Source: Kordiimonas laminariae
GTDB lineage: Bacteria; Pseudomonadota; Alphaproteobacteria; Sphingomonadales; Kordiimonadaceae
Reading direction: 5' to 3'
DNA: 64,000 bases
NCBI RefSeq assembly: GCF_023008165.1
Contig: NZ_JAKQZA010000003.1
Span: 1 to 64,000 of the forward strand
This document shows, in pieces, positions 1 through 64,000 of this stretch. The notes under the pieces were generated by a model, which made no database searches, was not told the origin of the DNA, and saw only the letters and a list, made by a program, of their open reading frames with translations. A program made the position numbers and the translations under genes. Position 1 is the first letter of the stretch, and every line of letters starts with the position of its first letter.

Positions 1-1
1 C

Positions 2-2026
2 GCCCTTCAGGGCGGCACGCCAGACCCAAAGCTTTCTGCGTTGTTCCAAACGCTCCTCTTTACCACCCTGCCCGTTGTATACATAGGCATGGGCGTCTTT
101 ATGGTTGGCGTCATTGCATCTGATCTGGCAAAGCAAGTGAAAGGGCATGCTAAAAAAGAAGCGGATGCATTCCAGGCGGAGGCAGAAAAAGGCTGGCATG
201 TTCTTCAAGATGCAATTGAGGCCGTTCCTGATTTAATTGCCATTGATAATGGCCATTTCCAGCTTATGACCTGTAACCAGGCCTTTGTAGATGTACTCGA
301 TATGCCTAAAAACCAATTGGTTGGTCGAAGCATTGCGGAAATCATGGACCAATTGCAGCCCCGGCTTGTCTACGGTGTGAACGGCAAAAAGATTGAAGAA
401 GGCAAAGAAATCATAAAAGCCCTTTGGGAAGGCTTACAAAATAAGACAACTATTGAATTTGAATTGAATGATGGACGTGCCTTTCTAATGGACTGTGGTC
501 TCCTTCGTTCAGGCGTTCACATTCTCACGGCCCGTGATGTTACAGCTCTTAATCGTTCCACTAAAACACTGAAAAGCATTCTTCACGGTCAACCTTTCCC
601 GGTTCTAGTGTTTGATAAGAAGAAAGAAACTGTGTTGTTCGCCAGTGAAGCTGCTGAAAAGCTTCTAGGCAGCAATATAAAAGGGACCGGCTCGGCATTT
701 TCCAACTTCATACAAAAGCATCATTTGTTATCGAGAGAAGCAGCATCCAAACAAGTGCTGCAAGAAACGGAATTTATGAATGCCGACAATCAAACATTCC
801 CAGTGCTCTTTTCCACGCAGGAAAGTGTGTTTGATGGTAGAGCTGCCATTGTAATGAGCTTCATCGACTTATCGGACCAGAAACGTCTGGAAAGTCAGCT
901 AAAAGAACAGCGTGAAGCTTTGTTCCAAAGTGAAAAAGTCAACGCTTTAGGTACACTCGTAGCGGGCGTGGCCCATGAACTTAATAACCCTCTTACAGTC
1001 ATTATGACCAACACCCACATCGTGGCTGATGCAGTAAACGACCCAGCTGTTACAGAGCGTATGCAAAAGATTGAAGATGCAGTGGAACGCTGCTCTAAAA
1101 TTGTACGATCTTTCTTGAACGTAGCACGCAAAGATTACGGCGATTCTGCACCATTCGATCTTGAAAAATGTATGAAGGAAGCAATTGATATTTCCGGCTA
1201 TAGTTTCCGGCAAAATGACGTTGATATATCTCTTCATATCGCGCCAGATTTACCAGCTATCAAAGGGAACTATAACCAGTTCTATCAGGTATTCTTTAAC
1301 TTACTCCTGAATGCGCTACACGCTATGTCCTCTCAGGTACGGCAGAAGCTTCTATCCATCACCTGCTCATATGATGAGGTAAACAATATTATCAAAGTGG
1401 ATATCGTTGATAGTGGCCCTGGTGTACCTGCAAACATACGCAGTAAAGTGTTTGACCCCTTCTTTACTACAAAGGAAGTTGGCACAGGCACGGGGCTTGG
1501 ATTATTTATTGTCCGCAGTATTGTGGAAGCACATGATGGCAAGATTGACCTTATGCCATCGCAAAAAGGGGCGCACTTCAGGCTTTATCTCCCTGCCTGG
1601 ACCAAAAACTACGCTGATGCCGCGGAAACGGAGACCGAGGTAGATTGTGCTGATTGCCGAATTCTCATCGTTGATGATGAAGAAGAGATTCTGGATGCTT
1701 TAGGACAGATACTCAAAAGCCAAAATCATGATGTAAGCTCCGCACCAAATGGTCAAAAAGCTTTAGAAGTCTTGGCAAACGAACATATCGACTTGATCAT
1801 CAGTGATTTAAGAATGCCTGAAATGGACGGCCCTCAACTTTATGAAAAAGTGTGCTCTGATTATCCGCATCTTAGCGACAAAACAGTCTTTATGACCGGT
1901 GATGAATTATCTCAATTTGCACAGCGCTTTCTATCAACCGCGAACTGCCCTGTACTCAGCAAACCTTTCTCACCAAAGAAAGTAAAAGAACTGTTGGATA
2001 CTTTTATGCAGGCGGAAGCCTCTTAA
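2..2026 (+). CDS. Hybrid sensor histidine kinase with C-terminal receiver (5' end cut)
   Basis: Membrane-linked hybrid histidine kinase that should autophosphorylate on His and pass the phosphate to its own C-terminal receiver. The reading frame is open back to the window edge, so the true start lies outside; the first in-frame start-like codon here is a TTG at 41. Visible in order: a hydrophobic segment (about nt 41-120), a PAS domain (about nt 200-540), a second weaker PAS-like region, a HisKA box AHELNNPL with the His codon at 974-976, an HATPase domain with GTGTGLGLFIV, and a receiver beginning ILIVDDEEE with acceptor Asp in ISDLRMPEMDG (codon near 1805) and the conserved Lys in SKPFSP. 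It ends tail to tail with an OmpR-type regulator, overlapping it by 4 bp. Ligand unknown. The family call is secure; the N-terminal architecture is not visible. Confidence 0.9.
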   Translation, partial: ALQGGTPDPKLSALFQTLLFTTLPVVYIGMGVFMVGVIASDLAKQVKGHAKKEADAFQAEAEKGWHVLQDAIEAVPDLIAIDNGHFQLMTCNQAFVDVLDMPKNQLVGRSIAEIMDQLQPRLVYGVNGKKIEEGKEIIKALWEGLQNKTTIEFELNDGRAFLMDCGLLRSGVHILTARDVTALNRSTKTLKSILHGQPFPVLVFDKKKETVLFASEAAEKLLGSNIKGTGSAFSNFIQKHHLLSREAASKQVLQETEFMNADNQTFPVLFSTQESVFDGRAAIVMSFIDLSDQKRLESQLKEQREALFQSEKVNALGTLVAGVAHELNNPLTVIMTNTHIVADAVNDPAVTERMQKIEDAVERCSKIVRSFLNVARKDYGDSAPFDLEKCMKEAIDISGYSFRQNDVDISLHIAPDLPAIKGNYNQFYQVFFNLLLNALHAMSSQVRQKLLSITCSYDEVNNIIKVDIVDSGPGVPANIRSKVFDPFFTTKEVGTGTGLGLFIVRSIVEAHDGKIDLMPSQKGAHFRLYLPAWTKNYADAAETETEVDCADCRILIVDDEEEILDALGQILKSQNHDVSSAPNGQKALEVLANEHIDLIISDLRMPEMDGPQLYEKVCSDYPHLSDKTVFMTGDELSQFAQRFLSTANCPVLSKPFSPKKVKELLDTFMQAEAS

Positions 2027-2742
2027 AGCGGTGAAACCGCACAATTGAGCAAATAGCCACCACCCCAATAAGTCTTCAAAATTTGAGGCTTTTTGGGGTT
2101 TTCCTCAATCTTCTTTCGAAGCCGTGCCACATAGTTATCGATGCTTCGTTCAAACATATTTGCCATACGTCCTTGTGTGGCCTCCAGAAGGAAATCCCTG
2201 CTCAAGACTGTTTGTGGATTTTCCATAAACACAAGAAGCAGTCTCGTCTCTCCAGAGCTTAACTGAATAGCATCACCTGCCTCCGTTGATATTTGCTGGT
2301 CAATGGCATCCAGCACAAAATCACCAAAACGATATTTCTTGGAATTCTGCTTTGGCGTTTCAATAGATATTTGCTGAGTACGGCGTAATATTGCCTTCAC
2401 TCTAGCAAGCAGCTCTCTAGGGTTAAATGGCTTGATCATATAGTCGTCTGCACCGACCTCAAGACCAACAACCTTTTCAGTATCTTCAGCTTTGCCAGAC
2501 AAGAACATAATCGGCAGAGAGTGGCTTTGCCTGAGCGTACGGCAAATGCTAATGCCGTCATCTTGCCCCAGAACAATATCCAAAATGACCAAATCAATAT
2601 GCTCTTCTGCAATCACCCCCAAAGCCTGCTTTTCATCAGCAGCACATGAGACTTTAAAACCGTTATTTCCTAAATAATGAGATAGGGATTCTCTGATCTC
2701 AGGTTCGTCATCAACGATCAGAATATGCGACACACTTGACAT
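2023..2742 (-). CDS. OmpR/PhoB-family response regulator
   Basis: Two-domain DNA-binding response regulator, 239 residues, normal length for the family. Residues 1-120 are a receiver with the acidic pair D11-D12, phospho-acceptor D55 in LVILDIVLG, S82 and K104 in YMIKPF, so it looks fully active. Residues about 135-235 form a winged helix of the OmpR type ending in the KTYWGGGYLL hairpin. It is convergent with the hybrid kinase at the left edge (4-bp overlap of the stops), so the two are not one operon, although a functional link is possible. The ATG at 2742 begins directly at the receiver, supporting this start. No target site is apparent in the 288 bp upstream. Confidence 0.92.
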   Translation of the reverse strand: MSSVSHILIVDDEPEIRESLSHYLGNNGFKVSCAADEKQALGVIAEEHIDLVILDIVLGQDDGISICRTLRQSHSLPIMFLSGKAEDTEKVVGLEVGADDYMIKPFNPRELLARVKAILRRTQQISIETPKQNSKKYRFGDFVLDAIDQQISTEAGDAIQLSSGETRLLLVFMENPQTVLSRDFLLEATQGRMANMFERSIDNYVARLRKKIEENPKKPQILKTYWGGGYLLNCAVSPL

Positions 2743-3030
2743 TCAAGCTCCATCAAAATTCAGTATTATACTCAATACACTAAGTTAATAATTTTTCTCG
2801 AACTTAATAGTTCATATGCCCAATCAAAATGCCTGCCTGAGAACAAATTATAGGTGTAGTCGCTTTGGTTGCACAGGGCGAAGTACAATTTGATACATCT
2901 TAGTACATTCTTAATTTGATATTTTACCTATAGTTTGTCGGTCCTTTGGACACTCCTGATTAAGGAATATTAGACAGCTATGAACAAATCAATATTCCTG
3001 AATTAAAATTGATGGCAGCAATTTATTTGT

Positions 3031-3516
3031 ATGGTTATGAGGCAACAATCTATCAAATTACGACACTGTCCCTACTGCGGCGGCTGTATGGAAAGAAAGG
3101 GGTTCAGTGCAAGCCTTAAAGCTGTGAGCGAAATATACAGCTGTAATGATTGCTGGAGATCCACTAAACTGCTCTCCACGGCTTCGCAAGGTTTTATAAT
3201 AGGGAACAAACTAATCGTATTAGTTTTGCTCGGTATTCTTTGCGGCATATCTCACGAACTTGTTTCTCTCTGCGGCATGTTAGCGGTCCTTACGCTTTCA
3301 TGGGTGACTTACGACATTTTCAAAATGCTGCGATATAAGATTACGATGCCACTATTGAAGTATCTGCCAGAAGCATCATCACCACTAAAAGAAAAGAGCT
3401 ATAAGCGTCAGTGTAAAAATATATTGCGAGGAGAAAATTGGTTAAAGGGGTTGGCGTTAGGAATCAGCACCGCTTCTTTGTTTCTTTCCCCTGTCATCAT
3501 ATTCGCTTCCCTATAA
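3031..3516 (+). CDS. Zinc-ribbon membrane protein, function unknown
   Basis: Not recognised as a named family. The 161-residue protein starts with a Cys4 zinc-ribbon-like knuckle: CPYC at residues 13-16 and CNDC at 38-41, with an extra Cys at 19. Two hydrophobic segments follow at about 57-76 and 78-96, and a third at about 140-160, giving a cytoplasmic metal-binding head on a small membrane anchor. It is alone on its strand between an OmpR-type regulator and the TetR-like pair downstream, 91 bp before the latter. A nine-base element TTGATACAT lies upstream both of this gene (2890-2898) and of the next one (3519-3527). The coding call rests on the Cys pattern and hydrophobic profile. Confidence 0.65.
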   Translation: MVMRQQSIKLRHCPYCGGCMERKGFSASLKAVSEIYSCNDCWRSTKLLSTASQGFIIGNKLIVLVLLGILCGISHELVSLCGMLAVLTLSWVTYDIFKMLRYKITMPLLKYLPEASSPLKEKSYKRQCKNILRGENWLKGLALGISTASLFLSPVIIFASL

Positions 3517-3607
3517 ACTTGATACATTCTGACACAAATTGAAACACGACACCTAAGCACTCGCACTCTACCCTTACCTGCATTGATCGAAGGTTGGGGA
3601 CATAAAT

Positions 3608-3976
3608 ATGTTAAAGATCACAAAACAGCGCATTATCAAAACATGCGCAGACTGGTGCCAACAGGAAAGGCGCGGTCCATATCAGATAGATTTTTCTCAG
3701 GCTTCAACTATCTGCAAGTGCACAGTAAATGACATTAGAAAGCTCTTCACATCCTGTGAAACGCTTCAACGGTCCATTATTGCTCACGCAAATCAATCAA
3801 AGCATCATCCGCTGGTTCTCGCACATGGTTTAATCGCCAGAGATCCGCAACTGCATGCTCTCAGCAAATCAGAAGTTATCAACGTGTTTCAAGATGCTAT
3901 TGGCTCATGCGCACGTTCGTTTGGTACATCAAAGGCTAACAGGCAGGCCGTAGATGCTACTTCTTCCCATTTCTAA
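3608..3976 (+). CDS. Small TetR-like helix-turn-helix protein A
   Basis: Short 122-residue protein whose residues about 30-61 resemble the recognition helix and fourth helix of TetR repressors (pattern CKCTVNDIRKLFTSCETLQ, where TetR proteins typically have a V-S-x-G-T-L-Y-x-x-F-x-S-K-E-x-L arrangement). TetR proteins usually have about 190-200 residues, so the ligand-binding half is largely missing or reduced. It is followed after 15 bp by a second protein of the same size and apparent fold. GGTTGGGGA about 9 bases before the ATG can serve as ribosome binding site. Function unknown; the TetR relation is a judgement by eye and could be wrong. Confidence 0.55.
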   Translation: MLKITKQRIIKTCADWCQQERRGPYQIDFSQASTICKCTVNDIRKLFTSCETLQRSIIAHANQSKHHPLVLAHGLIARDPQLHALSKSEVINVFQDAIGSCARSFGTSKANRQAVDATSSHF

Positions 3977-3991
3977 CCCACGAGTTACGAC

Positions 3992-4396
3992 ATGTTATAT
4001 GAAAGCGTCGATGCCTATCAGAAGAAATACAGCCCACAAAGCCTGTCAATTGAGCACCAAAAAACCAGTTTTCTGGAAGCATGTGCAATTTGGGCGGAAG
4101 CCAATGGCTTTTACAATTTAGCGGAAAAAAATGGCGCTCTTATCTGTCACGACTTTCCCGTCAGATTAAAGCTGACATTCAATAACATAACGCGTTTAAG
4201 ACGTTCTGTTCTCATGAAGGCCATGAAAGAACACAAACGTTTTCCTCGCCTAATCTTTACAGCCTACGCAGAAACAATGCTCGATCGACCAACTCGTGAT
4301 CAACTGCCGCTATCTCTTGTTGTAGAAGATATTGAAAAAGATCGGCTACTCAAGCTTTCCGCAACTGCAATCTTGCGAGCAATACCTCAGCTTTAG
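3992..4396 (+). CDS. Small TetR-like helix-turn-helix protein B (distant paralogue of A)
   Basis: 134 residues. Its region 29-105 can be laid over residues 12-87 of the preceding protein: ACAIWAEANG against TCADWCQQER at the start, then a helix-turn-helix-like stretch (about 50-78, FPVRLKLTFNNITRLRRSVL), then an H-x-x-F/H-P-x-L-I/V segment shared by both. The relation is weak in identity but collinear, suggesting an old tandem duplication of a truncated TetR-type DNA-binding domain. The gene lies 15 bp after A and 43 bp before the pseudo-receiver gene, on the same strand, so the three probably form one transcript. Role unknown. Confidence 0.5.
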   Translation: MLYESVDAYQKKYSPQSLSIEHQKTSFLEACAIWAEANGFYNLAEKNGALICHDFPVRLKLTFNNITRLRRSVLMKAMKEHKRFPRLIFTAYAETMLDRPTRDQLPLSLVVEDIEKDRLLKLSATAILRAIPQL

Positions 4397-4439
4397 CCTG
4401 TTACAACATTATTCTTTTATCAGTTTTTAGGTTAATCAA

Positions 4440-4865
4440 ATGATTCCTGATCATTTACAATTTATGCTGTCATCCTGGGATTTATCGGAATTTACCGAAT
4501 GGAAATTCTTGATGCTTTCTCTGGAAGACAATACACCTCACGCAACACCTATCAGTGTTATCAAAAACAGCGCTTATTTTTATCTACACACATGCTCAGG
4601 GGAACTCTGTTACCGATTATGCACGGAACGCGACTATAAAGCAGTTTACCTGATCACCAATAAAGTGGGGCAAAACGAACTGGAGTTTATCCTTAAGGTA
4701 CGTGCTGTTGGTGAACCACACTGCGATATCCCAATAATCCTTATCAGTCCGCCTGTATCAAAAACCATTCGGCACGAACTGGAGGATTGCGGCATCACCG
4801 CGGTACTTGAAGCACCTTTTTCAGATAAACAGCTTATCAAACAAACCTTGTCTCTCTGCGCTTGA
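4440..4865 (+). CDS. Stand-alone degenerate receiver-domain protein
   Basis: The 141-residue protein resembles a response-regulator receiver in its second half: a beta strand KAVYLITNKVGQ (67-78), then IPIILISPP (97-105) and a final VLEAPFSDKQLIKQTL (122-137) matching the usual KPF-helix end. Aligned with the OmpR-type regulator at 2023-2742, the phospho-acceptor Asp is replaced by T73 and the conserved Lys before Pro-Phe by A125, while the Ser/Thr switch position (S103) is kept. It should therefore not be phosphorylated in the normal way. No output domain follows. It closes the TetR-like A/B run and is followed by a hairpin terminator shared with the converging ABC operon. Calling it a pseudo-receiver is inference from pattern only. 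Confidence 0.55.
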   Translation: MIPDHLQFMLSSWDLSEFTEWKFLMLSLEDNTPHATPISVIKNSAYFYLHTCSGELCYRLCTERDYKAVYLITNKVGQNELEFILKVRAVGEPHCDIPIILISPPVSKTIRHELEDCGITAVLEAPFSDKQLIKQTLSLCA

Positions 4866-4872
4866 AATAAAA

Positions 4873-4898
4873 AAGCCCAGTACAGATGCACTGGGCTT
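4873..4898 (-). terminator. Rho-independent terminator of the ABC exporter operon
   Basis: Nine-base arms AAGCCCAGT and ACTGGGCTT enclose an 8-base loop. Read on the minus strand the stem is followed by TTTTTTATTT, the classic U-tract. It sits 14 bp after the permease stop and 8 bp after the stop of the converging pseudo-receiver gene, and may serve both directions weakly. Confidence 0.8.
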
Positions 4899-4911
4899 AA
4901 TCGTCTAATAA

Positions 4912-7389
4912 TTAACCGGCGAGTAAGTCTCGAACAGAAACTTTCAGGCTCTGCCGACAGGCTAGATAACCAATCAAGCAAACGGTGCCCACCATCAGGC
5001 TAATAGTGCCAACTACCCAAATCGGATCAGGGTTATAGAAAAGCCCAAACTGATCTTCATAAATCAGAATACCAGCCATCCATGTACCAACAATGGCACC
5101 AGCCGCTGCGATAAGGGCGGTTACACCCCAATCATAGAAATTCAGCCACAGGCAATCTTTTTCCTTCAATCCCATACTCATAAGAAGGCCATTTTTCTGC
5201 TGATCATCCGCCTTAAAACCGCTCACGGAAGCTGCAACAACAAACAGGGAAAGCACCAGCACCATAGCTGCATAACCGGATGTTACTTTGGTCACGATGC
5301 CCAATGTTTTTTCAAGTCGCTGCATCATTTCCTTAAGCGGAAGAAGGGCGAGTGTTGGGTTCGCTTCCCAAAGGCTTGCAAGTTCACTCCATGCCTGTTC
5401 CGGCAGGTTCATACTTCCCATATAATAGGTATCAGTTTTAATCTGTTCTCTTGCCGAAAGTGGTACCTGGAACCAAAAGGTGATGAAGCTACCACCCGGT
5501 TTATAAGCATGGCTTGCCACTAGAGTGAAAGTATATGTTTCACCACCAATCTGGTACGTCAGTTTATCACCAAATTTGAATCCCATATCGGTCATCACTT
5601 CAGGTTCTGCTGAAATCTGTTGCCAATCTTCTGTGCCAACTTCCCAGCGATTACCATCAACAAGGCGATTATTGTCAGGGATTTCATCGGCCCAGCTCAG
5701 ACGAATAGGTTCCTGTAGTGTCGCCAGTGAATCGCTTGGCTTCTTCATGTAATCATTGAGAAGCACACCATTCACCTGCACAAGCTTAGCCGACAAGAAC
5801 GGCCTAAGTTGTTTGACCGTACTGCCTGTTTTTTCAGACCAATCGTGAATAGCACCCACATGCTTTTCCTGGGCTTCTGAGATAATCAAATTACCTTCTT
5901 CCACACGGCTATTGGTTTCGATCATCGCACTGAAATCACGCATGAGCATTAAGGAAAACAGTAACAGCAAACCACATAGGCCAAGTCCTAAAATCTGTGC
6001 AGACTTGGAGAAAATACGCTGCCTCATCATAAAGAAAGCAAACGGCAACAAACCTGCCCGTCGGCTTCCCCAATAATCACCAAGGCGAAGAACCAGCCAA
6101 CTTAGGAATGTCATGAATATGAGCGCAACAGCCACCGCCCCCAGCGTCATGGCAGTTAAAAGCATATTATCTGAATATACCGCGGCCAGAAGTGTGGCAG
6201 ACGTCAAACCCCAGAAAAGCCGCTGCAACAGATACCGGTTTTCTGGTGCTTTTCTGATCAGCGAAAGCACAGAAGAACCACGTAACTGATTAAATGTCGG
6301 TATTTGAAGGGCCAGCAACAGGATAAAGACAAGCGCCACTGTTTTAATAATTGCCGCAAGGTAAAGACCACCTGACAATCCCGGGAAATAAGCTTGCAGT
6401 TCGGCAACAATCAAATCCTGAGCCACAGCTGCGAAAACACACGCGCCTACAGTAGAAAGAACAAATCCTGTAAGCCACTGCCCGCCTGCCATAGCCATGC
6501 TTTTTCCAAGCGACGTACCAAAGCTGGTATAAATTGCAATACGGTACCGCATGTTTGCAAGCCACCTGCGGTTGGTCATATCAATGGCGACAGCGGCCAT
6601 GAAAAAGAGAATAACAGAAGCAAGCCCAAGGAAATTTTCCGTGCGGCGCCAAAACCCTGAGAGCGGGTGTTGGCCACCATACTTCTTTAAAACAGTTGCC
6701 CCCGGCAATGCATCCTTAGCCCACGTTTCAATAGTTTCTGCCTGCGCCTCATCTGCCATCATCATATAGCGAAACCGCTGACCACTACTGGCGAGTGCAC
6801 TCGATGCCAAACTATCCATATGCACCATAGCCCGAAGGTCCACGCTATGCCCTTCCATAAGACGGTCCGGCTCGTGAAAAAGTATCTGGGCTACCTGAAG
6901 GTTTTCTCCGCCAATCTTAATCTGATCACCAACGCCAGCACCAAGTTTTGTTGCCAAACGTGATCCAAGCCAAATATCCCCAATGTCAGGCCCACGCTTT
7001 GCAGGCATCTGATCGGCTCCTGGTGATGCACCGATCATCAATTGCCCCTGAATTGGGTAGGCATTATCCACAAGTTTCAACTGAACACGTTCCCACCGTT
7101 TTTCAAAACTCAGCGTGATTTTCAGTAGCTCAGACTTTGCAAGCCCCTGCGTTTCACTTCGCAACGTTTGAAGTGCTCTATCTTCCAGTGGCACATGGCT
7201 TTCCACAACCACATCAGAGCCCAGCATCTGATCCAAGTTCGCTTTCAGATAATTTTGGATAGAGGCACTCACAAGCGTAAGAGTGAGTAGGAAAAACAAA
7301 AGCGCAGTTTGCGTCAGCACCGTAATCCTGCCGTCCGCAGCCTTCAGGTCATGCCGAGCGTTATCCCATATCAATTTCACCGTGCTCAT
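4912..7389 (-). CDS. FtsX-like ABC transporter permease (YbbP-type)
   Basis: Large 825-residue ABC permease of the MacB/FtsX superfamily, with the size and double-FtsX layout of YbbP-like proteins that work with a YbbA ATPase, possibly to extract or move lipophilic molecules from the inner membrane. The first membrane helix is at about residues 25-45, followed by a long periplasmic region, then two clusters of helices (about 250-460 and 700-820) separated by a second periplasmic domain. The ATG overlaps the stop of the ATPase gene in ATGA, so the pair is translationally coupled. A terminator follows. In other bacteria such pairs often neighbour a lysophospholipase/esterase; here an alpha/beta hydrolase lies across the divergent promoter and shares its repeats. 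Substrate unknown. Confidence 0.9.
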   Translation of the reverse strand: MSTVKLIWDNARHDLKAADGRITVLTQTALLFFLLTLTLVSASIQNYLKANLDQMLGSDVVVESHVPLEDRALQTLRSETQGLAKSELLKITLSFEKRWERVQLKLVDNAYPIQGQLMIGASPGADQMPAKRGPDIGDIWLGSRLATKLGAGVGDQIKIGGENLQVAQILFHEPDRLMEGHSVDLRAMVHMDSLASSALASSGQRFRYMMMADEAQAETIETWAKDALPGATVLKKYGGQHPLSGFWRRTENFLGLASVILFFMAAVAIDMTNRRWLANMRYRIAIYTSFGTSLGKSMAMAGGQWLTGFVLSTVGACVFAAVAQDLIVAELQAYFPGLSGGLYLAAIIKTVALVFILLLALQIPTFNQLRGSSVLSLIRKAPENRYLLQRLFWGLTSATLLAAVYSDNMLLTAMTLGAVAVALIFMTFLSWLVLRLGDYWGSRRAGLLPFAFFMMRQRIFSKSAQILGLGLCGLLLLFSLMLMRDFSAMIETNSRVEEGNLIISEAQEKHVGAIHDWSEKTGSTVKQLRPFLSAKLVQVNGVLLNDYMKKPSDSLATLQEPIRLSWADEIPDNNRLVDGNRWEVGTEDWQQISAEPEVMTDMGFKFGDKLTYQIGGETYTFTLVASHAYKPGGSFITFWFQVPLSAREQIKTDTYYMGSMNLPEQAWSELASLWEANPTLALLPLKEMMQRLEKTLGIVTKVTSGYAAMVLVLSLFVVAASVSGFKADDQQKNGLLMSMGLKEKDCLWLNFYDWGVTALIAAAGAIVGTWMAGILIYEDQFGLFYNPDPIWVVGTISLMVGTVCLIGYLACRQSLKVSVRDLLAG

Positions 7390-8045
7390 GCCGCTATCTC
7401 CAGCGCACCATTCTCTAGCCTCAAGCTTTTATCCGCGAGGCTCGCTAGCCGATTGCTGTGTGTTACCACCACAAGGCCACACTCGGTTTCCCGGGCGAAA
7501 CCGAACATCAGATCAATCACGGTTTCTGATGTACGGGCATCAAGATTGCCGGTTGGTTCATCTGCAAAAATAAAACGCGGGCGACTAACGAAAGCGCGTG
7601 CCATTGCTATACGCTGCTGTTCTCCACCACTTAGCTGATGGGGTTTATGGCCCGCTCGTTTTTCAAGGCCAATTTTGCCAAGCCAATCAGCCGCGATATC
7701 AAAGGCATCCTTGTTACCTTTCAGGCGAAGTGGCAGTGCAAGGTTTCCAATTGCATCCAGCTCGGGCATCAGATGAAACTGCTGGAAAATAAAGCCCGAG
7801 TTCGCACGCATGGCCATTTTATCAATAGGTGTTCCACCCACATTGAACACGACTTCACCCTCTTCCGGGTCTTCAAGCCCGGCGGCAATGGAAAGAAGGC
7901 TGGATTTTCCAGCTCCTGATGGCCCAACAATGGCTAAAATTTCCCCTGTACCAATGGTTTGGGACAGATTATCGAATAACTCAATACGCTCCGCGGCCGT
8001 ATCAAAATAATGACTGATGTTGTTCAGTTCTATTGTATCTCGCAT
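7386..8045 (-). CDS. ABC transporter ATPase (YbbA/LolD-type)
   Basis: Energising subunit of the adjacent FtsX-type permease, about 219 residues. It has Walker A GPSGAGKSS, signature LSGGEQQRIAMARA, Walker B FIFADEPTGNLD and the switch His in VVVTHSNRLA, all intact. The ATG at 8045 is preceded by GAGGAGAT; a GTG directly upstream (8048) is an equally possible start. The stop overlaps the permease start by 4 bp. The gene faces away from a response regulator/kinase operon, and the shared 140-bp intergenic region carries three TTGACAT elements, so this transporter is probably a target of that regulator. Confidence 0.93.
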   Translation of the reverse strand: MRDTIELNNISHYFDTAAERIELFDNLSQTIGTGEILAIVGPSGAGKSSLLSIAAGLEDPEEGEVVFNVGGTPIDKMAMRANSGFIFQQFHLMPELDAIGNLALPLRLKGNKDAFDIAADWLGKIGLEKRAGHKPHQLSGGEQQRIAMARAFVSRPRFIFADEPTGNLDARTSETVIDLMFGFARETECGLVVVTHSNRLASLADKSLRLENGALEIAA

Positions 8046-8088
8046 CACTGCTATCTCCTCTGCTGTCAGAGGAAAACTAACAAGGTGA

Positions 8089-8142
8089 ATGTCAAATAAA
8101 GGTGAAATGAAAACAGGGTGTCAGTTGACATCCAATTGACAT
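8089..8142. promoter_or_regulatory. TTGACAT repeats in the divergent ABC / two-component promoter
   Basis: Two direct copies of TTGACAT stand at 8125-8131 and 8136-8142, exactly 11 bp apart as is usual for OmpR/PhoB-family dimers binding one face of DNA, and a third inverted copy (ATGTCAA) is at 8089-8095. The same paired repeat occurs before the alpha/beta hydrolase at 10102-10119. The proposed binding protein is the response regulator at 8188; that is inference. One copy could also act as a -35 element. Confidence 0.6.
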
Positions 8143-8187
8143 ACCAACAGCTATGCTGCTTTGTTCAAAGTAACGAAAGGGTGGTTC

Positions 8188-8859
8188 ATGCGTATATTGA
8201 TTGTTGAAGACAATCTGGATCTTCAAGCCAACATTGCCGAATATCTGGAAAACGACTTCGACCTCGATTTCGCCTATAGTGGTCCACAAGGATTAGAGCT
8301 TGCTCTTGGTGATGAATATGATGTGATCGTCCTTGATTTAATGTTGCCTGGCTGTGATGGCCTTGAAGTATGTGCCACCTACCGAAATGAAGCCGAGGTT
8401 CAGGCCCCTATATTAATGCTAACTGCTCGTGATACTCTTGATGACAAAGAAGCCGGCTTCACGGTGGGTGCCGATGATTATCTGGTAAAACCTTTTTCGC
8501 TCAGAGAACTTAAAATGCGGCTTGAAGCACTTGGTCGCCGCCCCAAAGTACGTGCGAAGCATGATCTATCTTTCGCGGGCATAAGTCTTAATCAAGAAGG
8601 GCTTTTTCTTATTGAAGAAAACCGTACAGTTTCTATCGTTGAAAAAGAGCGCACTATTATGAAGCTGCTTTTAAATGCTGCGCCTGAAATTGTCTCCACC
8701 GAAAATATAAGTTATGCGCTATGGAAAGATGAACCACCAGAATCCGGCGCCTTAAGAACTCACATATATAACCTCCGGAGAGCGTTAAATGATATTGGCA
8801 AAGATGGGCTTTTAAAAACGATCCGCGGCAAAGGCTATGCCCTTCAGGCAGAGAAATAA
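8188..8859 (+). CDS. OmpR-family response regulator (divergent to ABC exporter)
   Basis: 223-residue response regulator: receiver with acidic pair E7-D8, phospho-acceptor D50 in VIVLDLMLPG and the conserved Lys in DDYLVKPFS, then an OmpR-type winged helix ending KTIRGKGYAL. The frame is open to a TTG at 8161, but ATG 8188 starts directly with the receiver strand MRILIVED and has GAAAGGG upstream. The histidine kinase follows immediately (stop 8859, ATG 8861). With the kinase, the divergent ABC exporter and the hydrolase after it, it looks like a complete sensing-and-export module resembling envelope-stress or antimicrobial-peptide systems; the stimulus is unknown. Confidence 0.93.
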   Translation: MRILIVEDNLDLQANIAEYLENDFDLDFAYSGPQGLELALGDEYDVIVLDLMLPGCDGLEVCATYRNEAEVQAPILMLTARDTLDDKEAGFTVGADDYLVKPFSLRELKMRLEALGRRPKVRAKHDLSFAGISLNQEGLFLIEENRTVSIVEKERTIMKLLLNAAPEIVSTENISYALWKDEPPESGALRTHIYNLRRALNDIGKDGLLKTIRGKGYALQAEK

Positions 8860-8860
8860 T

Positions 8861-10105
8861 ATGGTGAAGAACAAACGAAAAGTTCGTAGTTTAGTGCTCA
8901 GAAGCTATATCAGCTCTGCCCTCTTTAGCTTTGCGGTTTTCACTTATATGGCTGTGATGTTTGGCTTTGACCTTGAAGACCAGATTTTTGACGTTCAGCT
9001 TAACAATGCCGCTGATGCACTTATTGAAAACATTGATACTGCTGATGCCAAGAGCGGCAAAACAGCTGCCTATGAACTGGACTATTACCGTGGATGGGAA
9101 AACCTGCCGCCTTGGCTTAAAAGTCAGATAAACCCGGAATGGACAACTCGAAACCTTGAGATTTTCGGTGAAGAAAGAGGTCATTTTCATGCAGCCGTAA
9201 GAACTCTGGAAAATGGTGACAGGCTTTATCTGGTTTTTAATGCAAGGCCTTTTGTTCGTTCCACGCCCTATATAAAATTATATTTGGTTGTTATCGGGGT
9301 CATGGGCGGAGTTATTCTGCTTATATCCTTGTTCTTTATGGTTAGGGTTACAAAGAAGGTATCCAAGCCACTAGAAACAATGGCAGAAGCACTGTCAGGC
9401 AGCGAAAGTCTTTCCACACAATTTGATATTTCAAATAGAGCGCCCAAAGAACTTCATACACTGGCAGATGCAATTACTGACAGAAATGCGAGAATTGAAG
9501 AACTTCTTGAACGTGAACAGCAGTTTAATCGAGATGCCAGCCACGAACTACGCACACCTCTTGCCGTAGCACTTGGCGCCCTTGAAATTCTCGAAGAAAC
9601 TTCTGAAAAGACCAAGGCCTTTACCCGTTTGAAAGCCGCGGTACAGGATATGCAAATGCTCACTGAAGGTATTCTATGGTTAGGTAGAGACGCTTCAACA
9701 GAAGAAATCTGTAATATTTATTCCGCATGTGAAACATTAATAGCCAGCTATTCTTACCTAACAGGAAATCGCCCTATTACGTTGAGCCTGGAAGGTGAAA
9801 AAGACAGCATAATCCCTGCACCTGAGCCGGTCGCGCTCGTAATGGTAGGAAATCTTCTTAGAAACGCTCTTTCCTATACAGAAAAAGGTAGCGTACAAGT
9901 TACTGTAAACCATAACTCAATGACTATAATCGATACAGGAATTGGTTTTGGCCGTGTAGATAAACGTGTGGAAGGGTTCGGTGTTGGCCTTAGTCTCGTG
10001 AAAAGATTAAGCGATCACTTCAACCTTGATTTCAATATTCAAGCCGGTGAAACAGACGGAACCACAGCCACGTTAAGGTGGAAAGAAAAAGCTGACGGCA
10101 TTTGA
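8861..10105 (+). CDS. Membrane sensor histidine kinase
   Basis: Partner kinase of the preceding regulator, 414 residues from ATG 8861; an in-frame ATG at 8837 lies inside the regulator gene and is less likely. The order is a cytoplasmic basic N-terminus, first membrane helix (about 16-36), a roughly 110-residue periplasmic sensor, second helix (about 149-170), HAMP linker, HisKA with phospho-acceptor H228 in ASHELRTPLA, and a compact HATPase domain with NLLRNALSYTEKG, DTGIGFG and GFGVGLSLVKRL. The sensor region has no recognised fold by eye. Two TTGACA-type repeats overlap its last codons and lead into the hydrolase gene. Confidence 0.93.
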   Translation: MVKNKRKVRSLVLRSYISSALFSFAVFTYMAVMFGFDLEDQIFDVQLNNAADALIENIDTADAKSGKTAAYELDYYRGWENLPPWLKSQINPEWTTRNLEIFGEERGHFHAAVRTLENGDRLYLVFNARPFVRSTPYIKLYLVVIGVMGGVILLISLFFMVRVTKKVSKPLETMAEALSGSESLSTQFDISNRAPKELHTLADAITDRNARIEELLEREQQFNRDASHELRTPLAVALGALEILEETSEKTKAFTRLKAAVQDMQMLTEGILWLGRDASTEEICNIYSACETLIASYSYLTGNRPITLSLEGEKDSIIPAPEPVALVMVGNLLRNALSYTEKGSVQVTVNHNSMTIIDTGIGFGRVDKRVEGFGVGLSLVKRLSDHFNLDFNIQAGETDGTTATLRWKEKADGI

Positions 10106-10119
10106 CAGTGGTTTGACAT
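10102..10119 (+). promoter_or_regulatory. Second TTGACAT pair, upstream of the secreted hydrolase
   Basis: TTGACAG at 10102-10108 and TTGACAT at 10113-10119 stand 11 bp apart, the same spacing and sequence as the pair at 8125-8142. They lie 37-54 bp before the ATG of the alpha/beta hydrolase, a normal place for an activator site or -35 element, and suggest that the hydrolase has its own promoter controlled by the upstream response regulator. Confidence 0.55.
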
Positions 10120-10155
10120 AGCGCTTGTTAAACAGTCTCCATAAGGAGACAAAAT

Positions 10156-10935
10156 ATGACGACAGCACTTTTCAAAACTTTCGCCGCAGCCACCGCAATT
10201 CTGGTCAGCAGTTTAACTGCTTCAGCACAAACCTATGTGCAGCAACTGGGGTATGATGCGCCTGATGGAAACCGCATTACCGGCTTTATCTACCAATCTA
10301 AAGACACCAAAAGAGATGCCCCGCTTGCAGTGCTTATGCACGGCTTGATGGGTTCAAGCCTCTATTGGCTTGCTGAAGATAATATGATGTTCGGTGACGA
10401 TGTCACTGAAATGCTTATTGACCGTGGATACCGTGTTCTTGCTCTTGATGCCCGCAGACACGGCGCTCGCCGTAGTGGTGACAAACCAATGGCATTGGTG
10501 AAAGCAGCACGCCGAGGCAACAGTCAAGCTTACCAAAACATGATCAACAACACGGTGAAGGATTACCAGTATCTGCTGGATAAGATGCTGAAGAACTTCA
10601 AAGGCACAGAAAAGGTCGTGGTTATGGGCTATAGTATGGGCGCACAAATGGGCACACTGTTGGCCTCTCAGGATAAAAGAGTCACACATTTGGTCACAAT
10701 GGTACCGCCAGCGGTAAGAAACGTGCCTGAAGTATCCCCCATCAATTTTGCTGCTGATGTGAAAGCACCTTGGCTGCTTATTACCGCAGAAAATGACGAG
10801 TATTCCACCGACAAACAAAACGCTGAGCTGATAGCAGCGGGTTCAACAATCACCAATAAAAGTTTCGACAGCGGGCATGTGTTGCCGCAAGCCTATGTAA
10901 AAACGATAGAAACATGGCTCAACACTCAGCAGTAA
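10156..10935 (+). CDS. Secreted alpha/beta hydrolase
   Basis: Exported serine hydrolase of 259 residues. Residues 1-25 form a Sec signal peptide ending ASA-QT. The alpha/beta fold markers are the oxyanion segment MHGLMG (61-66), the nucleophile elbow GYSMG with S160, a likely acid in TAENDEYS (about 210-217) and H241 in DSGHVLP. A good AGGAGAC ribosome site precedes the ATG. It follows the sensor kinase by 50 bp and carries the same TTGACAT pair as the exporter promoter, so it probably belongs to that regulon. Esterase, lipase or lysophospholipase activity is plausible by analogy with esterases beside YbbA/YbbP exporters; the substrate cannot be read from sequence. Confidence 0.85.
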   Translation: MTTALFKTFAAATAILVSSLTASAQTYVQQLGYDAPDGNRITGFIYQSKDTKRDAPLAVLMHGLMGSSLYWLAEDNMMFGDDVTEMLIDRGYRVLALDARRHGARRSGDKPMALVKAARRGNSQAYQNMINNTVKDYQYLLDKMLKNFKGTEKVVVMGYSMGAQMGTLLASQDKRVTHLVTMVPPAVRNVPEVSPINFAADVKAPWLLITAENDEYSTDKQNAELIAAGSTITNKSFDSGHVLPQAYVKTIETWLNTQQ

Positions 10936-10960
10936 ACCTCGCGGTATATTGCACCTTCTT

Positions 10961-10990
10961 GGGCTGGTACCTAGTGTCAGCTCTTTTTTT
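10961..10990 (+). terminator. Rho-independent terminator after the hydrolase
   Basis: A 10-bp stem with three G-U pairs (10961-10970 with 10974-10983, loop CTA) is directly followed by seven T residues. It closes the two-component/hydrolase transcript before the tRNA gene. Confidence 0.6.
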
Positions 10991-11036
10991 GTCACCAAAT
11001 TTTAATGATGTGCTTAGTCGAATTCATTTGAAATGA

Positions 11037-12722
<1,686 letters not shown>

Positions 12723-12884
12723 CCCAATCGCAACTTACAGATAACGCTTTACATCTAACGCATAATACCACCTGAACGTTAACAAAATATACTCGAATAT
12801 ATAAAATTCTGGATAAACTTAGTGTTCAAGGCCAGTATTCCCTTATTGAAATTTCTTCATTCAAGAAAACGAGGGCTATATTCA

Positions 12885-13337
12885 ATGTCTAACTCCGAGA
12901 ACCGAGATACACGCCTGCTACCACCACATATTTTTTTGGGGTCTGCTATATCCATTGTAGTTCTCGGTTATTTAGAAACAGGGAAAACCGCCACCTTCAA
13001 CATAGGAGGGTATCTTGTTGGGTTTGCTGTATTCATAATATTTTGGGCTGCAATGGAATTTAAAAAAGCCCAGACAACCATACACCCGAACAGCGAGGCT
13101 CGCGCCCTTATTACAAAGGGACCATTTGCCTACAGCCGAAATCCAATATACTTGGCTATGCTTTTTGCTTTATGTGGCTTTTGGATTGGCTCAGATGCCT
13201 ATAGTCCCGCCATTATAGTGGCGGCGTTCCCAATACTCATTCACACACTTTTTATTAAAAAAGAAGAAGCTATCTTAGAACAACTTTTCGGAAATGAATA
13301 TCGTGCATATAAAGCACAGGTAAGACGTTGGGTATAA
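12885..13337 (+). CDS. Isoprenylcysteine carboxyl methyltransferase-family protein
   Basis: Small membrane protein of 150 residues with three to four hydrophobic segments and the ICMT/PEMT-family signature near the middle: LITKGPFAYSRNPIY followed at the C-terminus by E-x-x-L-x-x-x-F-G-x-E-Y-x-x-Y-x-x-x-V-R-R-W. These residues form the S-adenosylmethionine-binding part in ICMT-like proteins. A longer reading from GTG 12822 is open, but ATG 12885 is preceded by GAGGG and removes an unlikely basic leader. A second, longer family member is at 52711-53307. Bacterial members have few known substrates, so methylation of a lipid or small molecule is only inferred. Confidence 0.8.
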   Translation: MSNSENRDTRLLPPHIFLGSAISIVVLGYLETGKTATFNIGGYLVGFAVFIIFWAAMEFKKAQTTIHPNSEARALITKGPFAYSRNPIYLAMLFALCGFWIGSDAYSPAIIVAAFPILIHTLFIKKEEAILEQLFGNEYRAYKAQVRRWV

Positions 13338-13424
13338 TTCAATAACAAACTTTTATCCTATATCCAAAAGGCTTCACCCATTATAAAACTGCATTCATTT
13401 TAGCATTATACACTGAGTATTTTT

Positions 13425-14240
13425 ATGTCGCTTGGGATCAAAAACTTCAGATCAGCTGAATTTAAAGAAGCTGCAAAACAACATGGTTTGAAGAATATTT
13501 ACGAAGACTCTTTTTTCCGTATCACCTGCTATGAAGGTGAAGGTGATGAAGTGTGTCTATCATTTCTAGGTATTGGTGAAGGTATTGGCGGCATTTCACT
13601 TCAGAAAGAAGAGTTTTTTGGCACTGCCAGCGCTGGCTGTAAGCGTTCTGTTATTTTCATTTTCGATAAAAAACGACATTGGTTTCATAGTCACGAGAAA
13701 AACAAGGTTTTATTTGATTTTATTAGAAATTATTGCGCTGAACATTCATTCAAAAAGACTTTTGCGATCGGCAACAGTATGGGTGCCTTCGGAGCACTTG
13801 TTGCTACACGCTATATGAAGATAGACCGAATACTTGCGATCTCGCCTCAATACTCAATGGACCTATCCATTATTCCCGAAGAAAATCGCTGGAAAGAATG
13901 GCAACGTAGAATTCCGTCTTTTGAGGTACAAACTATAGATGAAGGAAACTTCGACAATGGTCTATGTTTCATCATCCATGGTGCGAAAGGTATAGATAGC
14001 ATTCATACCGCTGCGTTTCCAAAACACCGAAACATCTATCACTATGTGATGCCCAATGAAGGCCATGAAGCAGTTAAAGCTATTAAAGCACAAGGCTACT
14101 TAATTCCAGCAGTCAATACTGCGTTCACCGGCCGAATAAAAGACTTCCATACCCTGATGCTGGATAAAGGTTTAATACTGCGTGAACGGCCCAATATTCT
14201 TCAAGGCTTCATAAACCGCATAAAGATGATCTTCAGCTAA
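13425..14240 (+). CDS. Alpha/beta-hydrolase-fold protein, function unknown
   Basis: 271-residue cytosolic protein without signal peptide. The nucleophile elbow is IGNSMGAFGA (S118) after a hydrophobic strand, and a late HEAVK (near residue 214) in NEGHEAV can supply the catalytic His; the acid is not obvious. The N-terminal half lacks the usual HG oxyanion motif. Such folds occur in polysaccharide-linked esterases and in non-catalytic proteins, so no reaction is assigned. The stop codon is directly adjacent to that of hutG on the other strand. AT-rich DNA (13338-13424) precedes it and the ribosome site is weak. Confidence 0.6.
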   Translation: MSLGIKNFRSAEFKEAAKQHGLKNIYEDSFFRITCYEGEGDEVCLSFLGIGEGIGGISLQKEEFFGTASAGCKRSVIFIFDKKRHWFHSHEKNKVLFDFIRNYCAEHSFKKTFAIGNSMGAFGALVATRYMKIDRILAISPQYSMDLSIIPEENRWKEWQRRIPSFEVQTIDEGNFDNGLCFIIHGAKGIDSIHTAAFPKHRNIYHYVMPNEGHEAVKAIKAQGYLIPAVNTAFTGRIKDFHTLMLDKGLILRERPNILQGFINRIKMIFS

Positions 14241-15029
14241 CTAACCTTGAAACTCAAGCATGGTTTCAATCAAGGCTTTGATACAGGGCTGCACTGCTGC
14301 GGCCTTTTCATTCCCATATGCAAACGGAAACTGCTCTTCCATATATGTAATCTGTGAAAGCTCTAACTGCACTGCATGAACTCCCTTTTCAGGCCGACCA
14401 TACTTCCGCGTGATAAAGCCGCCCTTAAACCTGCCATTTAAGACAGCAGTATATTTTTCAAACTGCTCCGCAACCTTCAGAAGCTCTTCACCAAGCCTGC
14501 TATCACAGCTCGCACCACTGTTGGTCCCTAGATTAAAGTCTGGCAGGTTACCTTCAAAGAAACGAGGCACCTCAGAAGCGATAGAATGCGCATCCCATAA
14601 AAGCGCATACCCATGCTGGGCTTTCAAGCGATTCAGTTCTTCCTCAATTCGGTTATGATAGGGCTCCCAGTATGTCTTCACCCGCTCAGCACATTCTTCA
14701 TCAGATGGTTTTTCTCCATCCAGATAAATCTGTTCTTCAGGAAATGTGGTTGTCGGACAAAGCTCAGTGACATTCTGGCCCGGATACAGACTTTTCCCAG
14801 ATGGGTCTCTGTTCAAGTCAATCACATAACGGGAATGGTTAGCAGCAATAACGGTTACATCCATGTCAGCGAGGAATGCATAGAGTTTCGGCAAATGCCA
14901 ATCCGTATCTGTAAGCTTATGCGCAGCATCTGTCATACGCTCCATATATGGGCCAAGACTTTCACCACTATGTGGCATGGAAACAAGGAGGGGGCTATTC
15001 CCCCTCACAAGATTAAAGATGTCGCTCAC
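14241..15029 (-). CDS. hutG: N-formylglutamate deformylase (HutG)
   Basis: Last step of the five-step histidine pathway: N-formyl-L-glutamate to glutamate and formate. The 262 residues match the HutG/N-formylglutamate amidohydrolase family: [10 protein letters not shown] near the N-terminus (metal-binding His), DLNRDPSG, and [16 protein letters not shown], with a late [11 protein letters not shown]. The ATG overlaps the hutH stop in ATGA, showing translational coupling as the last gene of the hutFCUHG transcript. HutF and HutG together indicate the formylglutamate branch rather than the formiminoglutamase branch. Confidence 0.95.
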
Positions 15030-16579
15030 AGAGCTTCGCTCCCCATATGCGTTGAAGGCAGTAAGCTTTCAACATAGGAGTTCAAAGAGCCTGCAGCAAC
15101 CATTTCGCGGATTGCTTCAATATCGGGTGCGAAATAGCGATCACGCTCATAAACATCGACAGATTTACGGATATCTGCATGCACCTCTTCAAGTACATCG
15201 CTTGACGTGTGAGGCCTGTGAAAATCAATACCCTGTGCAGCACCGATAAGCTCAATAGCAATCACCGTACCACTGTTGAAAGCAATATCATGCAATCTGC
15301 GACCAGCAAATGTAGCCATGGAAACATGATCTTCCTGCCCCGCCGATGTCGGGATACTGTCCACACTTGCGGGATGTGCCAGTGTTTTATTCTCGCTCAC
15401 AAGCGCCGCTGTCGTTACCTGGGCAATCATGAAACCACTGTTCAACCCACCATCTTCCACAAGGAACGCTGGCAGGCCAGACATGTTCGGGTCTACAAGC
15501 AAGCTGGTGCGGCGTTCAGAAATAGAAGCGATTTCGCACGCTGCGAGCGCAAGCATATCTGCTGCCATCGCCACGGGTTCCGCATGGAAATTACCTCCAG
15601 AAAGAATATCACCTTCATCAGGGAAAATAAGCGGGTTATCCGTTACAGCATTTGCTTCGGTAAACAGAGTATCAGCCGCCTGGCGCATTACACCTAACGC
15701 TGCGCCCATAACCTGTGGCTGGCAGCGAAGGCTATATGGGTCCTGCACCTTTTCACAATCGTGGTGGGATTGGTTAATCTCACTGCCTGAAATCAAGCTG
15801 CGATACATAGCTGCCGTATCAATCTGCCCCTGTTGCCTGCGTACTGCGTGAATACGCGGATCAAATGGCACCATGGAACCTTTCATGGCATCTACAGACA
15901 TTGCACCAGCTACCATGGCCGCCGCGAACACATTCTCAATCTCAAACAGCCCCGAAAGTGCGAGCGCTGTTGAAACCTGTGTACCATTGAGAAGCGCCAA
16001 GCCCTCTTTGGCAGCAAGTGACATAGGCTTTAGCCCAATGCGAGATAATGCTTCCTTGGCGGAGATTACTTCACCAGCAGCACGAACCTCACCAACACCC
16101 AGTAGAACCGCTGACATATGCGCGAGCGGCGCCAAATCACCGGATGCCCCAACAGAACCTTTTGCAGGAATAACCGGGTAAAGTTCTGCATTCAGAAGGG
16201 CGATCAACGCGTCAATCACGCTCTGCCGAATACCAGAATAGCCCTGTGCAAGGCTGGTCGCTTTCATCGCCAGGATCAAGCGCACAACACCATCAGCAAG
16301 CGGCTCACCCACACCTGTTGCGTGCGAGAGTACAAGGTTTTCCTGAAGCTGTTCTACATCCTCAGAAGCAATCCGGGTATTTGCCAGCAAACCAAACCCT
16401 GTGTTGATACCGTATGCTGTATCGCCGCGATCAACTAGATCAGTTACCGTTTGGCGGGCACGATCAATATTCGCAAAATCACTACGGTCCAGCTCAAACT
16501 GAATCGGGTTTTCATAGATATGCCTAAGATCTTTAAGGCTAAGGCTACCCGCTTTTCTAATCATTTTATGGTCAGACAC
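15026..16579 (-). CDS. hutH: Histidine ammonia-lyase (HutH)
   Basis: Deaminates L-histidine to trans-urocanate. 517 residues, normal for the family. The MIO cofactor triad Ala-Ser-Gly is present in [16 protein letters not shown], and the active-site Tyr region YGINTGFG and the later Q-x-x-Y-S-x-R-C-Q-P are intact. GTG 16579 is the likely start with TAAGGAGT eight bases upstream; ATG 16564 is an alternative. The gene lies 12 bp after hutU and overlaps hutG by 4 bp. Confidence 0.97.
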
Positions 16580-16591
16580 TTGGAGAACTCC

Positions 16592-18250
16592 TTACTTATC
16601 AAGCATCGGCAGATTTAGGCCTTTATCGCGTGCACAATCTTTCGCGATATCATAGCCTGCATCTGCATGGCGCATCACACCCGTTGCTGGGTCATTCCAC
16701 AGCACACGCTCTACACGCTTAGCTGCTTGCTCTGTACCGTCACACAGAATCACAACGCCCGAATGCTGACTGTAACCCATACCAACACCACCACCGTGAT
16801 GAAGACTTACCCATGTTGCGCCTGATGCTGTGTTAAGAAGCGCATTAAGAAGCGGCCAATCTGATACAGCGTCAGAACCATCCATCATTGCTTCAGTTTC
16901 ACGGTTCGGGCTTGCAACAGAACCACTATCCAAATGGTCACGGCCAATCACCACAGGGGCCTTTAGTTCCCCGTTTTTCACCATTTCATTGAACGCAAGC
17001 GCGAGGCGGTGCCTGTCACCGAGGCCAACCCAACAAATACGCGCTGGCAAACCTTGGAACTGAATACGTTCACGCGCCATATCAAGCCAGTTATGAAGGT
17101 GTGGATTATCAGGGATAAGTTCTTTCACCTTCTGGTCGGTCTTATAAATATCTTCCGGGTCTCCGGAAAGTGCAGCCCAGCGGAATGGGCCAATGCCCTG
17201 GCAGAAAAGCGGACGAATATATGCAGGCACAAAACCAGGGAAATCAAACGCGTTTTCAACACCTTCATCAAAGGCAACCTGGCGGATATTATTACCGTAA
17301 TCTACTGTTGGGATACCCATATTGTGGAATGCAAGCATTGCTTCAACGTGCTTGGCCATAGACGGTTTTGAAGCAGCAGATACTTCCTCAGGGGCTGTTT
17401 CGCGCTTTGAAATCCATTCATCCACTGTCCAACCAATTGGTAGATAACCATTTACCGGATCATGGGCTGAGGTTTGGTCTGTTACCGCATCAGGACGGAT
17501 ACCTTTTTCAACCATCTGCGGCAGAATTTCAGCCGCATTTCCAAGCACACCAACGGAAATTGCCTTACCATCTGCATGAGATTTTTCAATCATCTCAAGT
17601 GCTTCTTCAACAGTATCTGCTCGCGCATCCAGATAACCAGTATTCAAGCGGAAATCGATGCTACTTTCCTGACACTCAATCGCCATACATGACGCGCCCG
17701 CCATAGTAGCTGCAAGTGTTTGTGCTCCGCCCATGCCACCAAGGCCAGCAGTGAGAATCCACTTACCTGTAAGATCGCCACCAAAGTGCTGACGACCCAT
17801 TTCAACAAATGTCTCATAAGTGCCCTGAACAATGCCTTGTGAGCCAATGTAAATCCATGAACCCGCTGTCATCTGTCCGTACATCATCAGACCTTGTTTA
17901 TCGAGCTCATTAAAATGTTCCCAGTTCGCCCAAGCCGGCACAAGGTTTGAGTTGGCGATCAGGACGCGCGGCGCATCTTCATGGGTGCGGAACACACCTA
18001 CCGGCTTACCTGACTGAACAAGCAGTGTTTCATATTCTTCCATGCCCTTCAGTGTTTCAACGATGCTATCAAAACACTCCCAGTTACGGGCCGCACGACC
18101 AATACCACCATAAACAACAAGCTCATCCGGGTTTTCAGCAACCGCAGGATCAAGGTTGTTCATCATCATCCGCATTGGAGCTTCTGTTGCCCAACTTTTA
18201 CATGTGAGCTCAGCACCCGTTGGCGCATGAATATCAGGGCGATTTTTCAT
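16592..18250 (-). CDS. hutU: Urocanate hydratase (HutU)
   Basis: NAD-dependent urocanase, converting urocanate to imidazolonepropionate. 552 residues from ATG 18250, preceded by AAAGGGAT; an upstream extension to 18292 overlaps hutC and is not needed. Recognisable segments include [14 protein letters not shown] near the N-terminus, the Rossmann-type [11 protein letters not shown] and the [17 protein letters not shown] region near the C-terminus. It stands between hutC (19 bp upstream) and hutH. Confidence 0.97.
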
Positions 18251-18269
18251 CTGTATATCCCTTTTATTT

Positions 18270-18998
18270 TTATGTATTTGCAGACGCGCCAACGTTTGAA
18301 AAACGCGCGCTTAATTCATATCGGTCACCGGGGTAGAGAAGACGTGCAAAGCTCGCTACACGCTCTCCTGTCCATGTCCGGCGGTTAATTTCAAGACACG
18401 GGGTGCCTTCTTCAATTTCAAGGAGTTCAGCTTCTCTTGCAGTAGGCGCAACAGCACGCACCACATGTTCGGCACGCAGGAGCGGTGCCACTGAAAGGAG
18501 ATAATCTGTCGGTGTCGTCTCAGAAAAATCTTCCAGAAGCAGGTCAGGTGCAATATCCGGGTTCACCCAGCGTTCTTCAAGTTCAATAGGTTGCCCGTCA
18601 CCCTTATGAATAATCAACAGGTGGAACAATTCCGTACCACTATCTGCGCCAAATTCTCCAGCAAATGCCTCAGACGCTTTCACACTATTCTGGCTCAAAA
18701 CTGTTGCAGACCAAACCTCACCACGAGAAGCAAGTTCGTCACGGATGCTTTCAATATCCGCCGCCTGTCCGCGCATACGGCGGCCCGCCACAAAACTACC
18801 CATACCTGCTCTGCGGATTATATGTCCTTCATCTGTAAGCTCTCGAAGCGCACGGTTCACTGTCATCCGTGAAACGCTAAGTTCCCGAACCAGCTCATTT
18901 TCGCTTGGTAGTTTATCACCAGCTTCATAATCACCGCCTTCAATGGCAGAAAGTACGTACTGCTTTACTACTTCATACCGGGTAAGAGGTGCATTCAT
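18270..18998 (-). CDS. hutC: HutC, GntR-family histidine utilisation repressor
   Basis: Transcriptional repressor of the hut genes, 242 residues: GntR winged helix at residues 1-75 ([30 protein letters not shown] as the recognition region, given here only as a family match) and a UTRA/chorismate-lyase-like effector domain at about 90-235, which in this family binds urocanate. It lies inside the operon it should control, two bases after the hutF stop. The palindrome at 20379-20394 between hutF and hutI is its likely operator. Confidence 0.93.
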
Positions 18999-19000
18999 GA

Positions 19001-20368
19001 TTATGCCTCCATCGCCATAGCAATTTCGCGCACAGTTTCTTTGTAAGCGCCAAAGATATCTTCTTCATATTTATGCTTGCCCCCACGCACGACCCATTCT
19101 CCTGCCACCATCACATCAGAAATTGGATTTGGCTGGCCCGAGAAAATGAAGCTATCCATCACCTGTCCATAAAAAGAACCTGCCATCATCGGATTATCCC
19201 GGTTAATCACCAATAGGTCAGCGCGCTTGCCAACAGCGATTTCACCAATAGGCTGCGCCAGCGCCTGAGCGCCACCTCTTGCCGCTTCACGCCACAGGTA
19301 TTCACCTGTATGACCACCCCCTTCATAGGTCAGCACAGTACGTTTTTGCCGCGCGAGACGTTGTCCATATTCAAGCAAACGTAGTTCTTCTCGCGCATCT
19401 ACACTGATATGACTATCTGACCCAATACCAAAGCCGCCCCCCATTTGGGTGTATTCAGGCACGGGGAATAATCCGTCCCCAAGGTTTGCTTCAGTTGCAG
19501 GGCACAAGCCTACCACCGCACCGCTTTTGGCAATCGCCTTCCACTCATGCTCCTGCACGTGAGTAGCGTGCACAAGACACCAGCGTTCATCTACATTCTG
19601 GTTTTCCAAAAGCCACTCAACTGGCCGTTTACCGGAATGTGCGACAGATGCTTCCACTTCCTTCATTTGCTCAGCAATATGGATATGGATAGGTGCCTTC
19701 AGGTTAATGTTTTCAATAGCATCTACCGCACCCGCAAAATTTTCCTCAGGCACTGCACGAAGGCTGTGGAAAGCCATACCAAGCTGATGCCTACCGCTGA
19801 TGCGTGGCTTCAGCACCTGTAGGAGGCGTTCAAATTCTTTGTTGCAGTGGAGGAAGGGTTTCTGTCCATCGCTCGCTGACTTACCACCAAAATCAGAAGC
19901 CTGGTAAAGAACGGGAAGATGGGTGAGCGCGATACCACTATCATTCGCAGCTGCCAATACCGCTTCGCTCATCGCCAGCGCCTGATCAGTATGGCTGTTA
20001 TGAAGATAATGAAACTCTCCAACAGCGGTATAACCAGCTTTCAGCATTTCAACATAAAGAGCACTGGTGATAACTTTAAGCGCATCAGGGTTCATCTGTG
20101 CAGCGAAATGATACATGGCATTGCGCCAGCTCCAGAAATCTGATTGCCCAGCTTCTCTATATTCTGCAAGGCCTGCGAACGCGCGCTGGAAAGCATGGCT
20201 GTGCAGATTTGGCATAGATGGTAGCACTGTTTCATGCACGTCGGCTTCTAACGGGATATCCACACCGGAGTGTACCGCAGCGATTACTCCATCACTTGCC
20301 ACCTCCACGCAGATATTAAGCGCCCAATCACCGCCTAAAAGGCCCTCTTTAAAATAGAGTTTTTGCAT
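19001..20368 (-). CDS. hutF: Formimidoylglutamate deiminase (HutF)
   Basis: Amidohydrolase that removes the imino group of N-formimidoyl-L-glutamate, giving N-formylglutamate and ammonia. 455 residues from ATG 20368. Metal site elements: [15 protein letters not shown] (HxH), HIHIAEQ, VHATHV and IGSDSHIS. The frame extends upstream to 20509, but that part crosses the operator; GGAG lies six bases before ATG 20368, while ATG 20374 touches the Shine-Dalgarno and is less likely. First gene of the minus-strand hut operon. Confidence 0.94.
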
Positions 20369-20378
20369 CTTCATCTCC

Positions 20379-20405
20379 ACTTGTATATACAAGTTCATAC
20401 AAGTT
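20379..20405. promoter_or_regulatory. HutC operator between hutF and hutI
   Basis: A perfect 16-bp palindrome ACTTGTATATACAAGT (20379-20394) matches the TTGTATATACAA-type sites known for HutC. One half (ATACAAGTT) is repeated exactly 10 bp later (20387-20395 and 20397-20405), giving an extended site. It lies 10 bp before the hutF ATG and 72 bp before hutI, so one bound repressor could block both divergent promoters. Confidence 0.85.
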
Positions 20406-20466
20406 AGATTATGTGTCAACAAAAAGCTGTGGTATAAGAAGCGAAATAACTGGGGAGGAAGGCAAT

Positions 20467-21672
20467 ATGGCTGGTTTTGAAACACTTTACCGGAATGTTC
20501 GCATTGCAACCATGGTAAAGGAAGACATGCCCTACGGCATGATTGAACACGGTGCTATCGGCGTGAAAGATGGACGACTCGCCTACGTAGGATCGGAATC
20601 TGAATTACCTTCCGCCGACGCAGACGAAACCAAAGATTGTGGCAATATGCTTGCCCTGCCCGGCTTTATTGATCCTCACACTCATATCGTCTTTGGCGGC
20701 AACCGCGCCATTGAGTTTGAAAAACGCCTGAACGGCGCATCCTATGAAGAAATCGCACGCGCAGGTGGCGGTATTCTGTCCACAGTGAATGCAACACGTG
20801 CAGCAAGCCTGGATGAACTAACTGAAAGTGCCACAAAACGCCTGCTACAACTGAAAACTGAAGGTGTTACGACAGCCGAGATTAAATCCGGTTACGGCCT
20901 TACATATGATGACGAAAAGAAAATGCTGCGAGCGGCTAAGGCCGCAGGCAAAGAAGCTGGCATAGATGTAAAAACCACTTTCCTCGGCGCTCACGCCCTG
21001 CCACCAGAATTTGCTGGTGATAAAGAAGGGTATATTGATCACATCTGTGAAATGATGCTGCCCGCCCTTGCAAAGGTGGGTATCGTCGATGCGGTTGATG
21101 CTTTTTGCGAGGGCATTGGCTTTTCGTATGAGCAAACCAAGCGCGTGTTTGAAACAGCTGAACGGTTCGGCATTCCCGTGAAGCTTCACGCTGACCAACT
21201 CTCCGACCTATCCGGTGGTAAACTGGCTGCAGAATTCAATGCGCTATCAGCTGACCATCTGGAATACGCAAGTGCTGAAAGTGTTACCGCGATGGCGGAA
21301 GCAGGAACTGTGGCAGTTCTACTGCCCGGTGCGTATTATACACTTTCTGAAACCAAACGCCCACCAGTTGAAATGATGCGGCAAGCAGGCGTTGATATGG
21401 CACTGGCAACAGATGCCAACCCCGGAAGTTCCCCCGTACAATCGCTTCAACTTATGCTTCATATGGGGTGTACACTCTTCGGCTTAACGCCTGAAGAGGC
21501 AATTGCAGGCATTACCAGAAATGCAGCTAAAGCACTAGGTCTGCAGGATGATCGAGGCACGCTGGAAGCGGGCAAACGGGCAGATATCCTTCTATTTGAT
21601 ATCGAAACACCGGCTGAGCTTTGCTACTGGGTTGGCGGCCAAATACCATCTGAGATTATCAGCGCTTTATAA
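20467..21672 (+). CDS. hutI: Imidazolonepropionase (HutI)
   Basis: Hydrolyses 4-imidazolone-5-propionate to N-formimidoyl-glutamate, third step of histidine breakdown. 401 residues from ATG 20467, which has GGGAGGAAGG upstream; an earlier in-frame start at 20413 is not supported. Family motifs: [13 protein letters not shown] (HxH metal pair), [34 protein letters not shown] and [10 protein letters not shown]. Transcribed divergently from hutF across the operator. It ends by overlapping the converging nnrS gene by 6 bp. Confidence 0.97.
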
Positions 21673-22854
21673 CTTTGATTTAGCGAAATGAATTGGCCCA
21701 AACTTAAGCACAAACAACCCAAATGCCAGAAGCCACATACCACCAGATGCTCTGATCAGCATGTCGTAATGATCATACATAAAAGCCGCCATAATACGGA
21801 GGGCCGCCGCTAAATTGACCGCTGTGTAAATAGCTGTCAAAACAGCGCTATCTGTAAGCGGCAAGTTTGCATGCCCAAGTGTTGCTCGTGTCATCACCGC
21901 GAGGGTAGTACTTCCCATTGCGCCAATGGTCCACGCATGAAGGGCCGTTGTTTCATCAATCAGATCCATCCCTGAAAGCGCCAGCAACGCAAAACCAATA
22001 GGCACCCAAAGGTAGGATATGTGAAGGACAAGCACGATAGGACTGCTGAAGGTTTTCATACCCTTCCAGCGCATAAGCCTAATCACATGCAACACCATCG
22101 CGGCGACAGAAACAAATAAGGTATAACCACTATAACCAGCGATAAATAAAACAAAGGTAAGGACCGTAAACAGGATCACTACCACATCGAACTTATTGAA
22201 CATAATTGGCAGCTGGTCGTCCATGTTTGTTATACCATCCTCAACCAGCTTTTTCTTAAGCCAATTAGCGGTAAAGGCCGGAATAATCCGGCCGCCAATA
22301 ATGCAGATAAGCAGTAATAAAATTGCAAGCCCTGTTTGCCAAGGCAGGAAAGGTACTTCCAGCAATTCCAGTCTGTTTAGATTGGCAACCAACGCAGATA
22401 GGAAAAACAAAACAAACACAGCGATGATTTTGAAATTCCGCTTATTGCCTCCAGCGATCACTTCACGCGCAGCAAGCCCGACAAACATAGCAAAAAACAG
22501 GATCTCAGAAACAGACGCTACATTCATAGCCTGAATATCAAACAAAAGTGCCGCCGCCGACAACCGAGCGATAAACCACAAACCAAACATCAGTGCTAAA
22601 GTTCCCCCACGGACAGGAGTTCGCCCGATCCAATTAGGTATAGCCGTGAAAGCAAACCCTGCAACCACCGCTCCACCATAACCATAGATAAGCTCATGTG
22701 CATGCCAACTGATTACATCACCAGCCAGCTCCACCCCGGCGGCCAGATATATTATCCACAACCCAAGTGATACAATCGCCCAGAGCGCCGCAGAGAAAAA
22801 GAAAACTCGGAATGAACCCGCAAAAATAGCCGGGCCGTTATAGAGTACTGTCAT
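21667..22854 (-). CDS. nnrS: NnrS family membrane protein
   Basis: Haem- and copper-containing integral membrane protein linked in other bacteria to nitric oxide tolerance. 395 residues with about twelve membrane segments. The family hallmark is [20 protein letters not shown] near residue 50, followed by [10 protein letters not shown], and a later [20 protein letters not shown] Crp/Fnr regulator gene lies immediately upstream on the same strand, 70 bp away, and a 19-bp palindrome sits between them. No NO reductase or denitrification gene is in the window, so it probably protects against exogenous NO. Confidence 0.93.
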
Positions 22855-22904
22855 AGCGTCACCTTTCAGCTAGTTGGCCGAAGGTTAGGACATTTGATCA
22901 CATT

Positions 22905-22923
22905 ACACCATGTGACATGGTGT
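22905..22923. promoter_or_regulatory. 19-bp palindrome upstream of nnrS
   Basis: ACACCATG and CATGGTGT form perfect 8-base arms around TGA. The element begins at the base next to the stop codon of the Crp/Fnr gene and ends 51 bp before the nnrS ATG. It could be an operator for nnrS or a short hairpin closing the regulator mRNA; no U-tract follows, which favours the operator reading. It does not match the Fnr (TTGAT-N4-ATCAA) consensus. Confidence 0.5.
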
Positions 22924-23622
22924 CTAGGTCTGTCGTGGCATCACTGGATCTAGCTGAAGGAAACTATCCACCCATCTAGCAAAGGCTGCCGGTACTGTGA
23001 TTTCAACAGCACCATAGTGAATAGCGATAAATCCCCGGGCTTTATAATCCTTCAATTCTTTCCCGATAGCGACCCTGCTTACCCCAAGCATATCAGCCAA
23101 CTCATGCTGGTTGATGTTGAGATAAGAGTTTTCATGATGCTTCATCATTTGGAGAAGCGCTTTCCCGAGACGGTACTTAAGGGGATAACGCCTGAGATCA
23201 TCAATCCATTCAAGGGCATTATGGAGCTGTTCAGTTACCGATTTTAACATCAGAACCGAAAGTTCAGGCTCTTCATTTAAAAGGCCTTCAAAAGCTGTTC
23301 GAGAGATATGGCGAATAGATGTTTCACCAACCGTGATACCATCATGTGTACGTGGCAGGCCTGCAAGTAGAGGAAACTCTCCATAGCACTGCCCTGCTTT
23401 AAGGACCGCACTTACAAGAAACTTACCTTCCACATCCATTTTTCCAAAGCAAACACTGCCTTTTGTAATAATGGAAAAAGCTTCGGTTTCATCGCCCCTG
23501 CTCTGAATATGTTGATCCGGCGCATAATGGGTAATACTTCCAAGCATATCCAGCTTCTGCCGCAACAAATCCGGTAGAGAACTGTAAAGGCTTGGAACAC
23601 CCAGGCTAGGGATATAGCTCAT
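22924..23622 (-). CDS. Crp/Fnr-family transcriptional regulator
   Basis: About 232 residues from ATG 23622, which has GGTGAAG upstream; ATG 23652 is an alternative with no clear ribosome site. The N-terminal cyclic-nucleotide-binding fold is present (ITKGSVCFGKM, AGQCYGEFPLLAGLPRTHD) and a C-terminal HTH is NINQHELADMLGVSRVAIGK. There is no N-terminal Fnr-type Cys cluster, so it is not an iron-sulfur oxygen sensor of the classical kind. Position before nnrS suggests a role in the NO response, comparable to NnrR/DNR regulators, but the effector is unknown. Confidence 0.88.
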   Translation of the reverse strand: MSYIPSLGVPSLYSSLPDLLRQKLDMLGSITHYAPDQHIQSRGDETEAFSIITKGSVCFGKMDVEGKFLVSAVLKAGQCYGEFPLLAGLPRTHDGITVGETSIRHISRTAFEGLLNEEPELSVLMLKSVTEQLHNALEWIDDLRRYPLKYRLGKALLQMMKHHENSYLNINQHELADMLGVSRVAIGKELKDYKARGFIAIHYGAVEITVPAAFARWVDSFLQLDPVMPRQT

Positions 23623-23702
23623 CTTCTTCACCAAATGATAACTAATTTGCATTTCAAGTTACCAGCTTTTGATAAGCTTGTCATTCACCGTGGGAGGGAT
23701 GA

Positions 23703-24560
23703 ATGGACTACAAACTGATTATACCTTTGATATTCTTGGGATTCGCCTTGGCAGAAATTATCTCTTCACGCTTTTTCAGCCAACCAGATGAAGAAAAAGG
23801 CGATAAATGGGTGGAAATTATCAGCACCTTGATGCTTACAGGTGTAACCCAGCCTTTCATTCTAGTATCCGCTATGTATCTGTCAGGGCAAGTTGCTCCA
23901 ACCTATGCTGGCTCGCTGGCTGAACTCGCCATCGGGTTCAAAATACTCATTCTGCTGATCGGCGATGATATGATGCAATATTGGTGGCACCGCGCTTCCC
24001 ACACTTTTCCGTTTCTTTACGGACTGCACCGTGCGCACCACAATGGCAACTATATGAGCATACGTATCGTCTACCGAAACAACATTCTTTACTACAGCCT
24101 AATGCCGTCCTTGTGGATTTCAGGCGTACTCATCTATCTGGGGCTTGCAGATATCTATATATATTATGTTGTGGTGAAAATGTCGGTCATCTTCGGTGCA
24201 CATTCAAATGTGCGCTGGGACAAGCCTTTCATTGAGCATGCTTGGCTTTCACCAATTTACTGGGTTCTTGAACGCACTATATCCACACCCGCTACGCATG
24301 CTGCTCACCACGGTAAATATGCTGATGATCCCGCAACTAATTACAAAGGTAATTTTGGGAACCTGCTGTTTTTCTGGGATATTCTTTTCGGTACCACGAA
24401 AATCACACGAACATATCCGAAGGAATATGGTGTTGAAAACCTTGCGCCCATGAGTGCCAAAGCGCAGCTTCTTTGGCCGATATTGCAGGACGAAACATCC
24501 CCTGCGGAGGAAATAACTCCAGCAAAATCTCTAAAAACATCGAATGCTGCTGCGGAATAG
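23703..24560 (+). CDS. Sterol desaturase / fatty acid hydroxylase family protein
   Basis: Membrane di-iron oxygenase of 285 residues. The His clusters are HRASH (96-100), HRAHH (109-113), a single His in FGAHSNV, and HAAHH around residue 200, in the spacing of the FA_hydroxylase superfamily. Membrane segments at about 4-22, 45-62, 78-92 and 130-155. GGGAGGG precedes the ATG. It is transcribed divergently from the Crp/Fnr gene with a 50-80 bp gap, so it may share its regulation. Substrate (fatty acid, sterol or carotenoid-like lipid) unknown; the enzyme class would need O2. Confidence 0.9.
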   Translation: MDYKLIIPLIFLGFALAEIISSRFFSQPDEEKGDKWVEIISTLMLTGVTQPFILVSAMYLSGQVAPTYAGSLAELAIGFKILILLIGDDMMQYWWHRASHTFPFLYGLHRAHHNGNYMSIRIVYRNNILYYSLMPSLWISGVLIYLGLADIYIYYVVVKMSVIFGAHSNVRWDKPFIEHAWLSPIYWVLERTISTPATHAAHHGKYADDPATNYKGNFGNLLFFWDILFGTTKITRTYPKEYGVENLAPMSAKAQLLWPILQDETSPAEEITPAKSLKTSNAAAE

Positions 24561-24592
24561 CATCTGCAACCGATTGTTTTCAAAGGGACTAT

Positions 24593-24636
24593 CTGTCCGG
24601 GCATTCTTTTTAAAGAACCACGCCATGCCCGGACAG
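24593..24636 (+). terminator. Hairpin terminator after the hydroxylase gene
   Basis: Perfect 12-base arms CTGTCCGGGCAT and ATGCCCGGACAG with a smaller TTCTTT/AAAGAA hairpin inside the loop. The tail TTAATTA is only moderately T-rich. It lies 32 bp after the stop codon. Confidence 0.65.
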
Positions 24637-24699
24637 TTAATTACTGGCTCTCACAAGGAAAATTGATTTCCCTCCTTTCATACATGACAGGAGGAAACC

Positions 24700-25728
24700 A
24701 TGATTTTCAAAACAACATTTATCTCGCTTCTAGCACTCACAACCTCGGCCTACGATGAACTGCCTAAAGTCTGCGACGACACATACAAATGCTCATATTC
24801 AGGCTTAGGCTTGGTGGCAAGCAAAGAAGACGGCGCCGAAACTTATCTGCCCATCATACAAAATGCCGCGCAAATATTTGAGAAACACTTTGGAAAAAAA
24901 ACGGGTTTAACTGCCCTGACACTTGGTGGTTCTGTGCCTGATACCTTTAAAGACGCACTTAAAAAAAATGGTTACACAACCATTATGCCTTGGCTCACAC
25001 CAGATCAAAAATCAAAATTGGTAGCTAGTAATATTAAGAAACAAATAAAAGCCCAACAACCTTCACTACCTGATGCCACAGTGGATACTATCGTTGCAGA
25101 ACAAGTTGAAAAGCTGCAAAAGCAAGGTGCCGTTCAGTCTGGTGATCTGGAAAAAGGTGTGCTCGCTCATGAACTGGCCCATATGTGGTTTCATCATGCC
25201 TATTACCCAGATTCGGAACCAGATGGTGAACCACAATATGGCAGTGATGCTCCCGACTGGCTTGACGAGCTTTCAGCTGTTCTCGCAGAAAATGAAGCTG
25301 TTACAAAAGGCCGTTTAAAAGCTCTTAAGAAGCTTGCCGCATCGGGGAACTTTGATGCCTTCTGGCCACTTGAGGAATACTTCCAGATGGAACACCCTCT
25401 TTTCAGACAGGTAACCAAAATACGGGAGCAAGCATCAAAATCAAAGGAAAGTTCCAGCATTATGATTAAAAACCTGGATGATTTTGACTTAGGCGAAAAC
25501 GTCAGAAACCCAGCTGATTTTTACGCACAATCAAGAGGATTTGCGGATTACCTTATGGATAAATCTGGCAATCCTGCAATTTTTCATGAGATTGCCAGCC
25601 ATATTTCTGATGGTCATTCTATGGAAAGCTGGCTAGCAAAAAATGGAAAACAGCATAACATTCCAACAAGCATTACCGAATTGGAAGCCGACTGGCACAC
25701 ATGGATGAAAAGCTATTACGCGAGTTAA
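24700..25728 (+). CDS. Secreted gluzincin-like metalloprotease
   Basis: 342-residue protein with a short signal peptide (about residues 1-17, ending TTSA). The zinc site is HELAH (157-161) in VLAHELAHMWFHHAY, followed 29 residues after H161 by WLDELSAVLAE, whose E190 fits the third ligand of gluzincins (HExxH...E). Two close Cys (25, 31) could pair in the mature protein. Outside this region I do not recognise a named peptidase family; M1- or M48-like folds are possible. GGAGG precedes the ATG. Its stop overlaps the converging gene by 4 bp. Protease activity is inferred from the motif; substrate unknown. Confidence 0.72.
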   Translation: MIFKTTFISLLALTTSAYDELPKVCDDTYKCSYSGLGLVASKEDGAETYLPIIQNAAQIFEKHFGKKTGLTALTLGGSVPDTFKDALKKNGYTTIMPWLTPDQKSKLVASNIKKQIKAQQPSLPDATVDTIVAEQVEKLQKQGAVQSGDLEKGVLAHELAHMWFHHAYYPDSEPDGEPQYGSDAPDWLDELSAVLAENEAVTKGRLKALKKLAASGNFDAFWPLEEYFQMEHPLFRQVTKIREQASKSKESSSIMIKNLDDFDLGENVRNPADFYAQSRGFADYLMDKSGNPAIFHEIASHISDGHSMESWLAKNGKQHNIPTSITELEADWHTWMKSYYAS

Positions 25729-26312
25729 TCCTCGGCAACCATAGCCGCTAATTTTCGGGACAGGGTTTCACGAGCTTTCTCAGGCATACCAGCTTTGGCA
25801 AGTTCTTTTGCAATCCTGTCCTCAGAAAGGTCCTTCCTCTCTAAACTCAGGAATACAGGTTTCATCTCACCAGAACTATCTTCCAAACGGATGCTCTTGA
25901 GATTGAGTGTATCAAGCTCTTGCGCGGTTACTCGCCCATTCACGTTCTGATCCGCATTTTCAAGAAGCATAAAGAGCGCTTTACGGCTTTCATCTCTGGC
26001 ATCTGTTGCAGTGAGATACGCATCAGCATTGGTATCAAGTGCAGAAAGAAGCATCTGCGCTGGTTCACTTGCAGGCTGTTCATAAAACGCTGCTAAAGAA
26101 ATCCCAGCAGCCAGTAGCGCTGCAATACTCAGAGATTTTGTAGAAACTGGAAAACGGTTCTCAGGGCTAGCGATATATTCCTCAATTGAACCGCGCAACA
26201 CATCACTTGCGGTTTGACCGCGTGCCTTACACGCTTCCATAAAGCTTGTTTTCTTCGAGTATTCGAGCCTTATTTCAAGGCTTTCGCTTTTCTTCTCTCG
26301 CCGAGGCATCAC
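25725..26312 (-). CDS. Ribbon-helix-helix / membrane / EF-hand protein
   Basis: 195 residues with an unusual order. Residues 10-48 look like a CopG/Arc-type ribbon-helix-helix (SLEIRLEYSKKTSFMEACKA, then a G-Q-T-A-S-D-V-L-R turn and helix). A hydrophobic span follows at about 60-77. After it come two EF-hand-like loops: D93-x-N95-x-D97 to D104, and the near-canonical D121-x-N123-x-N125-G-x-V-x-x-x-E132. If the span is a membrane helix, the DNA-binding-like domain is cytoplasmic and the calcium-binding-like part periplasmic. It converges with the metalloprotease gene. No close family is recognised; function unknown. Confidence 0.68.
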   Translation of the reverse strand: MMPRREKKSESLEIRLEYSKKTSFMEACKARGQTASDVLRGSIEEYIASPENRFPVSTKSLSIAALLAAGISLAAFYEQPASEPAQMLLSALDTNADAYLTATDARDESRKALFMLLENADQNVNGRVTAQELDTLNLKSIRLEDSSGEMKPVFLSLERKDLSEDRIAKELAKAGMPEKARETLSRKLAAMVAED

Positions 26313-26331
26313 TGATACCGCTTTTATTGCT

Positions 26332-26967
26332 TTAACTATCAGCAGGCTTTTTACCCTTTTTGTAGAAAAAGTGATAGTGGATAATTTCTATTACAGACAA
26401 TAAACTGAGAACACCAACAAGAAGATTAATACTTCGGGAAGGGTCACTCCAAAACGCATAAAAATTTATAACGCCCCCAAGCGCGAATACCCAAAGAGAT
26501 GCCTTGTAAGAAGCCTTACTGTTAAAACGCTCATGTCGACGCTGGAAAAATGGCAAGCCTTCATCTACTGCTTTCAGCTTTCGGACAAAAAGCCCCTCTA
26601 AATACCACGCAATACTAAACAGCGCATAACCAGTTGAAAGTAAAATAGCACCCAATACACCTGCCTGAGCGGCCACATTCAATGAAGTATAAAAAGCATA
26701 AAATGCTGGCGAGATAAATCGCCCTGCAATGAAAATCACGAGTATAATTGAGACACAAATAAGTGTTTCCCAGAGGCGTAATTTTTCGAATTTCTGATAC
26801 GTTTCTTCATCTACACGATAGCCTATAGCCTTACGGTCTGCCCGGATAAAATAGCCACCTTCCCTTATAATTGGCGTGCCCACAGTAACTTCCCCTCTAA
26901 TACATGCACCTATTAAGGGAATTACGCCAGAAATACACTTATTGCAATTATCCCATAGCATCCTCAC
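26332..26967 (-). CDS. Polytopic membrane protein, function unknown
   Basis: 211 residues with four hydrophobic segments (about 68-88, 95-120, 158-172, 178-195) and a Lys-rich C-terminus. The N-terminal 45 residues contain three Cys (8, 11, 22) and may not belong to the protein: an internal start would also be possible. It lies 19 bp upstream of the RHH/EF-hand gene on the same strand and probably forms an operon with it. It faces ubiD across a very short promoter gap. No family recognised. Confidence 0.55.
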
Positions 26968-26991
26968 GCAAGCTTTATTATAAGCGTGGTC

Positions 26992-28503
26992 ATGGCTTAT
27001 GATTCACTTCGCGATTTTATCGATCGGCTAGAGGCCGAAGGCAGACTTGTTCGGGTCACTGAGCAAGTATCCACTCACCTTGAAATGACAGAAATTCAAA
27101 CTCGTGTCCTGCATGCTGGTGGGCCCGCGATCCTGTTTGAAAATGTGGTAAATGAGAACGGCGAAAAATCAGACATGCCCGTACTCGTAAACCTGTTCGG
27201 AACAGTGGAGCGCGTAGCATGGGGCATGAACCGTGAACCACACGAATTGCGTGAAGTTGGTGAAACCTTGGCCTTCCTCAGGCAACCAGAGCCACCACGC
27301 GGTGTGAAGGATGCGCTTGAGCTCTTACCACTTGCGAAGCAAGTGCTCGCGATGAAGCCAAAGAAGGTTAAAAAAGCCCCGGTACAGGAGGTAGTGCTAA
27401 CAGGGGATGATATTGACCTGTTCAAGCTACCGATCCAAACCTGTTGGCCGGATGAACCGGCACCTCTTATCACTTGGCCACTGGTTGTAACCAAAGGACC
27501 TTCTGATAAAGCGGAAGATAAATATAATCTGGGCATCTACCGCATGCAGCGCCTGGGCAAAGATAAAACTCTGATGCGCTGGTTAAAGCACCGTGGCGGT
27601 GCACAGCAATATGCCCGCTGGAAAGAACAGAAGCGCGAACCTGTGCCAGCGGCCGCCGTTATTGGTGCGGACCCAGGTACTATTCTCGCTGCCGTAACAC
27701 CAGTGCCCGACACACTTTCAGAGTACCAGTTTGCTGGGCTGCTGCGCGGGAAGAAGGTACCACTCGTAGACTGTAAAACTGTGCCACTGCAAGTGCCTGC
27801 CACCGCCGAGATCGTGATCGAAGGGTACGTAAGCCTTGATGACTACGGTGATGAAGGACCATACGGGGACCACACAGGTTATTATAACAGCGTGGAGAAA
27901 TTCCCAGAATTCCACATCACTGCTATCACCATGCGTAAAGACCCGATCTACCTGAGCACTTACACTGGCCGCCCACCTGATGAACCTGCAATCTTAGGCG
28001 AAGCACTTAATGAGGTGTTTATTCCCCTGCTGCAGCAGCAGTTCCCAGAGATTGTTGATTTCTGGCTACCGCCAGAAGGCTGTAGCTACCGCGTGGCTGT
28101 TGTCAGTATCAAAAAAGCTTATGCGGGCCACGCTAAACGGGTGATGACAGGCGTTTGGTCTTACCTGCGTCAGTTCGTTTACACCAAGTTTGTCATCGTT
28201 GTGGATGACGATATCGATTGTCGTGATTGGAAAGATGTAATCTGGGCTATGAGTACCCGGATGGACCCAGTTCGCGATATTGTCACCATTGAAAATACAC
28301 CTATCGACTATCTTGATTTTGCAAGCCCTGAAAGCGGGCTTGGCGGTAAGCTCGGCATGGACGCCACCAATAAAGTGGGTAATGAAACCCACCGCGAATG
28401 GGGTACCGAAATATATATGGAAGACGATGTGGTGAACAAAGTTGACGCTATGTGGGATAGCCTTGGCATCCCTGGCGAATATTCAAAAATATGGAAAAAA
28501 TAA
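26992..28503 (+). CDS. ubiD: UbiD family decarboxylase
   Basis: Prenylated-FMN-dependent decarboxylase, most likely 4-hydroxy-3-polyprenylbenzoate decarboxylase of ubiquinone synthesis. 503 residues. N-terminal [20 protein letters not shown], the NLGIYRMQ segment, the [14 protein letters not shown] region and the late [21 protein letters not shown] are typical of UbiD. ATG 26992 is used; GTG 26986 two codons earlier is equally possible. The flavin prenyltransferase UbiX is not in the window. It supports a respiratory, ubiquinone-using lifestyle, in line with the alternative oxidase downstream. Confidence 0.95.
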
Positions 28504-28507
28504 CTGA

Positions 28508-29344
28508 ATGAAAAATACGTTAAAAACACTAACGGCAGCACTAACAATAACACTATCAGCACAAGCTGAAGACAGAGATACCATCAAATTATATGCGCTT
28601 GATTGCGGCACTATCGAAATGTTCGATATTGGTGCCTTTTCAAGCGAGGGCCAATTTAACGGGCAAAGCGCAACACTCGCTGATCCCTGCTTTCTCATAC
28701 GACATCCTAAAGGCGATTTCCTTTGGGATACCGGCCTTGAACAATCGCTGAGTGAACATCAAGATGGTATGAACGCTGGCTACGGTATTCTCCGTATGGA
28801 GCGCAGCCTTACAGATCAACTTGCTGATCTTGGTATGCGCACAGACGATGTAGAATATCTGGGCCTTAGCCACTGGCACCCTGACCATTCAGGCAATGCT
28901 GCACTTTTCACCAGTTCAACACTTGTGATCAACAACCGCGAACATGCTTTTATGTTCTCTGACGAGATGAAATCCCAACCTGAAGCTTATAAAGTGTGGG
29001 GTGCGCTTGAGAATGCAAAAACTATCCAGTTTGATAGCGAGCATGACGTGTTTGGTGATGGCACTGTGGTGGTAAAATATATGCCCGGTCACACGGTGGG
29101 GCACGCTGTGCTTTACGTGAACCTCCCCGAAACAGGTGGTTATCTCTTCTCTGGTGACCTTTACACCCATGCAGAAGGCCGGGAGAAAAAAGCTGTCCCT
29201 TCTTTTAACTTTGATAAAGAAGCAACCAAGATTTCACAGAGCGCCTTTGAAGCATACGCCGAGGAAAAAGGCGCGCGTATTATCATCCAGCATGAGATGA
29301 AGCATTTTAACAGCCTGCCTGTATTCCCAGCTTATGTGCAGTAA
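28508..29344 (+). CDS. Secreted metallo-beta-lactamase-fold hydrolase, AHL-lactonase-like
   Basis: 278 residues with a signal peptide (1-20, ending SAQA). The metal motif is SHWHPDHSGN (HxHxDH), with further ligands in MPGHTVGH, FSGDLYTH and IIQHEMKHF. Overall pattern and length fit the N-acyl-homoserine-lactonase-like branch, although characterised AiiA-type enzymes are cytosolic and here export is predicted. It begins 4 bp after the ubiD stop with no strong ribosome site, so it is probably cotranscribed. Signal quenching is one possibility; other lactones or esters are equally possible. Confidence 0.8.
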   Translation: MKNTLKTLTAALTITLSAQAEDRDTIKLYALDCGTIEMFDIGAFSSEGQFNGQSATLADPCFLIRHPKGDFLWDTGLEQSLSEHQDGMNAGYGILRMERSLTDQLADLGMRTDDVEYLGLSHWHPDHSGNAALFTSSTLVINNREHAFMFSDEMKSQPEAYKVWGALENAKTIQFDSEHDVFGDGTVVVKYMPGHTVGHAVLYVNLPETGGYLFSGDLYTHAEGREKKAVPSFNFDKEATKISQSAFEAYAEEKGARIIIQHEMKHFNSLPVFPAYVQ

Positions 29345-29434
29345 TATCAAAAATGTGATGATATAACGGCCATCAAAAGTTGTACTTCATAACGCAAAAC
29401 GTATATATTCTCCAAGACACATTGGGGAATAGAT

Positions 29435-30148
29435 ATGCTTTTAAAAACACTTCTGGGCCTTCAACTGATCGTTTCAGCTTCATCACTTGCCTATGCAGAA
29501 AAGGGTAACCCTGTACCTGTACAGCCCGATGAAGAAATTGAAATCAACGCAAAACAGCTTGAGAAAACGCTACGTGGCTCCCTTAGGGAAGCTTTTAGCG
29601 CGTACCTTAACGGCGATTATGCGAAAGCTGAAAGACAGTTTTCTATTCTCGCAACTCAGCAGTTTATTGCCCTTGAAAAACAAATCCAAGGCCGACAGGC
29701 TTTTGAAGCACTAGGAAGTGGCGGGCAAATAACACGCGCAACCCTGAATCTCGCTGACGATTGGGAAGGTGAAAATCAAGCCTATGTAGCTGGCTCGCGA
29801 GCAAAAGCGCGAAGTGTTTTTTCACAAGCTCCTTTTGGCGCACTAAAAGTAACGTCTTCCCAACTCTATTTTGTTAGGGGAGTTACTGAACTTCAGCAAA
29901 ACAAGCTTAAGGAAGCACGAAATTCCTTCAGGAAAGCTGTTCGCCTGAACCGCGCCAATGTGGATGCACGGATAGAACTTGCGCTGCTTGACTTCCGAAA
30001 CGGTGAGCTTGAAAAACTACCCAAGCAATTCAAGAAAATTGAATCTACGATCGCCAGACTTTGTAAACGCGAAACTAAATGTGCACAAATAGCAGATAGC
30101 AAGAAGCGTTTTGAGCAGGTTCAGTTAGCATTTAACAACACTCGTTAG
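29435..30148 (+). CDS. Exported TPR-repeat protein
   Basis: 237 residues, signal peptide 1-21 (ending AYA). Helical repeats of the tetratricopeptide type are visible: one around residues 45-70 (FSAYLNGDYAKAERQFSIL) and a clear pair at about 148-200 with the spacing A-x-x-x-F-x-x-A-V and A-x-x-E-L-A. There are two Cys near the end (about 212 and 218). TPR proteins are scaffolds for protein complexes; no partner is evident. GGGGA precedes the ATG. Single-gene unit between the lactonase-like gene and the alternative oxidase. Confidence 0.7.
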   Translation: MLLKTLLGLQLIVSASSLAYAEKGNPVPVQPDEEIEINAKQLEKTLRGSLREAFSAYLNGDYAKAERQFSILATQQFIALEKQIQGRQAFEALGSGGQITRATLNLADDWEGENQAYVAGSRAKARSVFSQAPFGALKVTSSQLYFVRGVTELQQNKLKEARNSFRKAVRLNRANVDARIELALLDFRNGELEKLPKQFKKIESTIARLCKRETKCAQIADSKKRFEQVQLAFNNTR

Positions 30149-30191
30149 TCTGAAGACAAAGTAATCACAAAGGAATATATTCCTCTGTCAA

Positions 30192-30209
30192 ACTGTCACA
30201 TGTGACAGT
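30192..30209. promoter_or_regulatory. 18-bp perfect palindrome upstream of alternative oxidase
   Basis: ACTGTCACATGTGACAGT is self-complementary over all 18 bases and lies 72-90 bp before the oxidase ATG. It shares the core CATGTGACA with the palindrome upstream of nnrS (22905-22923). A dimeric regulator binding here is likely; which one is unknown. Confidence 0.6.
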
Positions 30210-30281
30210 CTGTCTAATGAAAATTTAATCTATCTCACCCAATATAGAACCTGTAGCCCACACCTATGTGAGGAGGTTCTT

Positions 30282-30950
30282 ATGGCTCATTCACAAGCTC
30301 CGCAGGGAGCCGAAATCCTTCACCATGAACCCAAAGGGTTCACAGATCATTTTGCTTACGGCTTCGTAAAAGCGCTCAGATTTGTCGCTGATAGTTTTTT
30401 CGCAAAACGCTATGGTCACCGTGCTGTGGTACTGGAAACGGTGGCGGCAGTTCCCGGTATGGTCGCTGGCCTGTTACAGCATCTTAAATGTCTAAGACAT
30501 ATTCGAGATGATCAAGGCTGGATTCGTGAACTGCTTGATGAGGCAGAGAATGAGCGCATGCATTTGATGACATTCATCGAAGTAGCCAAACCCACATGGT
30601 TTGAACGTGCGGTGATTATGATCACTCAGCTTATTTTCTATAATGTCTATTTCTTTCTCTATCTATTCTCTGCAAAAACAGCACACCGGGTTGTTGGCTA
30701 CTTCGAAGAAGAGGCGGTTGTAAGCTATAACCAGTATCTTGAAGAAATTGATGCCGGACGCCACGCGAACACCGAGGCACCCCAAATCGCTATCGATTAC
30801 TGGAGTCTTGCAGAAGATGCCACACTGCGTGATGTGGTAATCGCCGTTCGTGATGATGAAGCAGGACATAGAGACCGAAATCATTATTTTGCAAACAGTT
30901 TAGAAGCTGGTGATCGGCCAAAAGGAAACAGCACACTAGCTCATTCCTAG
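30282..30950 (+). CDS. aox: Alternative oxidase (cyanide-resistant ubiquinol oxidase)
   Basis: Di-iron ubiquinol oxidase that reduces O2 to water without pumping protons. 222 residues. All family motifs and ligands are present: [10 protein letters not shown] (E52), NERMHL (E91, H94), FEEEAVVSY (about E143) and [12 protein letters not shown] (E193, H196). Two hydrophobic helices (about 50-68, 112-130) fit a monotopic membrane enzyme. GAGGAGG precedes the ATG. In bacteria such as Vibrio fischeri the enzyme is induced by NO and resists it; the palindrome upstream and the NnrS gene in the same window fit such a role, by inference. Confidence 0.96.
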
Positions 30951-30967
30951 TTAAAGCTACTACTCTC

Positions 30968-31012
30968 GCTGCTTCTTCCTACCCGCCTCTCTTCCCGATA
31001 GGGAGAAGCAGC
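30968..31012 (+). terminator. Hairpin downstream of alternative oxidase
   Basis: Arms GCTGCTTCTTCC (30968-30979) and GGGAGAAGCAGC (31001-31012) pair over 12 bases with one G-U. No T-run follows, so it may be a stability hairpin or weak terminator. Confidence 0.4.
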
Positions 31013-31094
31013 TCCTGTTCTCACGATCCTTTGAATAGACAGTTATTCCTATGCTGGTCATACAATTATAGACCGGTAAACAGGATGATCTGCA

Positions 31095-32018
31095 ATGGAT
31101 GTATTAGACGATATTTTAAATACGCTGGATTTAAGAGGCGCACTTTATTTCAGGACGGACTTTTCTGGCCCATGGGCTGTAACAGTGCCTGATTACGAGC
31201 AAGCAGCACGTTTCCATCTGGTCATCCAAGGATCATGCAATATCACATTTTCTGACGGTAAAGATGTTACCCTTACTCCCGGCGATATTGTTCTTATTCC
31301 CCGTGGCCGTAAACATATCCTTTCAGACAGAGCTGGAAGAAATGCCCCGCCTCTCGAGCAGGTTCTTGAAAATGTTGGCTATAAAAACGAAGGTGTTTTA
31401 GTTGTAGGAAACAAAGATGAGTTCGCCTCGACCCAAATGGTATGTGGCCATTTCACCTTCCGGGAAAAAGCAGACCACCCCATTATCAAAGCTCTGCCTG
31501 ACTACCTGGTAACAACAATGGTAGAACGGCTTAAAGAACCTTGGCTTGATGAAATGCTCAGGCTTGTCGCACAACGCATGTTCTCAAACCAACTAGGTGC
31601 CGAAGCGTCAGTTACCCGATTATCAGAAATCGTATTTATTGAACTTCTCCGATCAGCCATCAATAAACAGGGTGATCTGCAGAACATTCTGATCGCGCTC
31701 AATGACAAACACATTGGCCGCGCTCTACAGCTTATCCACACGACACCAGAAGCTGCATGGAGCGTGGAAAAGCTTGCGCAAGAGGCTGGCATGTCTCGTA
31801 GCCGTTTCTCTGAACGGTTCAGTGAGATGGTTGGAACAGGCCCGATGGGCTATCTTAGTGACTGGCGTTTACAGAAAGCACTTGCCATGCTGGAAAGTAG
31901 CCGCACTAGCGTGCAGGCCATTGCAGAAAAAACCGGCTACCAATCACCTGCAGCCTTTACTCGTGCCTTCAGCGGACGCTTTGGGGTGTCTCCTACAGAA
32001 TACCGAAAACATGCATAA
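31095..32018 (+). CDS. AraC-family regulator with cupin sensor
   Basis: 307 residues. The N-terminal half is a cupin-type ligand domain (FHLVIQGSCNITF and LTPGDIVLIPRGRKHIL, with the metal/ligand-type His) and the C-terminal about 100 residues hold two helix-turn-helix motifs: WSVEKLAQEAGMSRSRFSERF and VQAIAEKTGYQSPAAFTRAF, ending FGVSPTEYR. It stands 125 bp before the YHS gene on the same strand and may control the following run of genes to 34.7 kb. Effector unknown. Confidence 0.9.
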   Translation: MDVLDDILNTLDLRGALYFRTDFSGPWAVTVPDYEQAARFHLVIQGSCNITFSDGKDVTLTPGDIVLIPRGRKHILSDRAGRNAPPLEQVLENVGYKNEGVLVVGNKDEFASTQMVCGHFTFREKADHPIIKALPDYLVTTMVERLKEPWLDEMLRLVAQRMFSNQLGAEASVTRLSEIVFIELLRSAINKQGDLQNILIALNDKHIGRALQLIHTTPEAAWSVEKLAQEAGMSRSRFSERFSEMVGTGPMGYLSDWRLQKALAMLESSRTSVQAIAEKTGYQSPAAFTRAFSGRFGVSPTEYRKHA

Positions 32019-32143
32019 ATATGCATATCGTCCCATTGATTTTGCATTAAATCCGGAATAACCGCATACATATTGATCAATCATCTACATTTTCCTATTT
32101 CCGAAACCAGACATGGCAACACATATTTCGGAAAGGAAAAACA

Positions 32144-32629
32144 ATGTCTAAATTCGTGAAGATTGGTTCTATTCTTATCGCTGCTTCTATTGCTGCAACG
32201 CCTGCGGTTCTAGCTGATGATGAACACAACACTGTTCCTGGCCTCACAGCGGCAGGCGCACCACTTGGCGCACACGGTGTTGATACAGTGGCCTTCATTG
32301 GCCTTGGTAACCGTATTGACGGCGTTGCTAAATACACATCTGTTCATGATGGCGTGGCATATTACTTCGCTTCTGAAGACAATAAGAAAACATTTGAAGC
32401 AAACCCTGATCGCTTTGTACCGCAAAATGGTGGTTTCTGCACATTTGGTGTTTCTGTTGGTAAGAAATTTGACGGCAACCCACGTTACGCAGCTGTTCGC
32501 GACGGTAAACTATATCTATTCCTGAGCGACGATATCCTACAAGCTTTCCTACAAGACGAAAAAGGCACGCTTCGTAAAGCGAAAGCTAACTGGAAAAAGA
32601 TCAAGCACACTGCTGCAACTGATCTTTAA
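32144..32629 (+). CDS. Exported YHS-domain protein
   Basis: 161 residues with a signal peptide (1-24, ending VLA). The mature part carries the YHS fold: YTSVHDGVAYYFASEDNKKTFEANPDRFVPQNGGFC, recognised from the aromatic and Asn-Pro-x-x-Phe pattern. A short His/Asp stretch (DDEH) lies just after the signal. YHS domains occur in copper ATPases and other metal proteins; a role in metal handling is inferred only. AAAGGAAA precedes the ATG. Followed by a GC-rich dyad and a VOC-family gene. Confidence 0.85.
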   Translation: MSKFVKIGSILIAASIAATPAVLADDEHNTVPGLTAAGAPLGAHGVDTVAFIGLGNRIDGVAKYTSVHDGVAYYFASEDNKKTFEANPDRFVPQNGGFCTFGVSVGKKFDGNPRYAAVRDGKLYLFLSDDILQAFLQDEKGTLRKAKANWKKIKHTAATDL

Positions 32630-32642
32630 GCCCAGTTCACCC

Positions 32643-32662
32643 GGGCAGAGCCTGCTCTGCCC
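32643..32662 (+). terminator. GC-rich dyad between YHS and VOC genes
   Basis: GGGCAGAGC and GCTCTGCCC are perfect 9-base arms around CT. No T-run follows, so it could terminate partially or set relative expression of the two genes. Confidence 0.45.
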
Positions 32663-32695
32663 ACCTCCCTTGAAATCTTAGGAAAGCGATAGAGT

Positions 32696-33079
32696 ATGAT
32701 TGATCACCTCAGCCTCGGCGTAGATAATGTCGAAAACGCTATGTCATTTTATAATGGTCTGCTTGAAACACTTGGTTACACATGCATGGTCAGCAATGAA
32801 GCGCTAGCCGCCTATGGCCGTAACCGTATAGAATTTATTCTAATCCGCCCTAACGATGGCGGCGCAGCTTCCGTTGGCAATGGTACCCATATTTGTTTTA
32901 AGGCGGACACCAAAGAAGCTGTGGATGCTTTCCACAAGTTCGCTATGGAAAATGGTGGCACCTGTGCGGGGAAACCAGGCCCGCGCCCCGCTTATCCAAT
33001 TCCAGATGTGTATACAACATTCATTCTTGATCCTTTCGGACACAAACTCGAAGCTATTAATGGTGGTTTCGCGGGATAA
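32696..33079 (+). CDS. VOC-family (glyoxalase-like) protein
   Basis: 127-residue single-module VOC protein: N-terminal MIDHLSLGVDNVENAMSFY and C-terminal TTFILDPFGHKLEAING give the paired beta-alpha-beta-beta-beta units, with candidate metal ligands at H4, H67-type (GTHICF) and E in the last strand. Members act as lyases, dioxygenases or resistance proteins; nothing here picks one. Located 66 bp after the YHS gene. Confidence 0.85.
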   Translation: MIDHLSLGVDNVENAMSFYNGLLETLGYTCMVSNEALAAYGRNRIEFILIRPNDGGAASVGNGTHICFKADTKEAVDAFHKFAMENGGTCAGKPGPRPAYPIPDVYTTFILDPFGHKLEAINGGFAG

Positions 33080-33089
33080 AAGTCCTCAA

Positions 33090-33187
33090 CTCTCAGTTCA
33101 ATTCTGCTAACTGAGAGCCCTCTGCTGGAAGAGTCTGCCCCATATATGAGGCCCCCCTCTCTTAGGCCTCATCGGATTCTTCCAGCA
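33090..33187. repeat. Cluster of inverted repeats in an intergenic gap
   Basis: Three dyads lie in 98 bp. CTCTCAGTT/AACTGAGAG (33090-33098 with 33109-33117) forms a first hairpin. TGCTGGAAGA (33123-33132) pairs with TCTTCCAGCA (33178-33187), and inside it ATGAGGCC (33146-33153) pairs with GGCCTCAT (33165-33172), so a nested stem can form. No T-run follows. It could be a structured RNA, an attenuator or a terminator pair between the VOC gene and the DUF2946-like gene. Confidence 0.6.
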
Positions 33188-33261
33188 TTTCCATGTAAAA
33201 ATGTCGCACTCTTTCTATTGTCGGTGATCTTCATGGGCATGCGTGCTACATAACTGCCCAT

Positions 33262-33630
33262 ATGCGGTACACTGCACACAAAATACTATTGGCCGTCCTG
33301 TTTGTATCTTTCTCTGCACGAGCTTCAGTTACAGATGGCATGATGCTTGATATCGGTTCTTTCCTGAACGGCGGGAGCCTTGTACGTATTTGTGCATCTG
33401 CGGGCGAACTACCATGGATGCCTGTTCATTTTGATCATGACGATGAAACCATGGATCAAATGGACAGGATGAAATGTCCATATTCCGCTCTAGATGCCCC
33501 TATCCAGCTTGCTGATCTAGAGTTTCTACCCTCAGACTTTGGTCCCGCTTCCAATGCAGCAGAGCATGCAGCTACCCTCAGTATGCTCCGCATTCTTCGT
33601 GCCACTGCACGCGGACCGCCAAGCCTGTAG
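33262..33630 (+). CDS. DUF2946-like exported protein
   Basis: 122 residues with a signal peptide (about 1-22). The pattern of one Cys in VRICASAG, a His/Asp-rich middle (HFDHDDETMDQMD), MKCPYSAL and the terminal ARGPPS matches DUF2946, a short family often found beside copper-responsive outer-membrane genes. The ATG at 33262 is preceded by an ATG/TAA mini-frame; the ribosome site is weak. It lies 56 bp before a Met/His-rich outer-membrane protein, supporting a joint metal-related role. Confidence 0.65.
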   Translation: MRYTAHKILLAVLFVSFSARASVTDGMMLDIGSFLNGGSLVRICASAGELPWMPVHFDHDDETMDQMDRMKCPYSALDAPIQLADLEFLPSDFGPASNAAEHAATLSMLRILRATARGPPSL

Positions 33631-33686
33631 TTCCTCTTCCCTAAACAAACCATACTACTACCATTTATCCGCAGAGGAATTACCGG

Positions 33687-34757
33687 ATGAAACGCACCTT
33701 ATTGGCGGCGTCTGCTCTTGTATGCAGTATGCCTGTTTTCGCACACGATACTCACCAAGCACCACGCGCTTATGATCATGCACCTATTGGCGTAATGGGG
33801 GATCACCTTCACAAGAAAGGGGAGTTTATGCTCAGTGCCCGCTATATGTATATGGATATGAGCGGCAGCCGTATTGGCACCAACAGCGTAACGCCAGAAC
33901 AGATTGTAACCACCGTTCCGAACAGCTTTGCTGGCGCTCCTGGGCAGCCCCCTACCCTTCGTATTGTACCCACCCAGATGGATATGCATATGGTCATGAT
34001 TGGTGCCATGTACGCGCCGACCGACAACATAACCCTGATGGCAATGGCCATGTACAATGCCAACACCATGGATCATGTAACATTTCAGGGTGGTATGGGT
34101 ACCAACAGACTTGGTGAGTTCAACACTAAATCCTCAGGCTTTGGCGATACAAAGTTAGGTGCACTTATTCGCCTTCACGACAGTGGTACACATAAGCTTC
34201 ATTTGAATGCTGGTATCAGCTTACCAACGGGCTCAAATACAGAAACAGATGATATTCTAACCCCAATGGGCGGAACGCCTACTGTACGCCTACCCTATCC
34301 AATGCAATTGGGTTCCGGCACTTGGGATCTGGAACCGGGTATCACTTATGTAGGACATAAGGATGATATTAACTGGGGTGCACAGGCGCGAGCTACTATT
34401 CGCTTGGGTGATAATGCAGAAGGCTACACACTCGGAGACAAATTTGAAGCCACCTCATGGCTCGCATATGGCTTTAATGATAATATTTCGGTATCCGGCC
34501 GCGCCAAATTCACGACGCAAGGCGATATTAATGGCCGCGACCCTTCCATTGCAGGGCCTGTACAAACAGCTCAAACTGACTTTCACGGTGGTGAGAAAAT
34601 TGAGTTATTTGCAGGCATCAACTATCTCTTCACCGAAGGTGGCCTGAAAGGTAATCGCCTTGCGCTTGAAGTTGGCACACCAATATTGCAAGACCTTAAT
34701 GGCCCACAGATGGAAACTGACTTAACCATCACACTAGGTTGGCAACTTGCTTTCTAG
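33687..34757 (+). CDS. Met/His-rich outer-membrane beta-barrel protein
   Basis: 356 residues with a signal peptide (1-19, ending VFA). The mature part begins HDTHQAPRAYDHAP and is rich in Met and His in its first 120 residues (for example MDMHMVMIGAMY and MAMAMYNANTMDH). Alternating strands and the terminal aromatic (LGWQLAF) are typical of an outer-membrane barrel of the transporter/phenol-pathway type. Clusters of Met and His suggest copper binding. A GAGGAATT ribosome site is present. A terminator follows 7 bp after the stop. Confidence 0.75.
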   Translation: MKRTLLAASALVCSMPVFAHDTHQAPRAYDHAPIGVMGDHLHKKGEFMLSARYMYMDMSGSRIGTNSVTPEQIVTTVPNSFAGAPGQPPTLRIVPTQMDMHMVMIGAMYAPTDNITLMAMAMYNANTMDHVTFQGGMGTNRLGEFNTKSSGFGDTKLGALIRLHDSGTHKLHLNAGISLPTGSNTETDDILTPMGGTPTVRLPYPMQLGSGTWDLEPGITYVGHKDDINWGAQARATIRLGDNAEGYTLGDKFEATSWLAYGFNDNISVSGRAKFTTQGDINGRDPSIAGPVQTAQTDFHGGEKIELFAGINYLFTEGGLKGNRLALEVGTPILQDLNGPQMETDLTITLGWQLAF

Positions 34758-34763
34758 AGATGT

Positions 34764-34784
34764 AAGCCGGGTAATGCCCGGCTT
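34764..34784 (+). terminator. Rho-independent terminator after the barrel gene
   Basis: AAGCCGGG and CCCGGCTT pair around TAATG and are followed by TTACTT. It touches the stop codon of the converging acetyltransferase gene. Confidence 0.7.
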
Positions 34785-35270
34785 TTACTTCAGTATATAA
34801 AGGGTCTCAGAAACTTCGCCTTGTCGGGCTTCAGAAAAGAATTGCTCTTCTCTCAAACTTCTGAAGCCTGTTTTTTCCAGCACTTTAGCGGAGCCAATAT
34901 TGCTCTCAACCACACGTGCATAAATGGATTGATCAGGAAATATTTCTTTCACTTGGAGCAAAAAAACTTTTAGAGCATGAGTAACGATCCCTTTGCCCCA
35001 AAACTGTCTTCCTAGCCAGTAACTTATCTCTCTTGCATCCTCACGCAGGAAAGTTGCGATATATCCAGCAACTTCACCATCCACAATGATAGTCCGCAGC
35101 AATAACTCACCACTTTCATCGTCCAAAAGCCGAGCAAAACGAGCAACGTGAGTTGCTGTATCACCAGAGATAGCACCACCACCCGCGAGCCAGGCAGCTT
35201 CTTCATCTGTGTGGAATTTTGCAAGCGGTTCAATATCAGCCCCAACCATATTTCTGATAGAAACATTCAT
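34785..35270 (-). CDS. GNAT-family N-acetyltransferase (1)
   Basis: 161 residues, acetyl-CoA-dependent acyltransferase fold of the RimJ/RimL kind: ISYWLGRQFWGKGIVTHALKVF forms the cofactor-binding strand and helix (Q/R-x-x-G-x-G/A variant QFWGKG), followed by VVESNIGSAKVLEKTGF. Second gene of a two-gene acetyltransferase unit, 6 bp after the stop of its neighbour. Target amine unknown. Confidence 0.88.
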   Translation of the reverse strand: MNVSIRNMVGADIEPLAKFHTDEEAAWLAGGGAISGDTATHVARFARLLDDESGELLLRTIIVDGEVAGYIATFLREDAREISYWLGRQFWGKGIVTHALKVFLLQVKEIFPDQSIYARVVESNIGSAKVLEKTGFRSLREEQFFSEARQGEVSETLYILK

Positions 35271-35276
35271 ATAAAA

Positions 35277-35780
35277 TCAGGGCGCCAATTCGTATTTATT
35301 GTGTTTTGTTATTTCACCCGGGCGAGCGGCGCTTGTTCCGCTTCCTTCACCCACTTGGATAAAGCCCAGTTTTTCAAGTACACGCATAGAAGCTGGATTA
35401 TCCTTGGCTACAGTACCGTAGATGATCCCAGCATGCCCTTGTTCTCGTACGAGGTTGATCAGTGCCTTACCAGCTTCTGTTGCATATCCTTTGCCCCAAA
35501 AATCTCGGCCAATAAAATAACCAATTTCCCGACCACCGCTTTCATGTGGAAAATGCCCAGCATTCCCAATAAGCTCTCCCTGATCATTGTATATTCCGCG
35601 TTCTACGATAGAGCCATCTTTAGCTTCTAATTCACGACGATCATCAAGGCGTTTTTCAACAAATTCATAAGTTACTGGAAACGGAATGGTCGCTGTCATG
35701 CGTGCGACATCAAAGTCATTTACCAGTTCATGAAACCTCGGGTAATCTTCTTTGGGAATTGGTTTAAGCACCAATTTCAT
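35277..35780 (-). CDS. GNAT-family N-acetyltransferase (2)
   Basis: 167 residues, RimJ/RimL-like: IGYFIGRDFWGKGYATEAGKAL is the acetyl-CoA site and DNPASMRVLEKLGF the last conserved element. It shares layout and motifs with the next gene, so the two are probably tandem duplicates. No substrate can be assigned. The short gap to 35864 serves as divergent promoter with the ferric-reductase-like gene. Confidence 0.9.
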   Translation of the reverse strand: MKLVLKPIPKEDYPRFHELVNDFDVARMTATIPFPVTYEFVEKRLDDRRELEAKDGSIVERGIYNDQGELIGNAGHFPHESGGREIGYFIGRDFWGKGYATEAGKALINLVREQGHAGIIYGTVAKDNPASMRVLEKLGFIQVGEGSGTSAARPGEITKHNKYELAP

Positions 35781-35863
35781 AACGTTTCCCTCACCTGCAT
35801 TTTGTTTTTTTCAGTTTCTATGAAACTATTCATCAGCTAGGGGAAAATACAAGGGCCAAATTT

Positions 35864-36463
35864 ATGCTTAAAAGATTTCAAGGGAAACACCTGTTACTGA
35901 TCACCGCATTATTGCTTGTGGTTTATACAGTTTTCAGCATCCAGACGGCAGGCAATTACATTGGAGCGCTTGATCTTGTCATGAAGCCCACTGCTCATTT
36001 GGCGTTTATCTTTTTCTTTCTGGCATTCACTACATCAAGCCTACATATTATGCGGCCAAGTGACTATTCCAGATGGGCTATGAAAAACCGTCGGTACCTG
36101 GGGCTTAACTTCGCGCTTATCCACTTTGTACATTTAGGATTTGTACTATCGAATTTGGCCTTCACCGAAGAAACAAGAGAAGCTTCTACTCTCGGCATCG
36201 GAGCGCTTGCCTATCTATTCCTGTTTTTAATGACCATTACCTCAAACAATACAGCTGTAAGAAAACTGGGCGCACGCAAATGGAAAATGCTCCATAAAAT
36301 CAGCAGCTACTATATTTGGTTCATTTTCCTCGCAACATCGAGCAAAGAGCCAGAGGCGTTCACAAGTTTTAGTACAAGCTGGTTGCCTCTGATGTGCATT
36401 CTAGCAATCTTAATACGCTATCAAGGTTGGAAAATGCTGCAAGCAAAAGCGAAAAATCGCTAG
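35864..36463 (+). CDS. Ferric-reductase-like transmembrane protein
   Basis: 199 residues with five to six hydrophobic segments. His residues placed in membrane helices (TAHLAFIFFF, SSLHIMRP, LIHFVHLGFV, KMLHKISSYYIW) can coordinate haem as in the ferric reductase/MsrQ transmembrane family. No FAD or NAD domain is present, so it would need a partner. AAGGG precedes the ATG. Single gene followed by a strong bidirectional terminator. Confidence 0.8.
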   Translation: MLKRFQGKHLLLITALLLVVYTVFSIQTAGNYIGALDLVMKPTAHLAFIFFFLAFTTSSLHIMRPSDYSRWAMKNRRYLGLNFALIHFVHLGFVLSNLAFTEETREASTLGIGALAYLFLFLMTITSNNTAVRKLGARKWKMLHKISSYYIWFIFLATSSKEPEAFTSFSTSWLPLMCILAILIRYQGWKMLQAKAKNR

Positions 36464-36478
36464 TCATATTTCACTGGG

Positions 36479-36512
36479 AATTTAGGGCACAATAAACCTT
36501 GTGCCCTAAATT
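36479..36512. terminator. Bidirectional terminator
   Basis: Perfect 14-base arms AATTTAGGGCACAA and TTGTGCCCTAAATT around a 6-base loop, between the converging ferric-reductase-like and FG-GAP genes. Confidence 0.75.
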
Positions 36513-36531
36513 GTACTCGAATCTATGCTCG

Positions 36532-38022
36532 TTATTTTGCGAGCATCACGGTTATTTGGTTAACTTTTTCAGCTGCGCTATTCAATCTATCAAAATAGAA
36601 AACCAGATCATCTTTACCGTCTTCATTCAAATCAAGCGCATCCACATATTCACCGTTTTTCGGTAATGGAATTTTGAGCTTGACCGCTTTTCGGGCAAAC
36701 ATATTTTTACCACCCGGTGTTGCCATAAAGAACTGTAATTCTTTTTCCTTCTTACTTACCACCAGATCCTTAGAACCGTCGCCATTAAAGTCCCCCATCT
36801 CTACAACAGGGATGCTGGATTGGCCGCTTGAAAGGTTAAAGGCAACACTTACCTTCTTTTTGTATGTGGGCTTCTCGGTATATCTGCCGTTATCACCTTG
36901 CTCATAGAAATTTACATCTACGCTGGTCGATCCAGACAAGAAAATACCAATTATCTTCCCAATCCCCAGATTGGCTGCACCCGCCACAAAATCTTTTTTA
37001 CCGTCGGTACCGAAATCGATATGTTCGTTCCGGGTAGAAAACCCTTTCATCACGATGTCAGTATCAGCTTCGCCACTGAATGTAAGCTTTCCACCTTCAT
37101 TTTTGCCGTAATAGTAATGAAATTCCAATGTACGGTTAAACACGCCCTTCGCTATATCTGTGGTGGTCACAATATCAATAATGCCGTCACCATTAATATC
37201 ATCTATTTCCCGGAACGTACTGTTTTCCAGATTAGTCTGATCAGCGTAGCGCTCGTCAGCACGCACCTGCTCTTTGTATGAATTCCCCGTCACTGGTAGA
37301 TCAAACGGTATGATCATTGGCTCGTTTTCAAAGCTACCGTCTACCTCTTGAGGAAAAACAATGAAGCTGTGATCCTGGTGGAACACTATGTCATCTTTAC
37401 CATCAAAGTTTGCATCAAACTGATAGTAGGGAAAGGTACTATAGCGAGGTGTGCCGGCACCCAAACGCATTTCAACCTGCATATTCAAAAGCTGTTCAGG
37501 CTCAAAACCACCAGCTTCTTTCCCAAGGAGTAAACGATATCCATCAAAATCAGGCAATAAAACATCTGCCAGACCGTCGCCGTTCAAATCTTTCGAGAAA
37601 TCAGCCTTGTTAAGTCTTGGATTAAATGATTGCCTGAAAATACTTTGTACTGGCACCAAAAGCTCTATTTGGCCGCTTTCAGTATTAAAATACGAAACAC
37701 CTTCACTTGATAGAAACACCACGCTTGTAGCTTTGCCGTCCAATTTGGCAGTATCAAAAAACAGCATATCTTCAGGCATAGTGAAATGCAGTATAGCTTC
37801 ATTACCGCCTGCCGCATCAAATATCGAAAAATGCTTGGCTCCATCTCGATCTCGGCCTGCTGCAAGAAGAGCTGCTTTCCCTTGGCTACCAAAATGGATT
37901 TTTTCCATAGTTTCAACCGGATGCCCAGCATCTAGTTGTTTTATTTCAAACAGGTCTTGAGCACCCGCATTGCCCCCAAAACACAATACGCCAAAAAGCG
38001 CAGCTCCCACTGCTTTGTACAT
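36532..38022 (-). CDS. Exported FG-GAP/VCBS-repeat protein
   Basis: 496 residues, signal peptide 1-21 (ending AGA). At least five calcium-loop repeats of the D-x-N-x-D-G-x-x-D type are seen: DLNGDGLADVLL, DANFDGKDDIVF, DINGDGIIDIVT, DFNGDGSKDLVV and DLNEDGKDDLVF. They indicate a beta-propeller like integrin alpha chains. No protease or anchoring domain is visible, so it is probably a periplasmic or secreted binding protein. AAGGG precedes the ATG. Single-gene unit. Its ligand is unknown. Confidence 0.82.
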   Translation of the reverse strand: MYKAVGAALFGVLCFGGNAGAQDLFEIKQLDAGHPVETMEKIHFGSQGKAALLAAGRDRDGAKHFSIFDAAGGNEAILHFTMPEDMLFFDTAKLDGKATSVVFLSSEGVSYFNTESGQIELLVPVQSIFRQSFNPRLNKADFSKDLNGDGLADVLLPDFDGYRLLLGKEAGGFEPEQLLNMQVEMRLGAGTPRYSTFPYYQFDANFDGKDDIVFHQDHSFIVFPQEVDGSFENEPMIIPFDLPVTGNSYKEQVRADERYADQTNLENSTFREIDDINGDGIIDIVTTTDIAKGVFNRTLEFHYYYGKNEGGKLTFSGEADTDIVMKGFSTRNEHIDFGTDGKKDFVAGAANLGIGKIIGIFLSGSTSVDVNFYEQGDNGRYTEKPTYKKKVSVAFNLSSGQSSIPVVEMGDFNGDGSKDLVVSKKEKELQFFMATPGGKNMFARKAVKLKIPLPKNGEYVDALDLNEDGKDDLVFYFDRLNSAAEKVNQITVMLAK

Positions 38023-38205
38023 AATCCAACCCTTATAAATTCCACTTCCCCATTGTCGCTAAGGCGACAAAATGGCATCAATTAGGCACGCTAATCCAAT
38101 GTTAGCCTATTCCCCAAGTACCTCACATTATTGTTAGCCTTATAAACAAAACACGCTACTGTTTTATTTGGGAGCAATAATAATTTCCGTTCAGGGGAGT
38201 ACGAA

Positions 38206-38622
38206 ATGGAAAAAGAAATACTATTACCAATCCTCGCCTTGGTATCATGGTCACTCGTAATGTGGGGATGGATGTACGCTACACGCCTGCCTGCAATGGC
38301 AAAGGCTGAAATTGATCCACAGGCTGCTGCACATCCAGGTTCGTTAAATACATTACCAGCGGACGTACGCCGTATCGCAGATAATTATAACCACCTGCAT
38401 GAACAGCCAACCATGTTCTTCGCACTGGTTTTCTACACCTATCTGGCAGGCAACGTAACTGATTTCATGGTGCAACTGGCATGGGCTTATGTCGGCTTGC
38501 GTGTTGTGCATTCCTTTATGCAAACCTTGATAAACAAAGTAACCCTCAGGTTTCTTACCTTCATGCTCTCCAGCGTTGTGCTGATGGTTTTAGCAGCACT
38601 AAACATTCTTACACTTCTTTAA
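38206..38622 (+). CDS. MAPEG-family membrane protein
   Basis: 138 residues with four hydrophobic helices and the MAPEG pattern (RIADNYNHLHEQPTMFF and WAYVGLRVVHSFMQTL). Eukaryotic relatives are glutathione-linked membrane enzymes; bacterial ones are mostly uncharacterised. CAGGGGAG precedes the ATG. Followed by a 14-bp terminator stem. Confidence 0.9.
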   Translation: MEKEILLPILALVSWSLVMWGWMYATRLPAMAKAEIDPQAAAHPGSLNTLPADVRRIADNYNHLHEQPTMFFALVFYTYLAGNVTDFMVQLAWAYVGLRVVHSFMQTLINKVTLRFLTFMLSSVVLMVLAALNILTLL

Positions 38623-38631
38623 ATTTAAAAG

Positions 38632-38661
38632 AAGAAAGCCGAGGGAACCCTCGGCTTTCTT
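38632..38661. terminator. Strong bidirectional terminator
   Basis: Arms AAGAAAGCCGAGGG and CCCTCGGCTTTCTT (14 bp) around AA, with T-runs at the ends of both directions. It separates the converging MAPEG and amidohydrolase genes. Confidence 0.85.
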
Positions 38662-38681
38662 ATCACTTTTTCTAGAACACC

Positions 38682-39977
38682 CTAGTTTAGACCGGGCGCT
38701 CTTGGAATATTCAGGTAACGGTCCCGAAGTTTGGTCTGTCGTGATACAAGCGGAATTTCCTCTCCCGCGATAAAGACAGTATCCGGGCTTGTCATCAACT
38801 CAAGTGGATCACCATTCCACACCACAACATCAGCATCTTTACCTGTAGTCATCGTACCGTAGGTAGCGCTAACACCGAAGATTTCAGCAGGGTTTACAGT
38901 CATCGCATCAACGGCAGCTTCCCAAGGAAGTCCCATGGCTACAGCGTTACCGGCAGCCTGTGGCAGCAGGCGTGTATTTGATGTATCAACTGGTGAAAAG
39001 GCAATTTTCACGCCCGCTGCATTCAAGCGAGCAGCATTAGCCCCCGTGGAAGCCAGCATGTCAAAACGAGACGGCAAGTTATCATGTGGATTTAGAACTA
39101 CAGGGATACTGGCTGCAGCAAGCTTATCAGCTACCATCCAAGCTTCGCGAGCACCCATTACAATCACCTTGAAACCAAACATTTCCTTAAGCGCAATTGC
39201 CTGTTCAATGTCAGTTACCCGGTGTGCATAAACAACAAGGGATGTATCACCAGCAAAGAGAGCAGCTAGATTCTTTTCAGCTACGCTTTTCTCTTTGGGC
39301 TTTTTATCCTTCTTGTCATCGCCTTCCTTATCTTCTTTTTCTGCTTCATCCTTTGGCTTGGCATCTTTCAATTTCTTGATAATTGCCGGCCAGAGAACAG
39401 AACGGCTGCCACCATTTGAACGGGCAGAGCCTTCATCAGCATCCAAATAAATCATCGCCTGGTTTTTGATGATCATTTCACCTGGTGTATCACCAGCTAG
39501 ACGAATAACAGCGCCTGTGCCAACCCACTGGTCTTTCGCACTGCTGAAGTGAGAAAGCGCGTGGGTTACCCCTTCAATACGTGTAATTTCAACACGTGTG
39601 TTGCGAGGGTTCAGGCCGTATTTGACATCAAGAGCGATACCGTCTTTCGCCTTCGCGGCAGACGCATCACTGTTATCTGCCCATGAGCCAACTTCACCCA
39701 ATCCGATAGAACCCGATGCAGCCATAAAACCGGTGGTTACCCATTTACCTGAAGCATCAACTGTACGGTAACCTAATGGCACATCACCACCAGAAGCCAC
39801 TGAAACAATCTTTCCGTCAGACATAAGGATGGTTGCGTTTTCCACCTTGCCTTTACCGCCATTTGTATAAGCTGTACCGCCTGTGATAGCGATATCTTCA
39901 GCGGAAACTGCGGTGAGAGCCGTGCTGGAGAGCGCAATCGCTGCTGCAGCACCAATGAGAGATTTCATCATCTTCAT
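38682..39977 (-). CDS. Amidohydrolase-family protein lacking the metal motif
   Basis: 431 residues with a signal peptide (about 1-26). The fold is that of the amidohydrolase superfamily (terminal GKDADVVVWNGDPLELM), but the N-terminal HxH after the first barrel strand is gone: WVTTGFMAASGSIG stands where the upstream paralogue has WVTPGIIDVHSHLG. Other His ligands are not clear either. A Lys/Asp/Glu-rich low-complexity insert lies around residues 200-235. The gene overlaps the paralogue by 4 bp (ATGA), so the two are made together and may form a heteromer in which this subunit is non-catalytic. Confidence 0.85.
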   Translation of the reverse strand: MKMMKSLIGAAAAIALSSTALTAVSAEDIAITGGTAYTNGGKGKVENATILMSDGKIVSVASGGDVPLGYRTVDASGKWVTTGFMAASGSIGLGEVGSWADNSDASAAKAKDGIALDVKYGLNPRNTRVEITRIEGVTHALSHFSSAKDQWVGTGAVIRLAGDTPGEMIIKNQAMIYLDADEGSARSNGGSRSVLWPAIIKKLKDAKPKDEAEKEDKEGDDKKDKKPKEKSVAEKNLAALFAGDTSLVVYAHRVTDIEQAIALKEMFGFKVIVMGAREAWMVADKLAAASIPVVLNPHDNLPSRFDMLASTGANAARLNAAGVKIAFSPVDTSNTRLLPQAAGNAVAMGLPWEAAVDAMTVNPAEIFGVSATYGTMTTGKDADVVVWNGDPLELMTSPDTVFIAGEEIPLVSRQTKLRDRYLNIPRAPGLN

Positions 39978-41416
39978 TTCACGTCTCCTTCACCAGGCAT
40001 ACCCAGTTCAAAATCAGATACTCGGCGTTTGGAAGCATCACTGCGATCATGCACAACAGCACCATCTACAAATGTGATATCTGCCTTCGCATAAACGCTG
40101 AATGGATCAGCAGACCAAAGAACAACATCCGCATTTTTACCAACTTCAAGCGTACCAGTAACATTATCAATACCAAGCGACTTAGCAGGGTTTAAAGACA
40201 GCCACTGCCATGCATCAGCTTTCGAAATATTCAGACCAACCTTATTACCATCAGCCAGCGCCTTTGCAGCTTCTTGGTTCAGGCGCTGAATACCGCCAGC
40301 ATCATCAGAGTGAACAATAGCGCAAGCACCTGCTTTGTGCATGAAAGGAATATTTTCACGGATGCCGTCGTATGCTTCCATTTTGAAGCCGTACCAATCA
40401 GCCCACAAGGCACCGCAAACATTGTTTTCTGCTAAACGGTCTGCAATTTTATAAGCTTCAACACCATGCTGGAAACTGGCGATCTGATAATTAAACTCTT
40501 TCATCAGATCAAGCATCGTACCCATATCGTCAGCTCGGTAGCAGTGCATATGCACTTTAATTTCACCGTCGAGTACACCTACAAGTGTTTCCATACGGTG
40601 ATCACGCTTCGGCGGTAACACATCTTTACCAGCCTTATAATCACGCTCATACTTTTCCCATTCGCGCTGATAAGCCTGTGCGTCAGACCATGCCTGACGG
40701 TAACCGTGCACGTTACCCATCCGAGTTGATGGGCGTTTGCTTACAGGGTTATTGCCGCGACCATAAACACGCTTCGGGTTTTCACCGCATGCCATCTTCA
40801 GGCCATATGGAGCACCCGGGAATTTCATGTCCTGTGCAACACGGCCCGGTACATTCTTGAGGGTTACTGAGCGACCACCAATAAGGTTTGCCGACCCCGG
40901 TAGAATTTGCAGCGCTGTTACACCACCTGCTGCTGCCCGGCCAAAACCCGGGTCCTGCGGCCAAACACTGTGTTCGGCCCAAACACCTGCAGTTACTGGC
41001 TCACCGATTTCATTTCCATCAGAATGCGAGCCTGTACCCGGGCTTGGGTACACACCAAGGTGGCTGTGTACATCGATAATACCCGGCGTTACCCAGCGGC
41101 CATTCGCTTCAATAACACGTGCACCAGTTGGTGCTTCCACAGAGGCACCGATAGCCTTAACTTTACCGTTTTCCAGCAGGATTGAGCCCCCCTCAATCAT
41201 GCCGCCTTTACCGTCAAGAATATTCGCGCCTGTAATCAACGTAGTTTCAGATGGTAGTGGTGTATAACTGGATGGATATGGATCTTTGTTGATTTCAACA
41301 AAAGCACCCTGTTCGGTGGTGCCTTCCGGGCCGCATGCTGCAAGCACTGTCCCAAGCACAAGCATGCTAGCCGCAGAACGAGCAATAACGCCCATTCGAA
41401 CTTTATAATTTTTCAT
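39974..41416 (-). CDS. Amidohydrolase-family lipoprotein (catalytic paralogue)
   Basis: 480 residues from ATG 41416, preceded by AGGGAGA; the frame continues to 41470 but the added residues precede the signal. A lipobox LGTVLAAC marks a lipoprotein signal (Cys at about residue 29). Metal motifs are present: IDVHSHLG (HxH), HMHCYRAD, FQHGVEAYK and IVHSDDAGG. The C-terminus has VGKNADVVLWSADPF. It lies in an operon with the metal-less paralogue that follows it. The substrate is not evident; periplasmic relatives often act on peptides or cyclic amides. Confidence 0.9.
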   Translation of the reverse strand: MKNYKVRMGVIARSAASMLVLGTVLAACGPEGTTEQGAFVEINKDPYPSSYTPLPSETTLITGANILDGKGGMIEGGSILLENGKVKAIGASVEAPTGARVIEANGRWVTPGIIDVHSHLGVYPSPGTGSHSDGNEIGEPVTAGVWAEHSVWPQDPGFGRAAAGGVTALQILPGSANLIGGRSVTLKNVPGRVAQDMKFPGAPYGLKMACGENPKRVYGRGNNPVSKRPSTRMGNVHGYRQAWSDAQAYQREWEKYERDYKAGKDVLPPKRDHRMETLVGVLDGEIKVHMHCYRADDMGTMLDLMKEFNYQIASFQHGVEAYKIADRLAENNVCGALWADWYGFKMEAYDGIRENIPFMHKAGACAIVHSDDAGGIQRLNQEAAKALADGNKVGLNISKADAWQWLSLNPAKSLGIDNVTGTLEVGKNADVVLWSADPFSVYAKADITFVDGAVVHDRSDASKRRVSDFELGMPGEGDVK

Positions 41417-41530
41417 GTTGGTCTCCCTATGTCTGCCATGTGTCTGACAGATCAGGCGAAACCCTATCAAGCAAAACAGTATGTGTCACTATAGCACTGG
41501 TACAACTTACGTTTATCTAAGTATAAAAAA

Positions 41531-41552
41531 ACGGCGAGGAAACCCTCGCCGT
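41531..41552 (-). terminator. Rho-independent terminator of the POT gene
   Basis: ACGGCGAGG and CCTCGCCGT form a 9-bp stem around AAAC; on the minus strand it is followed by TTTTTTT. It lies 30 bp after the transporter stop. Confidence 0.88.
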
Positions 41553-41581
41553 CCTTCACACATTTAGCTGTGTTTCTTTTT

Positions 41582-43126
41582 TTAGTGAACGCCGTGCATC
41601 CATTTGCGTAGCAGCGGTGTCAGGATAAAGAGAACCACACCAATACCAATCGCAAGAAGTCCCACAGAGTGGAACAGATCAATTGTTGCTGGAACGCTTA
41701 GCTCACCAGAGCCAGAACCATGGCCTTCAGCACCTGTCAGGCTTGAAAGGAAACCAGCTACGAAGTTCGCAAATGCTGTGAACAGGAACCACATACCCAT
41801 CATCATACCAACAAGGCGGGCTACAGAAAGCTTTGTGATCATAGAAAGACCAACAGGGCTCAAGCACAGCTCAGCAAGTGTCATGAAGAGATAGATTACA
41901 AATAACCAGAAGAAGCTCTTACCAGGGCCATCAGTTAGACCAAGGCCGTATGAGAATAAAAGGTACCCAATACCAACAAGCAGCATCGCAATACCAAACT
42001 TCGCTGGTGTTGAAGGCTCTAGGCCTCTCTTCGAAAGCTTTACCCACATCCAGGCAAATACCGGTGCGAAAAGAACAATGAATAGCGGGTTCATCGTCTG
42101 AACTTGTGCTGCTGTCAGCGTAAACAAGCCAAGGTCACGATTAAACTGCTGATCAGCAAGAAGTGTCAGGCTCGAGCCTTGCTGTTCAAACAGTGCCCAG
42201 AACACCACCTGGAATACGATAAGGATAGAAGCAACAAACAAACGCTCACGTTCTTCCTTTGTACATTTCATAAAGCCGTATGCTACCACAATCAGCAACA
42301 TCAAGCCTCCAGTACCACCAAGTAGGGTACCAACAAGTGTTTGGTGCTGAACCAGCCACCACATTGCTACAACAGCTACGATACCACCAAGGTAGATCAG
42401 CCACTCTGTGCTCAAACCCGCAAATACAGGCTTCTTCAATTCTTCTTCATTTGGTGGATCCGCACGACCTTCAAGCAAGTGTTGACCTTTCCAGAATACC
42501 ACCAGTCCAGCAAGCATACCAATACCAGCAAGACCAAAGCCGTAGCCCCAACCGTAAGTTTCACCGATACCAGCAACAAGCAGCGTTGCAAGAAGAGACC
42601 CAAGGTTAATACCCATGTAGAAGATAGTGAAACCACCATCACGACGTGGGTCATTCGGCCCATAAAGCGCACCAACAATTGTTGAAATGTTAGCCTTTAG
42701 AAAGCCCACACCTGTGATAATCAAGGCAAGAGAAAGGAAGAAGATTGAAACGTGCAGTTCCGATCTTTCAACCGCGTCTCCGCTCAGGATAGCTTGTGGT
42801 CCTTCAAAGGCGAGCGAGATATGACCTGCTACCAAAAGTATAGCACCGTAAGTCACCGCTTTCCGGCTACCGAGATAACGGTCAGCCAGATAACCACCAA
42901 CAACTGGCAGCATATAAACGAGGCCTGTATAAGCACCATAAATCAGGCTGGCCTCACCAGCTGAAAAAAGAAAATGCTTTGTTAGAAAGAGAATTAAAAG
43001 TGCGCGCATACCGTAGTATGAAAAACGTTCCCACATTTCTGTTAGGAAACAAATACTTAGCCCTATAGGATGTCCTAGTAGCTCCCGTTGCTGCGACCCT
43101 TCGGTCGAACTTTCAACTGTGCTCAC
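41582..43126 (-). CDS. Proton-dependent oligopeptide transporter (POT/PTR2)
   Basis: 514-residue major-facilitator transporter importing di- and tripeptides with protons. The POT hallmark near the N-terminus is LTEMWERFSYYGMRALL, and GGYLADRYLGSRKAVTYG and GFLKANISTIVGALY follow. About 14 hydrophobic segments. The start is GTG 43126 with AAGGGG upstream. It lies beside several peptidases (S9 at 45.3 kb, M56-M23, the gluzincin), so peptide nutrition is a plausible theme. It has its own terminator and faces the BlaI gene across a 345-bp gap. Confidence 0.95.
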   Translation of the reverse strand: MSTVESSTEGSQQRELLGHPIGLSICFLTEMWERFSYYGMRALLILFLTKHFLFSAGEASLIYGAYTGLVYMLPVVGGYLADRYLGSRKAVTYGAILLVAGHISLAFEGPQAILSGDAVERSELHVSIFFLSLALIITGVGFLKANISTIVGALYGPNDPRRDGGFTIFYMGINLGSLLATLLVAGIGETYGWGYGFGLAGIGMLAGLVVFWKGQHLLEGRADPPNEEELKKPVFAGLSTEWLIYLGGIVAVVAMWWLVQHQTLVGTLLGGTGGLMLLIVVAYGFMKCTKEERERLFVASILIVFQVVFWALFEQQGSSLTLLADQQFNRDLGLFTLTAAQVQTMNPLFIVLFAPVFAWMWVKLSKRGLEPSTPAKFGIAMLLVGIGYLLFSYGLGLTDGPGKSFFWLFVIYLFMTLAELCLSPVGLSMITKLSVARLVGMMMGMWFLFTAFANFVAGFLSSLTGAEGHGSGSGELSVPATIDLFHSVGLLAIGIGVVLFILTPLLRKWMHGVH

Positions 43127-43471
43127 AAACTTACCCCTTGATTATTGATCTGTATTTCTGCGTCTTTCTGCGCAGATAACTCCCATGGCTCTTTGCCTTT
43201 AAAAAGAGCGCCCGCCACATTTAAGAACATAAAACTGTAAGATTCAGAAGGAAAAAACGATTAATTTTCAGAAAAAATGGCTCAAAGCCTTGAAAAAGCA
43301 CTCGTTTACTCCACTGCTCTTCATTCTGATTTCACTCCTATAAGATTTACAACTGTTCAGAAAACCACATGAATCAGTATATCTAATGCCCACATTTACT
43401 TTCTTTTCATTCGTGCCTTGACTCAATGTGACATTTGTCACATATTTGCGACAAATGAATGAGAGGTCATT
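43127..43471. other. 345-bp intergenic region between POT and BlaI genes
   Basis: Divergent control region. The left part (43127-43260) holds the transporter leader. No coding signal or strong hairpin is seen in 43200-43420. The right end carries the TGTGA/TCACA dyads described separately. Confidence 0.6.
43427..43457. promoter_or_regulatory. Overlapping dyads before the BlaI-type gene
   Basis: TGTGACATTTGTCACA (43427-43442) is a perfect dyad and fits the Crp consensus TGTGA-N6-TCACA. A second inverted repeat CATTTGTC/GACAAATG (43432-43439 with 43450-43457) overlaps it. The dyads end 15 bp before the BlaI ATG, so a bound protein would overlap the promoter or ribosome site. BlaI autoregulation or Crp control are both possible; the sequence alone does not choose. 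Confidence 0.6.
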
Positions 43472-43846
43472 ATGAAAATTTCCCCAAGTGAACTTCCGCT
43501 CCTTAAAGCGCTTTGGAGTAAGGGCGAATTGAGTGCACGTGAAATTCATGAGCAAGTTAGCGTTTCAAAGAGCTGGAGTTTTTCAACCACCCGTAAAACA
43601 CTAGAGCGCATGGTCGGCAAAGATATGGTCACCATGAGGGAATTCCACGGTGTGCGGGTTTATACAGCACAAGTGGAAAAAGTATCCACACTCGCCAGCA
43701 TGACCCGTGATTTCATCAGCCGTGTTCTTGAGGTAAAAGGCCCCCTTCCTGGTTCCATGTTCACTGGCAGTGAGATCCTCGAGCCAGATGAAATCAAAGA
43801 ACTTGAAAAACTTATGAAAGACTTTGACGAAGGCGAGCGTTCATAA
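43472..43846 (+). CDS. BlaI/MecI/CopY-family repressor
   Basis: 124-residue winged-helix repressor of the BlaI type: ISPSELPLLKALWSKGELSAREI at the N-terminus, a wing with TTRKTLERMVGKDMV, and a C-terminal dimerisation helix. In known systems BlaI-like repressors are inactivated by proteolysis triggered by a BlaR1-type M56 protease. The next gene encodes exactly such a protease, and its ATG overlaps this stop (TAATG). The dyads upstream suggest self-control. Confidence 0.92.
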   Translation: MKISPSELPLLKALWSKGELSAREIHEQVSVSKSWSFSTTRKTLERMVGKDMVTMREFHGVRVYTAQVEKVSTLASMTRDFISRVLEVKGPLPGSMFTGSEILEPDEIKELEKLMKDFDEGERS

Positions 43847-45180
43847 TGTCAGCGCTTTTGTTTCATATCATTTGGGCGGCTGTTCTGCTTGTTATGCACC
43901 GATTGCTCGGTCGGCAGGTAGCAAACCTACGCAAAAACCCCAATCTGGTACTTTTTTTAATCGCACTATCGTTCGCCCCGTATCTAGGGATACTTTTCCC
44001 AACAACGGTACCAATGCTTCCCACCAATATCTGGCTGCCAAGCCTTGATGATATTTCGAACACCACCAACTTTAATGCAGTAGTAAGCTTGCCAACCTCT
44101 GAAAGTACTGTGATAGATATTTTTCAGTTGGTTATCGCAGCAGGTTGCATCATCAGCCTTATCCGATTTGGCTATAGTTACGTTAAACTCGCCCGAATTG
44201 CCCACTTTGCAAAAACATCTGATACAGCAGAAGACATACGTATTTCTGAAAGAAACATACCGCCATATGCCTTTGGCTGGCCAACACGAGCAGTTATTTT
44301 TCCTAAAGATCTTTTAGAAACAACAACGAAAGAACAACAGGCTCTTATTATCCGGCATGAGCAAATGCACATCCGGAAAAAAGACCCCGAGATAGCGACA
44401 GCCCTTGCGTTATTATCAGCCCTCTTCTGGTTCAATCCATTCTTAAAGAAGTTGATTGTAGCGTGGCATAATGCCTGTGAAATCAGAGCGGATAATTTCG
44501 CCCTGAAACGGGCTACAAAAAAAATGCGCAAAGCTTATGCAGAAGCACTGCTTTCAGCTTTGCGCAAGCCAGCAGGAATGGCACTGCAATGCCCTCCTGC
44601 TTCCTTCTCAAATCACAACTTGTGGAGTAACAAAATGAGAATTGAGACTATTATGAAAGGGATAGGCCCATCTCGCAAGCCAAAACGCGATAAAGCCATC
44701 CTCCTAGCTTTCCTCTTGGGAGTTCTAGGGGGTTCAGTAACACTGGCAAGCACAGCGCATGCTATTGGACAAATCAATCTTCCCTTCAGAAATGAACTGG
44801 CACCTATTGTAGATGGTTGCAAATCTCAAGCCTATGAAGCAATGCGTGAAGGCAGGGTTCATAAGGGAATTGATATGGCAGCCCCAATTGGCACACCTAT
44901 CTTTGCCCCAGCCAATTCCTACGTTGTGGCAGCAACAGATGTTTACCAAAACAATCCGAAATGGGGCAAAGTGGTAGTGCTTCAATCAACCAGCGGCATC
45001 ACAACAGTTTTTGCGCACCTAGATAGCTATGCTGTATCTGTTGGCGACAGAATAGAAGAAGGCGATGTCGTTGCATTCGTAGGCAATACCGGCCAGTCAA
45101 CAGGGCCACATGTGCATATTGAAACCTATAAGAATGAAAAACGGGAAGACCCCGGGAAAATATGGCCCAGCCTGAAATAA
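43846..45180 (+). CDS. BlaR1-like M56 protease fused to an M23 endopeptidase
   Basis: 444-residue membrane protein. Residues 1-280 match the BlaR1/MecR1 metalloprotease: helices at about 5-20, 33-52 and 88-108, HEQMH (171-175) and E212 in NACEIRAD as third zinc ligand. After another helix (284-303) comes a periplasmic M23 (LytM) domain with all ligands: H339 and D343 in HKGIDMA, H391, and H422/H424 in GPHVHIE. BlaR1 proteins carry a penicillin-binding sensor here; this one carries what looks like an active cell-wall hydrolase. It is coupled to the BlaI gene. Hypothesis: cell-wall state sensed by the M23 domain controls BlaI cleavage. Fusions of this type do appear in automated annotation, but I know of no functional study. 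Confidence 0.9.
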   Translation: MSALLFHIIWAAVLLVMHRLLGRQVANLRKNPNLVLFLIALSFAPYLGILFPTTVPMLPTNIWLPSLDDISNTTNFNAVVSLPTSESTVIDIFQLVIAAGCIISLIRFGYSYVKLARIAHFAKTSDTAEDIRISERNIPPYAFGWPTRAVIFPKDLLETTTKEQQALIIRHEQMHIRKKDPEIATALALLSALFWFNPFLKKLIVAWHNACEIRADNFALKRATKKMRKAYAEALLSALRKPAGMALQCPPASFSNHNLWSNKMRIETIMKGIGPSRKPKRDKAILLAFLLGVLGGSVTLASTAHAIGQINLPFRNELAPIVDGCKSQAYEAMREGRVHKGIDMAAPIGTPIFAPANSYVVAATDVYQNNPKWGKVVVLQSTSGITTVFAHLDSYAVSVGDRIEEGDVVAFVGNTGQSTGPHVHIETYKNEKREDPGKIWPSLK

Positions 45181-45244
45181 CATAAGAATTTCCGGCGACA
45201 ATTAAGGTTATCGCACTCCCTTATATGGTCTGCTGCCGGGATAG

Positions 45245-45276
45245 ATGCCATCTCTCACCCTACTGGGAGGTGGCAT
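45245..45276. terminator. Hairpin between converging M56-M23 and S9 genes
   Basis: ATGCCATCTC pairs with GAGGTGGCAT (one G-U) around a 12-base loop. It lies 64 bp after the plus-strand stop and 3 bp after the minus-strand stop; T-runs are weak. Confidence 0.5.
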
Positions 45277-45279
45277 TGT

Positions 45280-47139
45280 TCAGTCTCGAACATGGTCCTC
45301 AAGAAATTCTTGCAAATACTTCAGATACACAGACCATGCTTGTGGTGTATTCAGCACATGACCAACATCATTAAGAGCGACAAACTCAACCTCTTTCCGC
45401 AAAGACAAAAGCCGACGCGCCATCTTTTGGCTGTGAAGAAACGGCACAACACTATCACTGGTACCGTGCAATAATAGCAGCGGATCTCTTATTAAATTGA
45501 CCTTATGGAGTGGTGATTTCTGGAACAGTGCTTTCTCACTGCTATCACCAACAATAGCAGAGAGGCTAAGGTAACCAAACCGACTTCCCCGGAAATTTTC
45601 TACATAATCATTGAGAGAGGCAATGCCATTAAGACTAATGCCGCAAGCCAGTTTATGACTATCAAACGCTAGCGCCATCATGGCGGCATATCCGCCATAA
45701 GATCCCCCCATTATGCAAAGCCTATCACCACTCGCATAACCACTTGAGATTACCCAATCAATGGCCGAGGATATATCGCGCTGCATGGTGCCTCCCCACT
45801 CTCCATACCCTGCTTTCCTCCAAGCTTCCCCATATCCTGTAGAACCTCTGAAATTCGGTTGTACCACCGTGAAGCCCATGGCAACCAATAGAGACACTTG
45901 CGGATCAAATGCGCGCACTGCCCGGCTTTGAGGACCCCCGTGTAAATATAGAATTGCTTTCCCTTTGTCGCCGCCTTTGGGCGAGGATATCAATGTATGC
46001 ATAAGCTTTCTTTTCGCTACCGGAATGAAAGCGCTTTCTGTTCGAACCATCGGCAGCAAGCTATACTTATGCTCAGGTAAAAGCATTGCTTCTTTCTTTG
46101 CTGTTTTATAAAGCACATAAGATGGGGGACGGTGACTATAGTCCACCATAAAAAGTTTCACCCTGCCGTCCCTACTACTGGAAAGGAAAGAAATATTGTC
46201 CTCTCCAATCTTATTCGCAACAAATTGAAGTTCCTCTTTAAAACCTTTTTGCCATACAAAGGCCTCCCGACCTTCTGCATAGAAAACTGCCCCAAAAACA
46301 ACGTCAGCACCGGGATGTATGAGAGCAGAAGCAATATCATATCCTCGATGCCCAGCCAGCCGATCTATAAAATCACCGCTATTAATATCCAGCCGCCAAA
46401 GAGCCTTTTTGTCACTGGCATGCGCTGAAAGTGTAAGTGCTGTCGCACCACCTGTTTCAACCGAAAGAACCGCAGGCGGCGTGCCCATAATGTAATCGTG
46501 CTCTGAGATAACCTTCCAACTACCAGCTACGTCAGGCCCTAGAAGGATATGGTTATTGCCCTGAAAGCCTTCCCCAAGTTTTACTTCCCCTTCAGGAGAA
46601 GCCCACCAGCGGATAACCGGCGCCCACGCACTGATAATCTTCGTCGAAACACCTCTCACTGCATCCACTCGGTACACAGCTGGGTAACCCTTAACTTTTG
46701 GGTCTTCCCACTGCATTAAAATATTGGTCGGATCATCTGGGATCGCACTCAAAAGCACCGGAGGTAGCTCATTAGGCCTTGGTCCCCCGTTTTCTATAAG
46801 CGGCTTTAAACGCTTAATATGAGCATCATAAAGAACAAGGCCACCTTCTTTAAGCGACAATAAAAGACGGCCATCACCGACCCAGGCGGTCCAAAGAACT
46901 TGTGATCGTTGGTACGGGAGCTTCTCCCTATTCGAAAACCCCTTTTCCCAACGCCAAACAGAAAGCTGAGCTTGCTTCGTTTCTCTTGTATAAGCTGAAA
47001 TGAAATGGCCATCCTCTGACAGCATAGGTTCCGCTATTAGCGGATTATCCGACAGTTGCTGGATAAGTGCTTCGTCAGCCACTGCATAGTATGACGGCAC
47101 AAACAAAGCTATAATCAGAATAAACAGCAAATTTCTCAT
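45280..47139 (-). CDS. Exported S9-family prolyl-oligopeptidase-like peptidase
   Basis: 619 residues from ATG 47139 (GGGA six bases upstream); ATG 47151 is an alternative. A signal peptide ends near VADEA. The N-terminal half is a propeller-like region and the C-terminal third an alpha/beta hydrolase with GGSYGGYAAM (Ser nucleophile), HGTSDSVVP (Asp) and NDVGHVLN (His), typical of acylaminoacyl/dipeptidyl peptidases. HGGPQSRAVRAFDP precedes. It should trim peptides in the periplasm or outside. With the POT transporter it fits peptide use. Confidence 0.92.
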   Translation of the reverse strand: MRNLLFILIIALFVPSYYAVADEALIQQLSDNPLIAEPMLSEDGHFISAYTRETKQAQLSVWRWEKGFSNREKLPYQRSQVLWTAWVGDGRLLLSLKEGGLVLYDAHIKRLKPLIENGGPRPNELPPVLLSAIPDDPTNILMQWEDPKVKGYPAVYRVDAVRGVSTKIISAWAPVIRWWASPEGEVKLGEGFQGNNHILLGPDVAGSWKVISEHDYIMGTPPAVLSVETGGATALTLSAHASDKKALWRLDINSGDFIDRLAGHRGYDIASALIHPGADVVFGAVFYAEGREAFVWQKGFKEELQFVANKIGEDNISFLSSSRDGRVKLFMVDYSHRPPSYVLYKTAKKEAMLLPEHKYSLLPMVRTESAFIPVAKRKLMHTLISSPKGGDKGKAILYLHGGPQSRAVRAFDPQVSLLVAMGFTVVQPNFRGSTGYGEAWRKAGYGEWGGTMQRDISSAIDWVISSGYASGDRLCIMGGSYGGYAAMMALAFDSHKLACGISLNGIASLNDYVENFRGSRFGYLSLSAIVGDSSEKALFQKSPLHKVNLIRDPLLLLHGTSDSVVPFLHSQKMARRLLSLRKEVEFVALNDVGHVLNTPQAWSVYLKYLQEFLEDHVRD

Positions 47140-47298
47140 GAATATTCCCATGCATTATTCATGCAAGTATCTGGGCAAAAGGTCAATTTCCACTTAATGC
47201 CGCTACGGCCTTCTATAACATCCCGGATAGGTATCAGATTTACTTGCCATAAAACCTAATTGCGCCAAATAATAACTCAAGGATAACGGGACAATATC

Positions 47299-48234
47299 AT
47301 GGCAAAACATTCTTCGACGCAGTGGCAGATAATCAAGCCATCTGATATATTAACCAAGGAAGAAAGCCACCGGATCAGGCAACGGTCTGACGCGTGGGGG
47401 TTCTGGCTGGTCTTTCACTGCTGGGCAATGATTGCCGCAGCCTGGGCGCTGTATCTACTACTCCCTAATCCAATTACATTTTTTGTAATGCTTATCGTTG
47501 TTGGTGGTCGTCAGTTAGGGCTTTCAATCCTTATGCATGAAGGCAGCCACGGCATGCTTTTTAGAACCCGGAACCTAAATGAAAGAATTACCCAGTGGTT
47601 TACAGCCTGGCCTGTGCTGTTAAACGTGCATGGATACCGTATCCGTCATATGGCCCATCACCGTTTTACCCGCACGGAGAAAGATCCTGAGAACTTCCTA
47701 TATACTCCCTTTCCAGTGACTAAGCCAAGTATGGCACGGAAATTCCTACGTGACCTTACAGGTATTGCATTTGTCCGCACTAATGTCGGTCTGTTCCGTT
47801 ATTTCTGGGGAGAAAAGGAAGGCCGCGGAAAACGTTTGTTTGATTTCTATGCAGGCCCAATTTTCATGAATGCAGTAATGTTCGCTGGCTTCTTCCTCGC
47901 AGGCATGCCTGAGCTTTATTTCTTAATGTGGCTATTGCCTCTAGCCACCACATATATGCTGGTGCTTCGGATCAGAAATATTGCCGAACATTGCACCATG
48001 CCTGACCTAGAAGACCCACTTAAAAACAGCCGCACCACGCTCGCAAACATCTTTGAACGCGCGACAGTAGCCCCATACTGGGTTAACTATCATATCGAGC
48101 ATCATGTGCTGCCATTTGTACCCTGCTACCGCCTCAAGGAAGTTCATAAATTGATGCTTGAAAAGGGATATGGGGAGCGCATGGAGATAAAAAAGGGATA
48201 TTGGGACGTGCTTAAGCTGAACGCAGCCTTATAG
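47299..48234 (+). CDS. Membrane fatty acid desaturase-family protein
   Basis: 311 residues, di-iron acyl desaturase fold: HEGSH (80-84), HMAHH (117-121) and HIEHHVLP in the last quarter, with four membrane helices (about 38-58, 60-76, 185-205, 208-225). The arrangement fits the FA_desaturase family rather than the hydroxylase at 23.7 kb. It should introduce double bonds into acyl or carotenoid-like chains using O2. AACGGGAC is the likely ribosome site. Single gene. Confidence 0.9.
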   Translation: MAKHSSTQWQIIKPSDILTKEESHRIRQRSDAWGFWLVFHCWAMIAAAWALYLLLPNPITFFVMLIVVGGRQLGLSILMHEGSHGMLFRTRNLNERITQWFTAWPVLLNVHGYRIRHMAHHRFTRTEKDPENFLYTPFPVTKPSMARKFLRDLTGIAFVRTNVGLFRYFWGEKEGRGKRLFDFYAGPIFMNAVMFAGFFLAGMPELYFLMWLLPLATTYMLVLRIRNIAEHCTMPDLEDPLKNSRTTLANIFERATVAPYWVNYHIEHHVLPFVPCYRLKEVHKLMLEKGYGERMEIKKGYWDVLKLNAAL

Positions 48235-48317
48235 CCTTCTCACATTTTTTCTGTGACTTTTTCCCATTCTGATTTAGGTCATAAAGACAGGGGTTAATCG
48301 GAATGGGGAGGATATCC

Positions 48318-49535
48318 GTGGCTTTTTCTTGGAAAACAGGCGTTAAGGTAGCTATCGCTGGAGCAGTGCTTTATGGGGGCTATGTAGCTGTGAACTTCGG
48401 TTTGGGCTTTTATGAGCTTGCGACTTTTTACGATACGGAAAAGATAACAGAAAACTTCCGGACAAGCTCCGCCAAATTCCCACATTCTGTGATTAAAACC
48501 AGCACGCCATGGGAGTTCAAACGCGCTGAGCAGACTATCCCACAACAGTATGAATATGACGGGAAGACTAAGGATTTAGCCGAATTCCTCGAGATCACGG
48601 GGACAACAGGTCTGCTTGTTGTAAAAGACGACACCATTTTGTTTGAGGAATATTATCAGGGCGAGAAAGATACTGACCGCCATAACATGTTCTCAGTAAC
48701 CAAATCTTTTGTTTCCGCACTTATTGGTATTGCGATCGAAGACGGTCTTATTGAAAGCATCGATGATCCAATCACCAAGTATGTACCGAAACTCAAAGGT
48801 AGTGGTTATGATGGCGTGATCATCAGGGATATTCTAACGATGTCATCCGGTATTCGCTTTACAGAAGATTATGGTGATCTCTCCTCGGACGTAAACCGTA
48901 TGTCTATGGCCATCGCAACTGGCGGGTCACTTGATGATTTTGCAACGAGCCTCATAAGTGAACGCGAACCCGGTACTTTCAATAACTATGTTAGTGTAGA
49001 TACCCATGTTCTCGGCATGATGCTTGTAAATGTCACTGGAAAAACCCTTACAGACTATCTTCAGGAGAAAATCTGGCAGCCAATTGGTATGGAGCATGAA
49101 GGTATTTGGGCCATTGATGGTGAAGGCATGGAAGTGGCTATGGGCGGCATGTCTGTAAGCCTAAGAGATATGGCGCGTCTGGGCAGACTATATCTCCATG
49201 AAGGAAATTGGAACGGGGAACGCATTGTTCCAGCACAGTGGGTGAAAGACAGCGTAACTCCAAGCGCTCCTCATTTGATGGCTGGTTTTAATAACCCCGG
49301 TTCAGATACGCCTTACGGATACGGTTTTCAGTGGTGGACCCCATCAAAACCACGAGGTGATTATATGGCTTCAGGTATTTACCACCAGTTTATATATGTA
49401 GACCCAAGCACAAACATTATCATTGCAAAAACCAGTGCAAACAAAGGCTTCACCAACCCGGAAAACAAAATGCAGAAGGACGAAACTATTACTGCCTTCC
49501 AACAGATTGCCAAGAAGCTTGCAGCCGACGAATAA
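48318..49535 (+). CDS. Serine hydrolase, beta-lactamase class C-like
   Basis: About 405 residues from GTG 48318, which has GGGGAGGA six bases upstream; the ATG at 48303 lies inside that ribosome site. An N-terminal helix (about 10-30) anchors or exports it. The SxxK motif is SVTK in NMFSVTKSF and the Tyr motif is in FNNYVSVDTHVLG. The C-terminal YGFQWWTP and HQFIYVDP are typical of the EstB/class C family. Substrates of such enzymes range from beta-lactams to esters and D-peptides; none is assigned. A terminator follows. Confidence 0.9.
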   Translation: MAFSWKTGVKVAIAGAVLYGGYVAVNFGLGFYELATFYDTEKITENFRTSSAKFPHSVIKTSTPWEFKRAEQTIPQQYEYDGKTKDLAEFLEITGTTGLLVVKDDTILFEEYYQGEKDTDRHNMFSVTKSFVSALIGIAIEDGLIESIDDPITKYVPKLKGSGYDGVIIRDILTMSSGIRFTEDYGDLSSDVNRMSMAIATGGSLDDFATSLISEREPGTFNNYVSVDTHVLGMMLVNVTGKTLTDYLQEKIWQPIGMEHEGIWAIDGEGMEVAMGGMSVSLRDMARLGRLYLHEGNWNGERIVPAQWVKDSVTPSAPHLMAGFNNPGSDTPYGYGFQWWTPSKPRGDYMASGIYHQFIYVDPSTNIIIAKTSANKGFTNPENKMQKDETITAFQQIAKKLAADE

Positions 49536-49555
49536 TCATTCAGACATAGCACACT

Positions 49556-49584
49556 AAAAAAGCTGGCTCAGAGCCTGCTTTTTT
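49556..49584 (+). terminator. Rho-independent terminator after the serine hydrolase
   Basis: AAAAAAGC-T-GGCT pairs with AGCC-T-GCTTTTTT around CAG, ending in a T-run. It lies 20 bp after the stop. Confidence 0.85.
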
Positions 49585-49698
49585 ATTTTCCCAATAGGTT
49601 TGGAAAATTCGCGTTTTTGGGGTAAGGTTCAAATCAAGAGTAAAATAGTATCGTTTTAATCGGGGGTCTCACATTCCTTATTTAGGAGACAAAAACGT

Positions 49699-51612
49699 AT
49701 GCCGGCTCTGTTTTCCAGATTTTCTCTAGCGCCCTGGCAACTCCTTGTTATCTCAATAATTCTACTGGTTTATGCAGTTTCCTACAGCGTATTTAGGCCT
49801 GATATTATTCCACCAGCCTTAGGTGAATTTGCGCTTATTGGTGTCATACTTTGTTCGGCAAGCTTTGCTAACCCCAACATCCCCTATATGGCCGTTGTAA
49901 TACTCACCGCGCTCAACATATCAGGTGTTTTTTACCGTTATGGTCAAGATGTCTCCGGCACTATGCTTTTGACTAACCTTTTAGGTACTGTACCGATGTG
50001 GGCAGCAGCTTATCTGGCACAACAATATAGACGGCTGCAAACAGATGCCCGGTCCTCAAGCAGCCGCCTTCAAGCTGTTTGGGATACTGTCGTAGACGGC
50101 ATGATCTTAATCGATAACCGAGGTATCATTAATGCAGCCAATCCAGCATCAGAGGAATTATTTGGTTATCAATCATCAGAGATGATTGGACAGAATGTTA
50201 AAATGCTGATGCCTGCCCCCTATAAGAAAGAACACGACGGTTATATTCAGTCCTACGTTGAAACTTCCAAAGCCAAAATCATTGGTATTGGCCGTGAAGT
50301 TCAAGGGCAGCGTAAAGATGGCTCAATCTTCCCTCTATATTTAGCGGTAAGCGAGACCAAATTGGGCGGGGAACTCTATTTCACTGGTATTGTAAGAGAC
50401 CTGACAGAACAAACCGAAGCCCAAAACAATCTGCTAGAAGCCAAGGAGGACGCTGAACGCGCTAATAAAGCGAAAACCGAATTCCTATCTTCCATGAGCC
50501 ACGAACTACGCACCCCTCTCAATGCTGTGCTTGGTTTTGCCCAGCTCCTGCAGATGGATAACAACAACCCACTGAATAAACAGCAACGTGAATCCTTGCG
50601 GCTTATTCTGAGAAGCGGTGATCATCTACTTGCCCTTATCAACGATGTGCTGGATTTATCCAAAATTGAAAATGGCGCTATTGATATTGTGCTAGGAGAT
50701 ACAAATAGCTCCGAAGTTATCGCTTCCTGCAAGGAGCTTATTGCTCCGCTTGCGGAAAAATATGAGATTGATGTGAAATTAGATTTCACCGCCCATGAAG
50801 ATTACATCATTACAGCAGATAAGATGCGTCTTCGTCAGGTTCTTCTAAACCTTGTTAGCAATGCGGTTAAATACAACAAACCAAAAGGTTCAGTTCGCAT
50901 CAAATGTGAAAAAGTCGAAAAAAATCTGAGAATACTTATAGAAGATACAGGCATTGGAATACCGGCAGATCAAGCCGATACAATCTTTACCCCCTTCACC
51001 CGGTTGGGTCACGAAAATACCATTGTTGAAGGTACAGGTATCGGACTATCTATTTCACAAACGCTGATGCATATGATGAATGGTTCTATCGATTTCAAAA
51101 GCTCACCTACCGGTACAAGCTTCTGGATTGAAATCCCTTTTAGTGAAACACAATCTAACTACCAGTACACTCATGAAGAAAAACAGCAGTACAGTGCAGT
51201 CTCCAGAAACACCCGCGCAAAACTATTGTATATTGAAGACAACCCTTCAAACATTTTACTTTTGGAACACTTGTTACTGAATGTAGATAGCGTGGAAATG
51301 GAAAGTTGCCCTACCGCAGAACTGGGTATCGAACTAGCAAAAAGAAAAGGCTATGATCTAATTCTCATGGACCTGAACTTACCCGGGATGAGTGGCCTTG
51401 AAGCTTTCTCCATTCTACAAAAAGACCCCCGCACGATTAATGTTCCCATTGTTGCAATCACTGCAGATGTAACCACTGCCACACAAGATAAGGTAAAGGA
51501 ACTCGGCTTTCGGGATTATCTCTCAAAACCCCTTGATGTATTGGCTGCACTCGACACCATCCAATCGCATTTAATCAGCAGCATTGAAGAGCGTTCGCAA
51601 CCACCGCACTAA
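49699..51612 (+). CDS. FixL-like haem-PAS hybrid histidine kinase
   Basis: 637 residues. Membrane segments at about 13-31, 42-55, 61-78 and 86-107 precede a PAS domain (about 120-235) that follows Bradyrhizobium FixL closely: FGYQSSEMIGQNVKMLMP, then H179 in KKEHDGYIQSY at the haem-ligand position (FixL H200) and R199 in IIGIGREVQG at FixL R220, with no gap between them. Then HisKA with H268 in SMSHELRTPLN, an HATPase domain, and a receiver with Asp in LILMDLNLPGMSG and Lys in LSKPLD. So it should sense O2, or NO/CO, through haem. No fixJ is adjacent. The ligand class is a strong prediction by residue match; the output is unknown. Confidence 0.92.
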   Translation: MPALFSRFSLAPWQLLVISIILLVYAVSYSVFRPDIIPPALGEFALIGVILCSASFANPNIPYMAVVILTALNISGVFYRYGQDVSGTMLLTNLLGTVPMWAAAYLAQQYRRLQTDARSSSSRLQAVWDTVVDGMILIDNRGIINAANPASEELFGYQSSEMIGQNVKMLMPAPYKKEHDGYIQSYVETSKAKIIGIGREVQGQRKDGSIFPLYLAVSETKLGGELYFTGIVRDLTEQTEAQNNLLEAKEDAERANKAKTEFLSSMSHELRTPLNAVLGFAQLLQMDNNNPLNKQQRESLRLILRSGDHLLALINDVLDLSKIENGAIDIVLGDTNSSEVIASCKELIAPLAEKYEIDVKLDFTAHEDYIITADKMRLRQVLLNLVSNAVKYNKPKGSVRIKCEKVEKNLRILIEDTGIGIPADQADTIFTPFTRLGHENTIVEGTGIGLSISQTLMHMMNGSIDFKSSPTGTSFWIEIPFSETQSNYQYTHEEKQQYSAVSRNTRAKLLYIEDNPSNILLLEHLLLNVDSVEMESCPTAELGIELAKRKGYDLILMDLNLPGMSGLEAFSILQKDPRTINVPIVAITADVTTATQDKVKELGFRDYLSKPLDVLAALDTIQSHLISSIEERSQPPH

Positions 51613-51703
51613 GGCTTCTTTACTTTATTTTGGAACTCCGCAATTACTGTCAGGAAGTTGCGGCCATATGCTTGCATCTTAGCCTCACCAAAGAAAAGGA
51701 AGC

Positions 51704-52579
51704 ATGATGCAAACAGAAACACAAAAACGGCTTAAACGAGTAATCGATCATATAGACGATCATTTGGATACATCGCTATCCGTTACTCAGTTGAGCCAAG
51801 TAGCCTGTTTTTCAATGTATCATTTTCACCGCGCTTTTGCTGAACATGCCAACATAAACATTGGCAACTATGTTCAACTTCTAAAGCTTAAACGAGCTTC
51901 CTACCAGTTAGCTTTTCGCAAAGAACTCCAAATAACGGAAATCGCTTTTGATGCGGGCTATGAAAATTCTGAGTCCTTTTCACGGGCATTCAAGAAAGTA
52001 TTTCAACAACCTCCTTCTCTTTTTCGGAAAACACCTGACTGGTGCTTTTGGTACGAGCAACTTAAACCCATTAGCGAGGCTAGAAGTTTAATTATGTCCC
52101 AATCACCTTCAACAACCGATCTCACTTTCATTGATTTCCCTGAAACAAAAATTGCAGTGCTGGAACACAGAGGCAACCCCAATACAATTCTCAGTTCTGT
52201 ACAGACATTCATCGCATGGCGCAAAGGGGTAGGGCTATCACCACAAATTAGCGAAACCTATAACATCGTTTATGATGACCCTTTCCTAACCACACCCACC
52301 GACTTCCGGTTTGACATATGCGCATCCACCACGCATGACGTAGCTGAAAATTCATATGGTGTTGTAACCAAAACCATCCCCGCAAACCGCTGTGCCGTGC
52401 TCAGGCATATTGGGCGCGATGAAACTATAGGGGAAACTTGTTCCAATCTGTTTGAGAACTTGTTGATAGATGCTAATGAAACACTTGGAGATTTTCCGAT
52501 GTTTTTCCATAGGGTTACTCTATTCCCGGATGTGTCCGAACGCGAAATGATCACTGATATATATGTACCGCTGAAATAA
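51704..52579 (+). CDS. AraC-family regulator with GyrI-like effector domain
   Basis: 291 residues. The N-terminal part holds two helix-turn-helix motifs (LSVTQLSQVACFSMYHFHRAF and ITEIAFDAGYENSESFSRAF) as in Rob/MarA-like proteins, and the second half is a GyrI-like small-molecule domain with FPETKIAVLEHRG and CAVLRHIGRDETIGE. Such regulators respond to lipophilic drugs or bile-like compounds. Single gene, 91 bp after the FixL-like kinase; a functional link is not shown. Confidence 0.9.
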   Translation: MMQTETQKRLKRVIDHIDDHLDTSLSVTQLSQVACFSMYHFHRAFAEHANINIGNYVQLLKLKRASYQLAFRKELQITEIAFDAGYENSESFSRAFKKVFQQPPSLFRKTPDWCFWYEQLKPISEARSLIMSQSPSTTDLTFIDFPETKIAVLEHRGNPNTILSSVQTFIAWRKGVGLSPQISETYNIVYDDPFLTTPTDFRFDICASTTHDVAENSYGVVTKTIPANRCAVLRHIGRDETIGETCSNLFENLLIDANETLGDFPMFFHRVTLFPDVSEREMITDIYVPLK

Positions 52580-52710
52580 CCTGCCCACGACAGCAGGAAG
52601 GCCTGTGCGAAACATCCATAGCGCAGGCCTATAAAAAACATCTTGATTCTGTAGTTGCTACAGATTTTATTATCCATAGCGTTTCAATTATACTGCAACC
52701 GGAGACGCAT

Positions 52711-53307
52711 ATGTTCACTGCAGAATTCATCGTATTATGGGGGCCCGTTGCTCTGATAAACATTGCCCTGATTTGGGGGTTTTCTCGTATCCTGTTCCTT
52801 TCCAGAAAAGAGAGCGTGTCGGTGCTCTCTGTACTTTCAAAAAAGAAAACACTTTCTGAAAGCATGGCATCAGCCGTCGCAATTGTGTTGGATGGCTATC
52901 TGCTCATACGGCCTTTCATTCCAAAGCTGGATCAGCTGGTTTATAGTTTTACCCATCCATTTTCTGTATTTGGAGTTGCGCTTATGGCGCTCGGTATTGG
53001 CATCGCTATCTTGAGCCAAATTGATATGGGTAAAAGCTGGCGTATCGGTATTCCCGAAAATAAAGAAGATAGCCAGAACCTTATTACTGGCGGGCTTTAC
53101 AGCTACAGCCGCAACCCAATTTATGTAGGCATTATGATTTTCGTGATCGGCGCAACGCTAGCTGTATCAGGGCCTATTACGATTTTCTCCATGTTAGCTA
53201 CCGCTATCCTCATTGGAAAAATCATCGAAGATGAAGAGGCCTTCATGCGCCAATCATTCGGTGAGGAATATGATTGTTACTGCAAGCGTGTACGTCGCTG
53301 GCTTTAG
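52711..53307 (+). CDS. Isoprenylcysteine carboxyl methyltransferase-family protein (2)
   Basis: 198-residue membrane protein, four to five hydrophobic segments, with LITGGLYSYSRNPIYVG and the end FGEEYDCYCKRVRRWL. These match the family core also seen at 12885-13337 but the protein has an extra N-terminal pair of helices. Likely S-adenosylmethionine-dependent; substrate unknown. GGAGACGC precedes the ATG. Confidence 0.85.
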   Translation: MFTAEFIVLWGPVALINIALIWGFSRILFLSRKESVSVLSVLSKKKTLSESMASAVAIVLDGYLLIRPFIPKLDQLVYSFTHPFSVFGVALMALGIGIAILSQIDMGKSWRIGIPENKEDSQNLITGGLYSYSRNPIYVGIMIFVIGATLAVSGPITIFSMLATAILIGKIIEDEEAFMRQSFGEEYDCYCKRVRRWL

Positions 53308-53316
53308 GTATAAAAA

Positions 53317-53344
53317 TAGCCGGCTCTATAAAATAGGCCGGCTA
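53317..53344. terminator. Bidirectional terminator
   Basis: TAGCCGGC and GCCGGCTA pair around a 12-base loop. On the minus strand TTTTTA follows. It lies between the converging methyltransferase-like and lipoprotein genes. Confidence 0.75.
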
Positions 53345-53367
53345 CATTTGTTTAGCTTCTTGAGGGT

Positions 53368-53616
53368 CTAACCTTCTTCAGCGTCAACCGAACGGCAACC
53401 ATATGTAAGGCCGCCACCTTGTGCACGGTTATCTTCCACAAAGATTTGCATCTCTGTCGGGCAGCTGAACTCATCACGATCACCAGATGGTAGTGTTACT
53501 GTCAGGTAATTGTTGTGATGATCATCGTAGCGGCCGTTACCGCCTTCGATAGATACAGCACAAGCGCCAAGTGAAAGCACAGCAATAGTTACAAATGTAG
53601 CGTTAAGTAGTTTCAT
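53368..53616 (-). CDS. Small lipoprotein, function unknown
   Basis: 82 residues with a lipoprotein signal: lipobox LSLGAC, acylated Cys at residue 19. The mature part is 64 residues, rich in Gly/Asp/His near its start, with two more Cys (about 52 and 74) that may form a disulfide. AGGAGAC precedes the ATG. No family recognised. It lies 91 bp after the TonB receptor stop and has its own terminator. Confidence 0.7.
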   Translation of the reverse strand: MKLLNATFVTIAVLSLGACAVSIEGGNGRYDDHHNNYLTVTLPSGDRDEFSCPTEMQIFVEDNRAQGGGLTYGCRSVDAEEG

Positions 53617-53707
53617 GGGTCGTCTCCTGTCGCATATGTTTTATTGGTGCTTATGCACCTTAGTTATAAAGCGATCAGTAACCCGATTTCCCACTTAACG
53701 CAAGTAG

Positions 53708-55756
53708 CTAAAACGTTACCTCAAGGCCCACCTGCCAGAAACGTCGCTGAGCGATGGTTTCAAGGCCTGTTGCTGAAAGTGCTGAAATTACCTCAGCATC
53801 AAACAAGTTCTCAATATTAGCGAAAGCGGTAATCCCTTCTTTCACTTCAAACCTTGCCGCAGCATTCACTGTGAAGATATCATCAAGCCTGCGTTCATTC
53901 AGATCATCGTCGAACTGACCAGAACGATAAAGGCCTTCAACCTTCAACCAAGCCCCTTGCCAGCGCTTTTCCGCACTTAGTGTGAAACTATGTTTTGGTG
54001 TTTGAACTGGCCGTAAGCCTTCAAGTTCTGGCCGCACATCAAAATCACTAATCCGGCTATCAGCGAACAGATAAGCTACCCCAAAACTTAAGCCATTCTG
54101 AAGCCCAAGAGACGCATCAAATTCAATACCATCAGTGATACTTTCATCAATGTTTGCACGTTGGCGAAGCACGCCACCGTTTGGCACAAATCCACCAAGA
54201 GGGAAGAAACCAGGGCCAAAGCCTACGGTGATATTCCCTACACCATCCTTCAGCCAGTTGCGGAAGAAAGTGATGTTGGCCTCAACATTATTGAGCGGTT
54301 GATATTCGAAGCCAATCTCAACACCGTAAAGTGTTTCTGCCTCAAGGTTTGGGTTAGCTTCTGTGATATCATTGCCCACTCGGAACGGACGATAATATTC
54401 ATTCAGCGTTGGAAGGCGCCAGCTTTTATAGGCTGCACCTTTAATATCAATAGCACCAGTGATACGGCGTTCAGCCCCGATGCGGCCAGACCATATCCAA
54501 TCGCTCTGGTTTTCAATCGCATCATTTCTAACCTCAGAGCTATCTTCAAGGTTGGTTTCAACTCGCTCCCCGTTATAGGTTTTATAGCGGTCAACCCTCA
54601 CGGAGCCACTGAATGATCCCCAAGTTTCATCTGCCTGATAATCTGCGTATGCACCAACAATCCACTGATCCCCACCTGCACGGCGAACACGGGTAAAGCC
54701 CGCTCCAAGATTGCGGAAACGTTCATTGGTTTCACCGCTGTTCCTGCGGCCATCAACACCCGCTTCAAAACCATTCCACTGAACACGGGCAAGGAAACCT
54801 GCGCCCCATCCTGGGATATCAAATTGATCAAGCACCGGGCGTGCTACTGTACGTTCATCGCGTGCTGCTACAAAGACATTATTAAACTGGCGGTCACGGT
54901 AATAACTGGTCAGCTCATAGAGTGCGCCAGAAGCGGCTTCATGAAGCACGCGAAGAGAGGCATCCACTGCTTCTGTTTCGTTAAGACCTTCTTCAAAACC
55001 ATTTTCCCGTTCTTCACGGTAATAACGTACGGTTGGGAAAATCGTTGTACTATCGCTCAGAGCGTAACGAGCTTTGATAGACGCAGATGTTGCTTCACTC
55101 GCTGCCCTTGTATCAATAGGGCCGCGCTGCTCTTCGTTCAAAAGGAAAAAGCCATCGCTTTCAAAATGCCCTGCTGTGACGGTTACATACCCTTTTTCAC
55201 CAACCAGAGACAATCCGCCACTAAGGTCATAGCTATCAAAGGCACCAAAAGATGCTGAGGCAAAGCCGCCGCTTTCCTCAGGTACATCAGAAATAATATC
55301 AACCCGGCCTACAAGCGCCTGCGCACCACCTGAACCAGCCGAACCGCCTTTTTGAACACGGAGTTCCTTGATCGCCTGTTTAGGCAAACCGCTCCAATAT
55401 ACCCAACCACCAAACGGATCAGTGATAGGCACACCGTCATACGTTACAAGCACACGGCCAGCCCCGTTTGCGCCAACACCGCGCATATTGAGGCCCTGAA
55501 TAGTTGGGTGAGCGCTTAAGCTGTTCGCGCGTCTGAAAAGGCCAACGCCCGGCACTTCAGATAAGAGGCTATCAATTCTAAGCGCAACACTATCCTCTAC
55601 ATCAATTGTCGTAACGCTCTGCCCTACAGCTTTAACTTTAAGGCGTTCGGCAGTGACATCGATTTCTTCAGGAAGGCTATCAGCGCTGTTTGCGGCGAGA
55701 CTGAACGTCAGTAGAGCTAACGGAGCCGCCATCGTTTTCAAAGTTGGTACGTACAT
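53708..55756 (-). CDS. TonB-dependent outer-membrane receptor
   Basis: 682 residues with a signal peptide, TonB-box-like EIDVTAER at about 31-38, a plug (about 45-160, NMRGVGANGAGRVLVTYDGVPI) and a 22-strand-type barrel ending in Phe (GLEVTF). The ATG at 55756 lies inside the cytochrome gene (77-bp overlap); ATG 55732 would shorten the overlap and give a cleaner signal peptide. It is the third gene of the PQQ-dehydrogenase/cytochrome unit, so a likely cargo is PQQ, as for the E. coli receptor PqqU, or the enzyme's sugar substrate. Confidence 0.93.
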   Translation of the reverse strand: MYVPTLKTMAAPLALLTFSLAANSADSLPEEIDVTAERLKVKAVGQSVTTIDVEDSVALRIDSLLSEVPGVGLFRRANSLSAHPTIQGLNMRGVGANGAGRVLVTYDGVPITDPFGGWVYWSGLPKQAIKELRVQKGGSAGSGGAQALVGRVDIISDVPEESGGFASASFGAFDSYDLSGGLSLVGEKGYVTVTAGHFESDGFFLLNEEQRGPIDTRAASEATSASIKARYALSDSTTIFPTVRYYREERENGFEEGLNETEAVDASLRVLHEAASGALYELTSYYRDRQFNNVFVAARDERTVARPVLDQFDIPGWGAGFLARVQWNGFEAGVDGRRNSGETNERFRNLGAGFTRVRRAGGDQWIVGAYADYQADETWGSFSGSVRVDRYKTYNGERVETNLEDSSEVRNDAIENQSDWIWSGRIGAERRITGAIDIKGAAYKSWRLPTLNEYYRPFRVGNDITEANPNLEAETLYGVEIGFEYQPLNNVEANITFFRNWLKDGVGNITVGFGPGFFPLGGFVPNGGVLRQRANIDESITDGIEFDASLGLQNGLSFGVAYLFADSRISDFDVRPELEGLRPVQTPKHSFTLSAEKRWQGAWLKVEGLYRSGQFDDDLNERRLDDIFTVNAAARFEVKEGITAFANIENLFDAEVISALSATGLETIAQRRFWQVGLEVTF

Positions 55757-56081
55757 AGGATGCGATTAATGCAATTTCTTCATCGGTTAAAAAATCAAAA
55801 CCCGGCATTTCGTTGCCGTAGTCGCTGGTGCCCGGCTCAACAGCTGCGCTACCCAAAAGGATCATATCGATTACACCGCCCTTGGGGCCATTTGCGCGCT
55901 CGCTACCAATCAGTTCAGGCTGCAAGAACATAACGCCGCTGCCATCAATTTGGTGGCATGTGCCACAATTAGCTTCATAAAGCGATTTACCAGTTACCTT
56001 CACGTCAGCCTCTTGAGCTGCCGCCATAGAGAAAGCCCCCACCAAAATGATGAGGGCTGATAGAATACTAATTTGCTTCAT
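55680..56081 (-). CDS. Periplasmic cytochrome c
   Basis: 133 residues, signal peptide 1-22. One class I haem site CGTCH (39-43) with axial M92 in GNEMPGFDF. The C-terminal Arg/Lys-rich tail (SRRKQR) reaches into the overlap with the receptor gene. It overlaps the dehydrogenase gene upstream by 14 bp. Its likely job is to take electrons from the PQQ enzyme and pass them to the respiratory chain. Confidence 0.93.
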   Translation of the reverse strand: MKQISILSALIILVGAFSMAAAQEADVKVTGKSLYEANCGTCHQIDGSGVMFLQPELIGSERANGPKGGVIDMILLGSAAVEPGTSDYGNEMPGFDFLTDEEIALIASYVRTNFENDGGSVSSTDVQSRRKQR

Positions 56082-57354
56082 AACTCACTTTCCAAACGCG
56101 CCCACCAGACATCAGGCTGGAGATATAGAGCGAGCCATCTTGGTCTTCTGCGAGGCCCATCGGACGGTGCTTTGCATCACGAGGGGAACGGATCTCCTGC
56201 GTGCCTGCAAAACCATCTGCAAAGGTCACCCACTTGCCTGTAACCTTGCCTGCAACATCCATAGGAACAAACGCAACTCGGTAACCCTGCTGAGGCATAG
56301 GTGCCCGATTCCAGCTACCATGGAATGCAATGAAGGCACCATGTTTGTATGGCTCAGGTGCTTTTGAACTTGTCATAAAGAGCAGGTCGTTTGGTGCCCA
56401 GTGCCCTGGGAAACCGGCCAGTGGCATCTGGCCAATATCAGATTCTGTAGTGCCGTCACCACCATACTCAGGCATCTTCATACGCTTGCCTTGAAGATGA
56501 TCATAGTAACTGTAAGGCCAGCCAATGTCAGAGCCCCTGTCTACACGGTGGAATTCTTCCGCTGGCAATTCAGCGCTTTCTTCGACAGTGAAATGCTCCG
56601 GGAAAAACTCAGCAAGTTGATCACGACCATGCTGCGCGAGATATAAACCATCAGCATGTGGGTTCCAATCAAGCGCTACAGCGTTTCTCACCCCAGTTGC
56701 GTATTTTTCCGCATCTTTCTGATGTTGGTTTTGCTCGGTAGCACTAAAGCGCCAGATACCACCAAAGTCTTCTAGAATCGGGCATGGGTTCATACCTGGC
56801 GAACCTTTGGTACGAGCTTTTTCCATACAAGCATTAGACGGCGCACCAACATTTACAAACAAGTTGCCTTTACCATCAAGCGCAAAGCTTTTCGCTGCGT
56901 GTTGGCGTTTTTCAATAAAACCATGCGCAATAAGCTCCGGCTTTTCTGTTGGAATGCCGCCTTCTTCCGGCAGCTTCCAGCGCATAATGCTTACATCAGT
57001 ACCGAAATATAGGTACCCGTCATAAATACCGATTCCGGTACCACGTAGTTTATTACCAAAATAAAGTGTTTCATCTGCATCACCGTCGCCGTCTGTATCG
57101 CGCATAGCCACCAGACCCATACGGTTCTTCGGGCGCATTAAAGCGCCATAAAGCCAACCGTTATCCGCCTTAACAATATGACGAACAAAACCAACTTCAT
57201 CTGCAAATACTGTAGCTTTAAAACCTTCCGGCAGGCGAATACCTGTTTCAGGATTAACTGTGGCGCTTTCATCAACACCAAGTGGTGCCGGCCCTGCGCT
57301 CACTACCGCTGTTCCCCCCAAAACTACGGTTGCCGCTAAAATATTTTTAATCAT
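56068..57354 (-). CDS. PQQ-dependent sugar dehydrogenase (glucose/sorbosone type)
   Basis: 428 residues with a signal peptide (1-20). The six-bladed propeller of the soluble glucose/L-sorbosone dehydrogenase family is recognised from GIRLPEGFKATVFADEV, GTGIGIYDGYLYFGTD, GKGNLFVNVGAPSNAC, TGVRNAVALDWNPHADGLYL and FIAFHGSWNRAPMPQQGYR. It should oxidise an aldose or aldehyde in the periplasm with PQQ. First gene of an operon with cytochrome c and a TonB receptor. No pqq biosynthesis gene is in the window, so the cofactor may be imported. Confidence 0.9.
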   Translation of the reverse strand: MIKNILAATVVLGGTAVVSAGPAPLGVDESATVNPETGIRLPEGFKATVFADEVGFVRHIVKADNGWLYGALMRPKNRMGLVAMRDTDGDGDADETLYFGNKLRGTGIGIYDGYLYFGTDVSIMRWKLPEEGGIPTEKPELIAHGFIEKRQHAAKSFALDGKGNLFVNVGAPSNACMEKARTKGSPGMNPCPILEDFGGIWRFSATEQNQHQKDAEKYATGVRNAVALDWNPHADGLYLAQHGRDQLAEFFPEHFTVEESAELPAEEFHRVDRGSDIGWPYSYYDHLQGKRMKMPEYGGDGTTESDIGQMPLAGFPGHWAPNDLLFMTSSKAPEPYKHGAFIAFHGSWNRAPMPQQGYRVAFVPMDVAGKVTGKWVTFADGFAGTQEIRSPRDAKHRPMGLAEDQDGSLYISSLMSGGRVWKVSYEAN

Positions 57355-57433
57355 GTCTTCCCTCTCAGCATCGGAGTGATTAGCTATAACGTAGAAAAGG
57401 GCCAGCCACTAGTTAACTGAAGGTAAAATTACC

Positions 57434-58051
57434 GTGCATAACGAAAATACATCCAAAGGTGTATTCAATACACCAAATCCGAAAACCATGGACCTACTGT
57501 TAAATCGCCGCAGTGTAAAAGCCCGTGATATGGTTGGCAGCGGCCCTGACAAAGAAACTATCTCACAGATATTACAAGCTGCCATGCGTGTGCCCGACCA
57601 CGGCAAACTTGCGCCCTGGCGTTTCATTGTACTTGAAGGTAATGAAAAGGAAAAGCTTGGTGATTTGATCGCTGAAGCCCTGCAGGCAGAAAATAATGCC
57701 CGCGAAACCGTTGCCGAGAAAATGAAAGGGTATGCCACACAAGGCCCTGTACTCATTATTGCAGTATTCAGTCCATCTAGCGCACGTCCAATCCCGATCT
57801 GGGAACAGTGGCTTTCCGCAGGGGCCGCATGCCAGAACATGCTAGTTGCTGCCACCGCCCTTGGTTATGCAAGCCAGTGGCTTACCGGGTGGGCATCAAC
57901 CTCCCGCCATGTGGCAAAAGGATTAGGCTTGTGTGAACAGGAGCAAGTAGCTGGTTTTATGTTCCTTGGCAACCATCCCGAGGAGCAACCAACCGAACGT
58001 CCGCGACCAGAGTTTGACAAACAAGTATATTTTGGTTTCCCTAAAGCATGA
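57434..58051 (+). CDS. Nitroreductase-family flavoprotein
   Basis: 205 residues, FMN-dependent NAD(P)H oxidoreductase: LLLNRRSVKARDMVG at the start (FMN phosphate Arg cluster), MRVPDHGKLAPWRF, and the late ALGYASQWLTG. The GTG at 57434 gives a longer N-terminus; ATG 57488 is a possible alternative. The stop overlaps the selO ATG by 4 bp, so the two are coupled. Substrate unknown (quinones, nitro compounds or aldehydes). Confidence 0.9.
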   Translation: MHNENTSKGVFNTPNPKTMDLLLNRRSVKARDMVGSGPDKETISQILQAAMRVPDHGKLAPWRFIVLEGNEKEKLGDLIAEALQAENNARETVAEKMKGYATQGPVLIIAVFSPSSARPIPIWEQWLSAGAACQNMLVAATALGYASQWLTGWASTSRHVAKGLGLCEQEQVAGFMFLGNHPEEQPTERPRPEFDKQVYFGFPKA

Positions 58052-59460
58052 TTATTAGTCCAAATTACAAGCCTGAACCCGCTTTCCTTACCTTAGGGCA
58101 AGGATACGGCGATGAAGTGGAAGCAGCCGACTTCCCGAAAACAATCATCCGGTACAGAAACGACCGAGCAGCCAGCGAGATTGGGCTTGATGGGCTAACA
58201 GATGAAGAATGGACAAACCATTTCGGGCGGTTTAATCCACTGCCCGGCAATTTGATGGAGCCAATTGCCCAGCGGTATCATGGGCATCAGTTCAGGCATT
58301 ATAACCCTGATATTGGGGACGGTCGCGGCTTTTTGTTTGCACAAATGCGAGACCAAAACAACCGTTTGATGGACTTAGGCACTAAGGGAAGTGGACGCAC
58401 TCCCTACAGCAGATCTGGTGATGGTCGCCTGACCCTAAAAGGCGGCTACCGGGAAATATTGGCAACAGAACTCCTGGAAGCACTTGGCGTTTATACAAGC
58501 CGCACGCTTTCCATCATTGAAACAGGTGAAAGCCTGCACCGGGGTGATGAACCATCTCCAACCCGCTCGGCTGTTATGGTAAGGCTTAATCACGGCCATA
58601 TTCGCATTGGCACTTTCCAGCGACTTGCTTATTTCACGGAAACTGAGTTGATCAGTAAGTTGGTGGACTACTGCCTAACTCATTATTACGGTGAGACACC
58701 ATCTGGCTCAGCGCAAGATCGTGCGCTCAAGTTCCTCTCGTTGGTAACTGAGAAAGTTGCCATACAAGCTGCTGAACTGATGGCAGCCGGATTTGTCCAC
58801 GGTGTTCTCAATACAGATAATATCAATATCACAGGTGAGGTGTTTGATTTTGGTCCGTGGCGTTTCCTACCGACAATGGATCTTGCTTTCACCGCCGCCT
58901 ATTTTGATGAACACGGTCTATATTCTTTCGGGCATCAGCCAGATGCACTGCACTGGAACATATACCAGCTCGGCGGAGCACTTGCAGATATTTGCGAAGA
59001 ACAGGCCTTAAAGGATGTGCTGGCCGTATATCCTGAGGTTTATCTACGCACCATTCGGGAAAAGCTGTTGCGGCGCCTCGGCATCAAACCAAAGGGTGAC
59101 AAGATTGATGATGAACTCCTCACTCATTTAAATAAATTTATGACCACAGAGAATTTCCCATACGAACGCTTTTTCTTCGACTGGTATGGCGGCGGTGCAA
59201 GCGAAGATCGTGCGATGACAGGCCCAGAGGCTCACCACTATAGTAAGCCAAGCTATGGTGAATTTATTGCAGCGTTAAAATCTTATGATCCGGTTAATGA
59301 AGCTGCTCTAAGCAACGCGTATTTCCTGAACGGTAAACCATGCACCATGCTGATCGAAGAGGTGGAAGAGTTGTGGTCCCACATCACAGAGCGTGACGAC
59401 TGGAAACCCTTCCACCAAAAGCTTGAAGCTATTAGAGAGATGGGTCAGGCGCTCGCCTGA
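58048..59460 (+). CDS. selO: SelO-family protein AMPylase
   Basis: Pseudokinase-fold protein that transfers AMP to proteins, linked to redox stress. 470 residues, close to the 478 of E. coli YdiU. Family motifs: MEPIAQRYHGHQF, LDLGTKGSGRTPYSR-type loop (here MDLGTKGSGRTPYSR), RSAVMVRLNHGHIRIGTFQ, HGVLNTDNINI and DFGPWRFL. No C-terminal selenocysteine/Cys extension is seen. Translationally coupled to the nitroreductase, which fits a redox role. Confidence 0.95.
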   Translation: MIISPNYKPEPAFLTLGQGYGDEVEAADFPKTIIRYRNDRAASEIGLDGLTDEEWTNHFGRFNPLPGNLMEPIAQRYHGHQFRHYNPDIGDGRGFLFAQMRDQNNRLMDLGTKGSGRTPYSRSGDGRLTLKGGYREILATELLEALGVYTSRTLSIIETGESLHRGDEPSPTRSAVMVRLNHGHIRIGTFQRLAYFTETELISKLVDYCLTHYYGETPSGSAQDRALKFLSLVTEKVAIQAAELMAAGFVHGVLNTDNINITGEVFDFGPWRFLPTMDLAFTAAYFDEHGLYSFGHQPDALHWNIYQLGGALADICEEQALKDVLAVYPEVYLRTIREKLLRRLGIKPKGDKIDDELLTHLNKFMTTENFPYERFFFDWYGGGASEDRAMTGPEAHHYSKPSYGEFIAALKSYDPVNEAALSNAYFLNGKPCTMLIEEVEELWSHITERDDWKPFHQKLEAIREMGQALA

Positions 59461-59903
59461 TTTTCATTCAGCGCCAACCCAACACCCTTTAGTTTACGGA
59501 TGATCATATAGATCAACAGCCCTACCGGCCCGAATACAAAGGTAAATAACTGGCTTGGTATGCGAATATACCAAGCGAAATCGTGCCGCTCAGCATCCCG
59601 GCCAATCCATGCGCCCACAAACAGATCAAACACAAGATAATGCACCCACCCTACAAGAACACCGTTGGGATGACTAAAGAAAGCAGCAACACTCGCGGCA
59701 TCCGACATACCAGCCCCTTCAGCCGCAGCGCCAAAGAAAATACCGCGCACGAGGAATATGGTATAAACTGTACCAAACAGCAGCGGATAGAAACCACTGT
59801 GTACGATAACTGCGGTTACTCTTGATTTCGGTAGAAACCATAAAAGCAGCCACGCTGGTAAAACACCTAAATTAATAAATTTATAAGCCAGTTCGTATTC
59901 CAT
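59445..59903 (-). CDS. ABA4-like membrane protein
   Basis: 152 residues, four to five hydrophobic segments and the ABA4-like hallmark HPNGVLVGWVHYLVFDLFVGAWIGRDA. Plant ABA4 acts in neoxanthin formation; bacterial members are uncharacterised. It converges with selO (16-bp overlap) and begins directly after the DUF3574 gene on the same strand. Confidence 0.88.
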   Translation of the reverse strand: MEYELAYKFINLGVLPAWLLLWFLPKSRVTAVIVHSGFYPLLFGTVYTIFLVRGIFFGAAAEGAGMSDAASVAAFFSHPNGVLVGWVHYLVFDLFVGAWIGRDAERHDFAWYIRIPSQLFTFVFGPVGLLIYMIIRKLKGVGLALNENQASA

Positions 59904-60302
59904 TTATCCCTCACATTTATCATTGAGTTTGGTAACCGCCGTTTTGGAAACTGATTTCCAGTTCTCGAGTTTCGTTTTCACAACCAATACACTTTCCTGA
60001 TTAAAGCGGACCGCATACCGCTTAAGTGTTTCATCAAGCTTTGCTTCACGGCAATCATCCATAATCAAGGTTATAAGGCGGGAACGTTCCTTAGCTCCTT
60101 TATAATAACCAATGGTTTTCGCTACATTGAAGCCTACGAATGCCTTGGCAAATTCAGCTTCATAAGCTTGCCACTCCGCAAGAGAAACAGCGCCACCCTC
60201 TGGTTTAGAAAGGCCAAAATAGATTTTATATTCAAAATCTTTGGAAAAAGCCGATGATGAAACGGCAGATAAAAGCATCAGAACAAGCAGAATTTTACGC
60301 AT
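59904..60302 (-). CDS. DUF3574-like exported protein
   Basis: 132 residues, signal peptide 1-20. The pattern IYFGLSKPEGGAVSLAEWQAY, then ERSRLITLIM and FNQESVLVVKT, fits DUF3574, a small periplasmic family of unknown function. Two Cys (about 79 and 130) may pair. It directly precedes the ABA4-like gene with no gap. Confidence 0.75.
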   Translation of the reverse strand: MRKILLVLMLLSAVSSSAFSKDFEYKIYFGLSKPEGGAVSLAEWQAYEAEFAKAFVGFNVAKTIGYYKGAKERSRLITLIMDDCREAKLDETLKRYAVRFNQESVLVVKTKLENWKSVSKTAVTKLNDKCEG

Positions 60303-60309
60303 AAAAATA

Positions 60310-60331
60310 CCCCCGAACTTTCATTCGGGGG
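60310..60331 (-). terminator. Rho-independent terminator after the aldehyde dehydrogenase gene
   Basis: CCCCCGAA and TTCGGGGG around CTTTCA, followed on the minus strand by ATTTTTA. It separates the two minus-strand units. Confidence 0.85.
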
Positions 60332-60361
60332 CACTCTATCACTAAACTTGGTGATTGAACA

Positions 60362-61750
60362 TTAAAGCTTGATAACGGCCATTTTGTCCTGGGTCATATC
60401 ATGCATGGTATACCCAATACCACCCGTATTGTAGCCAGATTGCCTGCGCCCAGCAAACGGCATCCAGTCAACCCTGAACGCAGTATGATCATTCACCATT
60501 ACAGCCGTTGCATCAAAATTCTGTACAGCTTTCATGGCTACATCTAGATTCTTGGTGAACACTGATGCCTGGAAAGCAAACGGCAAACCATTAGCCTGCT
60601 TGATAGCATCGTCCATATCATCATAGCTGTAGACACACACCACAGGGCCAAAGATTTCCATACTAGAAACCCGAACGTCCGTTGGCGGATCAAGAAGTAC
60701 AGTTGGTGCATAAGTGGTATCACCAAGACGTTTTCCGCCAGCTAATACCTTCGCGCCAGCTTCCACAGCTTCATTCACCCATTCTTCTACCCGGTCAACT
60801 TCCTGCGGACGAATAAGTGGGCCGCAATCAACTGTCTCGTCTGTTGCGTTACCGACTTTTAGTTTCAACGCTTCAGCAGCCAGCTTTTCAGCTACAGACT
60901 GAGCCATCGATCGCGGTGCAAACACACGCTGTACAGATACACACACCTGTCCTGAATGGTAGAAACCACCTTTAGCAAGAAGTGGGATCATTGCATCCAC
61001 ATCGGCGCTTTCTTCAATCAACACGGGGGCTACGCCGCCATGTTCAAGCGCACAGCGCGTACCCGGTGCCAGTTTGGAGCGGAGCATCCAGCCCACACGC
61101 GCTGATCCAATGAAAGAAAAGAAAGCCACGCGGCCATCTGTTACCATTTGCTCAGCAACCTGATTGTTACAGAGTGCAAAATGGCACCACTCCTTAGGCA
61201 GGCCTGCTTCATACAGCATATCCACAAATGCTTTACAGCTAAGTGGTGTATCCCCCGCAGGCTTCACAATTACTGGGCAACCCGTTGCAATAGCTGGTGC
61301 CACTTGGTGCACAATCAGATTAAGCGGGTGGTTAAACGCTGACGCTGCAATCACAACACCGATTGGCTCACGCTGGGTGAACGCGATGCGGCCAGAACCG
61401 GCAGCGGTGAGATCCATTGGGATTTCTTTGCCTGTCATCAACCCTATTTCATGGATTGCCAGCCCAACACCATCAATGGCACGGTCCACTTCCACACGAG
61501 CATCAACAAGCGGCTTACCACCTTCATTTGCGATCAGGTAAGCAAGCTCATCAAAACGCGCACGCATTAGCTCTGCGAGTTTTTTCAGCACTTCTATCCG
61601 CTTGTAAGCAGGTAACCACCTGCTGCGATCTGTTGCCAAACCGTGGCACGCATCAAGCATACCGTTAACTTCATCCCAGCCTGACATTGGTACTGAGCCA
61701 ATAACCTCTAGGCTATATGGGTTTACTACTTCGCGCATTTCAGTGCTCAT
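60362..61750 (-). CDS. Aldehyde dehydrogenase
   Basis: NAD(P)-dependent aldehyde dehydrogenase, 462 residues from ATG 61750, whose ATGA overlaps the upstream stop; an ATG at 61759 is also possible. The catalytic Glu in LEHGGVAPVLI and Cys in HSGQVCVSVQRV are present, with VVIAASAFNHPLNLIVHQ and VIVKPAGDTPLSCKAF in the cofactor part. It is coupled to an acetolactate-synthase-like TPP enzyme, which could supply or consume an aldehyde/2-oxo acid; the joint pathway is not known. Confidence 0.93.
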   Translation of the reverse strand: MSTEMREVVNPYSLEVIGSVPMSGWDEVNGMLDACHGLATDRSRWLPAYKRIEVLKKLAELMRARFDELAYLIANEGGKPLVDARVEVDRAIDGVGLAIHEIGLMTGKEIPMDLTAAGSGRIAFTQREPIGVVIAASAFNHPLNLIVHQVAPAIATGCPVIVKPAGDTPLSCKAFVDMLYEAGLPKEWCHFALCNNQVAEQMVTDGRVAFFSFIGSARVGWMLRSKLAPGTRCALEHGGVAPVLIEESADVDAMIPLLAKGGFYHSGQVCVSVQRVFAPRSMAQSVAEKLAAEALKLKVGNATDETVDCGPLIRPQEVDRVEEWVNEAVEAGAKVLAGGKRLGDTTYAPTVLLDPPTDVRVSSMEIFGPVVCVYSYDDMDDAIKQANGLPFAFQASVFTKNLDVAMKAVQNFDATAVMVNDHTAFRVDWMPFAGRRQSGYNTGGIGYTMHDMTQDKMAVIKL

Positions 61751-63405
61751 ATTAGGCATACCTTTTCTGCAAGTTCATCAATAAGAACGCGCTTGTTCTC
61801 TGAATAATCCACAGGCACATCAACAAGATGCACACCGCCAGCCTTAAAGGCTTTTTCAAAGGTAGGTACTAAATCTTCGGTGCGCTCAACACGGTGTCCG
61901 GTTGCGCCATAACTATTGGCATACTGCACAAAATCAGGGTTATTGAACTCAAGACCAAAATCTTCAAACCCGGCCTGGTTTTGCTTCCAGCGGATCATAC
62001 CGTATGAGCTGTCATTAAGCACTGTCACCACAAGGTTAAGCCCTAGGCGCACGGCTGTTTCGATCTCTTGGCTGTTCATCATAAAGCCACCATCGCCGCA
62101 AATCGCCATCACTCGGCGGTCTGGATACTGGAGCGCCGCCATCATGGCAGACGGCAAACCCGCCCCCATTGTTGCGAGCGCATTATCCAAAAGCACTGTG
62201 TTTGGCTCGTAAGCTTTATAGTTTCGCGCATACCAGATTTTATAAATACCGTTATCAAGCGCGATAATATCCTTCGGGCCCATAACCTTACGGGTATCGC
62301 CCACAAACCGCTGCGGGATAATCGGGAAACGGCCATCATCTACAAGCTCGCTTGTGTGGCTTTCAATTTCCGTACGCACTTTATTGAAGTAAGCGTCCTC
62401 ACAGGAAACAACACCACCCAGCTTTTCTTCCAGACGCTCAATCGAACGCGCGAGATCACCAACAACTTCTACCTGTGGGAAATAAACCTGATCCACCTGA
62501 GCGGCTTTATAGTTCACGTGGATAACCTTCTTACCGCCTTCTTCCATAAAGAACGGTGGTTTTTCCACAACGTCGTGGCCGACATTAATAATAAGGTCAG
62601 CCCGGTCAATTGCACAGTGAAGATAATCACCATCTGAGAGTGCCGCTGTACCAAGGAATAGTTCCGAACGCTCATCAATCACACCTTTACCCATCTGGGT
62701 ATTGAAGAATGGAATACGAGTAGTTTCTACAAACTTGCTAAGGGCTTCACGTGCATCTTTGCGGTTTGCGCCTGCACCCAACAGAAGAAGCGGCATTTTT
62801 GCTTCTTTAATAAGGCTTGCTGCTTCCTCAAGCACAGTATGGTCAGCCACCGCATAGTGACGTGGATGCGGCTGCAACACTGCTTCATCCGTTTCTTCTT
62901 CAGCAATATCTTCAGGGAGTTCCAGAAGCACAGCGCCCGGGCGCTCTTCTTCGGAAACACGGAACGCTTCACGAACCAGCGCAGGGATCGTGTTACCATG
63001 CACAATCTGTTTAGCCATCTTACAGATCGGATCAAAAAGGCTCACCACATCCACAATCTGGAACTGGCCCTGCTTTGATTTTTTAATAGGTTTCTGGCCT
63101 GTGATCATAATAAGCGGCATACCACCAAGATGTGCATAGGCTGCAGGCGTTGCAAAGTTTGTGGCACCCGGCCCCAGCGTTGCCATACACACACCAGCTT
63201 TACCAGTAAGGCGGCCATATGTTGCCGCCATAAAGGCTGCACCCTGCTCGTGGCGGGTAAGTACTAGCTTGATAGTTGAGGAGCGAAGAGATTCCAAAAG
63301 ATCGAGGTTTTCTTCACCGGGGACAGCGAAGATATATTCCACCCCTTCTGCCTCTAGGGCTCTTACAAATAGGTCAGAAGCTTTCATTGTTTTAGCCGAA
63401 CTCAT
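61747..63405 (-). CDS. Acetolactate synthase-like TPP enzyme
   Basis: 552 residues from ATG 63405, preceded by AGGAGG; the frame continues to 63465 but only that start has a ribosome site. Thiamine-diphosphate fold: catalytic Glu in TRHEQGAAFMA, the TPP/Mg motif GDGGFMMNSQEIETAVR to NDSSYGMIRW. No regulatory small subunit is adjacent, so it may be a catabolic or single-subunit type rather than the biosynthetic IlvBN. First gene of a unit with aldehyde dehydrogenase. Confidence 0.9.
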   Translation of the reverse strand: MSSAKTMKASDLFVRALEAEGVEYIFAVPGEENLDLLESLRSSTIKLVLTRHEQGAAFMAATYGRLTGKAGVCMATLGPGATNFATPAAYAHLGGMPLIMITGQKPIKKSKQGQFQIVDVVSLFDPICKMAKQIVHGNTIPALVREAFRVSEEERPGAVLLELPEDIAEEETDEAVLQPHPRHYAVADHTVLEEAASLIKEAKMPLLLLGAGANRKDAREALSKFVETTRIPFFNTQMGKGVIDERSELFLGTAALSDGDYLHCAIDRADLIINVGHDVVEKPPFFMEEGGKKVIHVNYKAAQVDQVYFPQVEVVGDLARSIERLEEKLGGVVSCEDAYFNKVRTEIESHTSELVDDGRFPIIPQRFVGDTRKVMGPKDIIALDNGIYKIWYARNYKAYEPNTVLLDNALATMGAGLPSAMMAALQYPDRRVMAICGDGGFMMNSQEIETAVRLGLNLVVTVLNDSSYGMIRWKQNQAGFEDFGLEFNNPDFVQYANSYGATGHRVERTEDLVPTFEKAFKAGGVHLVDVPVDYSENKRVLIDELAEKVCLI

Positions 63406-63468
63406 ACTGTCCTCCTGGGGTAATAAATTGAAATAAGTGTTTGATATGGGGGTTAGCATCATCATTTA

Positions 63469-63506
63469 AACGGCAGGTATGGTTCCTAACTCCGAAACCT
63501 GCCGTT
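63469..63506. terminator. Hairpin between glutamate-synthase-like and acetolactate-synthase-like genes
   Basis: AACGGCAGGT pairs with ACCTGCCGTT over 10 bases around an 18-base loop. It lies 22 bp after the minus-strand stop; the tail in that direction is not T-rich. Confidence 0.5.
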
Positions 63507-63528
63507 CGATTTTTAGATATGCGAAATA

Positions 63529-64000
63529 TTATTCAGCCGCTTTCTGTGTCTCTGGCTCTGGATAGAGCTCATCCATAGAAATGCTTCTACCATTATCAAG
63601 TACGACACGTGCATGATAACGCTTTAGCTGTCTTGGTTCAGGCACGCCGCAACTGTGAGCAAGGATACCTACCTCTTTTTTCATATTCTTCGCGTAGCTT
63701 GCCACCCGCTCAGATTTCGAAGCTGGATCAAGACCATATTGAAGTTTTTCATTGTGCGTAGTGATACCTGTCGGGCATGTATTTTTATTACATTGAAGTG
63801 CCTGAATACAGCCAAGTGCAAACATAAAGCCTCGTGCTGAATTCACGAAATCAGCGCCTGCGCAATAAGCCCATGCAACCTCTGACGGATTGATCATTTT
63901 ACCGCTTGCGCACACTTTAATGCGTTCACGAAGGCCATATTTCTTTAGGATATCAACAACCAACGGAAGACTTTCACGGATTGGCATTCCCATGTTATCG
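63529..64000 (-). CDS. FMN-binding glutamate synthase-family protein (N-terminal part outside window)
   Basis: C-terminal fragment of about 157 codons. The region MGMPIRESLPLVVDIL, VCASGKMINPSEVAWAYCAGADFVNSARGFMFALGCIQALQCNKNTCPTGITTHN (recognised by its Cys and Gly pattern) is the end of the GltB-type FMN domain, with the Cys that may bind iron-sulfur. The frame is open to the window edge (an Asp-Asn precedes the first Met), so the gene is cut. Probably a stand-alone FMN protein rather than full glutamate synthase, because a C-terminal GltB beta-helix is absent. Confidence 0.88.
   Translation of the reverse strand, partial: DNMGMPIRESLPLVVDILKKYGLRERIKVCASGKMINPSEVAWAYCAGADFVNSARGFMFALGCIQALQCNKNTCPTGITTHNEKLQYGLDPASKSERVASYAKNMKKEVGILAHSCGVPEPRQLKRYHARVVLDNGRSISMDELYPEPETQKAAE

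Follow-up and report, generated by a model that had tools for sequence, protein, structure and literature searches.

The question raised by this locus is what a cell-wall hydrolase domain does at the outer end of a BlaR1-like membrane protease. In the window, i.e., the whole 64,000-nucleotide stretch of Kordiimonas laminariae DNA that was analysed, a BlaI-family repressor gene is followed by a gene whose product joins a Peptidase_M56 domain to a Peptidase_M23 domain. We read the pair as a BlaI/BlaR1-type switch in which the receptor would read peptidoglycan by means of its M23 (LytM-type) domain and cut BlaI, and we put the probability of this reading at roughly 0.6.

The gene arrangement described in an earlier note on this DNA, a BlaI-type repressor gene overlapping through TAATG with the gene of a BlaR1-like M56 protease that ends in an M23 domain, was confirmed by the ORF list and by Pfam. 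The 124-aa product matches Penicillinase_R (PF03965, 2.6e-18) and the 444-aa product matches Peptidase_M56 (1.2e-23, residues 37-259) and Peptidase_M23 (5.1e-27), all above the cut-off (Table 1), and the residues named in that note are all present (HEQMH at 171-175, E212 within EIRAD, H339, D343, H391, H422, and H424). The same arrangement is found in one same-genus genome, with a protein identity of 91%. Adaptive divergence of the fusion proteins of two sister species was considered and dropped; they differ mainly in residues 1-122, where dS is 1.55 vs. 0.17 over the remainder of the gene, which points to a replaced block rather than adaptive divergence.

Two neighbouring genes were rejected as partners. 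The POT transporter gene (41582-43126) diverges from the same intergenic region, and its place is kept in genome G013 at 55% protein identity, with no evidence of membership; the S9 peptidase gene downstream of the fusion lies on the other strand. In a further genome, G683, a gene for a PF00144 serine hydrolase overlaps the end of the fusion gene. The defence library gave no match for the window system, no RNA families were found in 41000-48500, no tandem repeats were found, and the plasmid collection contained no place covering 80% of the window fusion, the G376 fusion, or the window M56 part.

Table 1. Features of the blaI/M56-M23 locus, in window coordinates.
Feature	Position	Strand	Basis or detail
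Promoter-like -35 TTGACT / 17 / -10 CATATT	43418..43446	+	Consensus scan
BlaI/CopY-type operator palindrome TGTGACATTTGTCACA	43427..43442	.	Core GACATTTGTC at 43430-43439
Inverted repeat CATTTGTCACA / TGCGACAAATG overlapping the palindrome, perhaps a second half-site	43432..43457	.	Sequence
BlaI-family repressor, 124 aa	43472..43846	+	ORF list, Pfam, PDB alignment
M56-M23 fusion, 444 aa, start overlapping blaI stop (TAATG)	43846..45180	+	ORF list, Pfam
TM1 (residues 3-21), TM2 (34-52), outer loop (~59-84, = BlaR1 EL1), TM3 (88-106)	43852..44163	+	Hydropathy
M56 zinc motif HEQMH (171-175)	44356..44370	+	Residue check, relatives, PDB alignment
M56 third ligand motif E212-xxx-D216	44479..44493	+	Residue check, relatives, PDB alignment
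Phe254 (= BlaR1 Phe284, autocleavage P1') and Arg265 (= BlaR1 Arg294)	44605..44640	+	Alignment
TM4 (residues 284-302), then signal-peptidase-like AHA (304-306)	44695..44763	+	Hydropathy, AxA count
M23 domain (residues 338-436); zinc ligands H339, D343, H424; catalytic H391 and H422	44857..45153	+	Pfam, PDB, residues

For comparison, intact M56-M23 fusions were read in several families, 72 with that of the window counted in, and 70 of them were aligned for residue counts; the genomes bearing them are, we presume, proteobacterial. A 13-row profile of the M56 domain retrieved two sequences from the PDB at E <=0.01, both of them BlaR1 (8exp and 8exs, E ~2e-13), and the profile alignment places HExxH on BlaR1 His201/His205 and E212 on Glu242. 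H171, E172, H175, E212, D216, and R265 are kept in 70/70 aligned fusions, and F254 in 63/70. Hydropathy yields four strong TM-like stretches in BlaR1 order, with the M23 domain after the last one, along with a weaker fifth stretch (182-206) within the protease, just past HEQMH. By analogy with BlaR1, as described in the available part of PMC9834060, this topology would put residues ~59-84 in an outer loop and make the M23 domain periplasmic.

Upstream of blaI, the promoter match to the consensus is weak by itself, with 3 promoter-like sites in the region vs. 3.5 in shuffles. The operator core GACATTTGTC sits in the spacer of this promoter, and the last two bases of the palindrome overlap the -10 box. 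The feature in the earlier note began at 43427, which is the first base of the palindrome TGTGACATTTGTCACA, an element that goes unmentioned there. A core of the type KACANNTGTM lies <=140 bp from blaI in 71/74 loci, vs. ~0.5 in all in shuffles. When compared to the CopY-type operator consensus RNYKACANNTGTMRNY, as given in the accessible text of PMC7253601, the window operator is alike in this core type and differs in its outer flanks. In the window's own genome, the palindrome is found at 12 places with <=2 mismatches vs. 9 for a reversed control; one of these sites has no mismatch and none has one, hence there is no second site at 0 or 1 mismatch. Over 17 genomes, TGCGACANNTGTCGCA has one exact site off the fusion promoters, in genome G833, and 13 one-mismatch sites elsewhere vs. 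22 for a control pattern, i.e., chance level. One such one-mismatch site is common to G000 (C20:277065) and G013. Over 15 genomes, CGCTACANNTGTAGCG has nine exact sites, each at an own promoter, and, in other places, four one-mismatch sites vs. 57 for the control. As such, the own promoter is the only place with exact operator copies in the genomes searched, apart from the operator of G833's second blaI operon.

The M23 domain of the window protein contains the HxxxD and HxH zinc motifs and all five active-site residues, and its best PDB matches are M23 peptidases, so that its site is apparently catalytically complete. H391, located ~30 residues before HxH, is the equivalent of LytM His260, and changing LytM His260 or His291 to Ala is described in the available part of PMC4594094 as abolishing activity. 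A His at this position is absent in 58 of the 72 intact fusions (53 Q, 4 S, and 1 R). In the genome family f153, 58/59 intact fusions are without it, with G1335 as the exception, and all 13 intact fusions outside that family, the window's included, keep it. The other residues hardly vary: D343, H422, and H424 are found in all 70 aligned fusions and H339 in all but one, and the G833 M23 domain has one zinc ligand gone (Q339). Standalone M23 domains, meaning those with no M56 in their frames, keep the His in 92/92 distinct cases, as do 2 more from genomes with Q391 fusions (94/94). On the M56 tree, which does not include G1335 and G1340, the state of residue 391 requires two changes.

To judge from these residues, peptidoglycan hydrolysis is not the conserved function of the fusion group, because 58 of its 72 intact members are without the H391 equivalent, and the H391-less domain of the large family can probably only bind. 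With the catalytic residue lost and the zinc site kept, the domain looks like an enzyme converted into a cell-wall detector. The earlier suggestion that the outer domain is sensor and enzyme at once suits the window protein, which keeps all M23 catalytic residues, but finds no support as a general rule. Nevertheless, enzymatic activity may be of importance in part of the group, since the window protein is catalytically complete and G1335 keeps H391.

The loss of H391 with the zinc ligands kept is seen in sequence alongside the exchange or loss of the whole outer domain and a pair of sister receptors in G833. In place of M23, G1286 of family f153 gives a weak match to TonB_C (E 4e-4, under the cut-off), and G1333 and G1341, also of f153, are without M23; all three keep BlaI-M56. 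TonB_C-like outer domains on M56, with BlaI upstream, are present in G017, G019, and G1286, and two loci of the window's own genome (L089 and L090) have ankyrin repeats on M56, again with BlaI upstream, and on the M56 tree fall outside the branch of the fusions. Non-fused M56 proteins are also located inside that branch, whose base is not strongly supported, and the M23 tree (126 columns) gives no resolution on monophyly. The G1334 row (451 of 693 residues) was left out of the outer-domain comparison. A search of genome contigs added one distant clostridial M56 with BlaI (L031). G833 harbors two BlaI-M56 operons under the same exact operator, one with an M56-M23 protein and one with an M56 protein carrying a penicillin-binding domain. 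The latter operon (L268) consists of blaI, the M56 gene with a PF00905 transpeptidase domain (2.9e-37), and a metallo-beta-lactamase-superfamily gene (PF00753), and on the tree its M56 domain groups as sister with that of the M56-M23 protein of the same genome (support 100/99). These sister receptors under one operator indicate that M23 sits at the place of the BlaR1 sensor. The claim that M23 stands where known BlaR1/MecR1 proteins carry a penicillin-binding sensor fits the topology of BlaR1, and both kinds of receptor occur in G833.

Whether the M23 domain is instead the effector, a self-controlled endopeptidase, tethered or shed, with M56 and BlaI as feedback, is the alternative that holds up best, although we consider it unlikely. 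It would suit a complete catalytic site such as the window's and exact operators that, G833 apart, occur only at the own promoter in the scanned genomes. Shedding would also be in keeping with the AxA motif past TM4, present in 60/70 fusions vs. 43.8 in shuffled tails (maximum 54 over 200 shuffles) and in 11/70 at the end of TM2; signal peptidase sheds the BlaR1 sensor at a like site, per the available part of PMC9834060. Yet nearly all f153 fusions (58/59) have given up the catalytic His while keeping their zinc ligands and BlaI, with the operator core in nearly all loci, some relatives hold BlaI-M56 with another outer domain or none, and in G833 a penicillin-binding domain occupies the same place.

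EnvC, NlpD, and DipM are degenerate LytM factors, and an outer domain of the EnvC/NlpD kind might dock an amidase or division protein and report division state, an idea that the loss of H391 in 58/72 fusions favors but that we find rather improbable. M23 domains without catalytic motifs serve as protein hubs, according to the accessible portion of a review (PMC9662197); the degenerate members described in that portion, however, are without catalytic motifs and/or zinc, whereas H339, D343, H422, and H424 are near-invariant here, suggesting that zinc site and groove remain in use. By analogy with EnvC and NlpD, an H391-less M23 domain could bind a protein instead of peptidoglycan.

The repressor side of the pair bears on a third alternative. 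A BlaI profile made from 7 relatives matches MecI (1sd6) and BlaI (1sd4) along almost the whole length, and Phe97 (43760-43762) aligns with S. aureus BlaI Phe102, which follows the BlaR1 cut site, where chain residue 102 was counted along the PDB alignment. In 78/78 fetched loci of the group with an M56 domain (74 plus 4 from a further set), blaI immediately precedes the receptor gene on the same strand; in the first 74, the spacing is within -8 to +3 bp in 73 and 64 bp in G833. The link to BlaI thus holds at every one of these loci and in all 72 intact fusions. The M56 protease might nevertheless cut another substrate, with its link to BlaI lost and BlaI answering a cytoplasmic peptidoglycan fragment, in the way reported for B. 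licheniformis BlaI; a dipeptide released in peptidoglycan turnover can bind BlaI/MecI and makes its DNA complex less stable, per the available text of PMC3305447. This invariable pairing, together with a cut-site Phe conserved in 73/74 relatives, makes such uncoupling very improbable. The sequences themselves show the architecture, the coupling of the two genes, the conservation of protease and cleavage-site residues, and an operator at the own promoter. As for a stop or frameshift between the two domains, which the earlier note had raised as a danger, none is found there in the 72 intact fusions; the frame of G183 is broken inside the M56 domain, and of M23 only a remnant is left in G1301. 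These two, with two fusions cut by a contig end (G1290 and G1269), are all that speaks for a functionless chance fusion or annotation artefact, an idea already contradicted by 72 intact fusions in several families and by M56 active-site residues invariant in the 70 aligned, and hardly credible.

For the peptidoglycan-reading switch, we infer the topology, the ligand, the direction of the signal, and BlaI cleavage. At rest, BlaI would sit on the operator over the promoter and repress its own operon, with the receptor holding its M56 protease in the cytoplasm, below four TM helices, and its M23 domain in the periplasm. A stem peptide or cross-link entering the M23 groove would shift the domain and TM4 and activate the protease, a shift modelled on the beta-lactam displacing loop EL1 from the BlaR1 sensor, and the active M56 would then cut BlaI before Phe97 and derepress the operon. 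The window M23 may slowly hydrolyse its ligand and then reset; in the one large family, where the general-base His is gone, the domain would probably bind only. At about even odds, we extend this to a proteobacterial BlaR1-like class that senses peptidoglycan with M23, with the general base crippled in one family (His to Gln, two events on the M56 tree) and the zinc site kept. Its chassis would more than once have turned a cell-wall enzyme into a receptor, with G833 carrying both kinds under one operator, and the window would hold a form that is still catalytically complete.

How Gram-negative bacteria monitor the condition of the cell wall is, to our knowledge, still largely open. Should the outer domain bind stem peptides or cross-links and bring about the cleavage of BlaI, the fusion would be a peptidoglycan sensor made of a single protein that spans the membrane, with the blaI promoter as its simple readout. 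The H-to-Q lineage would offer a natural comparison of complete and crippled receptors, in which sensing is separable from cutting without design work, and the shared operator of G833 ties the M23 version to the penicillin-binding version.

M56-M23 fusions had been described in the earlier note as known from annotation only, and this agrees with what we found: the accessible part of one review lists M23 with M56 among combinations that jointly make up <1% of hits, with no function given there (PMC9662197), and our literature search turned up the catalogued architecture and no functional account. New here, at the level of residues and operators, are the loss of His391 across one genome family and the sister M23 and penicillin-binding receptors of G833 under one operator. 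Similar to LytM, MepM, and ShyA (LytM/lysostaphin-type M23), the window protein has the five active-site residues, but here M23 is joined to a signalling protease and the His260 equivalent is replaced in 58/72 fusions. EnvC, NlpD, and DipM likewise use a catalysis-impaired M23 otherwise than for cutting, whereas the fusions keep their zinc ligands and are coupled to M56 and BlaI. The TonB_C-like and ankyrin M56 proteins are alike in M56 and upstream BlaI but differ in the outer domain, and so in signal or function. BlaR1/BlaI and MecR1/MecI of Staphylococcus (PDB 8EXP, 1SD4, and 1OKR) are alike in repressor-M56 pairing, TM layout, outer C-terminal domain, HExxH, ExxxD, autocleavage Phe, Arg294, the post-cut Phe of BlaI, and a KACANNTGTM-type operator. 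Unlike them, the window protein ends in Peptidase_M23 rather than a penicillin-binding class D-like sensor, and its operon has no beta-lactamase or PBP gene. The second G833 operon shares its operator and a sister M56 with the M56-M23 operon of that genome, and differs by its PF00905 outer domain and metallo-beta-lactamase-superfamily gene. The BlaR1 sensor is similar to class D beta-lactamases of slow turnover, as stated in the available part of PMC7593790, and by this analogy the M23 case would repeat, on one and the same chassis, the step from enzyme to sensor.

The earlier note had described an M56 protease fused to an M23 domain behind an overlapping BlaI gene, and this arrangement is borne out by the open reading frames and by the Pfam matches of the fusion (Peptidase_M56, 1.2e-23; Peptidase_M23, 5.1e-27), with every fusion residue named there present in the protein. 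Hydropathy analysis of the fusion gave four strong hydrophobic stretches in the order known from BlaR1, i.e., TM1-3, protease, TM4 and outer domain, and a weaker fifth stretch at residues 182-206 within the M56 protease. When an M56 profile of 13 fusions was compared to the PDB, the matches with E up to 0.01 were to BlaR1 only, at about 2e-13. Counted along this profile alignment, H171, H175, E212 and D216 are equivalent to BlaR1 His201, His205, Glu242 and Asp246, and Y231, F254 and R265 to Tyr261, Phe284 and Arg294; the available part of PMC9834060 describes the roles of the aligned BlaR1 residues, Phe284 being the autocleavage P1' residue. H171, E172, H175, E212 and D216 are invariant in all 70 aligned fusions. 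BlaR1 cuts S. aureus BlaI between Asn101 and Phe102 (PMC9834060), and the Phe following this site (F97 in the window's BlaI) is kept in 73 of 74 BlaI proteins.

Features of the window's gene pair and of the second operon of genome G833
Feature	Position	Strand	Remarks
Operator core, window	43430-43439		within spacer of promoter-like TTGACT-17-CATATT
BlaI-type repressor	43472-43846	+	124 aa ORF
M56-M23 fusion	43846-45180	+	444 aa ORF, overlapping blaI
Second G833 operon	L268 (G833:C1:5814500-5818600), 586-3904		same-strand genes after exact operator

Fusions were counted, among the matches listed, in whole-genome samples that are overlapping, non-independent draws rather than a census and that include the window's own genome wherever the sampled group contains it. 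Full-length fusions were found in 3 of 40 relatives, and the order sample of 196 gave three intact and one broken; the class sample yielded 2/385 genomes (narrow profile), the phylum sample 12/398, the class of genome G915 2/229 (both found earlier in the phylum sample) and family f201 6/119. Of 105 genomes sampled from family f153, 65 gave a match, 59 of them with intact fusions, the remainder being three M56 proteins without M23 (G1286, G1333 and G1341), two loci cut by a contig end (G1290 and G1269) and one M23 remnant with a stop (G1301). The intact fusions read, including the window's, number 72, i.e., the 70 aligned plus those of G1335 and G1340. The claimed tie of M56-M23 proteins to BlaI held among these relatives: at 74/74 loci, blaI immediately precedes the M56 gene in the same orientation, within -8 to +3 bp at 73 of them and at 64 bp in G833, where the fusion begins that far past blaI, and it does so too at four more loci with an M56 domain. 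In genome G183 (L033, 1495-2933, minus strand) the reading frame of M56 is interrupted after HExxH and before the third-ligand region; coding for BlaI and M23 is retained. In genome G683, the fusion gene shares its end with an overlapping gene for a PF00144 serine hydrolase (L109:2627-3817); the window's PF00144 gene, at 48303-49535, is outside the operon. That no functional description of M56-M23 proteins was known agrees with the open-licence PMC literature, as far as its accessible text goes, where we found none; the part of PMC9662197 available names the combination without more, and the terms M56 and BlaR are absent from the main text of an Agrobacterium LytM survey (PMC8416486).

The model for BlaR1 has its outer loop EL1 plugging the sensor site until a ligand displaces the loop, after which the protease cuts BlaI; signal peptidase is the enzyme that sheds the sensor (PMC9834060, in the text available). 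The fusions share the cut-site residues and an outer loop equivalent to EL1 (about residues 59-84), and AxA follows TM4 in 60/70 of them (shuffled mean, 43.8; after TM2, 11/70). On these grounds we propose that M56-M23 is a BlaR1-like receptor with the M23 groove as its putative ligand site. The strongest rival explanation is that the M23 domain is an effector, not a sensor, and the occurrence of exact operators almost solely at the system's own promoter is one point in its favor. The pattern KACANNTGTM is found within 140 bp before blaI at 71 of 74 loci (outside f153, 12/14 vs 0.045 expected from base shuffles; in f153, 59/60 vs 0.425). The usual cores, GACANNTGTC outside f153 (11/14 loci) and TACANNTGTA within it (51/60), agree with the BlaI/CopY operator class as given in the accessible part of PMC7253601, although the outer flanks are unlike the CopY consensus. 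Matches such as the promoter-like sequence around the window's core occur at chance level in the region. In whole-genome scans, exact sites were confined to the system's own promoter, as an effector would have it, with the exception of one other place in G833, and one-mismatch sites elsewhere were no commoner than a control pattern (13 vs 22; 4 vs 57). The window's genome (G000:C20:277065) and its same-genus sister G013 (G013:C1:3189586; L236 and L237) share a site one mismatch away from the operator of the relatives, TGCGATACGTGTCGCA; the frequency of such sites does not rise above chance.

The exception in G833 speaks against the effector explanation. Its other exact site lies ahead of a second blaI, followed by an M56 gene with a penicillin-binding transpeptidase outer domain (PF00905, 2.9e-37) and then a metallo-beta-lactamase superfamily gene (PF00753, 2.8e-20). 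The transpeptidase-type and M23-type M56 proteins of G833 are sisters in the M56 tree (100/99), and this, together with the shared operator, indicates from sequence that M23 and a BlaR1-type sensor hold the equivalent place on one chassis under an identical operator. In the G833 M23 domain, the zinc ligand H339 is replaced by Q.

In the M56 tree (74 rows), a single branch of 47 rows (85/88, not starred) takes in all 40 fused rows and seven unfused ones. The fused or unfused state takes a minimum of six changes, five forced by starred branches, and a single-change history was found in 0 of 200 bootstrap trees. This would be consistent with one fusion followed by several losses or swaps; separate gains of the M23 domain are a possible alternative, and the M23 tree rests on too short an alignment to choose between them. 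The label of one outside row, L210, is unsure because the locus is cut by a contig end. Change of the outer domain is directly seen in G1333 and G1341, which have no M23, in G833 with its transpeptidase version and in G1286, whose M56 protein matches TonB_C weakly (E 4e-4, below the cut-off). Weak TonB_C matches also occur in the M56 proteins of G017 and G019. The window's genome has three more BlaI-M56 pairs, L089 (C26) and L090 (C25) with ankyrin repeats following the M56 domain, and L092 (C20), a 981-residue frame.

Between the window and G013, identity is 93% in blaI and 96% in fusion codons 123-444, whereas codons 1-122 show 70% nucleotide identity and a dS of 1.55 (block 43826-44200). 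We take this stretch, diverged between conserved flanks, as a block that recombination has replaced in one of the two genomes; it spans TM1-TM3 and the outer loop. The neighboring POT gene has diverged too (55% protein identity).

The M23 active site itself bears on both explanations. D343, H422 and H424 are invariant across the 70 fusions, and H339 differs in one. Residue 391, however, varies: 52 fusions have Q, 13 have H, four have S and one has R; G1340 adds a Q and G1335 an H. It aligns with LytM His260, the His about 30 residues before HxH, whose change to Ala abolishes activity (PMC9662197 and PMC4594094, in the parts available). The window's intact site would suit an effector, but most fusions lack H391: His is absent from 58 of 59 f153 fusions and retained in 13/13 others. 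As a control, the His is kept in 92/92 distinct non-fusion M23 domains (frames without M56), a set that favors well-kept domains because best-scoring matches were taken; 84 have all five residues and eight have D at the last HxH position. Standalone M23 domains from two genomes with Q391 fusions, G376 and G768, also retain all five (2/2). On the M56 tree, whose 40 fusions include 27 lacking the His (those of G1335 and G1340 were left out), two changes are needed to account for the state of residue 391, because the f153 loci of g741 group with the window-type clade. The sole f153 fusion with His391, that of G1335, has two M23 stretches by Pfam. By eye, the longer members from genus g744 (G1334, G1339 and G1335; L196, L197 and L266) have an apparent extra degenerate LytM-like stretch before M23. 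For the proposed BlaR1-like receptor, BlaR1 itself offers a parallel, as its sensor resembles a beta-lactamase and turns over slowly (PMC7593790, in the text available); loss of H391 with the zinc site intact looks like that same step repeated on another cell-wall enzyme.
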